Of a stretch of 32,226 bases of DNA, positions 1 through 32,226 are shown one piece after another (position 1 is the stretch's first letter; the number at the start of each line of letters is the position of its first letter). Source of the stretch: a bacterium (GTDB lineage Bacteria > UBP15 > UBA6099); contig JAKQPS010000113.1 of the NCBI GenBank assembly GCA_029564595.1, positions 1 to 32,226 on the forward strand, written 5' to 3'. The position numbers were made by a program, and so were the translations under genes. The notes below the pieces were generated by a model. The model did not search any database and was not told the origin of the DNA. It worked only from the letters and a program-made list of their open reading frames with translations.

Positions 1-535
1 CTATTCCCGCGCCCATGAGGAACCTTTCAACAACCACATTGTCCTTCACTGTATACATCGCGTCCGATCCGTCGTGAAAGTATATCTCCGTTTCCGGTTT
101 CTGCGCGCCGACGACCGTTTTCTTTCTCCATACTTTTCTGCCGAATGCGTCGTAGCCGAAGGCGATGGTGAACTTGTGTTGGGTCGCATTTACTCCCTCG
201 TAGTATTTTACCACGGAAAGGCGGTTCCACGCATCCCACGTGTATTCCCATTTTTTATCCGTCGCCATGTGACCTACGCAGGCTTTTGACGTGGCGTTGC
301 CGGCGGCGTCATATGTGAAGGAGCAGATGCCCTGTTTGAGGAGCCTGTTGGCGGCGTCGTATGAGTAGGAGCCGGGATGAGCGGGGGAGACGCGGTTGCC
401 TTTGACGTCGTAGTGGAATAATTCGTCGGGTATGGGGGAGCCGGGACGTGTTTCGGAGTGGTCGGCGGATATGAGTTGTCCCATGTCGTCGTAGCCGTAC
501 ACGTGGCGGTCGCCCGGATTAATGCCACAGCGCAG
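1..535 (-). CDS. RHS/YD-repeat protein fragment, 5'-truncated and cut by the window edge
   Basis: An open frame of 178 codons plus one base runs without a stop from just after the dnaE stop codon to the left edge. Its translation contains about seven YD-type repeats, such as VYGYDDMGQL, FHYDVKGNRV, YSYDAANRLL, FTYDAAGNAT and FGYDAFGRKV, followed by EIYFHDGSDAMYTV and RFLMGAGI. These resemble the last repeats and the G-x-G-I-D segment of the RHS core. RHS proteins form a beta-cocoon shell that usually encloses a C-terminal toxin or variable tip, which would lie beyond position 1. There is no convincing start: the first in-frame candidates are GTG at 502 and ATG at 484, both inside a repeat and without a Shine-Dalgarno. 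I read it as a remnant or displaced 3' part of a large RHS gene. The family call is firm. Whether it is expressed is doubtful. Confidence 0.72.
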   Translation of the reverse strand, partial: MRCGINPGDRHVYGYDDMGQLISADHSETRPGSPIPDELFHYDVKGNRVSPAHPGSYSYDAANRLLKQGICSFTYDAAGNATSKACVGHMATDKKWEYTWDAWNRLSVVKYYEGVNATQHKFTIAFGYDAFGRKVWRKKTVVGAQKPETEIYFHDGSDAMYTVKDNVVVERFLMGAGI

Positions 536-3500
536 CTACTGTCTGTCGGTTTCGACCCAGACGTTGCTCTCGCCGAAAATTCTTCTGGCGATACGCAACA
601 GTTCAGGGCTGTAACGCGCGCCGCTATTGCCGGAGAGAAGGAACTTGCGGGCTTTTTTTCCTTCGTCGATATGAATCACGACATCGTTGTCGCCGCTGTT
701 CGCGTTAAGGAGGCGCTTGAGTTCGCGCACCAACTCCGCCGACTTCTCGTCGCCTGTCGAACCTGCGATTCTAAAATGGACTCTTCGTTTCACTGGCTCG
801 GATTTTTTGCCGGCTTCGGGAGTTTCAAGATAAGGCTCTATTTCATTGCACATCACTCTGTATTCAAGAGTTTCCTCGTCGTCTTCTCCGCCGCCGTTGT
901 CCCTTGATTTTGCCCAGACGCGGCCCTTCACCGCCACCACGTTGTCCTCTCGAACATGATTTGAATATTTTACCCATTCCCTCGGACCGATAGAGACGAG
1001 GATTTTGCCGGTGTAGTCCTCCAGATCGACAAACGCCATCTGGTCGCCTGACTTCAAGTTGAAAGTTTTTACCCGCGATATTGATCCAGCCACCACGACT
1101 TCTCTGCGCTCGGAAGGGTCTATCTCGACCACTTCGACGGCGGAAATATTCGCCTTCTGAGTCAACCACGCTCTGTACGGATCAAGCGGATTGTGGGATA
1201 GATAGAGTCCGATAAGCTCTTTTTCGTCCTGAAGCAGAGTCCTCATTCCGAACTCCTCGATTTGAGGCAGTTCAGGCTCGTAGCATTTGGAGGTCTCTTC
1301 ATCGCCGAAGAGACATGTCTGACCGGAATCCCTGTCGCGCTGGACTTTCTTGCCGTATTCCATCGCTTCTTCGACCGCGGCCATTTTCTGCGCGCGGTTC
1401 CCGTCGATGCCGTCCATTCCTCCGGAGCGTATAAGAGATTCGATGGCTTTGGAGTTGACCGCCCGGAGGTCTACTCTCGCGCAAAACTCGAAAAGGGATT
1501 TGTAATGCCCGTTCTCATCCCTCTCTCGGATAATCGCCTCGATTGCCCCGCCTCCCACGTTTTTCACGGCGGCGAGACCGAAAACGATTTTGTCATCCAC
1601 CGGAGCAAATATTTTCTGCCCGGCGTTTATGTCAGGAGGGGTGACCATGATTTTCATTCTGCGGCATTCGTCAATGTACTTCGCTATCTTCTCGCTGTCG
1701 TCCATTACGCTGGTCAGCAGAGCCGCCATGAACTCGACCGGATAGTTCGCCTTGAGGTAGGCGGTCTGATAAGCGATATAAGCGTAAACGGCGCTGTGGC
1801 TTTTGTTAAAACCGTATCCTGAAAAACTGTCTATCTGGTTGAAAAGAGCCTCCGCAGCGGCCCTGCTTCCAAGAAGCTGCTCGGCGCCGCTGATGAACTT
1901 CACTCCAAGCCTGTCCATATCCTCGCGCTTCTTTTTCGCCATTGCCTTTCTTAGATCATCGGCCTGAGCCAGAGTGAACCCAGCCACGAGGTGCGCGCTC
2001 TGCATCGCCTGTTCCTGATAAAGAAAAACGCCCGAAGTCTCTCTCAAAACAACTTCAAGTTTAGGGTGCTGATATTCAATCATCTTAGGGTCTTTCTTGC
2101 GATTCTCGAAAAACTTGTCCACATCGCCGCCCTGCAGCGGGCCGGGCCGGTTAAGTGCGTTCAGCGCGATAAGGTCTTCTATGCAAGTAGGCTGAAGCCT
2201 CGCGCACAACCGTTTTGCGGTATTGCTTTCAAACTGGAACACGCCGTCCGTTTCTCCGCTGCGGAAAACTTCATACGACTTGTCGTCGTCGAGCGGCAGA
2301 TGATCCAAATCAATTTTTTTGCCAGTTCTTTTTTCAACGTAGCGCGCGGCGTCCGCGAGAACGGTCAGGTTGCGCAGCCCCAGAAAGTCCATCTTGAGCA
2401 GCCCCAAGCTCTCAAGGTCTTCATGGACGAACTGTGTCATCGGGACTTCGTCTTTTGTGGACTGGTAAATCGGAATCAAATCCGTCACGGGCTGGTCGGT
2501 GATAACTACGCCCGCCGCGTGCGTCGATATGTTTCTAGGCAGCCCTTCTATCTGCTTGGATATCCTTAGAAGCTTACCGATATCGGGGTCGTTGTCGTAG
2601 AGATATTTAAGTTCGGGAGTGAAGTTTATCGCGTTTTCGATTGTCACTTTCTGGTCGGGAATCACGAACGGGACAAGCTTGGCGACTTTGTCCACCACAG
2701 GCAGAGGCATACCGAGCACGCGACCCACATCCCTGATGGCCGCCCTCGCCTTCTCGCGACCGAACGTGATTATCATCGCCACTTTGTCTTCGCCGTATTT
2801 GCGTTTGGCGTAGTCGATGACCTCTCCGCGCCGCTCATAGCAGAAGTCCATGTCGATGTCCGGCATGGTGCGCCTGTCGGGATTCAGGAAACGCTCGAAC
2901 AGCAGCCCGTATTTGAGAGGCTCGATTTGAGTGATGTCCAGAGCGTATGCGACGATGCTGCCGGCTACCGAGCCTCTTCCGGGGCCGACGGGTATGCCGT
3001 TTTCCCGCGCGTATCTCAACAAGTCCCACACGATGAGAAAATACTCCGCGAAGCCCATGTCGTTGATGACTTTCAACTCGAACTCCGCGCGTTCTCTGAT
3101 GCTCTTCGTCACCGCCGGATATTTCTTCTCTATGCCTTTGAAAGCGAGTTCGCTTAGATATTCCTTGTCCGTTTTCCCGCCTTCCACCTCGAAATGGGGA
3201 AGTATCGGACGGTTTGATTCAAACGCGAACTCGCAACGTTCCGCTATCTCCGCTGTTATCGCCAGAGCCTCGGGCCTGTCGGCGAAAACATCCATCATTT
3301 CGCGAGCCGATTTCAGATAAAACTCTTTCGACTCGAAACTGAGCCTGTTGGCGTCGTCGAGTGTTTTTCCCTCCTGAACGCACATCATCACGTCCTGCAC
3401 CAGCGCGTCTTCAGGCTGAAGGTAGTGAGAGTCATTCGTCGCCACAAGCGGGATGGACAACTCCCGCGAAAGTTCGATAAGGCCGGCGTTCGCCTTCGAC

Positions 3501-4051
3501 TGCTCCTCAAGGCCGTGATCCATGATTTCGAGATAGTAATTCCCCTCGCCGAACACGTCCCTGTGCCACTGCGCGCGCTTGCGGGCCTCGTCCGTCTGAC
3601 CTCGAAGGATAAAAGACGGAACCTCCCCGCCGAGGCACGCCGACATCGCGATCAGTCCCTCGCTGTGCTTTTCGAGCAACTCTTTGTCCACTCGCGGCTT
3701 GTAATAGAAACCTTCCGTGTGAGCCAGCGACACCATCTTGATAAGGTTCCGGTATCCGGTCTTGTTCTTTATCAGCAACAGCAGATGGAATATGTCCCTG
3801 TCCAGAGGGTGCTCTTTGTCGAATCTTCTTCTCGGAGCCACGTATATTTCGCAGCCCAGAAGAGGCTTGATCCCCTTTTTCTTAGCCGCCGCAATGAACT
3901 TCACGGCTCCGAACATGTTTCCGTGGTCCGTCATAGCGATGGATTTCATGCCTAACTCGGCGGCGCGGTCCACAATCGCCGAAACCCTGCTCGCTCCGTC
4001 CAGCATGCTGTATTCAGTATGAACGTGAAGGTGAACGAAATCTTCCCACAC
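536..4051 (-). CDS. dnaE: DNA polymerase III subunit alpha (replicative polymerase)
   Basis: Catalytic subunit of the replicative DNA polymerase III holoenzyme. The 1171-residue length is normal for DnaE1. The N-terminal PHP domain is visible (HLHVHTEYS at residues 7-15, MTDHGNM at 40-46). The glycine-rich PGRGSVAGS segment precedes the palm motif PDIDMDF near residue 397, whose aspartates bind the catalytic metals. A C-terminal OB-fold domain (GSISRVKTFNLKSGDQMAFVD pattern) begins near residue 995. The start is GTG at 4051, preceded eight bases earlier by GGAGG (4060-4064). No ATG is better placed. The upstream gene, an acyl-CoA dehydrogenase, ends 104 bases away on the same strand, so read-through transcription is possible. 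Directly after the TAG stop an RHS-repeat frame begins. The protein appears intact, with its usual C-terminus ending in a GESNVWVE segment. Confidence 0.97.
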   Translation of the reverse strand: MWEDFVHLHVHTEYSMLDGASRVSAIVDRAAELGMKSIAMTDHGNMFGAVKFIAAAKKKGIKPLLGCEIYVAPRRRFDKEHPLDRDIFHLLLLIKNKTGYRNLIKMVSLAHTEGFYYKPRVDKELLEKHSEGLIAMSACLGGEVPSFILRGQTDEARKRAQWHRDVFGEGNYYLEIMDHGLEEQSKANAGLIELSRELSIPLVATNDSHYLQPEDALVQDVMMCVQEGKTLDDANRLSFESKEFYLKSAREMMDVFADRPEALAITAEIAERCEFAFESNRPILPHFEVEGGKTDKEYLSELAFKGIEKKYPAVTKSIRERAEFELKVINDMGFAEYFLIVWDLLRYARENGIPVGPGRGSVAGSIVAYALDITQIEPLKYGLLFERFLNPDRRTMPDIDMDFCYERRGEVIDYAKRKYGEDKVAMIITFGREKARAAIRDVGRVLGMPLPVVDKVAKLVPFVIPDQKVTIENAINFTPELKYLYDNDPDIGKLLRISKQIEGLPRNISTHAAGVVITDQPVTDLIPIYQSTKDEVPMTQFVHEDLESLGLLKMDFLGLRNLTVLADAARYVEKRTGKKIDLDHLPLDDDKSYEVFRSGETDGVFQFESNTAKRLCARLQPTCIEDLIALNALNRPGPLQGGDVDKFFENRKKDPKMIEYQHPKLEVVLRETSGVFLYQEQAMQSAHLVAGFTLAQADDLRKAMAKKKREDMDRLGVKFISGAEQLLGSRAAAEALFNQIDSFSGYGFNKSHSAVYAYIAYQTAYLKANYPVEFMAALLTSVMDDSEKIAKYIDECRRMKIMVTPPDINAGQKIFAPVDDKIVFGLAAVKNVGGGAIEAIIRERDENGHYKSLFEFCARVDLRAVNSKAIESLIRSGGMDGIDGNRAQKMAAVEEAMEYGKKVQRDRDSGQTCLFGDEETSKCYEPELPQIEEFGMRTLLQDEKELIGLYLSHNPLDPYRAWLTQKANISAVEVVEIDPSERREVVVAGSISRVKTFNLKSGDQMAFVDLEDYTGKILVSIGPREWVKYSNHVREDNVVAVKGRVWAKSRDNGGGEDDEETLEYRVMCNEIEPYLETPEAGKKSEPVKRRVHFRIAGSTGDEKSAELVRELKRLLNANSGDNDVVIHIDEGKKARKFLLSGNSGARYSPELLRIARRIFGESNVWVETDRQ

Positions 4052-4155
4052 TATATAAACCTCCGAAAGACGCTGTCCTCGCGGGATGCGCGGCGACGCA
4101 TGCCGCGCCGCGAGCGCGTCTGTGAATTTTCATTTCAATCTATGCCGCTGGAACT

Positions 4156-5304
4156 TCACAGGCCCATTCTTCTGCCGATGATTTCCTTCATTATCTCTGT
4201 CGTCCCGGCGAAGATAGTCTGCACCCGGATGTCCATGTAGTCTTTGCATATCGGGTATTCGAGCATGTAACCGTACCCGCCGTACAGTTGAAGAGCAGTG
4301 TCCGCCGTCCTTTTGGCCATCTCGGTTACCCACCACTTGGCCATGCAGGTTTCGGTCACGACGTCTTTGCCGGCCACATGGCTCTCGATGAGCCTGTCTA
4401 CGAAAGCGCGGCCAATCTCTATCTCCGTCGCCATCTCGGCCAGCTTGAATCTGGTGTTCTGGAATTTCGATATCGGCCTGCCGAAGGCCACGCGCTCTTT
4501 GGTGTACTTGACCGCGTCTTTGAGCATCTGCTCGGCGGCGGCCTGAGAGCCGATGGCGCATACAAGCCGCTCCTGCTGGAGCTTCTGCATCATATAAATA
4601 AAGCCCAGCCCCTCGCTGCCCAGCAGGTTCGAGCACGGAACGCGGCAGTCCTCAAAATACATCTCCGCCGTGTCCTGCGCCTTCATCCCCATTTTATCAA
4701 GCCTGCGACCGCGAACGAAACCCGGCGCGCCCTCCTCCACCACTATGAGCGATATCCCCGTGTGCGGCGGATCGGCTTTCGTGTTCGTCTTCGCGGCCAC
4801 TATGACCAGATTCGATATCAGTCCGTTGGAAATAAACGTCTTCTGTCCGTTGATGACGTAGTGGTCGCCGTCTTTTACGGCCGTCGTGGTTATAGCAGCG
4901 AGGTCAGATCCCGCTCCCGGCTCCGTCATGGCCACCGCCGTAATCGTTTCGCCGGTCACGCAGCCCGGCAGCCATCTCTTCTTCTGCTCCGCGTTCCCAA
5001 ATGCCCCGATGTAGGGAACCACGACATCCGAGTGAAGACCGAGCAGAAATCCCGACACTCTGGCGTAAGAGCACTCTTCGATGATTATCGCCGAATACAG
5101 GAAGTCCACCCCGGAACCGCCCAGTTCTTCCGAAACCCACGGGCATAGAAAACCGTTCTCGCCCGCCTTGCGCCATGCCTCAGCAGGAACCTGTCCCGCC
5201 TTTTCCCATTCTTCGTGATAAGGAACAACTTCTTTCTCCAGAAATTTCCTGAAGGCGTCCCTGAAAATCTTGTGTTCCTCGCTAAAAAGCTTCCTCGGTA
5301 TCAT
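4156..5304 (-). CDS. Acyl-CoA dehydrogenase, long-chain (LCAD)-like active site
   Basis: FAD-dependent enzyme for the first, alpha-beta oxidising step of fatty acyl-CoA degradation, passing electrons to electron-transfer flavoprotein. It has 382 residues from the preferred start, the usual family size. The signature AMTEPGAGSD lies in the middle domain, and the C-terminal domain contains AFGRPISKFQ and YGGYGYM. The C-terminal motif reads IFAGTTEIM, so the glutamate of the common YEGT motif is alanine. The likely catalytic base is instead the glutamate of LQQERL near residue 244, as in long-chain and isovaleryl-type enzymes. Translation from 5373 would add 23 unrelated residues. I chose ATG at 5304 because a GAGGTGG Shine-Dalgarno sits just upstream and MIPRKLFSEEH is a normal family N-terminus. 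It may be co-transcribed with the acyltransferase (177 bases upstream) and dnaE downstream. Substrate chain length is inferred, not shown. Confidence 0.92.
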   Translation of the reverse strand: MIPRKLFSEEHKIFRDAFRKFLEKEVVPYHEEWEKAGQVPAEAWRKAGENGFLCPWVSEELGGSGVDFLYSAIIIEECSYARVSGFLLGLHSDVVVPYIGAFGNAEQKKRWLPGCVTGETITAVAMTEPGAGSDLAAITTTAVKDGDHYVINGQKTFISNGLISNLVIVAAKTNTKADPPHTGISLIVVEEGAPGFVRGRRLDKMGMKAQDTAEMYFEDCRVPCSNLLGSEGLGFIYMMQKLQQERLVCAIGSQAAAEQMLKDAVKYTKERVAFGRPISKFQNTRFKLAEMATEIEIGRAFVDRLIESHVAGKDVVTETCMAKWWVTEMAKRTADTALQLYGGYGYMLEYPICKDYMDIRVQTIFAGTTEIMKEIIGRRMGL

Positions 5305-5481
5305 TCCCCACCTCATGAATAATAGTATAAGGAACCTGAGACGGCAGTTCCTCGCGGACGGCGATTCGGCCATTTGCCGCGTGTTCTGTAGTACGATACC
5401 AGAATTGGGGGCGGTTGTCTATGAAATAGATGCCGCCAGCCGGAAGAATCGAGACTTTTACGCGTGCAGATTTTGCCTGCG

Positions 5482-6339
5482 TTATGGGTGGCTCAATCCG
5501 AGCCTTTCGTTCAGCATTCCCTGTATGTGGCTCCTCAATCCGTCCACAAGCTCGCGCACGCGCTTAGGCTCCGCCATAGCGTCAGGATGCTCTTCATAAT
5601 AATTTATAGGCGTGTCGAAATAAATGTCGAATTTAGACGGCAGCGGCACAAGTCCCAACAACCCCAGCCACGGAAACAACGGCGTCAGGGGCAGATGCTT
5701 GAAGCCTAGAAAATTTAGATCGACTTTGCCCAGAGTCATGGCCGCCTCTTCCGAACCCGTCACGCAAGTCGGTATTATCGGCGTTCTGTATTTGAGAGCG
5801 TATTCCATGAATCCGACAGTGAATTTATCGACCTTGTATTTATCAAAAATCGTGTGAACGTCGCCCTCCGCCCCTGTGGGAAACACGACAATAAGATTCT
5901 GGTTCTCGAAAACTTTTTTGACGTTTTCATCACAGCCGACTATCTGTCCGCCGCGTATAACAAGCACCGACCCGCCGGGTATCCCCGGTATCGATTTGTT
6001 CACAATCGTTCTTATGAAACGGGGTTTTTCCAGTTCCACCAGTCCCGCCGTCCATATCATCGCGGCGTCGAAAGGAAGAATAGGCGCATGATTCGCCACT
6101 ATGAGGCCCGGCCCTTCGACCGGAATGTTTTCGATGCCGTGCGCGTCAGCCTTGAAGTAATTCTTGTAAATGAAGAGTATAACAGATCCCACTTTCGATA
6201 TCATATCCAAGCTTGTTCCGAAATCGTCATATCCGTTTTCATCGAAAGCGATGTCGGAATTCTGGATTTTGTTCTTCATGAATTCGACTGCGGTTCCGTT
6301 GAAGAAATCCTTGTTTTTCAATTCCCTGTAATCGTCCAT
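5482..6339 (-). CDS. Lysophospholipid acyltransferase (PlsC-like) family protein
   Basis: Probable membrane-associated acyltransferase of the LPLAT superfamily, which transfers acyl groups to glycerol or lipid hydroxyls. The block-I motif is NHAPILPFD around residues 83-91. The His-to-Asp spacing is longer than the NHx4D of classic PlsC and resembles the MGAT/DGAT-like branch. A second motif FPTGAEGD lies near residue 151, and IPTCVTGSEEA follows. A hydrophobic stretch (SVILFIYKNYF) precedes the catalytic block. The length, 285 residues, suits a single-domain enzyme. ATG at 6339 is favoured over ATG at 6354 because GGGAG lies just before it. The epimerase-like gene ends 51 bases upstream on the same strand, so the two are probably one unit, and the acyl-CoA dehydrogenase follows. 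From memory, a similar epimerase/acyltransferase pair occurs in mycobacteria (Rv0501-Rv0502). The acceptor lipid is unknown. Confidence 0.85.
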   Translation of the reverse strand: MDDYRELKNKDFFNGTAVEFMKNKIQNSDIAFDENGYDDFGTSLDMISKVGSVILFIYKNYFKADAHGIENIPVEGPGLIVANHAPILPFDAAMIWTAGLVELEKPRFIRTIVNKSIPGIPGGSVLVIRGGQIVGCDENVKKVFENQNLIVVFPTGAEGDVHTIFDKYKVDKFTVGFMEYALKYRTPIIPTCVTGSEEAAMTLGKVDLNFLGFKHLPLTPLFPWLGLLGLVPLPSKFDIYFDTPINYYEEHPDAMAEPKRVRELVDGLRSHIQGMLNERLGLSHP

Positions 6340-6390
6340 TGCGTCTCCCGTCATAGAAATTATCGAGGCAATCGCCCGCGCGGGCGCGTT

Positions 6391-7368
6391 TTAAGAGTCG
6401 GCAACTGTTCCCGCAACATCAGACGCAGCGCTGTCATCTCTGGGCCTGTTTCTTTCCGCGCGGCTTTTTTTCAGAGCGGCAGGATCATATCCCAACTCTT
6501 CAAAAGCCCTTGCGCCGTCAACCGTGAACGGATATTTGATATAGTTGAAATCAAAGGACAGTTTCTTTGACCAAATGAATCTGCCGTTGTTGTGAACCAA
6601 GAAATCAGGGAGCGGAAGCGGTTTTTTGCCGAGCCGACGGATAACTTCGCCGAGAGGAAGATGGATGTGGCCTCTGATGTTGTAAGCGCCTCTGGCGGTC
6701 GGGCATTTCAGCGCGGCCATAAACGCGTCCAGAACTTCATCTTCATAAATTATCTGAAACATGGGATCGAACCCTAAAAGCGTCGGCACATAGTCGCCCT
6801 TCATGTACATCGTAAGAAGGCTCTCGCCCGAACTCCTCCAAATGGGAACCATTCGCAGTATCACTACGCGCAGGCCGCTTGAGCTCTGCGCCTGCGTCTG
6901 GCATATCATGTCCGCCTCGATGCGGTCTCTCACGCTCGGAATATCTCTGTTGCCGAGCAGAGGATGCCTCTCGCGCAGAAGAGCCGGGTTGTCCTGCCTT
7001 GCGCCGTAAACTATTGTTGAACTCGGATATATGAACTGCCTGACGCCGTATTTTTTTGCCAGCCCCAGCATTTGGAACGTGCCGTACACGTTGGTCATCA
7101 TCCGCTCGTCGGTGGACATCTCTTCGCTCTGCCCGAACGCAAGGTGTATGACGGCGTCGATGCTGCCCTCCGTCTTGAACACGTCTTCGATCCTCTTTTT
7201 TCGCGAATCGCCGAAAACGTGTCTCATGTCAGAACACTCTTGTTCGTCCATGTCGCACTCGCGCACATCCACTCCGACAATATCGATATCGTCGCCGTAC
7301 TCCTCGCGAAGCCGCCCTGCCAGCAATTTTCCGAAATACCCCGAACCGCCCGTCATTAAAACTTTCAT
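6391..7368 (-). CDS. NAD-dependent epimerase/dehydratase family protein (extended SDR)
   Basis: Extended short-chain dehydrogenase/reductase fold of 325 residues. The N-terminal dinucleotide-binding motif TGGSGYFG occupies residues 6-13, followed by an acidic GVDVRECD segment that suggests NAD(H) preference. The family landmarks DAVIHLAFG, TNVYGTFQML and YPSSTIVYG are present. The usual catalytic YxxxK is not: at its expected place the sequence reads PSVRDRIEADM, with Ser and Arg where Tyr and Lys would sit. Catalysis therefore may be altered or absent. The last 25 residues or so are polar and probably disordered. ATG at 7368 has GGAG a few bases upstream. The gene probably leads the epimerase-acyltransferase unit. 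A role in lipid or polar-headgroup modification is inferred from that pairing only. The real substrate is unknown. Confidence 0.85.
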   Translation of the reverse strand: MKVLMTGGSGYFGKLLAGRLREEYGDDIDIVGVDVRECDMDEQECSDMRHVFGDSRKKRIEDVFKTEGSIDAVIHLAFGQSEEMSTDERMMTNVYGTFQMLGLAKKYGVRQFIYPSSTIVYGARQDNPALLRERHPLLGNRDIPSVRDRIEADMICQTQAQSSSGLRVVILRMVPIWRSSGESLLTMYMKGDYVPTLLGFDPMFQIIYEDEVLDAFMAALKCPTARGAYNIRGHIHLPLGEVIRRLGKKPLPLPDFLVHNNGRFIWSKKLSFDFNYIKYPFTVDGARAFEELGYDPAALKKSRAERNRPRDDSAASDVAGTVADS

Positions 7369-7559
7369 AGCTCTCTCCGAAAAACATATTAGAACATCAA
7401 TTTAGGCATGACCATAAGATGAATTTCACTCTGATTTTAACACAATAATAGAGCGAATGCCATAAAGATGTAATCATTGAGGCGGGTTGAAAAAGACAGA
7501 AATGAAACAATGCGGAATATCACTTTGATTATTCAATCGCACAGAATTGAATCAGTTTA

Positions 7560-9044
7560 CTACACCGCTGCAGAAGTCTCTCGTATGTGTTTTTCGGCGC
7601 GATCAAGCCGAGCCAAGCAGACATCCCGTCCGAGAAGTTCCATCAATTCGAAAAGGCTGGGGCCGAAGGTTTTTCCTGTGAGGGCAAGCCTGACCGGGTG
7701 TATCGTCTGATTGGCTCCAAGCCCTTTTTCTTCTTTCAAGCGGACGTACATCTTCTCTATGCCGTCGTGATTGAAAGGCTCGACAGCGGCCAGTTCGGTC
7801 TTGACAAGCGCGATGTTGTCCGCCGCGTTCTCCTTCGAGAAATGTTTCTTGGCTCCCTTTTCGTCATAAGACTCAACATCTTTGAAAAAGAAATCAGCGT
7901 ATTCGTCTATGTCGCTTAGTATTTTTACTCTCTCGGCGGATATCTCGACGATGCGCTCGATCCATTCCCTCTTCGTTTCCGCTTCGTCGGCTGTGACATA
8001 TCCCCGCTCCACAAGATAGTCCACCCACATTTTTACCACTCTGCTTCTGTCTATCGTTTTCATCCAATAAGCGTTGAGGTAGTGCAGGCGCGCCTCGTCG
8101 AAGACGGAAGGAGCCTTGCTCATGGCCTCGATTGAGAACGCTTCAGCGAGTTCTCTTATCGTGAAGAATTCCCTGTCGTCCTTGGGGTTCCAGCCGAGGA
8201 AAGCCAGATAGTTCACCATAGATTCGGGAAGGTATCCTTTTTCTCTGAACTGGAAGACGGACACCGCGCCGTGCCTTTTCGAGAGCTTCGTCCTGTCCTG
8301 TCCGAGGATCATCGCTGTGTGAAGATATTCCGGCACGTGGAGTCCGAGCGTGCGGTTCACCAGCATCTGTTTCGGCGTGTTCGATATGTGGTCTTCCCCT
8401 CTGACAACGTGGGTTATCTTCATCAGGGCGTCGTCTATGGCGTTGGTGAGAAGAAAAGTCGGCGAGCCGTCCGAGCGAGCGATAATGAAGTCGTCGATAT
8501 CGTTCGTGTCGAACTCGATGGGGCCGCGCAACAGGTCGTTGAGGACGATCCTATCGTTCTTGGGAGTCATGAACCTGACGGAGAACGCGTCGCGTTCCGA
8601 CTCTTTTTTGATTCTTTGATCGTCTGACATCGCCCTGCAACCGCAATTAAACACGTCGGGAGAGCCTGATCTGCGCGCCTCTTCCCTCGCATGGTCAAGC
8701 TCTTCTTTTGTGCAATAGCACTTGTACGCCGCGCCTGATTCGAGAAGTTTTTTCGTGTAATCTTCGTAAATGCCGCCGCGCTCGCTCTGGTAGTACGGCC
8801 CGAACTCCCCGCCCTTTACAGGACCTTCGTCCCAGTCGATGCCAAGCCATTCAAGATCGGCGATGATTAGGCGTTCGTACTCTTTTGTCGAGCGTTCCGT
8901 GTCCGTGTCTTCCATTCGAAGGACGACTACGCCGCCGTATCTTCTGGCAATCAGCCAGTTGAACAACGCCGTGTTTGCGTTGCCGAAATGAAATCTTCCT
9001 GTGGGGGAAGGAGCGAATCTTGTTCTTACATTATTAAGGTCCAT
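7560..9044 (-). CDS. gltX: Glutamyl-tRNA synthetase
   Basis: Class I aminoacyl-tRNA synthetase that charges tRNA-Glu, and in many bacteria also tRNA-Gln. It has 494 residues. The HIGH-type signature is FAPSPTGRFHFGN, with H-F-G-N at residues 19-22, and the KMSKS-type loop is KLSKR near 253-257. Between them LRMEDTD, WDEGP and VVRGEDHISNT are standard GluRS landmarks. A likely zinc site is formed by C109, C111, C134 and C136; the E. coli site has His at the last position. ATG at 9044 is preceded by GGAG, and residues encoded further upstream (to 9173) are arginine-rich and unlike any GluRS, so they are excluded. Transcription probably starts from the promoter at 9115-9143, giving a leader of about 60 bases. 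Whether it is discriminating cannot be told here. I did not see gatABC in the window. Confidence 0.96.
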   Translation of the reverse strand: MDLNNVRTRFAPSPTGRFHFGNANTALFNWLIARRYGGVVVLRMEDTDTERSTKEYERLIIADLEWLGIDWDEGPVKGGEFGPYYQSERGGIYEDYTKKLLESGAAYKCYCTKEELDHAREEARRSGSPDVFNCGCRAMSDDQRIKKESERDAFSVRFMTPKNDRIVLNDLLRGPIEFDTNDIDDFIIARSDGSPTFLLTNAIDDALMKITHVVRGEDHISNTPKQMLVNRTLGLHVPEYLHTAMILGQDRTKLSKRHGAVSVFQFREKGYLPESMVNYLAFLGWNPKDDREFFTIRELAEAFSIEAMSKAPSVFDEARLHYLNAYWMKTIDRSRVVKMWVDYLVERGYVTADEAETKREWIERIVEISAERVKILSDIDEYADFFFKDVESYDEKGAKKHFSKENAADNIALVKTELAAVEPFNHDGIEKMYVRLKEEKGLGANQTIHPVRLALTGKTFGPSLFELMELLGRDVCLARLDRAEKHIRETSAAV

Positions 9045-9114
9045 CGTGGTCTCCAGAATCCGCGGTCTGCGTCTTTTAGGTCGTTTTTGCGTGTCGATGA
9101 CGCGACGACTGTCA

Positions 9115-9143
9115 ATTGTAGCGCAGCGCGTCGCGTCGGGCAA
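9115..9143 (-). promoter_or_regulatory. Putative sigma-70 promoter of gltX
   Basis: On the minus strand TTGCCC (9143-9138) is followed by a 17-base spacer and TACAAT (9120-9115). The -35 matches four of six consensus bases and the -10 five of six. The predicted start near 9108 gives a leader of about 64 bases before the gltX ATG. It lies back to back with the promoter of the divergent acyl-CoA dehydrogenase. Confidence 0.5.
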
Positions 9144-9166
9144 TCGCCGACGCTTCCGGCGCTTTT

Positions 9167-9196
9167 TTGACACGCGGCGATGCGGTGTAATATTAT
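9167..9196 (+). promoter_or_regulatory. Strong sigma-70 promoter of the plus-strand acyl-CoA dehydrogenase
   Basis: A perfect TTGACA (9167-9172) is separated by 18 bases from TATTAT (9191-9196), five of six matches to the -10 consensus. A transcript starting near 9203 would have a leader of about 48 bases containing GGAGGT, eight bases before the ATG. The spacing and position make this one of the clearest promoters in the window. Confidence 0.65.
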
Positions 9197-9250
9197 ATTG
9201 AGAATCTTTGGCGGCTCCGCCGCCGCCCGATACGCTCTGGAGGTCTCGAA

Positions 9251-10405
9251 ATGGATTTTAAGCTTTCCGACGATAATATCAGGCTCCAAAAACTTTTCCG
9301 CGATTTCGTCAAAAACGAGATAGAGCCTGAGGCCGATAGAATAGACAAAGAGGAAGCGTTCCCGTCCGCGATAATCAAGAAAGCGGCTGAGCTTGGCTTC
9401 ATGGGGACTCCGTTTCCTGAGAAATACGGCGGGGCCGGGCTTACCGAGACTGCGTACTGTCTGCTGAATGAAGAGGTCGCCTACTCTTCCGCCACTGTCG
9501 GAACTGTGATCGGCGCCCACATAGGCATCGCGTCGAACTCGATTTTTTTCGGCGGCAATGAAGAACAAAAAATCAAATATCTCACGGAGCTTGCAAGCGG
9601 ACGCAAGCTTGGCGCGTTCGCGCTTACCGAGCCTACAGCGGGTTCCGACGCGGCGGGAATCAGAACCAAAGCCGCGCGGCGCGACGGCGGTTTCGTCATC
9701 AACGGCTCGAAAATATGGATAACGAACGGAGCGGTGGCGGACATCATAGTCGTTTACGCCGATTTAGCGAAATCCGACAAAGGCAGAGGCGGCATAACCG
9801 CGTTCATCGTGGAAAGCTCGTTCCCGGGATTCAGCGTCGGCTCGATTGAGAAACACATGGGTATTCGAGGCTCTTCCACCGCCGAGCTTGTCTTCGAGGA
9901 CATGAAAGTTCCGGAAGAAAACATGCTGGGAGTCGAAGGCGGAGGATTCAGCGTCGCGATGAAGGCGCTTGATTACGGACGTCTAGGGCTTGGGGCCGGA
10001 TGCGTCGGGATGTCGCGGCGCTGCCTCGATATGAGCGTCGATTTCGCCCGCGAGCGCGTTCAATTCGGCAAACCCATTCTTCGACAACAGGCCATACAAT
10101 TCAAGCTCGCGGAGATGGCGACGCAGATAGAGGCAGCCCGCCTCATGGTTTATCAATGCGCGTGGATGGCCGACGAGGGGATGAAAATCACCAAACAGTC
10201 CGCGATGGTCAAACTGTTCTGCTCTCAGGTCGCCAACCGCTGCGCGTACGAGGCGGTTCAGATTCACGGCGGCATGGGCTACATGACGGATTTCCCCGTC
10301 GAACGATTCTATCGCGACACCCGCGTCACCGAGATTTACGAGGGCACCAGCGAAATTCAAAAAATGGTCATCGCAATGCAGCTCGAACGGGAACGCCGCA
10401 GATGA
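9251..10405 (+). CDS. Acyl-CoA dehydrogenase, short/medium-chain type
   Basis: FAD enzyme of beta-oxidation or branched-chain acyl-CoA breakdown, 384 residues, full length. It carries the signatures ALTEPTAGSDAAG in the middle domain, QFGKPILRQQAIQF, IHGGMGYM and the C-terminal IYEGTSEIQ. The catalytic base is expected at E364 in that last motif, the position used by short-, medium- and branched-chain enzymes. This distinguishes it from the minus-strand paralogue at 4156-5304, whose base is placed differently, so the two probably divide substrates by chain length or branching. ATG at 9251 has GGAGGT upstream. It is monocistronic: its own promoter lies at 9167-9196 and a hairpin terminator at 10447-10476 closes the unit before the convergent catalase gene. 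No electron-transfer flavoprotein genes are in the window. Confidence 0.94.
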   Translation: MDFKLSDDNIRLQKLFRDFVKNEIEPEADRIDKEEAFPSAIIKKAAELGFMGTPFPEKYGGAGLTETAYCLLNEEVAYSSATVGTVIGAHIGIASNSIFFGGNEEQKIKYLTELASGRKLGAFALTEPTAGSDAAGIRTKAARRDGGFVINGSKIWITNGAVADIIVVYADLAKSDKGRGGITAFIVESSFPGFSVGSIEKHMGIRGSSTAELVFEDMKVPEENMLGVEGGGFSVAMKALDYGRLGLGAGCVGMSRRCLDMSVDFARERVQFGKPILRQQAIQFKLAEMATQIEAARLMVYQCAWMADEGMKITKQSAMVKLFCSQVANRCAYEAVQIHGGMGYMTDFPVERFYRDTRVTEIYEGTSEIQKMVIAMQLERERRR

Positions 10406-10446
10406 TGTAGATTGTCCGCGAATGTTTTTTCACCATTTAAAATTAA

Positions 10447-10476
10447 AACGCCCGGAATTATCCGGGCGTTTTTTTT
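10447..10476 (+). terminator. Intrinsic terminator between acyl-CoA dehydrogenase and catalase
   Basis: A perfect 10-base-pair stem (10447-10456 with 10461-10470, core CGCCCGGA/TCCGGGCG) with a four-base ATTA loop is followed by a long T run on the plus strand. On the other strand the stem is followed by four T, so it may also stop catalase transcripts. It sits between two convergent genes. Confidence 0.9.
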
Positions 10477-10497
10477 GTGTCAACACGTGGCGTATTG

Positions 10498-11958
10498 TCA
10501 GTCTTTCACTTCGGACAAAGGAATGCACAGAGCGTCCGCCACGCCTTTTCCGTAGTCGGAATCCGCTTTCAGGCAGTTTCCGATGTGGCGAATTTTAATT
10601 TCCTTGGGAGCGTCGCCCATCGCTCGCGCGGTGTTTCCGAAGAGAGCCTGTTTCTGCTCGTCGGACATCAGCCTGAAGAGGAGTCCGGGCTGGCTGTAGT
10701 AATCGTCGTCTTCTCTGTGGTTCCAGTGATCCGCCGCGCCTTCGAGGGAGAGAGGCGGCTCGGAAAAATCAGGCTGCTCCTGCCATTCGCCATAGCTGTT
10801 CGGCTCGTAGCCGAGCAGACTTCCGTAATTGCCGTCAACTCTCATCGAGCCGTCTCGATGAAAACTGTGATACGGACACCGGGAAGCGTTCACTGGAATC
10901 TGATGATGGTTCACTCCGAGGCGGTATCTGTGCGCGTCGCCGTATGAGAACAAGCGCCCCTGCAACATCTTGTCCGGCGAAAAGCCTATTCCCGGAACTA
11001 TGCTTGCCGGGTTGAACGCAGACTGCTCCACTTCCGCGAAATAGTTCTCCGGGTTGCGGTTCAGTTCGAGTTCGCCGACCTCGATCATAGGGTAATCCTT
11101 GTGAAACCATACTTTTGTTAGATCAAACGGGTTGTAAGGGCAGTTCGCCGCTTCCTTCTCCGGCATGACCTGAATGAACATCGTCCATTTCGGGAAATCG
11201 CCTTTTTCAATGCTCTCGTAAAGGTCGCGCTGATGGCTCTCCCTGTCCTTAGCCACAATCGCTTCGGCTTCGGCGTCGGTAATGTTCTTAATCCCCTGTT
11301 TGCTCTTGAGGTGGAACTTCACCCAGAACCTTTCATTCTTCGCATTGATCAAGCTGAAAGTGTGGCTGCCGAAACCGTGCATGTGGCGGTAGGTCGCCGG
11401 AATGCCTCTGTCGCTCATCACGATGGTTACTTGATGCAGGGCTTCTGGCAGAAGCGTCCAGAAATCCCAGTTGTTCTTGGCGCTGCGCAAGTTCGTGCGC
11501 GGGTCTCGTTTCACCGCGTGGTTGAGGTCGGGAAACTTCAGAGGGTCGCGCAGAAAAAACACCGGAGTGTTGTTTCCGACGAGGTCCCAGTTGCCCTCCT
11601 CGGTATAGAACTTGATGGCGAAACCTCTGATGTCTCTTTCGGCGTCCGCCGCGCCTCTCTCGCCGGCGACCGTTGAAAACCTTATGAAAAGGTCGGTCTT
11701 CTTTCCTATCTGCGAAAAAATCTTGGCCTTGGTGTATCCGGCGATGTCGTGGGTTGTCGTGAAGGTTCCGTAAGCGCCCGAACCTTTCGCGTGCATACGC
11801 CGCTCCGGAATAACCTCTCTGTCGAAGTGCGCCAGCTTCTCAAGGAACCACACATCCTGCAAAAGCATCGGTCCTCTTCGGCCTGCGGTCAGCACGTTCT
11901 GATTGTCCGCGACCGGCGCTCCCGTCGTTGTCGTCAACTTCTTTTTCTTATCTTCCAT
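10498..11958 (-). CDS. katA: Monofunctional haem catalase
   Basis: Converts hydrogen peroxide to water and oxygen in the cytoplasm. The length of 486 residues and the motifs fit a small-subunit (clade 3) catalase. The distal histidine is H56 in [14 protein letters not shown], the distal asparagine is in the [11 protein letters not shown] segment near residue 129, and the proximal haem-ligand tyrosine is in [10 protein letters not shown] near residue 339. There is no signal peptide. ATG at 11958 is preceded by AAGGGGAC. The gene stands alone: it converges on the plus-strand acyl-CoA dehydrogenase across a shared terminator, and 261 bases separate it from the radical SAM operon upstream. In that gap I found no confident promoter or PerR/OxyR-type site. 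Its presence shows that the cell meets oxygen or peroxide despite several oxygen-sensitive enzymes nearby. Confidence 0.96.
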
Positions 11959-12219
11959 TCATGTCCCCTTTCCCGCGCTTTGCGCGCGTTATCAATACAT
12001 TAAAACGAACAGCTTCCTTTCAAGGCATGCCGTTTCGTTCCCAACGTCGAATTATTCAATTCCGATGCGCTCTTTAGCCTGTACATGAGAGTTTAACACG
12101 GATACGAGATATATTGTTCCCGCGAAAAATATTTCTCTCGATTGTGCCGACTGAAAAAAGTCCCGCTAAACAAACAGATTATTTGGGTCGTGAGTTATCG
12201 TAATAAATATAAAGAATAC

Positions 12220-13653
12220 TTAGCGTGTCGAAGGGCCTCGCTCGCGTTTCTTCGGAAATATTATCCTGAACGCTCTCTGAAATATTATTTTCAGTTGTGT
12301 GAATGAATGAATTTCCCGCGCGATTCCCAACATTATCTTAGGTCGCAGATAGAATCTGAAATGCGAATTCCTCTGTAGTTTTATCAAATCTTTTTCCGGG
12401 ATCGAGTCGTCGCAATAACCGAGGTTGTGGATATAAAGCTCGTCGTAATCGAGGTTGTCCAGTTTTCCCGCGACTTTAAGCTCGTCGTAAATCTCGCTGC
12501 CGGGGAATGGGGTGAATGTAAAAAAGTTCACTCTGTTGATGTCGAGTTTCAGAGAAAGATTTATTGTTTCTCGCATCTCTTGAACAGTCTCGCCGGGATA
12601 GCCCAATATAAAAAGCCCAGTGCTTCTTATGCCGTGTTTTTTCAGGATGGCGATTTTTTCGGGGACTTCATTAAGGTTGATCCGTTTTTTCATCAGATTG
12701 AGAACGCGCTGCGAGCCGGACTCTATTCCAAGAGAAGTCGAGTAACAGCCCGCGCGTTTCATCGCAGATATCAGTTCGTCAGAAATGCAGTCGATTCTAA
12801 TGCCGGGAGGACAGCCCCAGACCACATCTGTATTTCTGCGGATAATCGTCTCGCAGACCTTCATGGCGAATTTTGCGTCCGCCGCGAAATTGTCGTCCAT
12901 TATTTGAATCTCGTGGATATCATGATCTTTTTTAAGGAGTGTCATCTCGTCCACAATCGAGTCTGGGTCGCGGTGGCGGAGTTTTTTTCCCATAGCGACG
13001 CCCGCGGCGCAAAATCTGCATGAATAGGGACATCCGCGCGTGGTGATGAGCGGCGCAACTTTGTTTTTTTTCGTGAATATTCCGTTCGGATACAGTGAAA
13101 ACTTTTTGGGATCGTGAAGGTCCCACGCCGGAAGATCAAGCGGGCGGATATCGTCAATAAGTTTGCGTTTCGTCAGCGCCGCGCCCTGCCCGTCTCGGTA
13201 GCAGAGGTTCGGAATCGCGGACAGAGAGGAAGCGTCGGGAGTTTCTTTCTTCTCAAGTTCCGCTAACAACAGAGGGAATGTTTCTTCGCCTTCGCCGGAG
13301 ACGACATAGTCGACATCGGGCATTTTATTGAGGATTTCTTCAGACTCGAAAATAGCGTGAGGCCCGCCCGCGACGATTCTAGCTCTCGGATATTTGCGTC
13401 TTATCTCTTGCGCGTACACTGCCGAAGAATTGAAAAACGGGGTAAATATTGTGATCCCGACCACATCGAAATTGTTCTCTGAGGCTATGTCGGCGACTTT
13501 TTCGGGCTTGATGGAATCTCTGGCGGCGTTGCAGATGAAAGGTTCGTGTCCGGCGCGCCTTAGAGCGGTCGCCAAGTATGCTAGTCCCAGATTGGGAATT
13601 ATCAGATATGTCTCTAGATTCAGCCTTTTTGGATCGACAAGTAATATCTTCAT
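12220..13653 (-). CDS. B12-binding-type radical SAM protein (third gene of the radical SAM operon)
   Basis: A 477-residue protein with an N-terminal cobalamin-binding-like Rossmann domain (residues about 1-140: PNLGLAYLATALRRAGH, VGITIFTPFF, IVAGGPHAIF, DYVVSGEGEETF) and a central radical SAM domain. The 4Fe-4S motif CPYSCRFC places cysteines at 208, 212 and 215. Later landmarks are IQIMDDNFA, SLGIESGSQRVLNLMKK, GLFILGYPGET and FFTFTPFPGSEIYDEL, typical of the BchE/HpnP-like superfamily. Such enzymes methylate, cyclise or rearrange unactivated carbon centres. The C-terminus is basic (KKRERGPSTR), with a preceding amphipathic region. ATG at 13653 lies 21 bases after the previous gene, with only a weak Shine-Dalgarno. 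Substrate unknown; context suggests it acts with the two upstream radical SAM genes. Confidence 0.87.
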   Translation of the reverse strand: MKILLVDPKRLNLETYLIIPNLGLAYLATALRRAGHEPFICNAARDSIKPEKVADIASENNFDVVGITIFTPFFNSSAVYAQEIRRKYPRARIVAGGPHAIFESEEILNKMPDVDYVVSGEGEETFPLLLAELEKKETPDASSLSAIPNLCYRDGQGAALTKRKLIDDIRPLDLPAWDLHDPKKFSLYPNGIFTKKNKVAPLITTRGCPYSCRFCAAGVAMGKKLRHRDPDSIVDEMTLLKKDHDIHEIQIMDDNFAADAKFAMKVCETIIRRNTDVVWGCPPGIRIDCISDELISAMKRAGCYSTSLGIESGSQRVLNLMKKRINLNEVPEKIAILKKHGIRSTGLFILGYPGETVQEMRETINLSLKLDINRVNFFTFTPFPGSEIYDELKVAGKLDNLDYDELYIHNLGYCDDSIPEKDLIKLQRNSHFRFYLRPKIMLGIAREIHSFTQLKIIFQRAFRIIFPKKRERGPSTR

Positions 13654-13674
13654 TAAATAACCCGATGAGCAGTC

Positions 13675-15168
13675 TCAGCCTTTGACGCCCCGCCCTGTGA
13701 AAAATTCCTTCAAATAGAATTTATACCTTTTTGCGTGCTGACGCATCATTATTTCCGCGTCAGGCGATTTCTTCATCAACAGCCTGTACGCGGTGTACGC
13801 GATTCCCGGCAGAAAAGATGTCGGCAGCAACCTGTACAGGCGTTTGTTTATTATCGTTTCAACGAGGCCGCGCGGAAGAACCTGAGTCAGCACATAAAGT
13901 ATGTAGAACTTCCTGTGCAACTTCGGCGAAGCGTTGTCTATCGTTATCGAGCCGACATGCTCTCCGGCGTCGATTTTTTTCAGGTCCGATTCGTTCAGCG
14001 CGCCATGCCTGAGCGCGATGTTAATTATCTCCGTGCCGGGAAAATAGCGCAACCAGAAAACCTTCAGCACATCCGGGCGCGTCTCGTTGTAGAACCGGGC
14101 CATCTCGACCATGTCAGATTCCGATTCCGTCGGGAAATTTGCAATATTCTCCGCTGCGACGAATATCCCTGTTTCCTGCAATAACCGTATAGAGCGACGG
14201 ATTATTTCCGTGGATTCGGTCCGATTGTAAATCTCGCGGCGTTTCTTTTCGTTTATGGTCTGAACGCCGATATCGACTTTTACGCAGCCTGATTCGCGCA
14301 GCAGAGCCGCATGCTCTTCGTCAACCATGTTCGGGTTGGCGCAAGCTATATAGGGCAAGCCTATCCTTTTCTTGTACTCCTGCGCAAACTCGCGCATCCA
14401 TTCTTTCTTCGCGCCGAAAACCTCGTCGTAAAAATTCACGTGTCTGGAGTCGTATGTTTTCACGGCCATGGAAAGCTCTTCAATCACGTTCGCCACGCTT
14501 CTGGTTCTGACGTAGCCTTTCGCGCCGTAAAGTTTTTTCATCAGGTCGTTGTTGCAGAAAGTGCATCTGTACGGACAACCTCTTGAAGCCATGATGGTGT
14601 AGATATCGGAGGCGTTGACAGGAGTGTCGGCGTAAAGTGTTTTATCGGGAAAAGGAAGGGAATCCAAATCCTGAATGAGGGGTCGAAGAGGATTGAGGCG
14701 CGGAACGCCGTCAATATTGACGCAGACATTATCGATATCCGGACGTATGCCGCCGTGTTCGATGGAATCGAGAATGTCCGCAATGACGAGGTCGCCCTCG
14801 CCCCTGACGACAGCGTCGACGCAATCGAGTTTAAGAAACTCTTCCGGGGCGGAAGTGGCGTGGATATTGCCCGCGATGACGCGAGCGCCTGTTTCGGCCT
14901 TAATCAGAGCCGCCATCTCCTTGAACCAAAGGAAATCGCTCGTGACCACCGAAAACGCCACGACGTCAGGCTTAAGCGCGGCGACCTTTTCGACCACTTT
15001 CTTCTTCATCCTGAACAGCCGCGCGAGAGGCCGGATGGTGACGAAAGAATCCTCAAACAGGCAAGGGTCGAAAACCAGCCCCGCCGAATGGCCCTTCGCG
15101 CGAGCCATCGCCGCCAGACTCTCTATTGCAAGGCTCCCGAAAGCAGGATATACGAACGCCACTTTCAT
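13675..15168 (-). CDS. B12-binding-type radical SAM protein (second gene of the radical SAM operon)
   Basis: A 497-residue relative of the neighbouring enzyme. The N-terminal part (about 1-135) has a cobalamin-binding-like fold pattern (LKPDVVAFSVVTSDFLWFKEM, RVIAGNIHATSAPEEFL, DAVVRGEGD). The radical SAM motif CPYRCTFC gives cysteines at 198, 202 and 205, followed by HVNFYDEVFG, VKVDIGVQTINEKKRREIYNR, AAENIANFPTESESDM and VFWLRYFPGTEI. The C-terminal 100 residues contain hydrophobic helices (FYILYVLTQVLPRGL, GIAYTAYRLLM) and basic segments, which could place it at the membrane. Its ATG overlaps the stop of the preceding radical SAM gene in an ATGA arrangement, strong evidence for translational coupling. 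Function unknown; a carbon-carbon bond forming or methylating role on a lipid is an inference from neighbours. Confidence 0.87.
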   Translation of the reverse strand: MKVAFVYPAFGSLAIESLAAMARAKGHSAGLVFDPCLFEDSFVTIRPLARLFRMKKKVVEKVAALKPDVVAFSVVTSDFLWFKEMAALIKAETGARVIAGNIHATSAPEEFLKLDCVDAVVRGEGDLVIADILDSIEHGGIRPDIDNVCVNIDGVPRLNPLRPLIQDLDSLPFPDKTLYADTPVNASDIYTIMASRGCPYRCTFCNNDLMKKLYGAKGYVRTRSVANVIEELSMAVKTYDSRHVNFYDEVFGAKKEWMREFAQEYKKRIGLPYIACANPNMVDEEHAALLRESGCVKVDIGVQTINEKKRREIYNRTESTEIIRRSIRLLQETGIFVAAENIANFPTESESDMVEMARFYNETRPDVLKVFWLRYFPGTEIINIALRHGALNESDLKKIDAGEHVGSITIDNASPKLHRKFYILYVLTQVLPRGLVETIINKRLYRLLPTSFLPGIAYTAYRLLMKKSPDAEIMMRQHAKRYKFYLKEFFTGRGVKG

Positions 15169-16511
15169 TCAGTCTCCGCGCCGCGCGGCGTCCGCGCGTC
15201 CTTCGTGTCGCCCTTCGGCAACCACGACATCTCCCTGTATTTCGTGTTGTAAATGCAAGGAGGTATGTAGCCCTCGTCTGACATGTAAACTTTGTTGCAG
15301 CAATTCGCTTCCGTCAGGTCGATAGTGTCGCGCGCCCTGAACTCCTCTATCGTAAACAGTTTAACCTCGCCTGTCATCTGAATCGCGTCCCAATGGCGAA
15401 GCGAGCCGAAAAGCGCCGCGAGCCTCGCAAGCCCTCCCGCGTTAGCGACTGCCCCTGCCGGATCGAAATACCTGTTCACCGGAATATAATCTTTTCCCCG
15501 TTTGTGAAGAAGCAACATGTGAAAGCATGATTTCTGCTGAAAATCCCTGTTGCCAGTCAACCGAAAAACAATATTGCCGATGGCGCGCGACCGCATGAAA
15601 TCCTTCACGGCAATACGCCCCCGCGTTCCGGCTTCGACGGCTTTCATGACATCCAACGCGGTAGTTGCCCGCTCCGCGCCGAAATTGTCTCTCCCGACCG
15701 ACGACAACACTGTGCATCCAAGATGCATGATATTGTCGTTGCCCATCATGAAATCGACTATCTTGCCGATTTCCCCGTCGTTCACCCCTTTTGCGGCCAT
15801 ACATGCCAGACAGACTTTTATTCCCGCTTTTTCAAGAGAGGCTAAAGCCCTGCGTTTCGTCTCAAGAAGTTCCCTTCCCCTTGTGACTCTGTAAATATCG
15901 TCCGAAAAACCGTCGAACTGCAACAACGCCCAGCCAAGTCCGGCGTCCCGCAGGCTTCTTGCGTATGACTCGTCGGCAAGTTTGATTCCGTTGGTGGCGA
16001 CTTTCACGACGAATCCGAGCGCGGTGATTTTTCTTATAATTTCCGCAAGGTCCGGGCGCAGCGTCGGCTCTCCTCCGCAGATAAGGATAGTGGGCTTGTC
16101 CTTCAATTTTTTGAGTCTTGAGACTATCTCGTCTGCGGAAGGCTCCCTGCTCTTTCGCGAATGAGTGTTTGTGAAACATGCGGGACAATTCAAATCGCAT
16201 CTCTCAGTGACATCGATCATAATTGTCTTTATGCGCCCGAGGTGCCGCTCGCATCCCAGACACCCTTCAATGTCGCATTCGTGAAATTCACGGGGAACGC
16301 CCGATGTTCCGGACAAGCACTTCTTGAAAAAAGCCGGATCGTCGTGAATGACGAACTCGAAACCGCCGTGCGCCGGACATTGTTTGACTTGAATGACGCG
16401 CCCTTCCCGCTCGATTATGCGCGCGGGAATTATGCCTCCGCACTCAGGGCAAAGACTCTTTGTTTCTCTGATGAGTTGTCCGCCGGAGCGATCCGCCAAG
16501 TTCAGCGCCAC
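15165..16511 (-). CDS. Radical SAM protein resembling tetraether lipid synthase (Tes/MJ0619 type)
   Basis: A 448-residue radical SAM enzyme heading a three-gene operon. The N-terminus has a zinc-ribbon or rubredoxin-like site (C21, C24, C44, H47; CPECG and CPAHG), then a second cysteine cluster (HECDIEGCLGCERH). The SAM-binding 4Fe-4S motif is CDLNCPAC with cysteines 105, 109 and 112, followed by ILICGGEPTLRPD. The C-terminal domain adds further cysteines (SCFHML, ANCCNKV, IPPCIYN) that could bind auxiliary clusters. From memory of the family, this layout and the IPxC-x-YN ending match Tes, which joins lipid tails carbon to carbon. Tes itself is somewhat longer, so a relative with another substrate is possible. 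The start is GTG at 16511 with no Shine-Dalgarno. The promoter at 16532-16561 implies a leader of only about 14 bases. Confidence 0.8.
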   Translation of the reverse strand: MALNLADRSGGQLIRETKSLCPECGGIIPARIIEREGRVIQVKQCPAHGGFEFVIHDDPAFFKKCLSGTSGVPREFHECDIEGCLGCERHLGRIKTIMIDVTERCDLNCPACFTNTHSRKSREPSADEIVSRLKKLKDKPTILICGGEPTLRPDLAEIIRKITALGFVVKVATNGIKLADESYARSLRDAGLGWALLQFDGFSDDIYRVTRGRELLETKRRALASLEKAGIKVCLACMAAKGVNDGEIGKIVDFMMGNDNIMHLGCTVLSSVGRDNFGAERATTALDVMKAVEAGTRGRIAVKDFMRSRAIGNIVFRLTGNRDFQQKSCFHMLLLHKRGKDYIPVNRYFDPAGAVANAGGLARLAALFGSLRHWDAIQMTGEVKLFTIEEFRARDTIDLTEANCCNKVYMSDEGYIPPCIYNTKYREMSWLPKGDTKDARTPRGAETE

Positions 16512-16531
16512 ATTTCTAAATTTATAGTTTG

Positions 16532-16561
16532 ATTATAGCAGTATTAAATTTGTTTTGTCGA
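16532..16561 (-). promoter_or_regulatory. Extended -10 sigma-70 promoter of the radical SAM operon
   Basis: On the minus strand TCGACA (16561-16556, five of six matches) is followed by an 18-base spacer and a perfect TATAAT (16537-16532), preceded by TGC as in extended -10 promoters. The predicted start near 16525 lies only about 14 bases before the GTG start, and no Shine-Dalgarno is visible, so translation may be nearly leaderless. Confidence 0.65.
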
Positions 16562-16618
16562 TTTACGACTGTTTCCTCATAAGCTCACGTCCGACATTAC
16601 TATGTGAACAAAAAGAGA

Positions 16619-16651
16619 AAAAGAGGCCCGCGACAATCGCGAGCCTCTTTT
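16619..16651 (-). terminator. Intrinsic terminator downstream of hcp
   Basis: Fifteen-base arms (16619-16633 and 16637-16651) pair with one mismatch around a three-base loop. The core reads AGAGGCTCGCGA on the minus strand, followed by the T-rich stretch TTTTTCTCTTTTT. It lies 84 bases beyond the hcp stop. The A/T-symmetric arms could let it work on both strands. Confidence 0.85.
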
Positions 16652-16734
16652 AATTCAAATCAGATGACAGCTTTCTTGTCTATTCGGCATTATCAATGCC
16701 AGACTCTATTCAGCGCAGCGCGACCCTAAGCGCG

Positions 16735-18381
16735 TCACTTCGCGAGAGCGGCGGCAATGTCCTCCGCAGGCGTGGATATTGGAGCGATATTGAACTTCTC
16801 GACAAGAACGTTTAGAGCGGCGGGCGTGACGAACGCCGGCAGTGTCGGCCCAAGCTTGATGTTCCTTATGCCCAGATGCAGCAGCGTCAGAAGTATCGCG
16901 ACGGCCTTCTGTTCGTACCATGAGAGTATCATGGACAGCGGGAGGCTGTTTACGTCCGTGCCGAACGCGTCAGCGAGAGCGACGGCGATCATAATAGCAG
17001 AATAGGCGTCGTTGCACTGGCCGATGTCGAGCAGCCGCGGAATCCCGCCGATGTCGCCGAAATCCAGTTTGTTGAATCTATATTTTCCGCATGCGAGAGT
17101 AAGAATGACGCAGTCATTCGGAACGGACTCGGCCAGTTCTGTGTAGTAGCTGCGGCCTGTTTTTGCGCCGTCGCATCCGCCGATGAGGAAGAAATGCTTG
17201 AGCGCGCCCGACTTCACCGCGTCGATGACGGCTCCGGCGACTTTCAACACGGCGTCCCGTCCGAAACCGACGGTGATGAACTGTTCGGGGCCGTCTTCGG
17301 CGAAACCGGGGGCCTCAAGAGCTGCCTCTATCACCGGGGCAAAATTGCGGTCGCTGATGTGTTTGACTCCCGGCCACGCGACCAGCCCGCAGGTGAATAT
17401 TCTTCCTTTGTATTCTTCCTTTGGTTGCTGGATGCAGTTGGTGGTCATCAGCACGGCGCCGGGAAATTCGTCGAACTCCTTCTTCTGGTTCTGCCACGCG
17501 CTGCCGTAGTTGCCGACTAGGTGTTTGTATTTCTTCAGCTTGGGATACGCCAGCGTGGGAAGCATTTCGCCGTGAGTATATACGTTTATCCCCTTGCCTT
17601 CCGTTTGCTTCAGCAACTCTTCGAGGTCAAGAAGGTCATGGCCGGAGACAACGATGGCTTTCCCTTTAACCGGAGTCACTCTTACCTTCGTCGGTTTGGG
17701 ATGGCCGTACGCGTTGGTGTTGGCGGCGTCGAGCAGCTCCATCGTTTTGAGATTCGTTTCGCCAGCTTTCAGCGCGTAACCGAGGAGTTCGTCCACGGTC
17801 GGATTAGGCTTTGTGAGGAAGTTCAACGCGTCATGAATGAAAGCGTATACTGAATCATCAGCAACGCCGAGGATTTGGGCGTGATCGGCATACGCCGACA
17901 TACCCTTCAGCCCATAGGTGATAAGCTCCTGAAGACCGGTGACATCTTCGCCGAGAGAAGCCTTGCGCGTTTCGACGCCGATTTTTTCGCCTTGAGCGAC
18001 AAGACCCGCCACATCGGCGGCAGGCGACCAGTCAGCGGCCCACGCCACGGCGTCGGGCGTCTTACCGGCGGATGCGGCGGCTTTCTCATACAGTGACTTC
18101 GCGCGGCCTTTAAATTCGGCAGCTCGCTTAATCAGCCCGGCCAGCTTCTCCTCGTCGAAGTTCACGTTAGTTACTGTGGTGAAGAGAGCTTCGATTGTGA
18201 ACAGATTGATTTCATTGTCCACAGCGCCCAGTTGCCTTGCCCTGTGAGCGTATGCCCCTATGCCCTTTGTGGCATAAATGAGCAGGTCTTGAAGAGTTGC
18301 TGCCTCGTGAGTTTTGCCGCACACGCCTTTCACTGTGCAGCCGGTCCCTTTAGCGGTTTGTTCGCACTGATAGCAAAACAT
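16735..18381 (-). CDS. hcp: Hybrid-cluster protein (hydroxylamine reductase / NO-detoxifying)
   Basis: Iron-sulfur-oxygen hybrid-cluster protein that reduces hydroxylamine in vitro and is linked to nitric oxide removal and protein S-nitrosylation. It has 548 residues, full length. The N-terminal cluster cysteines are C3, C6, C15 and C21, the Cx2Cx8Cx5C spacing known from strict anaerobes rather than the Cx2Cx11Cx6C of enteric bacteria. Hybrid-cluster landmarks include VSGHDLLDLEELL, NVYTHGEMLP, TTNCIQQP, FTCGLVAWPG, IGGCDGAKTGRSYY, LACGKYRFN and DIGQCNDAYSA. ATG at 18381 has GGAGGA seven bases upstream. It is monocistronic, with its own promoter (18418-18446) and terminator (16619-16651). No dedicated NADH reductase (Hcr) gene is beside it, so the electron donor is unknown. 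Confidence 0.97.
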   Translation of the reverse strand: MFCYQCEQTAKGTGCTVKGVCGKTHEAATLQDLLIYATKGIGAYAHRARQLGAVDNEINLFTIEALFTTVTNVNFDEEKLAGLIKRAAEFKGRAKSLYEKAAASAGKTPDAVAWAADWSPAADVAGLVAQGEKIGVETRKASLGEDVTGLQELITYGLKGMSAYADHAQILGVADDSVYAFIHDALNFLTKPNPTVDELLGYALKAGETNLKTMELLDAANTNAYGHPKPTKVRVTPVKGKAIVVSGHDLLDLEELLKQTEGKGINVYTHGEMLPTLAYPKLKKYKHLVGNYGSAWQNQKKEFDEFPGAVLMTTNCIQQPKEEYKGRIFTCGLVAWPGVKHISDRNFAPVIEAALEAPGFAEDGPEQFITVGFGRDAVLKVAGAVIDAVKSGALKHFFLIGGCDGAKTGRSYYTELAESVPNDCVILTLACGKYRFNKLDFGDIGGIPRLLDIGQCNDAYSAIMIAVALADAFGTDVNSLPLSMILSWYEQKAVAILLTLLHLGIRNIKLGPTLPAFVTPAALNVLVEKFNIAPISTPAEDIAAALAK

Positions 18382-18417
18382 TGTTTCGTCCTCCGTCGTT
18401 ATATTTATTCTGGTACT

Positions 18418-18446
18418 AGTTTACTACTTATATCTCGCCGCGTCAA
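18418..18446 (-). promoter_or_regulatory. Putative hcp promoter with an overlapping short dyad
   Basis: TTGACG (18446-18441) is separated by 17 bases from TAAACT (18423-18418) on the minus strand. The sequence TAGTTTACTA (TAGT-N2-ACTA) overlaps the -10 and could be an operator half-recognised by a stress regulator. I see no FNR-type TTGAT-N4-ATCAA or HcpR-type TTGTGA-N6-TCACAA dyad. Confidence 0.5.
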
Positions 18447-18581
18447 TACCATCGCGAAAAAATATTTCTACTACGCCGCGCCAGATGATTTGCGTTTGTT
18501 CTAATAGTATATCATTAATAATGGATAATCAGCGCCGGAATCAATTTTCTTCTGTATAAATCATAATTCCTATGAATAAAA

Positions 18582-18605
18582 AAACCGCCGCGAGAGCGGC
18601 GGTTT
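18582..18605 (-). terminator. Intrinsic terminator downstream of argG
   Basis: A perfect 10-base-pair stem (18582-18591 with 18596-18605, core CCGCCGC/GCGGCGG) and a four-base loop is followed on the minus strand by a run of T (18581 downwards). It lies 31 bases after the argG stop and closes the yebC-ruvC-ruvA-argG region. Confidence 0.9.
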
Positions 18606-18635
18606 ATTAGAATTCTAAATCAGGCATCGTATCGA

Positions 18636-19931
18636 TTATTTCTTTTTCTTTGCGCTTTTCACAGCCGAAGGCATGGAACATACATTGCCTTTGTTTCTGC
18701 CGCACAAAGCTTCCACTTTCGCCGGAAGGCCCCAACATGCCATGAAACCTGTCGCCACGCTGTGATCGAAGGTATCCCCTGTGTCGTATGTCGCAAGGTT
18801 TTTCTGGTAGAGAGAATTAGGCGATTTGCGCCCGACCACCACGCAGTTGCCTTTAAACAGTTTCACTCTGACAGTTCCCGTGACGTGCTTCTGGGTGGAG
18901 ATGAAAAACGCGTCGAGATGCTCCCGCAGGTCTGAGAACCAAAGCCCGTCGTAGATAAGCTCGGAATAGCGTTTTTCCACGAGGACTTTGTAATGCAGGG
19001 TGTCCCTGTTCATGACGAGAGTTTCGAGGTCTTGGTGCGCCTTGAGGATGACCGTCGCGGCGGGAGCCTCGTAAGTCTCGCGGCTCTTTATGCCGACTAA
19101 GCGGGACTCCACCATGTCGGTGAGGCCGACGCCGTTCTTTGCGGCGACATCGTTGAGTTTGCCGATGAGGTCGAACAGCTTCATTGACTTGCCGTTGAGA
19201 GCGACTGGCACACCTTTTACGAACTCAAGTTCTACATAAGTCGGTTTGTCCGGAGTGTCTTCGATGTGTTTGACCCAGATGTGGGCGTCTTTGGGAGGCT
19301 CGACCCACGGGTCTTCTAGGACGCCGCATTCGGTGCTCTTGCCCCATATCGAAAGGTCGAGGCTGTACGGGCTGTCTTTGGTGACGGGGAGAGGTATGTC
19401 GTGTTTTTTCGCGTAATCGAATTCCTCGTCGCGGGTCATGCCCCACTCTCTTGCGACGCCGATGATTTTTAGAGAAGGATCTAGAGCGCCTATTGAGACC
19501 TCGAATCGGACTTGGTCGTTCCCCTTTGCGGTTGCGCCGTGAGCGATCCACTTGGCGTTTTCCTTCCGGGCCACATCGACGAGTATGTCCGATATCAGAT
19601 AGCGGTTCAATGACGTTGAGTGGACGTATTTGCCTTCATATTTGGCGTTGGCTCGGATGGCGGGCACGAGATAGTCGTCGCAGAACATATCCTTGGCGTC
19701 TACTACCACGCTTTTTATCGCACCGATTTTTTCGGCTTTCTTTCTGATCGGGCCGAGTTCCTTGCCTTGGCCGACATCTATGCACACGGCGATGACATCC
19801 AGATTTTTTTCATCGATAAGCCATCTGATGGCCACCGATGTGTCCACGCCGCCCGAATACGCCAGAACGACTTTCTCTCTCTTGGGAGCGGGCGCTCCGT
19901 CTTTTTTTGCCGCTGTCTGCTTCTTGCTCAT
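18636..19931 (-). CDS. argG: Argininosuccinate synthase
   Basis: Joins citrulline and aspartate with ATP to argininosuccinate, the penultimate step of arginine synthesis, in the cytoplasm. The P-loop-like ATP pyrophosphatase motif AYSGGVDTSVA is near residue 25. HSTSLNRYLISD, AHGATAKGNDQVRFE and SPYSLDLSIWGKSTECG are the family's substrate-binding segments. The length is 431 residues from ATG at 19931, which has GAGGTG upstream. A frame extending to 19973 adds an unlikely N-terminus. The first 18 residues (KKQTAAKKDGAPAPKRE) and the last five are lysine-rich, a mild oddity for this enzyme. It lies 64 bases after ruvA on the same strand and may be the last gene of that unit. argH and argF are not in the window. 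Confidence 0.96.
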   Translation of the reverse strand: MSKKQTAAKKDGAPAPKREKVVLAYSGGVDTSVAIRWLIDEKNLDVIAVCIDVGQGKELGPIRKKAEKIGAIKSVVVDAKDMFCDDYLVPAIRANAKYEGKYVHSTSLNRYLISDILVDVARKENAKWIAHGATAKGNDQVRFEVSIGALDPSLKIIGVAREWGMTRDEEFDYAKKHDIPLPVTKDSPYSLDLSIWGKSTECGVLEDPWVEPPKDAHIWVKHIEDTPDKPTYVELEFVKGVPVALNGKSMKLFDLIGKLNDVAAKNGVGLTDMVESRLVGIKSRETYEAPAATVILKAHQDLETLVMNRDTLHYKVLVEKRYSELIYDGLWFSDLREHLDAFFISTQKHVTGTVRVKLFKGNCVVVGRKSPNSLYQKNLATYDTGDTFDHSVATGFMACWGLPAKVEALCGRNKGNVCSMPSAVKSAKKKK

Positions 19932-19995
19932 TTTGCCGCACCTCGATTCATAAGATGAAATATTCGCTCGCAACGGGGGTGGATTTCCCGGCGCG

Positions 19996-20595
19996 CTATT
20001 CTTTTCGTTTCAAGCCCAACTGGACGATTTGTCCGGCGGAAAGTTTTTCCATTTCCTCTTTCGGGATATTTTTCAGCATCGACCTTATTTCCGAAGGCGA
20101 GTAGCCGAGGGAGGACAATGCTTGAGCGGCGGCTTCGGCCTCGCTGCCGCGCTCGAAGACGGCGATCATCGAGGCTCCGGGCGCGAACTGGAACAGAGCG
20201 CCTATTTTGTCTTTCAGTTCGAGTATCGCGCGCTTGGCCGTTTTCGGCCCTATGCCGGGTATCGTCGTAAGCGCTGCGACATCCTCTCCCGCTATTGCTT
20301 CAAGCAATCGTCCCTTGGGAATAGACATCATTTTTACAGCCGCCTTCGGGCCGATTCCGGACACGGTTATGAGAAGACTGAACACTTCGCGCTCTTCCGC
20401 CGACATAAAACCGTAAAGCTCCAGCCTGTTGTCCGAAAAAATCAGGGAGGTGTGAATTGTGACCGACTTGTCTCCGACTTTCAGCGAGCCTGTGACGGAC
20501 AATGGAGCTGTCACATGGTAGCCCACGCCGGAAACGTCAATGCAGACGGACTGTTCCTTCACGTCGACAATGTCGCCTGTCAAAAAAGAAATCAT
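19996..20595 (-). CDS. ruvA: Holliday junction branch migration protein RuvA
   Basis: Tetrameric DNA-binding subunit that holds the Holliday junction for RuvB-driven branch migration and RuvC cleavage. It has 199 residues in the usual three parts. The N-terminal OB fold (MISFLTGDIVDV, VGYHV) covers about residues 1-64. Two helix-hairpin-helix motifs follow (VSGIGPKAAVKMM and IPGIGPKTAKRAI). The C-terminal RuvB-binding three-helix domain contains EAAAQALSSLGYSPSEI. ATG at 20595 is 41 bases beyond the ruvC stop, with a weak Shine-Dalgarno. It follows ruvC as in many bacteria, but ruvB does not follow; argG does. Confidence 0.96.
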   Translation of the reverse strand: MISFLTGDIVDVKEQSVCIDVSGVGYHVTAPLSVTGSLKVGDKSVTIHTSLIFSDNRLELYGFMSAEEREVFSLLITVSGIGPKAAVKMMSIPKGRLLEAIAGEDVAALTTIPGIGPKTAKRAILELKDKIGALFQFAPGASMIAVFERGSEAEAAAQALSSLGYSPSEIRSMLKNIPKEEMEKLSAGQIVQLGLKRKE

Positions 20596-20636
20596 GCCTT
20601 ACCGCCTGTCGAGAAGAAATAAGATACGCGGAAACG

Positions 20637-21158
20637 CTATCTGCCCGCGCCCGGAAAGACTCTCCTCGGATCGCCGGTGAGGGAGCGGAAGCGAGCGGAG
20701 TTCGCGTGGCACACGGCCACGGCGAGAGCGTCCGCGGCGTGTTCGCTCTTAGGCGGCTCTTCGAGATTGAGAATCATTTTTATCATGTACTGCACCTGAG
20801 ATTTTTCGGCGCGGCCCGCGCCGACTATCGCTTTCTTAATCTGGATGGGAGTGTACTCGTAAACCGGCAGCCCGGCCAGAGAAGCACAAAGGATGAAGAC
20901 TCCGCGCGCATGACCTACTTGAAAAGCGCTCTTTGCGTTTTTTGCGAAGTACAGGGCCTCGATCGCGCACGCGTCCGGCTTCCATTCTTCCAGAGCGCGC
21001 ATAAAATCGTCGTATATCGACCTGAGCCTTTCAGGAAAATCGCAGTCTTTGGATGTGGCTATCTCGTCGAACTCGACGATTTTGAGATTTCCGCCGACCT
21101 CGTCAATAACTCCATATCCTGAACCCGCCAGACCGGGGTCGATTCCGATTATCCGCAC
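20637..21158 (-). CDS. ruvC: Crossover junction endodeoxyribonuclease RuvC
   Basis: Resolves Holliday junctions by symmetrical nicking. It has 173 residues with the RNase H-like active site: D7 in IGIDPG, a glutamate in CAIEALYF near residue 68, and HAADALA near residues 139-145. In that last motif the first metal-associated residue is histidine rather than the aspartate of E. coli (D138), as I recall for Thermus RuvC, while the following aspartate is kept. The start is GTG at 21158 with a poor Shine-Dalgarno, suggesting translation partly coupled to yebC, whose stop is 27 bases upstream. The gene belongs to the classic yebC-ruvC-ruvA cluster. Confidence 0.96.
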   Translation of the reverse strand: MRIIGIDPGLAGSGYGVIDEVGGNLKIVEFDEIATSKDCDFPERLRSIYDDFMRALEEWKPDACAIEALYFAKNAKSAFQVGHARGVFILCASLAGLPVYEYTPIQIKKAIVGAGRAEKSQVQYMIKMILNLEEPPKSEHAADALAVAVCHANSARFRSLTGDPRRVFPGAGR

Positions 21159-21185
21159 TGTCCCGCACCGGAGCCTTTCTCTCTT

Positions 21186-21932
21186 TCAGCCTTTCAGTTT
21201 CTCCATGACGTCTTCGGAAATGTCGAAGTTCGAGTACACGTTCTGAACGTCGTCCAAATCTTCTATGAAATCAATAAGCTTGAGGACGGTTTCGGCCTTG
21301 TCGCCGACATCGACGGTCGTTGTAGGCTCCATCGAGACTTCATAAGATTCGATTTTGTATCCGCCCTCTTCCAGTTTGGTCTTTACGCGCTCTAGCTCTG
21401 ACGGTTCAGTGGAAACCATGAAGAAGCTGCCGTCATGGGAAACATCGTCAGCGCCCGCGTCGAGCGCCGCTTCCATAAGAGCTTCCTCGTCGGTTCCCTC
21501 GGCAGGAATGAGAATTATGCCCTTTTTTGTGAACATCCACTGGACACAGCCGGATTCGCCGAGATTGCCGCCGTGCTTTGTGAGGGCGTGACGCACTTCG
21601 GCGGTTGTGCGGTTGCGGTTGTCAGTGAGAGTTTCGATAATGATGGCGGTCCCGCAGGGGCCGTAACCTTCATAAACGATTTCCTCGTAGGCTTCGCCCT
21701 CGATCTCGCCGGTTCCGCGTTTGATGGCGCGTGTGATGGTGTCGGCGGGCATATTGATGCTCTTCGCCTTATCGACAGCGGTTCTCAGCGTTGAATTGGC
21801 GTCTAGGTCTCCGCCGCCCGCGCGGGCCGCCTGCATCATGACTCTAATGAGTTTCGAGAATTCGCGGCCGCGTTTCTGGTCCAACGCGCCCTTTTTTCTT
21901 TTTATCGTGCTCCATTTAGAATGTCCTGACAT
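21186..21932 (-). CDS. yebC: YebC/PmpR family protein (TACO1-like)
   Basis: Member of the universal YebC family, long annotated as a transcriptional regulator and more recently linked to translation of difficult, for example proline-rich, sequences. It has 248 residues. The N-terminus MSGHSKWSTIKRKKGALDQKRG is diagnostic in its first 20 residues, followed by NMPADTITRAIKRGTGE, YEGYGPCGTAIIIETLTDNRNRT and VQWMFTKKG. The last third is acidic. ATG at 21932 has GGAGGT nine bases upstream. It leads the cluster with ruvC and ruvA, an arrangement widespread in bacteria. A T/A-rich region upstream (about 21,985-22,020) may hold the promoter, but no clean -35/-10 pair stands out. Confidence 0.96.
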   Translation of the reverse strand: MSGHSKWSTIKRKKGALDQKRGREFSKLIRVMMQAARAGGGDLDANSTLRTAVDKAKSINMPADTITRAIKRGTGEIEGEAYEEIVYEGYGPCGTAIIIETLTDNRNRTTAEVRHALTKHGGNLGESGCVQWMFTKKGIILIPAEGTDEEALMEAALDAGADDVSHDGSFFMVSTEPSELERVKTKLEEGGYKIESYEVSMEPTTTVDVGDKAETVLKLIDFIEDLDDVQNVYSNFDISEDVMEKLKG

Positions 21933-22058
21933 AAAACGCGCACCTCCACGCCTTTCGGACGCCGTTCCGGCTCCGATCCCTCAAACTCAATTATTTTCTA
22001 TGATTTTCTGAATTCTTTCAATAGACGGCGCGGCAAATGCGCGGCGGCGGACAGCGTA

Positions 22059-22086
22059 AGGCCCGACGCCTAACGACGCCGGGCCT
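22059..22086 (-). terminator. Hairpin downstream of the amt-PII operon
   Basis: Ten-base arms (22059-22068 and 22077-22086) form AGGCCCGGCG/CGTCGGGCCT on the minus strand with one G-U pair and an eight-base loop, 33 bases past the PII stop. There is no T run after it, so it may act as a weak or factor-assisted terminator, or stabilise the mRNA 3' end. Confidence 0.55.
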
Positions 22087-22118
22087 CCGCCAAGGAGGGT
22101 ATCCGCCTGAAACGGGCT

Positions 22119-22460
22119 TCAACCTATCGCAAAACTTCCGCGTTCCTTCGTCCTGATTCTCACGCACTCGCCGAGATCGACAACAAATATCTTCCCGTCG
22201 CCTATCTGCCCGGTCGATGCGCCTCTGATTATCGCCTCGATAGTGGAATCAACAAAACCGTCGTTCACTGCTATCTCGAGCCTCACTTTTTTGTGCAGGT
22301 TTACCTCTGTAACGACGCCTCGGTATGTAGTGGAATATCCCTTCTGTTGACCGCACCCCAGCGCGTTGGTCACGGACATCTTGTAAACCTCCGCGTCGAA
22401 TAGCGATTTCTTCACATCCGTAAGTTTCTCCGGTTTTACATAAGCAATTATCAGTTTCAT
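22119..22460 (-). CDS. PII-family nitrogen regulator (GlnB/GlnK-like, no Tyr51)
   Basis: Small trimeric sensor of ATP/ADP and 2-oxoglutarate that typically plugs the ammonium transporter encoded beside it. It has 113 residues from ATG at 22460, preceded eight bases earlier by GGAGG; an earlier ATG at 22475 would overlap that site. The fold landmarks are [13 protein letters not shown], the T-loop start [14 protein letters not shown] and the C-terminal signature [11 protein letters not shown]. Aligned from the start with E. coli GlnB, position 46 is Tyr but position 51, the uridylylation site, is Thr. Control is therefore probably by ligand binding rather than uridylylation. It lies 28 bases after amt and is the last gene of the porin-amt-PII operon. 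Confidence 0.93.
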
Positions 22461-22488
22461 AGATGTCGCCTCCAATCGGCCATGTTAG

Positions 22489-23862
22489 TCACTGTGTCGT
22501 AAAAATCTGGAAACCGCTGTAGGACTCGATGCCGTGTTCCTCGATGTCAAGCCCTCGGAGTTCCTCTTCGGGAGAGACTCGGAGTCCGACGACGATTTTG
22601 ATGACGGCAAACAGGACTGACGCGCTGATGAACGACCACGCGAACACACTGACTACGCCTAGCGCCTGCACGCCGAGTTGCGAGAAACCGCCGCCGAAGA
22701 ACAATCCGTCCACTCCGCCGTACTTGGACTGGGCGAAGAGGCCGGCGGCAAGCGTTCCCCACGCGCCGCAAATGCCGTGTACGGATATCGCGCCGACCGG
22801 GTCGTCTATCTTCAGGATTCTGTCAACAAACTCTACCGCAAGAACAACCAGAACGCCCGCCACAGCTCCGATGATGACCGCGCTTGACGGAGACACGTTG
22901 GCGCAGGGAGCGGTGATTCCCACAAGGCCCGCAAGCGCGCCGTTAAGAGTCATGCTAGTGTCGGGTTTGCCATGCCATATCCAGACTGTGATCATTGCCA
23001 CGACGGCTCCGGTTGCGGCGGCGAGGTTGGTCGTCACGGCGATGACCCCTATGCTGAGGTTCATTCCCGATGTCGTGCTGCCTGCATTGAAACCGAACCA
23101 GCCGAACCAGAGAATGAAGACGCCGAGAGCGGCCAGCGGGATGTTGTGTCCGGGAATGGCGTTTATCTTGCCGTTCGGGCCGTATTTGCCCAGCCTCGGC
23201 CCGACCGCGATCGCTCCGGCAAGCGCGCACCATCCTCCGACAGAATGCACGACTGCGGATCCCGCGAAATCTATCATTCCCAGTTTGCTCAGCCATCCGC
23301 CTCCCCATACCCAATGCCCAACCACCGGATAGATGAGAGCGCAGATGAAAACGCAGTAGAATATGTAACTCTTGAATTTCGTTCTTTCAGCCATAGCTCC
23401 TGAAACTATCGTCGCGGCTGTGGCTGCAAATACTACCTGAAAAAGCCAGAAAGCGATTTTCCACATCCCGTCTCCCGTGGACGGGTCCCCGTCGGAAAGG
23501 AAAAAACCGCTCGTTCCGAAAAGGCCTCCGCGCGAGGTTCCGAACATAATGCCGAACCCGATCGCCCAGTACGCGAGCGAGCCTATGCTGAAATCCATCA
23601 GGTTCTTCATCAGGATGTTCGCGGCGTTTTTCGCGCGAGTGAAACCGACCTCAAGCATTGCGAATCCGGGTTGCATGAAAAACACCAAGAACGCGCATAC
23701 CAGCATCCAGACGGTGTTAATAGATGTCTGGGACGCCGCAATCTGTTCGGCGTTGCTCTGAACAGTCGGCGCGGCTTCGACATCGCCGAACGCGGTGGCG
23801 CAAACCGCCAGCAGGGGCGCCGCAAACATAATGCTTCTCATTGCGATCTTTCTGAATTTCAT
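22489..23862 (-). CDS. amt: Ammonium transporter (Amt/MEP/Rh family)
   Basis: Trimeric inner-membrane channel that takes up ammonium. It has 457 residues. The N-terminus (SIMFAAPLLAVCATAFGDVEA) is a cleavable signal peptide, as in many Amt proteins, followed by about eleven membrane segments. The pore twin histidines are seen in VVHSVGGW (H206) and ISVHGICGAWG (H362). The external phenylalanine gate is in QVVFAATAATI, and FGWFGFNAGS is the family signature. The cytosolic tail is acidic. ATG at 23862 has GGAGG seven bases upstream. The porin-like gene ends 47 bases before and the PII gene starts 28 bases after, so all three should be co-transcribed from the sigma-54 promoter at 24702-24717, which implies induction under nitrogen limitation. 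Confidence 0.96.
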   Translation of the reverse strand: MKFRKIAMRSIMFAAPLLAVCATAFGDVEAAPTVQSNAEQIAASQTSINTVWMLVCAFLVFFMQPGFAMLEVGFTRAKNAANILMKNLMDFSIGSLAYWAIGFGIMFGTSRGGLFGTSGFFLSDGDPSTGDGMWKIAFWLFQVVFAATAATIVSGAMAERTKFKSYIFYCVFICALIYPVVGHWVWGGGWLSKLGMIDFAGSAVVHSVGGWCALAGAIAVGPRLGKYGPNGKINAIPGHNIPLAALGVFILWFGWFGFNAGSTTSGMNLSIGVIAVTTNLAAATGAVVAMITVWIWHGKPDTSMTLNGALAGLVGITAPCANVSPSSAVIIGAVAGVLVVLAVEFVDRILKIDDPVGAISVHGICGAWGTLAAGLFAQSKYGGVDGLFFGGGFSQLGVQALGVVSVFAWSFISASVLFAVIKIVVGLRVSPEEELRGLDIEEHGIESYSGFQIFTTQ

Positions 23863-23909
23863 CTTCCGCCTCCCTTTCGATAGCCCGACTTATGCGCGCG
23901 GGCGGATTT

Positions 23910-24638
23910 TTAGAAACTGAAACCTATTCCGACTCCCGCCCAGAACTCGTTCTCCGTGTTGGCTCTGTCGCCGGGAGTAATAACGTAATTCAATGACGGG
24001 ACTATCTCGAAGTCTCCCGCCTGAAAGCTCATTGAAGCGCCTATGTCGATGTTGCTCACGCCCGGCTCCAGCCCCCATTGTCCGTCGCTGTAGCCGAGTC
24101 CAGCGCTGAGCGAGAGAGCCGGGATTCCCGCTTCTCCGCCTATCGGTATGTCTCGGCTTATCCCGGCGTAAGCGTACACGCCGTCTCCGGCGTCCCAATC
24201 CGAGTACACTGTCATGGACGGAGACAGAAACGCGTCCGGCCATTCGAGCGTCACAAAGGATTCCTGCGATTCGTCCGCGATGCTTGGGAATGTGTAATAT
24301 ATATGGCCCACAGTCCATTCAGCGCCGGGCATCAACTTCGACGAAGCCGAATAGCTCAGCGTGTAATCCAGTTCATCCAGTTCGGAATCCCCGTCCAACC
24401 CGTATGACATCCACATATTGAAAGCCCATCCGCTCGACCAACTGAAATCGAGAGACGGCTGAATGGCCGGTTCGTTGTCCGCCAGCAGGTCCTGTCCGCG
24501 CCAGATGTATTTCGACACCCACGCGACGCTTCCGCTCACATCCGCTTCCGCTCTCGCCGCCCCGGCGGACATCGCCAGAACGGTCAGGGCCATTGCCGCC
24601 GCCCCTACTGCTTTCATCCACTTTCTTTTCCTGCTCAT
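23910..24638 (-). CDS. Putative outer-membrane beta-barrel porin (TorF/TIGR02001-like)
   Basis: A 242-residue exported protein. A basic n-region (MSRKRKWMK) and hydrophobic core (AVGAAAMALTVLAMSAGAARA) form a Sec signal peptide cleaved before EADVSG. The mature part has alternating beta strands with aromatic girdles, the near-N-terminal motif SKYIWRGQ of the TorF putative-porin family, and a terminal phenylalanine, the usual sign of an outer-membrane barrel. ATG at 24638 is chosen over the GTG at 24644 because AAGGAGGC lies eight bases before the ATG but only about two before the GTG. It is the first gene of the operon with amt and PII. It may supply a small-solute route across the outer membrane for nitrogen compounds. 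The solute is not known. Confidence 0.85.
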   Translation of the reverse strand: MSRKRKWMKAVGAAAMALTVLAMSAGAARAEADVSGSVAWVSKYIWRGQDLLADNEPAIQPSLDFSWSSGWAFNMWMSYGLDGDSELDELDYTLSYSASSKLMPGAEWTVGHIYYTFPSIADESQESFVTLEWPDAFLSPSMTVYSDWDAGDGVYAYAGISRDIPIGGEAGIPALSLSAGLGYSDGQWGLEPGVSNIDIGASMSFQAGDFEIVPSLNYVITPGDRANTENEFWAGVGIGFSF

Positions 24639-24701
24639 TTCCACTGCCTCCTTGGTTTTTCGTCGCTGCTCATATTTCCGCGCGACTTTTTCTTTATGTA
24701 A

Positions 24702-24717
24702 TGCAATTGGGATACCA
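24702..24717 (-). promoter_or_regulatory. Sigma-54 (-24/-12) promoter of the porin-amt-PII operon
   Basis: The minus strand reads TGGTATCCCAATTGCA. It has the invariant GG and GC dinucleotides exactly ten bases apart, and TTGCA is a perfect -12 element. TGGTAT is also, from memory, the -24 element of the Klebsiella nifH promoter. Transcription would start near 24691, 53 bases before the porin ATG. The divergent gene encodes a sigma-54 activator and two dyads lie 146 and 176 bases upstream. Confidence 0.8.
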
Positions 24718-24829
24718 CAGAATAAAAAAGTGAGGCGATGGGTGATGCTGTCATTAAAAATGCTTTCATTAAAAGAAATAAATAAATATGTGGGAAGAAG
24801 GAATTGAAGTGTTTACGCGCCGCAATGTG

Positions 24830-24843
24830 GCACAATTTTGTGT
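24830..24843. promoter_or_regulatory. Operator/enhancer dyad A (GCACAA-N2-TTGTGT)
   Basis: A near-perfect dyad with arms CACAA/TTGTG around TT. Its centre is 30 bases from that of dyad B, about three helical turns. It lies at about -146 from the sigma-54 start of the porin-amt-PII operon, a normal distance for an activator site. The pattern GCAC-N6-GTGT is close to, but one base shorter than, the NtrC site GCAC-N7-GTGC. Confidence 0.65.
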
Positions 24844-24851
24844 CGCCGGGA

Positions 24852-24879
24852 TTGTAGCGGCACAATATTGTGCTATTAT
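24852..24879 (+). promoter_or_regulatory. Putative sigma-70 promoter of the NifA-like activator
   Basis: TATTAT (24874-24879) is a good -10. The best -35 at a suitable distance is TTGTAG (24852-24857), with a 16-base spacer and only three matches. The spacer is filled almost exactly by dyad B, which suggests that bound activator would block RNA polymerase here. The predicted start is near 24886. Confidence 0.4.
24860..24873. promoter_or_regulatory. Operator/enhancer dyad B, perfect palindrome GCACAATATTGTGC
   Basis: A 14-base perfect palindrome in the divergent intergenic region. It sits at about -176 from the sigma-54 start of the porin-amt-PII operon and between the putative -35 and -10 of the divergent regulator gene. 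It could thus serve both as an enhancer for one operon and an autoregulatory operator for the other. Confidence 0.7.
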
Positions 24880-24914
24880 TGCAAGGCAAACTGATTTGAA
24901 AGGCGGCAACTGAG

Positions 24915-26450
24915 TTGCGACCGGACAAGATTGAGAGTATTGAACTATCAACTATATATAGAGTCGCCGGTTTGCTCGGAACCGGGAAAGACTTGCGCGG
25001 AACTCTCGTAAGAACCCTCGAACTGCTGGCGTCGGAAATGGGAATGAGACGGGGGATGATAACGCTGCTGCCGGGCAATTCGAGCGAGGCGCATCTGGAC
25101 ATTGCTCCGGCGATGAACGGCGCGGATGTCGATAAGGTCGTCTATGGTCCCGGAGAAGGGATAACCGGGCGCGTGTTGTCCGACGGCGAGCCGATTGTCA
25201 TACCGAATCTAGGTAAAGAGCCGGGTTTTCTCGACCGCGCTGGTCTCAGAAAAAACGAAGACCTTTCAAAAATGTCTTTTATCTGCGTTCCGGTCAGATT
25301 CGGCGAGAATGTTATCGGCGCTCTGTCCGTGGACATTGAGGCCTGCGACGGCGAAGAGTTGGAAGAGATGACAAGGTTTCTGTGCGGCGTGGCAGACATG
25401 ATAGCGCCCGGCGTCGAGGCAAGGAGGAAGGAAGACGAAAGAAAGCGGCTCGAAATCGAAAACATAGGATTAAAAAAGCAGATAGAGCTTAAGTCAAAAC
25501 CTTCGAATATCATAGGAAATTCGAGAGTGATGGACAGCGTTTATTTATTGATAAATCAGGTGGCGGACAGCGGGGCGACGGCGCTTATAACAGGCGAGAC
25601 CGGCACGGGGAAAGAGCTTGCCGCGGCTGCGATACACAACGCAAGCCCCCGGCGGGCGATGCCTTTCGTTGCGGTAAGCTGCGCCGCGCTCCCGGAAACC
25701 CTGCTGGAGAGCGAGCTTTTCGGACATGAAAAAGGCGCGTTCACGGGAGCGCACGAGAGACGGGCCGGGAAGTTCGAGCAAGCCGCGGGCGGGTCCGTCT
25801 TCCTCGACGAAATCGGCGAAATGAGCCTTTCGTCCCAAGCCAAGCTTCTGCGCGTTCTACAGACGAAGGAAGTCGAGAGGCTGGGCGGCGACAAACCGAT
25901 TAGAGCAAACGTCAGGATAATCGCCGCCACGAACCGCGACCTCGAGCGCGCGGTGACAAACGGGGAATTCAGGGCGGACCTTTTTTACCGTCTCAACGTG
26001 TTTCCGATACACATGCCGCCTCTGCGCGAGCGGGGCGCCGACATCATGCTTCTGGCCGACCACTTCGTTCACAAGTATTCCGAAGAGTTCGGCAAAAAAG
26101 TGGAGCGGATATGTTCGCCTGCCATCGACGCGCTTATGGCATATCACTGGCCGGGCAACGTGAGAGAGCTTGAGAACTGCGTGGAACGCGCCGTGCTGTT
26201 GAGCCAAGACGGAGTGATACATTCATATAATCTCCCCCCGTCGCTGCGCATGAGAACGACGGAAGCGAAAACTGAAAAGGCCGGCTCTCTCGAATCGCTG
26301 CTTGAAGCGTACGAACGAGACCTGATAGAAGAAGCCGTCAAATACGCCGGAGGCAACCAGTCCGCCGCCGCCCGCGAACTCGGCACGACCAAACGCGTCA
26401 TTCAGTACAAAACCGCAAAATACGGAATTGATTGCAAGAAATACAAGTGA
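24915..26450 (+). CDS. Sigma-54-dependent enhancer-binding protein, NifA-like (GAF-AAA-Fis)
   Basis: Transcription activator for sigma-54 RNA polymerase, 511 residues. The N-terminal segment [13 protein letters not shown] leads into a GAF domain (about 20-165; [31 protein letters not shown]). A short linker helix precedes the AAA+ domain (about 195-425). That domain contains Walker A GETGTGKE (227-234), the sigma-54 contact loop GAFTGA (274-279), Walker [25 protein letters not shown] and [11 protein letters not shown]. The C-terminal Fis-type helix-turn-helix is near 478-505 ([25 protein letters not shown]). The order matches NifA; no NifA-type cysteine linker is visible. The start is TTG at 24915 with a modest AGGCGG upstream. 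The next in-frame Met is residue 42, inside the conserved part. Divergent to the porin-amt-PII operon, it most likely activates that operon. The GAF ligand or PII input is unknown. Confidence 0.92.
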
Positions 26451-26629
26451 TTCCCATTGCCATCAGACAGCTTGCATTTTCACCATCCGGGATCGCATAA
26501 ACATAACAACGCGCGCTCGCGGTTGCTTTATCGCATTTGCTTATTAAATGTTTGCTTTTTTGCGCCTTGCGCCGATTATTATGCGAGCATAAACTATTGT
26601 ACAGAACAAGGTTAGCCATAGGAAGGGAC

Positions 26630-26658
26630 TTGACACTCGAACCATTTTGATTTATAAA
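26630..26658 (+). promoter_or_regulatory. Strong sigma-70 promoter upstream of the NYN nuclease gene
   Basis: Perfect TTGACA (26630-26635), a 17-base spacer and TATAAA (26653-26658, five of six) in an A+T-rich setting. The predicted start near 26665 puts the 26689-26723 hairpin inside the leader, ahead of the coding sequence. Confidence 0.65.
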
Positions 26659-26688
26659 ATTATACATATAATTAATGATTGAAAAATA

Positions 26689-26723
26689 GAAGCGGCCCGC
26701 TATCTAATAAGGCGGGCCGCTTC
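26689..26723 (+). terminator. Hairpin between the activator and NYN genes: terminator or attenuator
   Basis: A perfect 12-base-pair G+C-rich stem (26689-26700 with 26712-26723, core GCGGCCCGC) with an 11-base loop. It is followed by GCATTTT on the plus strand and CTATTTTT on the minus strand, and outer A and T runs extend the pairing imperfectly. It could end the activator transcript. As it also lies downstream of a strong promoter, it may attenuate expression of the NYN gene. Confidence 0.65.
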
Positions 26724-26740
26724 GCATTTTGGGAGGCGGC

Positions 26741-27622
26741 ATGAACAAGTTTTCCGTATTCATTGATGGCGAATTCTTGTTTTTTACTTTTAAAAGCATG
26801 GGCATTCAGGAAAAAGACATCGACTGGCACGCATTTCATGGACTTATTAGAAATAAAATCGAAAACTACACTAACGCGCGTCCGATGGTAGGCAGAATAC
26901 ATATATTTAAAGCCGAAAGCGTTGCTTTTTTTCCGGTGAAACGCAATGAATGGTTTAATAATAAACTCAAAAATGACATTAAGGAATACAAGGTTTACGA
27001 TGCCGACAACCGACTAATTACAGATTATGCGTCTTTAACCGAGGATGATATAGAAAAAATACGTTTGAGAGCGGTGACCGATCTGAAGGATTTTAAAGAG
27101 AAATATATGAGCGGAGTTTTGGGTAGATATAGGCACATAACAATTAACAACGCTTTTATTGAGTTGAGCCTGCCCGGATTCGTAAAATATGATCCGATAA
27201 TTGGAAGGCCAATAGAGGAAAAAGGCGTTGATGTCGGAATAGCGACGGATATGATTTTAAAAAGCGATAACTACGATGTGGCCATAATACTTTCGGGCGA
27301 CGCCGATCTGACCCCTGCCATAAAACAGATTAAAAACAAGATGAAATTTGTCTTCCTTTTGAGAGTTTTTAAAGAAAAGCCGCCCAGACCAGTGGGAATA
27401 TCCGATCAGTTATCTCAGCTTGTTGACGGATACATCGATTTCCCATTGTGTGAGATTCCATTTTCTTTTCGCATTAGCTGTGACACGTGCGCAAACACAA
27501 TCAATGTGGATAATTATTTCTTAAGCGATATTAACTTTCTATCAAGAGAAGACGTTCGACTCACTCATACTTGCAAGTGCGGACAAATTCTGGATTTCAA
27601 CAGGACTGTTTTCGAGAATTGA
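26741..27622 (+). CDS. NYN-domain (PIN-like) nuclease with C-terminal zinc ribbon
   Basis: A 293-residue protein of the NYN/LabA (DUF88) class, which usually contains metal-dependent RNases. The acidic active-site pattern is visible: FIDGE near residues 7-11, KGVDVGIATDM near 165, and ILSGDADL near 185. The canonical asparagine of FIDGxN is missing (IDGEFLFF). The last 60 residues hold a probable zinc site, CDTC and then CKCG, a possible nucleic-acid-binding tail. ATG at 26741 is used because GGGAGG lies just before it; a TTG at 26729 would precede that ribosome site. Codon use is clearly A+T-richer than in neighbours (many AAA, AAT, ATA), pointing to acquisition by transfer. It has its own promoter and ends eight bases from the convergent zinc-ribbon gene. 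Target unknown; RNA decay or phage defence are possibilities only. Confidence 0.8.
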   Translation: MNKFSVFIDGEFLFFTFKSMGIQEKDIDWHAFHGLIRNKIENYTNARPMVGRIHIFKAESVAFFPVKRNEWFNNKLKNDIKEYKVYDADNRLITDYASLTEDDIEKIRLRAVTDLKDFKEKYMSGVLGRYRHITINNAFIELSLPGFVKYDPIIGRPIEEKGVDVGIATDMILKSDNYDVAIILSGDADLTPAIKQIKNKMKFVFLLRVFKEKPPRPVGISDQLSQLVDGYIDFPLCEIPFSFRISCDTCANTINVDNYFLSDINFLSREDVRLTHTCKCGQILDFNRTVFEN

Positions 27623-27630
27623 CTCGTTCG

Positions 27631-27900
27631 TTACAGTCTGTGTTTTAGATGGCGGTCCATGGAGTAGGGGAAAGTGAAGTTGCATTTGGGGCATTTGTAG
27701 GGGGGCATGGACGCGGCGGGGACTTTGAACTCGGCTCCGCATTCCTCGCACTTGTAGTCCACGAGCGTTTCAGGCGGGGCGATGTCGGCCTCGAACATGG
27801 TTGACCTGCATGCAGGACACCAGTTGTCCCGGACGGTTTTTTCAGGCACGGCAAACATCAGGTATCCGCAACTGTTGCATTCATAGGCTTTTTCGCTCAT
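27631..27900 (-). CDS. Small double zinc-ribbon protein
   Basis: An 89-residue protein from ATG at 27900; the longer frame to 27951 lacks a ribosome site. It contains four CxxC knuckles: CNSC, CPAC, CEEC and CPKC. Pairs one/two and three/four would form two zinc ribbons, joined by an acidic linker (FEADIAPPETLVDY). Such proteins include FmdB-like and rubredoxin-like regulators, but I cannot assign a function. A weak GGAG lies before the start, and an extended -10 promoter is at 27940-27948. It converges with the NYN nuclease gene, whose own C-terminus also carries a zinc ribbon, with only eight bases between the stops. Codon use is that of the G+C-rich neighbours, so it is probably not part of the same transferred piece. 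Confidence 0.75.
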   Translation of the reverse strand: MSEKAYECNSCGYLMFAVPEKTVRDNWCPACRSTMFEADIAPPETLVDYKCEECGAEFKVPAASMPPYKCPKCNFTFPYSMDRHLKHRL

Positions 27901-27939
27901 GTTCGCTCCGCGCTCCGCTTTTATTGGTTCCGGCAATAT

Positions 27940-27948
27940 ATTATAGCA
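27940..27948 (-). promoter_or_regulatory. Extended -10 promoter of the zinc-ribbon gene
   Basis: The minus strand reads TGCTATAAT: a perfect -10 with the TGn extension. No matching -35 is seen 16-18 bases upstream, as is common for extended -10 promoters. The start near 27933 gives a leader of about 33 bases. Confidence 0.5.
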
Positions 27949-28076
27949 CATCGCGCCGATTTTTCATTCGCTCTCCCATGCTTGATGTTTTATGTTTATA
28001 CTAACGTATGATTTTTTGCGGTTTGCGAGCGCTAAAAAATGGCAATGGCGCAATGTGACGCCGGGAGGTTTGAAAA

Positions 28077-29285
28077 ATGAAACGCTTCTTCGGGACGGCG
28101 ATGGCGGCGGTTGTTCTTTTTTCCGTTCTGTGCATGCAATCAAACGCCGAGGTGGTCGCGGAATACGGAAAAGGCAAGAGGGAAGACATCAATGGCGTGA
28201 CTGTGATTCACCTTGTGGGTTCGCACCGCGAGATGGGGCTTCAGCACGGCAATCTCCTGAAGCCGGAGATACATAAGCTGACGAATTATTTTTTTGAAGA
28301 AAAGGGAGCGATGTTCGGAGCGAGCATAGGCGACATCCGGGCGGCTGCCGCAGTGATAGAGCCGTTCATCCCGGCGAAATATATTGAGGAAATGAAAGCG
28401 GTAGCGGAAGGCGCTGAGATTGATTACGAGAAAGTTCTTTTCTCAAATATTTTTTTAGATGTTGTGTCCGCGCACTGGGTGGGAGTGGGGCCGCAGTGCT
28501 CCAACTTCGCTGCCCTACCCTCTATAACCCGCAACGGAGACATCGTTCACGGTCGCAATTTGGACTGGTCGGCGGACGCGACTATAGCGAGCGTGAACAC
28601 GCTGTTCGTGTACAGGCCCGACGACGGGATAGCGTTCGTCGCGCCCGGCTGGCCGTCGATTGTGGGGATTCTTACCGGCATGAACGCCGAAAAGTTGAGC
28701 ATGGGCGAGATGACCTCCATGTCCAGCGACGCGTCGTTGAAAGGAATGCCTATAATGATTCAACTCCGGCTTCTTGTGGAGACGTCCGGGTCGCTCGACG
28801 AGGCTTTCGCCGTTCTCAGGGACAACCCGCGCACGACCGGCTACAACGTGATAGTGGCGGACGCGAAGGCCGCCGACGCGATGGTAGTCGAGCAGTCCGC
28901 CGCCGACATTTTCCGCGCCGGGCCTAAAGACGGATTCGTGCATCGCGCAAACCATTACCTTCACCCTAAACTGCAACAGACCCAGAACAGATATATGGCG
29001 ATGTTTTACGATGGCAAAAAATCCGACACTTATTACAGGTATCAAAGGATAGAGCAGCTTGTGCGCGAGCGCAGCGGGCAGATAGACGCGGAAGCCGCGA
29101 TGACGATAATGAGCGACCAGTTCGATCTCTCCATCGGAGCCGTTCCCGACAACCTGAAAAACACGGTTTGCAAGTCGAACACTCTGCAGAGCGTCGTTAT
29201 GCTTCCCGGCAGCGGGGAGATTTACGTCGGGTTCAAAGACATCCCGGTGTGTCACGACTACGTCAGGGTCAAAGTGGAATTCTAG
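28077..29285 (+). CDS. Exported C45-type Ntn hydrolase (acyltransferase/amidase-like)
   Basis: A 402-residue secreted protein. Residues 1-24 (MKRFFGTAMAAVVLFSVLCMQSNA) are a Sec signal peptide with a probable cut after SNA. No proper lipobox surrounds the cysteine in it. The mature part matches the peptidase C45 / acyl-CoA:6-aminopenicillanate acyltransferase and phospholipase-B-like branch of Ntn hydrolases. It has GSHREMGLQHGNLL near the N-terminus and the likely self-cleavage nucleophile at C141 in PQCSNFAALP, followed by GDIVHGRNLDW. Such enzymes hydrolyse or transfer amide-bound acyl groups after autocleavage. The periplasmic location suggests action on acylated peptides, bile-acid-like amides or N-acyl lipids, but the substrate is not known. 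ATG at 28077 has GGGAGG upstream. It is isolated, with no same-strand partner. Confidence 0.85.
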   Translation: MKRFFGTAMAAVVLFSVLCMQSNAEVVAEYGKGKREDINGVTVIHLVGSHREMGLQHGNLLKPEIHKLTNYFFEEKGAMFGASIGDIRAAAAVIEPFIPAKYIEEMKAVAEGAEIDYEKVLFSNIFLDVVSAHWVGVGPQCSNFAALPSITRNGDIVHGRNLDWSADATIASVNTLFVYRPDDGIAFVAPGWPSIVGILTGMNAEKLSMGEMTSMSSDASLKGMPIMIQLRLLVETSGSLDEAFAVLRDNPRTTGYNVIVADAKAADAMVVEQSAADIFRAGPKDGFVHRANHYLHPKLQQTQNRYMAMFYDGKKSDTYYRYQRIEQLVRERSGQIDAEAAMTIMSDQFDLSIGAVPDNLKNTVCKSNTLQSVVMLPGSGEIYVGFKDIPVCHDYVRVKVEF

Positions 29286-29380
29286 CATGATGGAATCGAC
29301 GATATACTAATAACTCCGAGGCGTCTCTATCGGAAAAGCCGAAATGAATGTTCCGCGTCCCGGCCTTCATAGCGACAAAA

Positions 29381-29407
29381 TGGATTCCCGCTTACGCGGG
29401 AATGACG
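29381..29407. repeat. REP-like palindromic element
   Basis: Arms ATTCCCGC (29384-29391) and GCGGGAAT (29396-29403) form a perfect eight-pair hairpin with a TTAC loop, flanked by TGG and GACGG. This word, with slightly different loops, is a widespread intergenic repeat in bacterial genomes. It lies in the 262-base gap between two convergent genes, the typical place for such elements, and might help end transcripts from the upstream hydrolase gene. Only one copy is in the window. The rest of this gap shows nothing I can name. Confidence 0.6.
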
Positions 29408-29547
29408 GCACAAGAGACGATATACATATTTTTCCGGCTGGTACGCAAGCGACAACAGCAATGTGTATCCTGATATAAAACTGACTACGTTTATAAGCAG
29501 TCGTAGAAAACGAAAATGCGCAAATCGGCGGCGACCGCTTTTCCGCG

Positions 29548-30372
29548 TTAAACGGTCATCAGTGTCATTCCGCCGGTGACGTAGATGTGCTGGCCTGTCA
29601 TGTAAGAGCCATCATCGGAAGCGAGAAACGCGACAACGCCGGCTATGGTGTCCGGTGAAGCTATCTTGCCGAGGGGTATCTTTTTAGTTTCCTCTTCGAT
29701 GATTTTTTCGACGGGTTTGCCGAAAGCGTCGGATTTCATTTTCCAAGCCATGCGCTCCATGTCGGTGTCAACTTTTCCGGGACAGACGGCGTTGACGCGA
29801 ATTTTATGGGAAGCCAGTTCGAGGGCCATGACTTCCGTAAGAGCGATAACGCCTGATTTGGCGGCGCAGTAGGCTCCGAGGAACGGGTAAGGATATCTGC
29901 CGCGCCAAGAAGAGATGTTAATGATAGCCCCGCCGTTGCGCAGGCTGACCATCCATTGGGCGGCGGCGCGCGACACAAGGAATGTGCCGGTGAGATTTAT
30001 GTCGATCATCTTGCGCCAGTCCGCCGGGTTCATCATAAAAGAAAGGTTCATGCCGAAAGCGGCTCCAGCGTTATTGACGACGATGTCGAGCCTTCCGAAT
30101 TTTTCCTTAATCGCGGCGATTACTTCGGCGACGGCTTTCTCGTCAGTGATATCGACATGGACGGGAAGAGCGGAGCGGCCCAAGCCTTCAATCTCTTTGG
30201 CGCGGGAGTTCAAATCGCCCCACATCTCGTCAGATTCCGATTTGTCCTTGCAGAGGTCGGCGATGACGATATCCGCGCCGAGAGAAGCGAGTTTGAGGGC
30301 GATGGCGCGTCCGATGCCGCGTTCTTTTGCCGCGCCTGTCACCAGAGCAACTTTTCCTGTGAGGTCTGCCAT
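29548..30372 (-). CDS. Short-chain dehydrogenase/reductase (classical SDR)
   Basis: NAD(P)-dependent oxidoreductase of 274 residues. The cofactor motif is TGAAKERGIG, slightly longer than the usual TGxxxGIG. Then come VNNAG, the catalytic serine S155 in NISSWRG, and Y168 and K172 in AYCAAKSG, a correct S-x12-Y-x3-K spacing. The C-terminal VNAVCPGKVDTDM and YMTGQHIYVTGGM are family typical. An aspartate after the second strand (VIADL) suggests NAD preference. ATG at 30372 has AAGGAG upstream. The MFS transporter gene ends 53 bases before it on the same strand, so the two probably form an operon for uptake and oxidation of a small organic compound. The substrate cannot be told. Confidence 0.93.
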   Translation of the reverse strand: MADLTGKVALVTGAAKERGIGRAIALKLASLGADIVIADLCKDKSESDEMWGDLNSRAKEIEGLGRSALPVHVDITDEKAVAEVIAAIKEKFGRLDIVVNNAGAAFGMNLSFMMNPADWRKMIDINLTGTFLVSRAAAQWMVSLRNGGAIINISSWRGRYPYPFLGAYCAAKSGVIALTEVMALELASHKIRVNAVCPGKVDTDMERMAWKMKSDAFGKPVEKIIEEETKKIPLGKIASPDTIAGVVAFLASDDGSYMTGQHIYVTGGMTLMTV

Positions 30373-30425
30373 GATGCAAAAATCTCCTTGTATGTGTATT
30401 GGCGGCAGCGAGCCGCTGATTTCAT

Positions 30426-31664
30426 TTACAACAGTTTATCCAAATCGACGCCTTTTGTCTCAGGAAGCAAGAAAGCGATCATAAGAGCGGCGGCCAGAGG
30501 GCCTATGGCAAGGAAGCTTACGGCGGTTCCCAGACCGCCCGCGACGCCGGCTATGCTGCCGACAATGAAAGGAGCGGCCACCTGAGCCGGACGGCCCATT
30601 AGCGAGTTGCACCATGCCGCCGCGTTGCTCCTGAGTTCGGTCGGGAACAGTTCCGCATTGAACGTGCTGGTTATGGGGAGTATCGCGAAAATGAAGAACA
30701 TGCTGACGACCACCGAGGGGAGCATCATAGCGCCGGCGGCGTTGAAAGCCCAGACGAGCGAGGCCGCTCCGGCGGTGAAAAATATGACTCCGGTAAGTTT
30801 TCTTCCGATTTTGTCCATCATCACGCCGCTGACGACGTAGCCGGTCATGCCGACGACGGCGGCGACGGCCATCGCCGGGCCGACCTGATCGACGGTCCAT
30901 CCGCGCTCCGTCTTTGCGAAGGCGACCCAGAAGTAAATGACGCCCGCGTAAGCCAGATAGCCGAGGAACCAGATTGCGCCGACGGCGGGGACATATTTTC
31001 TGCTGGGAGTCTTCCAGATATGCCAGAGGGAAGGAGGCGCGGCGGCTCCGGCGGCTTTGAGCGCGGAGAAGTGCGCCGTTTCTTTTATCAAAAGGACGAG
31101 AGCCGGGGCTAAAATCAGAGGCGCGCCGCCTGCCCAATACATCCCTCGCCAGCCCCATACCGGAAGAATGTTTTTGCTGATTATCATAGCGAAAGCTCCG
31201 CCGAGTCCGCCTGCGACCTGAAGAAGCGCCACGCATGTCGCCCTAGATTTTGCCGGGCATTCCTCTATCGTCATCACTATTGCCGTGCCGAACTGGCTCA
31301 CTAGAAACATCTTAGCGATGAATTGGGCGGCCATGAAAACCCAAATGCTGGGACTCATCGCGGTTATCACGCTGAACGTGGTGAACCCGCACAGCGAAAT
31401 GAGCAGTATCGGCTTTCTTCCGAACCTGTCACCCAGCCTTATGACGAAGAAACCCAAAATGGCGCCGACGTTAATCAAAGTCAAGACTACCTTAATGACA
31501 TAATTCATTGACACGCCGAATTCGCCGGGAAGGATGTCGATGACGAGGCTGATAATGAAGAAGTCATAACCTTCGCAGAAGGTCGCGACGCACAGAAGGA
31601 GCATCATCATTATCACATAACCGCGCGGGCGCGCGTCGCTGCCAGATGCGGAGCCGATTTCCAT
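30426..31664 (-). CDS. MFS transporter (sugar/aromatic-acid porter-like)
   Basis: Inner-membrane major facilitator of 412 residues with about twelve hydrophobic segments. The loop-2/3 motif GDRFGRKP and its second-half counterpart DKIGRKLTG are present, and FPTELRSNAAAW resembles the conserved segment of the SP and AAHS (metabolite:H+ symporter) families. The acidic residues in the first helix (CEGYDFFIISLV) also recall AAHS aromatic-acid carriers, where GYD is common. ATG at 31664 has GGGGAG upstream, and a putative promoter is at 31701-31730. It is co-oriented with the SDR gene 53 bases downstream. The substrate is likely an organic acid taken up with protons; this is inference. Confidence 0.9.
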   Translation of the reverse strand: MEIGSASGSDARPRGYVIMMMLLLCVATFCEGYDFFIISLVIDILPGEFGVSMNYVIKVVLTLINVGAILGFFVIRLGDRFGRKPILLISLCGFTTFSVITAMSPSIWVFMAAQFIAKMFLVSQFGTAIVMTIEECPAKSRATCVALLQVAGGLGGAFAMIISKNILPVWGWRGMYWAGGAPLILAPALVLLIKETAHFSALKAAGAAAPPSLWHIWKTPSRKYVPAVGAIWFLGYLAYAGVIYFWVAFAKTERGWTVDQVGPAMAVAAVVGMTGYVVSGVMMDKIGRKLTGVIFFTAGAASLVWAFNAAGAMMLPSVVVSMFFIFAILPITSTFNAELFPTELRSNAAAWCNSLMGRPAQVAAPFIVGSIAGVAGGLGTAVSFLAIGPLAAALMIAFLLPETKGVDLDKLL

Positions 31665-31700
31665 ATTGTCTCCCCAAAGTGATTTATCGCCGTCAAGCCT

Positions 31701-31730
31701 AACATATCAGACATTGAGTCGTAAGGTCAA
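31701..31730 (-). promoter_or_regulatory. Putative promoter of the MFS-SDR unit
   Basis: TTGACC (31730-31725, five of six) is separated by 18 bases from TATGTT (31706-31701, four of six) on the minus strand. The start near 31694 would give a leader of about 30 bases. It is divergent from the nadK promoter. Confidence 0.4.
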
Positions 31731-31768
31731 CACAAAAAGCGCGGGAGCCCTCAGCGAGGAAACGAAAC

Positions 31769-31797
31769 TTCACGCGGCAGGGGCTTTGTGTTAAACT
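31769..31797 (+). promoter_or_regulatory. Putative promoter of nadK
   Basis: TTCACG (31769-31774, four of six) is separated by 17 bases from TAAACT (31792-31797, four of six). The same -10 sequence is seen in the hcp promoter. The predicted start near 31804 coincides with the base of the hairpin at 31805-31828. Confidence 0.4.
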
Positions 31798-31804
31798 GAT
31801 GTCG

Positions 31805-31828
31805 GGCAGGAACATCTTTGTTCCTGCC
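31805..31828 (+). promoter_or_regulatory. Stem-loop at the predicted 5' end of the nadK mRNA
   Basis: A perfect ten-pair stem (31805-31814 GGCAGGAACA with 31819-31828) and a four-base TCTT loop lie immediately upstream of the ribosome site (GGGAG, 31832-31836). No T run follows, so it is not a terminator. A protective 5' stem-loop or a protein-binding site is more likely. Confidence 0.6.
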
Positions 31829-31844
31829 GCTGGGAGACATTACT

Positions 31845-32226
31845 ATGATAAGCAACATCAAGAGGGTGGGAATACGGGTAAACAAGCAGAAGGTAGAGCC
31901 TGAAAAAGTCAAGGAACTCAAGGACTGGCTGGAAGAAAAAGGCGTGGGAGCGACGGTTGTCAAGGACGCCGCCGAGCGGTTGCCTCGCGGGCTTGATCTG
32001 CTAATAGTGATGGGCGGAGACGGCACGCTGCTGGGGGGGGCGCGCATGGCGGCAAAAGAAGGCGTCCCCATCGTTGGAATCGATTTTGGCGGCCTCGGTT
32101 TCCTCACCGAAATCAAATATCTTGACGCGCGGAAAGCGTTGTCGAAAATTCTCGAAGGAGACTGTCAGATAGAAGAGCGCTCGATGCTTGAAACCGATCT
32201 GACGTGCAGAGACTCCGGGAAAAGGA
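31845..32226 (+). CDS. nadK: NAD kinase, 5' part (cut by the window edge)
   Basis: Phosphorylates NAD to NADP with ATP or polyphosphate. Only 127 codons are present. The diagnostic GGDGT motif is at residues 57-61 in VMGGDGTLLGGAR, and GIDFGGLGFLTEI follows. The usual asparagine of the G-x-N-x-G-x-LGFLT motif is Asp here. ATG at 31845 has GGGAG eight bases upstream. The reading frame is open to position 32226 and continues beyond it. It diverges from the MFS-SDR unit, and a hairpin lies at the predicted mRNA 5' end. In many bacteria nadK is followed by recN, which could be checked past the edge. Confidence 0.93.
   Translation, partial: MISNIKRVGIRVNKQKVEPEKVKELKDWLEEKGVGATVVKDAAERLPRGLDLLIVMGGDGTLLGGARMAAKEGVPIVGIDFGGLGFLTEIKYLDARKALSKILEGDCQIEERSMLETDLTCRDSGKR

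Follow-up and report, generated by a model that had tools for sequence, protein, structure and literature searches.

A bacterial operon joining a predicted Tes-fold radical SAM variant with two B12-binding radical SAM genes

Three adjacent radical SAM genes on a bacterial contig raise the question of what chemistry a protein resembling tetraether synthase (Tes) would perform beside two B12-binding partners. A first-pass annotation of the window (the whole stretch of 32,226 nucleotides analysed here) had proposed a module for lipid-tail coupling and methylation or cyclisation, or else a wholly different natural-product pathway. To us the trio looks like an undescribed radical-chemistry module, the substrate of which is perhaps a lipid or a lipid-linked sugar.

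The operon and its host genome

The trio covers positions 12220-16511 without interruption on the minus strand, in the order tes-like, b12a, b12b, and the three genes form one operon. The locus contains the following features:

12220-13653, minus strand: b12b, ORF of 477 aa with ATG start, B12-binding radical SAM enzyme
13675-15168, minus strand: b12a, ORF of 497 aa with ATG start, B12-binding radical SAM enzyme
15165-16511, minus strand: tes-like gene, ORF of 448 aa with GTG start, radical SAM enzyme, Glu389 variant
16532-16561, minus strand: promoter-like site, TCGACA-18 nt-TATAAT with extended -10, about 20 bases upstream of the GTG start
16619-16651, between hcp and the trio: hairpin terminator-like site, one consensus match

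The ORF coordinates bear out the arrangement described in the first-pass annotation, i.e., three adjacent same-strand genes with a GTG start, a 4-base ATGA overlap between tes-like and b12a, and a gap of 21 bases between b12a and b12b. Its claim of a CxxxCxxC motif in each protein was also correct, and all three proteins score 83-97 bits with Pfam Radical_SAM (PF04055), for which the cut-off is 29.5. The promoter-like site is a single consensus match that agrees at 11 of 12 positions and is suggestive only, as the region contains five such sites where shuffled sequence would give 3.8. Position 16561, where the annotated interval ended, belongs to its -35 hexamer.

The trio is flanked by genes for catalase and hydroxylamine reductase (hcp), by argG and by other housekeeping genes, and none of the neighbours in the window names a substrate. 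As had been noted earlier, no precursor-peptide candidate and no transporter were found in the flanking gaps, and neither was any small ORF of note. A RiPP system was set aside on the latter ground.

The source genome is a 4.4 Mb MAG of an uncultured anaerobe and is 97% complete. Its closest named relative is the sister genome 'bacterium ADurb.Bin236' (protein 98% identical), which is unclassified in the NCBI taxonomy. Radical SAM genes are common in the source genome, as indicated by 91 matches. Searches of this 97%-complete MAG for a hopene cyclase domain and for PcrB/GGGP synthase gave no match, while control genomes did give matches, so hopanoids and archaeal isoprenoid lipids are unlikely substrates. 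Archaeal-type isoprenoid tetraethers were rejected as products because a GGGP synthase match is lacking.

Fold, metal sites and clade of the Tes-like protein

In its AlphaFold2 model (pLDDT 86.2, pTM 0.88) the first protein has the whole predicted fold of Tes/MJ0619. Foldseek returned the Tes structure 7tom as the sole full-length match (E 4e-34, TM-score 0.74 over the query), with MoaA as runner-up (E 4e-10, TM-score 0.38). The same ranking was apparent from a phmmer search of the PDB, where MJ0619 (7tol; E 1.4e-52) stood far above MoaA (6e-9). Pfam recognised PF04055 and an N-terminal Cys/His zinc-ribbon or rubredoxin-like domain, PF23545 (E 2e-15). Metal sites were assigned by alignment with the 7tol sequence, using the ligand definitions for MJ0619 (PMC9433317), over 12 members of the window clade and 6 Tes proteins:

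16368-16451, minus strand: rubredoxin-like metal site C21-x2-C24 ... C45-x2-H48, aligned to MJ0619 C9, C12, C33, H36
16242-16277, minus strand: N-terminal auxiliary cluster site C79-x4-C84-x2-C87-x2-H90, in which C84, C87 and H90 correspond to MJ0619 C77, C80 and H83
16176-16199, minus strand: radical SAM motif C105-x3-C109-x2-C112, invariant in every alignment
15525-15527, minus strand: Cys329, offset by one residue from MJ0619 C338 and present in 11/12 clade members, presumably the first cysteine ligand of the C-terminal auxiliary cluster
15345-15347, minus strand: Glu389, at the place of the Tes labile cluster ligand Met439 according to the alignment
15255-15299, minus strand: Cys405 ... 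Tyr409 ... Cys419 (IPPCIYN), with the other two presumed ligands of the C-terminal cluster and the counterpart of Tyr459

PF23545 and the alignment thus confirm the N-terminal Cys/His site, the extra cysteine sites and the IPPCIYN ending that had been pointed out before. By this assignment, the window protein carries the residues for all four metallocofactor sites. With Tes (GDGT-MAS; MJ0619, 7tol and 7tom) it shares the whole fold, the residues for the rubredoxin, N- and C-terminal auxiliary and radical SAM sites, Tyr459 and the YN ending. In the N-terminal auxiliary site, C79 stands in for MJ0619 C73 and is one residue further away (C-x4-C-x2-C-x2-H versus C-x3-C-x2-C-x2-H); within the clade only the window protein and those of genomes G003 and G005 have this site in full. 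Cys405 and Tyr409 are present in 18/18 aligned proteins and Cys419 in 17/18, and in the protein of G581 just one of the three cysteines for the C-terminal cluster remains.

A deviation from Tes is found at the labile ligand. Met439 and Tyr459 are completely conserved in 1,000 archaeal Tes (PMC9433317), whereas the position of Met439 is occupied by Glu in 12/12 members of the window clade and by Met in 6/6 Tes of our alignment. Furthermore, about 40 residues fewer than in Tes separate the first C-terminal cluster cysteine from the second, in a region where the model pLDDT is 60-78. In Tes, two hydrophobic lipid pockets are formed jointly by the helical cap and the radical SAM domain (PMC11186832, PMC9433317). 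The shortened stretch falls in this cap, which would favour one acyl, polyprenyl or glycolipid chain over two paired lipids. Judged from these residues, the enzyme would keep its equipment for radical chemistry and an auxiliary cluster that can hold an intermediate, and the two-lipid arrangement of Tes is probably not retained.

Family scores also separate the protein from Tes. It reached 197.8 bits with the NCBIfam Tes equivalog NF045702, below the cut-off of 450, whereas five bacterial control proteins from the same searches scored 548-593 bits, indicating that the model does recognise bacterial Tes. The highest-scoring NCBIfam model was TrsS (NF045646), with 216.2 bits against a cut-off of 490. 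The N-terminal architecture of TrsS is common to the window protein, but the match to NF045646 stops at residue 309 and TrsS-like rows group with Tes.

The phylogeny points in the same direction. In an 86-row tree, the window clade is apart from the Tes clade, which contains MJ0619 and bacterial Tes. A 40-row tree supports the Tes clade and the window clade each at 100/99, with a 99/97 split that places Tes and the TrsS-like rows on one side and the window clade and Omnitrophota rows on the other. Forcing the window protein and those of G003 and G005 into Tes costs 87.6 log units (AU test, p 4.7e-8). On sequence grounds, then, the protein lies outside the clade of MJ0619 and is not a Tes; plain Tes orthology was ruled out by score, tree, AU test and the replacement of Met439. 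Of the Tes/MJ0619-like enzyme in the first-pass annotation, the fold and the four sets of metal-site residues stand, but clade membership, the equivalog score and Met439 do not, nor probably does much of the cap. A position outside the Tes clade together with a known other function had been named as evidence against that reading; the position is indeed outside, but no known other function goes with it.

These results bear on the proposal of a membrane-spanning lipid module, in which the first enzyme would couple two bacterial lipid tails and the B12 enzymes would methylate or cyclise the product. The Tes fold and the residues for four metal sites agree with it, and bacterial Tes homologues, reported as candidates without assay, have been proposed for brGDGTs (PMC8941075, PMC11868695). 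Since GGGP synthase was not found, any such product would be of the bacterial type. Against it stand the placement outside the Tes clade (AU p 5e-8), the change of Met439 to Glu throughout the clade, and the cap that is some 40 residues shorter in an architecture where cap and radical SAM domain form two lipid pockets (PMC11186832). A separate bacterial coupling enzyme, the membrane-spanning lipid synthase Mss, has been described (PMC13274423). We consider the lipid-coupling module improbable; the enzyme might join tails head to head, but we do not favour this.

The B12 partners and their linkage to Tes-like genes

The cobalamin-binding N-termini that had been suspected in b12a and b12b are supported by matches to PF02310 (E 2e-15 and 4e-23, respectively), which accompany PF04055. 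HpnP, the hopanoid C-2 methylase, is defined by B12-binding, radical SAM and DUF4070 domains (PMC10697835), but Pfam found no DUF4070 in b12a or b12b. With the missing hopene cyclase match, this led us to reject hopanoid methylation or rearrangement, and the lack of DUF4070 in the B12 partners also argues against the lipid-coupling module. With the NCBIfam models for BchE/HpnJ/HpnR, b12b scored 201/145/106 bits and b12a 103/96/50 bits, below the cut-offs of 481/578/650, and neither protein attains any NCBIfam equivalog cut-off.

For the AF2 model of b12a (pLDDT 85.9), the best Foldseek matches were MgmA (9ccb), TsrM and AprD4. MgmA and TsrM are methylases and AprD4 is a sugar diol-dehydratase. 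The B12-binding and radical SAM fold of these enzymes and of BchE/HpnJ is common to b12a and b12b, but identity in structure alignments is 17-18% and the substrates of these enzymes are mutually unrelated. The best matches to families or structures include ApyD and MgmA, two B12 radical SAM enzymes whose function is known, which would suit a role of the trio in peptide (RiPP) or protein maturation or in cofactor biosynthesis. However, b12a and b12b fall far under every RiPP family cut-off, Pfam detects no SPASM domain in the trio, and the flanks lack a precursor ORF of note and a transporter; we regard such a role as unlikely.

To quantify linkage, Tes-like genes were scored in 386 genomes drawn across Bacteria and, in addition, in Omnitrophota, a gene being linked if a B12 radical SAM ORF lies within 1.5 kb. 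Linkage was found for 5/6 genes of the window clade and 16/29 of the Omnitrophota-type clade, versus 0/11 Tes genes and 1/39 other relatives. The difference between 5/6 and 1/50 gives a Fisher value of 9e-6, for rows that are not fully independent, G003 and the window being counted separately. Linkage to B12 radical SAM genes is thus clade-specific. True Tes genes do not share it, another point against the lipid-coupling module.

The composition of the operon recurs more widely than its exact order. The same operon occurs in G003 (96-98% identity); the contig of G001 carries b12a and b12b and then breaks off. In G005, which belongs to the same order as the window genome, the tes-like/b12a pair is kept (58% and 65% identity) and the b12b orthologue (66%) is unlinked on another contig. 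In one small phylum that includes G607, G473 and G041, the window type occurs in 7/7 genomes examined, in varying arrangements. The order b12a - tes - B12 is found in G607 and on contig C398 of G675, where the tes-like gene holds an assembly gap. Contig C292 of G675 has the order B12, B12, tes, tes, b12a, b12b, so that G607 and G675 have loci joining tes-like, b12a-type and further B12 radical SAM genes. On contig C25 of G676 tes overlaps b12b, and G473 has tes - B12. G674 carries a broken tes with a B12 gene, and in G673 B12 genes lie about 2 kb off tes. The tes-like gene is solitary in G041 and on contig C118 of G676. When whole genomes were searched with b12b, the best match fell within the tes-like locus for G675, G676 and G581 and away from it for G005, G041, G473 and G607; in G006 and G442, b12b occurs with no tes-like gene detected.

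The pairing of Tes-like and B12 radical SAM genes is therefore conserved across lineages of bacteria that are little known, and among the sampled genomes the exact trio as a single operon is confined to the genus of the window. A universal trio was ruled out, with b12b unlinked in G005 and a variable gene order. Conservation elsewhere, the lack of which would by the first-pass annotation have spoken against its reading, accordingly holds for the make-up of the trio, which recurs in other lineages, but one operon in this order is found only in the genus. Likewise, the link to B12 enzymes held in several lineages, but a match to HpnP failed for want of DUF4070 and the BchE/HpnJ/HpnR cut-offs were not attained.

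Omnitrophota have dense loci with both Tes-like and B12 radical SAM genes. Locus L094 of G198 packs seven genes for B12 radical SAM enzymes and three Tes-like genes into 20 kb, and further ones lie where the contig ends. Similar arrays occur in G216, G213 and G220; a locus may hold up to five Tes-like and at least seven B12 genes. The same two protein types are adjacent as in the window, and b12a is about 37% identical, but the Tes-like proteins lack the N-terminal auxiliary cluster, have a different C-terminus and have glycan-type neighbours. The arrays include DegT aminotransferases, GT2, a flippase-like protein and SPASM and UPF0004-type radical SAM genes, with PMT_2 or UbiA genes in some loci. 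Among the papers covered by a literature search, none turned up on radical SAM enzymes and cobalamin in Omnitrophota. The GT2, DegT aminotransferase, PMT_2 and UbiA genes near relatives suggest lipid-linked products, and the gene content of the Omnitrophota arrays suggests glycolipids or sugars linked to lipids.

Such neighbours could also mean that the target is a sugar of a glycolipid or polyprenyl-linked glycan, altered by C-methylation, deoxygenation or epimerisation, and that no lipid tail is acted on. Relatives of b12a lie in glycan loci of G654, G519, G030 and G041 with GT2, epimerase, nucleotidyltransferase, PMT-type and polysaccharide deacetylase genes; the Omnitrophota arrays have DegT aminotransferases, a flippase-like protein and GT2 genes; and the sugar enzyme AprD4 is among the closest solved structures to both b12a and b12b. 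However, neither the window trio nor the G005 pair has a recognisable glycosyltransferase or sugar gene beside it, and the one characterised member of the Tes fold has a hydrophobic channel. Sugar tailoring is a less likely alternative.

Proposed reaction and wider meaning

We give about even weight, for and against, to the operon being an anaerobic module that uses radical chemistry to tailor a substrate that is hydrophobic or linked to a lipid. The analysis shows the operon, the fold, the residues of the metal sites, the clade and the repeated linkage to B12 radical SAM genes; from fold, residues and linkage we infer a shared substrate, its lipid or lipid-linked nature, ligation by Glu and the reactions. 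The Tes-fold enzyme would generate a 5'-deoxyadenosyl radical and with it abstract hydrogen from an unactivated sp3 carbon in a substrate that is mostly hydrophobic. The product would be held or quenched on the C-terminal [Fe4S4] cluster, allowing cluster-assisted bond formation on one hydrophobic chain, with Glu389 as the predicted labile cluster ligand in place of Met439 of Tes. b12a and b12b would work on the same intermediate or on one that follows it, most probably by C-methylation or as cyclase/dehydratase-type enzymes.

The tailoring module is favoured by genes that overlap or adjoin behind one promoter match, and by Tes as sole full-length structural match with the C-terminal cluster cysteines and the Tyr459 equivalent kept. 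It is further favoured by the clade-specific linkage with the tes-b12a pair kept in G005, by the combined loci of G607 and G675, by the best b12b match falling within the tes-like locus of G675, G676 and G581, and by the neighbours in relatives that point to lipid-linked products. On the other hand, no neighbour in the window names a substrate, the glycan-type neighbours are those of b12a relatives and of Omnitrophota and do not come from the clade of the window, b12b is unlinked in G005 and occurs without tes-like in G006 and G442, tes-like is solitary in G041 and one copy of G676, and cysteines are lost in G581.

A bolder possibility, to be held loosely, is a second reaction type on the tetraether-synthase scaffold, in which the Glu-for-Met variant and its B12 partners would give anaerobic bacteria a lipid or glycolipid that is branched, cyclised or cross-linked and has not been described so far; the Omnitrophota arrays would be a larger assembly line built from these parts. 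Should the product of the module be a new lipid, the module would be one origin of orphan membrane lipids and would put the radical chemistry of auxiliary clusters to a new use.

What is new here is the association of a Tes-like variant with B12 radical SAM genes. The alignments and gene neighbourhoods identify the window protein as a new variant among Tes-fold enzymes, recognisable by one clear diagnostic residue and by its conserved association with B12 radical SAM genes, and this B12-linked subfamily as part of a recurring genetic module. Branched tetraethers serve as climate proxies. Surveys count hundreds of bacterial Tes homologues as possible makers of these lipids (PMC8941075, PMC11868695), and tetraether producers may be over-called if the B12-linked subfamily is counted as Tes. 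Met439 versus Glu, with cap length, provides a simple sequence mark that parts true Tes from this subfamily.

Catalase gene and radical SAM content of the window genome

A catalase gene (10498-11958) lies between b12b, the second B12-binding radical SAM gene of the operon, and an acyl-CoA dehydrogenase gene in the window genome only. Because the acyl-CoA dehydrogenase gene directly follows b12b in the close relatives G001 and G003, with no catalase gene in between, the latter looks like a recent insertion, received by a genome that is otherwise rich in radical SAM enzymes and presumably anaerobic. The whole 4.4 Mb genome gave 91 radical SAM matches, which are grouped on certain contigs, e.g., C147, C99, C104 and C86.

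A divergent clade member and Omnitrophota arrays

The window-clade member of genome G581 (L168:7389-9320) retained the Glu in the alignment, but only one of the three cysteines of the C-terminal cluster remains after the loss of the other two; its chemistry is perhaps altered. Four Omnitrophota loci, i.e., L094 (G198), L096 (G216), L097 (G213) and L098 (G220), carry three to five Tes-like genes per ~20 kb. B12 radical SAM genes, numbering up to seven or more, accompany them, as do DegT aminotransferases and glycosyltransferases. These loci apparently represent an undescribed radical SAM assembly line.

Observations in related genomes

In G005, from the same order, a SPASM-type radical SAM gene adjoins three paralogues of ~275 aa each, which are rich in His, Ser and Asn and end in HSSW or HASW. 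This locus (L048:2016-6536) may encode a system that modifies RiPPs or repeat proteins. The sister MAG ADurb.Bin236 (MWCD01000062.1, locus L044) reportedly encodes a SepRS that is divergent and carries an editing domain of the ThrRS type (PMC5424206).

Follow-up and report, generated by a model that had tools for sequence, protein, structure and literature searches.

Paired dyads and a divergent NifA-like activator suggest a self-regulated sigma-54 circuit for ammonium uptake

Introduction

How ammonium uptake is adjusted in bacteria without NtrBC and GlnD is poorly known. The window examined here, by which we mean the whole analyzed stretch of 32,226 nucleotides, raises this question in compact form: regulator, operator, promoter, and candidate signal protein all lie within one small locus, which makes it practicable to reconstruct and test the complete circuit. 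The original prediction held that the local activator drives ammonium uptake through two dyads of possibly new specificity. The first part is supported: relatives that retain the gene pair also retain the dyads, and in spirochaetes amt is preceded by similar sites. The new specificity is not supported as proposed. Taken as a whole, the locus is best explained by a self-regulated one-component sigma-54 circuit for ammonium uptake, a reading drawn from sequence that we consider probable.

Paired Dyads Lie between an Ammonium-Uptake Operon and a Divergent Activator Gene

The gap between the porin gene start (24644, minus strand) and the activator gene start (24915, plus strand) is 270 bp long and holds all of the claimed features, which are listed here with the flanking genes.

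22119..22475, minus strand: PII protein (GlnB/GlnK type; PF00543)
22489..23862, minus strand: ammonium transporter, Amt (PF00909, 455 bits; TIGR00836, 479 bits versus a cut-off of 343)
23910..24644, minus strand: porin-like outer membrane protein (Gcw_chp/TorF, by domain matches), first gene of the operon
24702..24717, minus strand (read 24717-24702): -24/-12 (sigma-54) element TGGTATCCCAATTGCA of the porin-amt-PII operon
24830..24843: dyad 1, GCACAATTTTGTGT, proposed activator site, centered at about -146 to the predicted operon start
24852..24857, plus strand: weak -35-like hexamer TTGTAG of the activator gene (3/6 to consensus), predicted from sequence
24860..24873: dyad 2, GCACAATATTGTGC, proposed activator site and proposed operator of the activator's own promoter, centered at about -176
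24874..24879, plus strand: -10-like hexamer TATTAT of the activator gene (5/6 to consensus), directly after dyad 2
24915..26450, plus strand: GAF-AAA+(GAFTGA)-Fis enhancer-binding protein, NifA-like and outside the NifA clade (Pfam, NCBIfam, tree)

The -24/-12 element predicted ahead of porin-amt-PII is present with exact GG-N10-GC spacing, and 15 of its 16 bases are invariant among four same-genus genomes; taking the C of GC as -12, the predicted operon start falls at about 24691. Two observations count against the best explanation: the element is imperfect (TGGTATC versus TGGCACG), and the best -24/-12 candidate at L046, a locus from another genus, ends in GA instead of GC. The divergent gene encodes the expected GAF-AAA-Fis activator, with GAF, Sigma54_activat, and HTH_8 domains by Pfam and GAFTGA present in the alignment. 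Together with the RpoN gene found in the genome, the GAFTGA-bearing Sigma54_activat domain and Fis-type helix-turn-helix are the features of a sigma-54 enhancer-binding protein.

Both dyads are found where they had been predicted, with 30 bp between their centers. Dyad 2 is a perfect 14-bp palindrome, one of three such in the whole window. When one mismatch or fewer is allowed, dinucleotide shuffles of the window give 0.09 dyad matches per window by chance; four strand-matches are observed, a number reached in 0/100 shuffles. The exact pair ACA-N4-TGT/N20/ACA-N4-TGT occurs a single time in the 4.4-Mb genome, at this locus. A genome-wide scan, which the original prediction had proposed, finds neither single nor paired dyads commoner than a reversed control (five other one-mismatch pairs versus four for the control). 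The glutamine synthetase loci of the order have neither dyads nor -24/-12 elements in the upstream stretch scanned, and on both grounds we give up a larger regulon for this organism. One further perfect palindrome (C157:31978) and one near match (C112:27215) lie within long open reading frames and are therefore taken as chance.

Dyad 2 occupies 14 of the 16 spacer bases of a weak sigma-70-like candidate promoter of the activator gene. The weakness of the -35-like hexamer is a further point against the best explanation. In a generic sigma-70 promoter scan nothing here passes the threshold, so the candidate is based on the -10-like box and on its conserved juxtaposition with the dyad, which recurs at L046 (GCACATTTATGTGT-TATAAT) and in many spirochaete loci (CTACATTTTTGTAG-TAT and similar). 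The original prediction missed this point. With dyad 2 directly adjoining the -10-like box of the activator gene, autoregulation is probable. An activator that sits on its own promoter while activating a divergent or downstream one is the usual layout of autorepressed enhancer-binding proteins such as PspF.

Global NtrC Control Is Unlikely

In many bacteria, NtrC drives amt-glnK from paired dyads with GCAC half-sites. One alternative is that the dyads described here are used by a global response regulator of the NtrC type to drive the operon, and the genome does encode many response-regulator activators. However, the best of these scores 488 bits to the ntrC model (TIGR01818), where no protein reaches the cut-off of 558.6, and GlnD was not found (best 32 bits versus a cut-off of 519). 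The window activator itself has a GAF domain and no receiver domain, and scores 339 bits against the same ntrC cut-off. Neither the NtrC box GCAC-N7-GTGC nor the NifA site TGT-N10-ACA occurs in the gap (24645-24914), which bears out the predicted unlikeness of the dyads to both types; the locus shows neither the spacing nor the receiver domain of the NtrC system. The glutamine synthetase genes, usual NtrC targets, are bare of dyads and -24/-12 elements in the stretch scanned, which also speaks against an NtrC-type regulator. Single gene absences are not certain, as the genome is 97% complete. Given no NtrC above cut-off, no GlnD, and no NtrC box in the gap, global control of the operon by NtrC is unlikely, and its action through these particular dyads we regard as very improbable. 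The circuit looks local, in agreement with the self-contained system that had been proposed.

The Dyads Are Conserved Together with the Gene Pair

Loss of the dyads in relatives that keep the gene pair had been named in advance as evidence against the prediction. We looked for such losses and found that the dyads and their 30-bp spacing are kept in 5/5 relatives with the activator-amt pair (L043, L044, L045, L046, and L048), weakly so in L048. In three same-genus genomes the activator is 96-98% identical, porin-amt is kept, as is PII where the contig reaches, and both sites read NAC-N6-GTN or carry one changed base therein at the same 30-bp spacing, with drift in the flanking bases. At greater distance, G004 (L046) has an activator about 63-64% identical, with amt beyond a divergent outer-membrane-protein-like stretch, and dyads AAACATTTTTGTAT and GCACATTTATGTGT at 30-bp spacing. 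The activator of G006 (L048) is 62-64% identical and accompanied by amt-PII; its dyads GAACAATTTCGTCT and GCACATAATTGTAT stand 30 bp apart and are an imperfect pair, spotted by eye at the expected spacing. In G005, where the activator is present but the 10 kb read contain no amt, the dyads are missing too. Across the window's order, dyads and spacing persist along with the gene pair.

In one same-genus genome (G002), some 185 bp are inserted between dyad 2 and the start of the activator gene (L044:3868-4050), and a search of this insertion for inverted repeats found none; the dyads and -10-like box of that genome are intact.

Spirochaete Loci Separate the Proposed Activation and Autoregulation Sites

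An alignment search of named genomes finds activator-amt(-PII) loci in Spirochaetes and Verrucomicrobia. Our spirochaete survey covered 296 genomes, of which 83 have a relative at E <= 1e-150 (including longer proteins of about 700 residues), and yielded 30 loci. In 19 of these, amt follows the activator and runs the same way; glutamine synthetase follows it in two more and nifH in one. For eight activators, the 1.5 kb read to each side contains none of amt, glnA, and nifH, which counts against the best explanation. Adding L060, L065, and L072 to the 19 gives 22 activator-amt gaps (L165 comes from the same genome as L070 and is counted once). We counted every 3-base gapped palindrome in these gaps, with no motif chosen beforehand. 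TAC-N6-GTA ranks first, in 20/22 gaps versus a shuffled mean of 1.14, followed by ACA-N4-TGT, which is the same site, and by GCA-N7-TGC, which is the -24/-12 element itself (16/22 gaps). By a CTACA-N4-TGTAG yardstick there are 42 strong sites versus 2.0 in shuffled gaps, and 14 adjacent pairs 28-32 bp apart versus 0.005, nearly all of them at 30 or 31 bp. These counts, the pairing, and the -24/-12 elements indicate that the window's build is a general feature of activator-amt loci.

The spirochaete loci also bear on what the dyads are for. Dyad 2 occupies a place typical of repressor sites, inside the spacer of the activator promoter, and palindromes of such length are common to many regulator families. 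Both points would suit an operator of some other, unlinked regulator, such as one that represses the activator gene, with the NifA-like protein binding elsewhere. However, pairs 30-31 bp apart stand about 90-200 bp upstream of amt -24/-12 elements in many unrelated loci, the NifA-like gene is the regulator common to all of them, and the spirochaete amt sites follow the activator gene, away from its promoter, which means that this promoter cannot be all they serve. We thus find an unlinked regulator unlikely. The dyads could instead serve autoregulation only, and amt activation would then proceed from other sites or from solution. Since a single intergenic region houses both functions in the window, position alone cannot tell them apart there. 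The colinear spirochaete loci do separate them, since the amt gap has its own dyads and many loci have another dyad at the start of the activator gene, which makes a purely autoregulatory role distinctly unlikely. From the sequence evidence we strongly infer that the local activator binds the candidate dyad sites.

Other neighbors of the activator family were seen in the course of the survey. The nifH gene of one spirochaete is preceded by a strong -24/-12 element with paired dyads of this kind upstream of it (L159:3128-3173 and 3262-3280), and that of another has a similar arrangement with less regular dyads (L146:1199-1403); given these arrangements, the same family may also run nitrogenase in both. 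Activator relatives adjoin genes for GlnD-type uridylyltransferase, glutamate synthase, or type III glutamine synthetase at L063:170-967, L188:2966-4480, L195:2-1480, and L073:6013-8322, with a divergent layout and paired dyads ahead of the GlnD-type gene at L063. A verrucomicrobial locus (L061:6984-11496) has two tandem amt-PII pairs downstream of the activator.

The Activator Resembles NifA and AnfA/VnfA

The window protein resembles NifA in domain layout, with 37-42% identity. It nevertheless differs from NifA, which has another recognition helix and site (TGT-N10-ACA) and forms a separate, fully supported clade: 13 sequences, including all annotated NifA proteins in the tree, group with support 1.0 to the exclusion of the window protein. 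We rejected NifA identity on four grounds, namely a score of 489.2 bits, below the cut-off of 528.85, to the NCBIfam nifA model; the position outside the clade; a gap free of TGT-N10-ACA; and no nitrogenase found, the best nifH-type score in G000-G003 being 28 bits against a cut-off of 394. On these grounds the protein is better called a NifA/VnfA-like ammonium-assimilation activator.

AnfA and VnfA of Rhodobacter capsulatus and Azotobacter vinelandii share its GAF-AAA-Fis layout, sigma-54 dependence, and two dyads of the same geometry upstream of -24/-12. They control alternative nitrogenase, whereas the window circuit would target ammonium uptake in a genome with no nifH-type protein detected. 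VnfA-like activators have been noted across 11 phyla/classes, tied to nitrogenase (PMC3162934). A presumed DVUA0143-type relative, whose N-terminal domain is reported to be AnfA/VnfA-like, falls within the NifA clade of our tree, which has no AnfA or VnfA sequences.

One-component activators for nitrogen have also been described elsewhere. Desulfovibrio vulgaris DVU1949 is a computationally predicted one-component sigma-54 activator of operons for nitrogen metabolism and transport, and its autoregulation has been proposed (PMC4641369); it resembles the proposed window circuit in each of these respects, its role being a prediction only. Presumed DVU1949 homologues, recognized by iorAB upstream, form a separate clade at about 44% identity to the window protein, and neither the 400 bp upstream nor the 500 bp downstream of them contains paired dyads of this kind. 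On the tree and the absent dyads we rejected DVU1949 as a direct ortholog, and there is no iorAB next to the window gene. Leptospira EbpA, a GAF-type sigma-54 activator, is experimentally required for amtB expression and for growth under nitrogen limitation, and resembles the window activator in type, sigma factor, and proposed ammonium transporter target; it is described as FhlA-like with two GAF domains, unlike the window activator (PMC12655853). In the literature searched we met neither such operators ahead of spirochaete amt genes nor this gene pair. The parts are familiar; for the operator, its cross-phylum pairing with amt, and the autoregulatory overlap, we found no earlier account there.

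Operator Outer Bases and Recognition Helix Appear to Vary in Step

For AnfA, the published consensus is TAC-N6-GTA; each promoter has two such sites, which have been examined by mutation and gel shift, and VnfA sites are GTAC-N6-GTAC (PMC7294313). The window has the same paired AC-N6-GT geometry upstream of -24/-12; the exact TAC/GTA outer base of AnfA is absent from the window and present in the spirochaete homologues. The claim of a new specificity was therefore too strong: CAC-N6-GTG shares the AnfA geometry and is not a new kind of site, with only the outer bases differing (GC/GC-like in the window versus T-A in AnfA). The window's GCAC version is an outer-base variant paired with a different recognition helix. 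That helix is TKRxIQYK in the window's class, versus TERxMGLR in the spirochaete class and TPRQ in most NifA proteins. Half-sites of the window's class, gathered by hand from scans, start with CT in 0/30 cases versus 55/86 in spirochaetes, a comparison whose p-value is indicative only, as neither half-sites nor relatives are independent. Helix and outer bases appear to vary in step, which is a testable pairing and not a proof. Such a paired change offers a direct test bed for DNA choice by Fis-type domains.

A Probable One-Component Circuit

In the self-regulated circuit that we favor, the divergently encoded activator would bind both NAC-N6-GTN dyads as dimers, about three helical turns apart. 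These dimers would assemble a hexamer that acts at a distance to remodel RNA polymerase-sigma54 at the -24/-12 element of porin-amt-PII. Because dyad 2 lies against the -10-like box, activator bound there should limit its own synthesis, and we hold this autorepression with moderate confidence. The signal would most simply be nitrogen state. AnfA is reportedly inhibited by unmodified PII, probably via its GAF domain, in Rhodopseudomonas palustris (PMC12093980). By analogy, the operon's own unmodified PII might inhibit the GAF domain in nitrogen excess, with no GlnD needed; we put this forward only weakly. Alignment to solved PII proteins places Thr in this PII at the position of the uridylylated Tyr51.

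We extend this reading tentatively, with somewhat more doubt than confidence, to a NifA-like and possibly PII-gated one-component activator family of several phyla, non-fixers included, that would replace NtrB-NtrC-GlnD in ammonium assimilation. Its operator would change with the helix, GCAC/AACA-type sites going with T-K-R-x-I-Q-Y-K and CTAC-N6-GTAG with T-E-R-x-M-G-L-R. If the circuit is as proposed, many 'NifA' annotations in uncultured, non-fixing bacteria would denote regulators of ammonium assimilation, and nitrogen-fixation calls resting on such annotations would be wrong.

Neighboring Genes

A TorF/Gcw_chp porin-like gene stands ahead of amt in the window's genus (23910-24644) and also outside the window's order, at L049:6220-6744, hinting at an outer-membrane route for ammonium. 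Downstream of the activator, the window encodes an NYN-domain protein without any NCBIfam match (26694-27622), and a hairpin, GCGGCCCGC...GCGGGCCGC, lies immediately ahead of its gene. Next to argG, about 3.7 kb past the end of the operon that carries PII, the window encodes a hydroxylamine reductase (hybrid cluster protein; 16735-18381).
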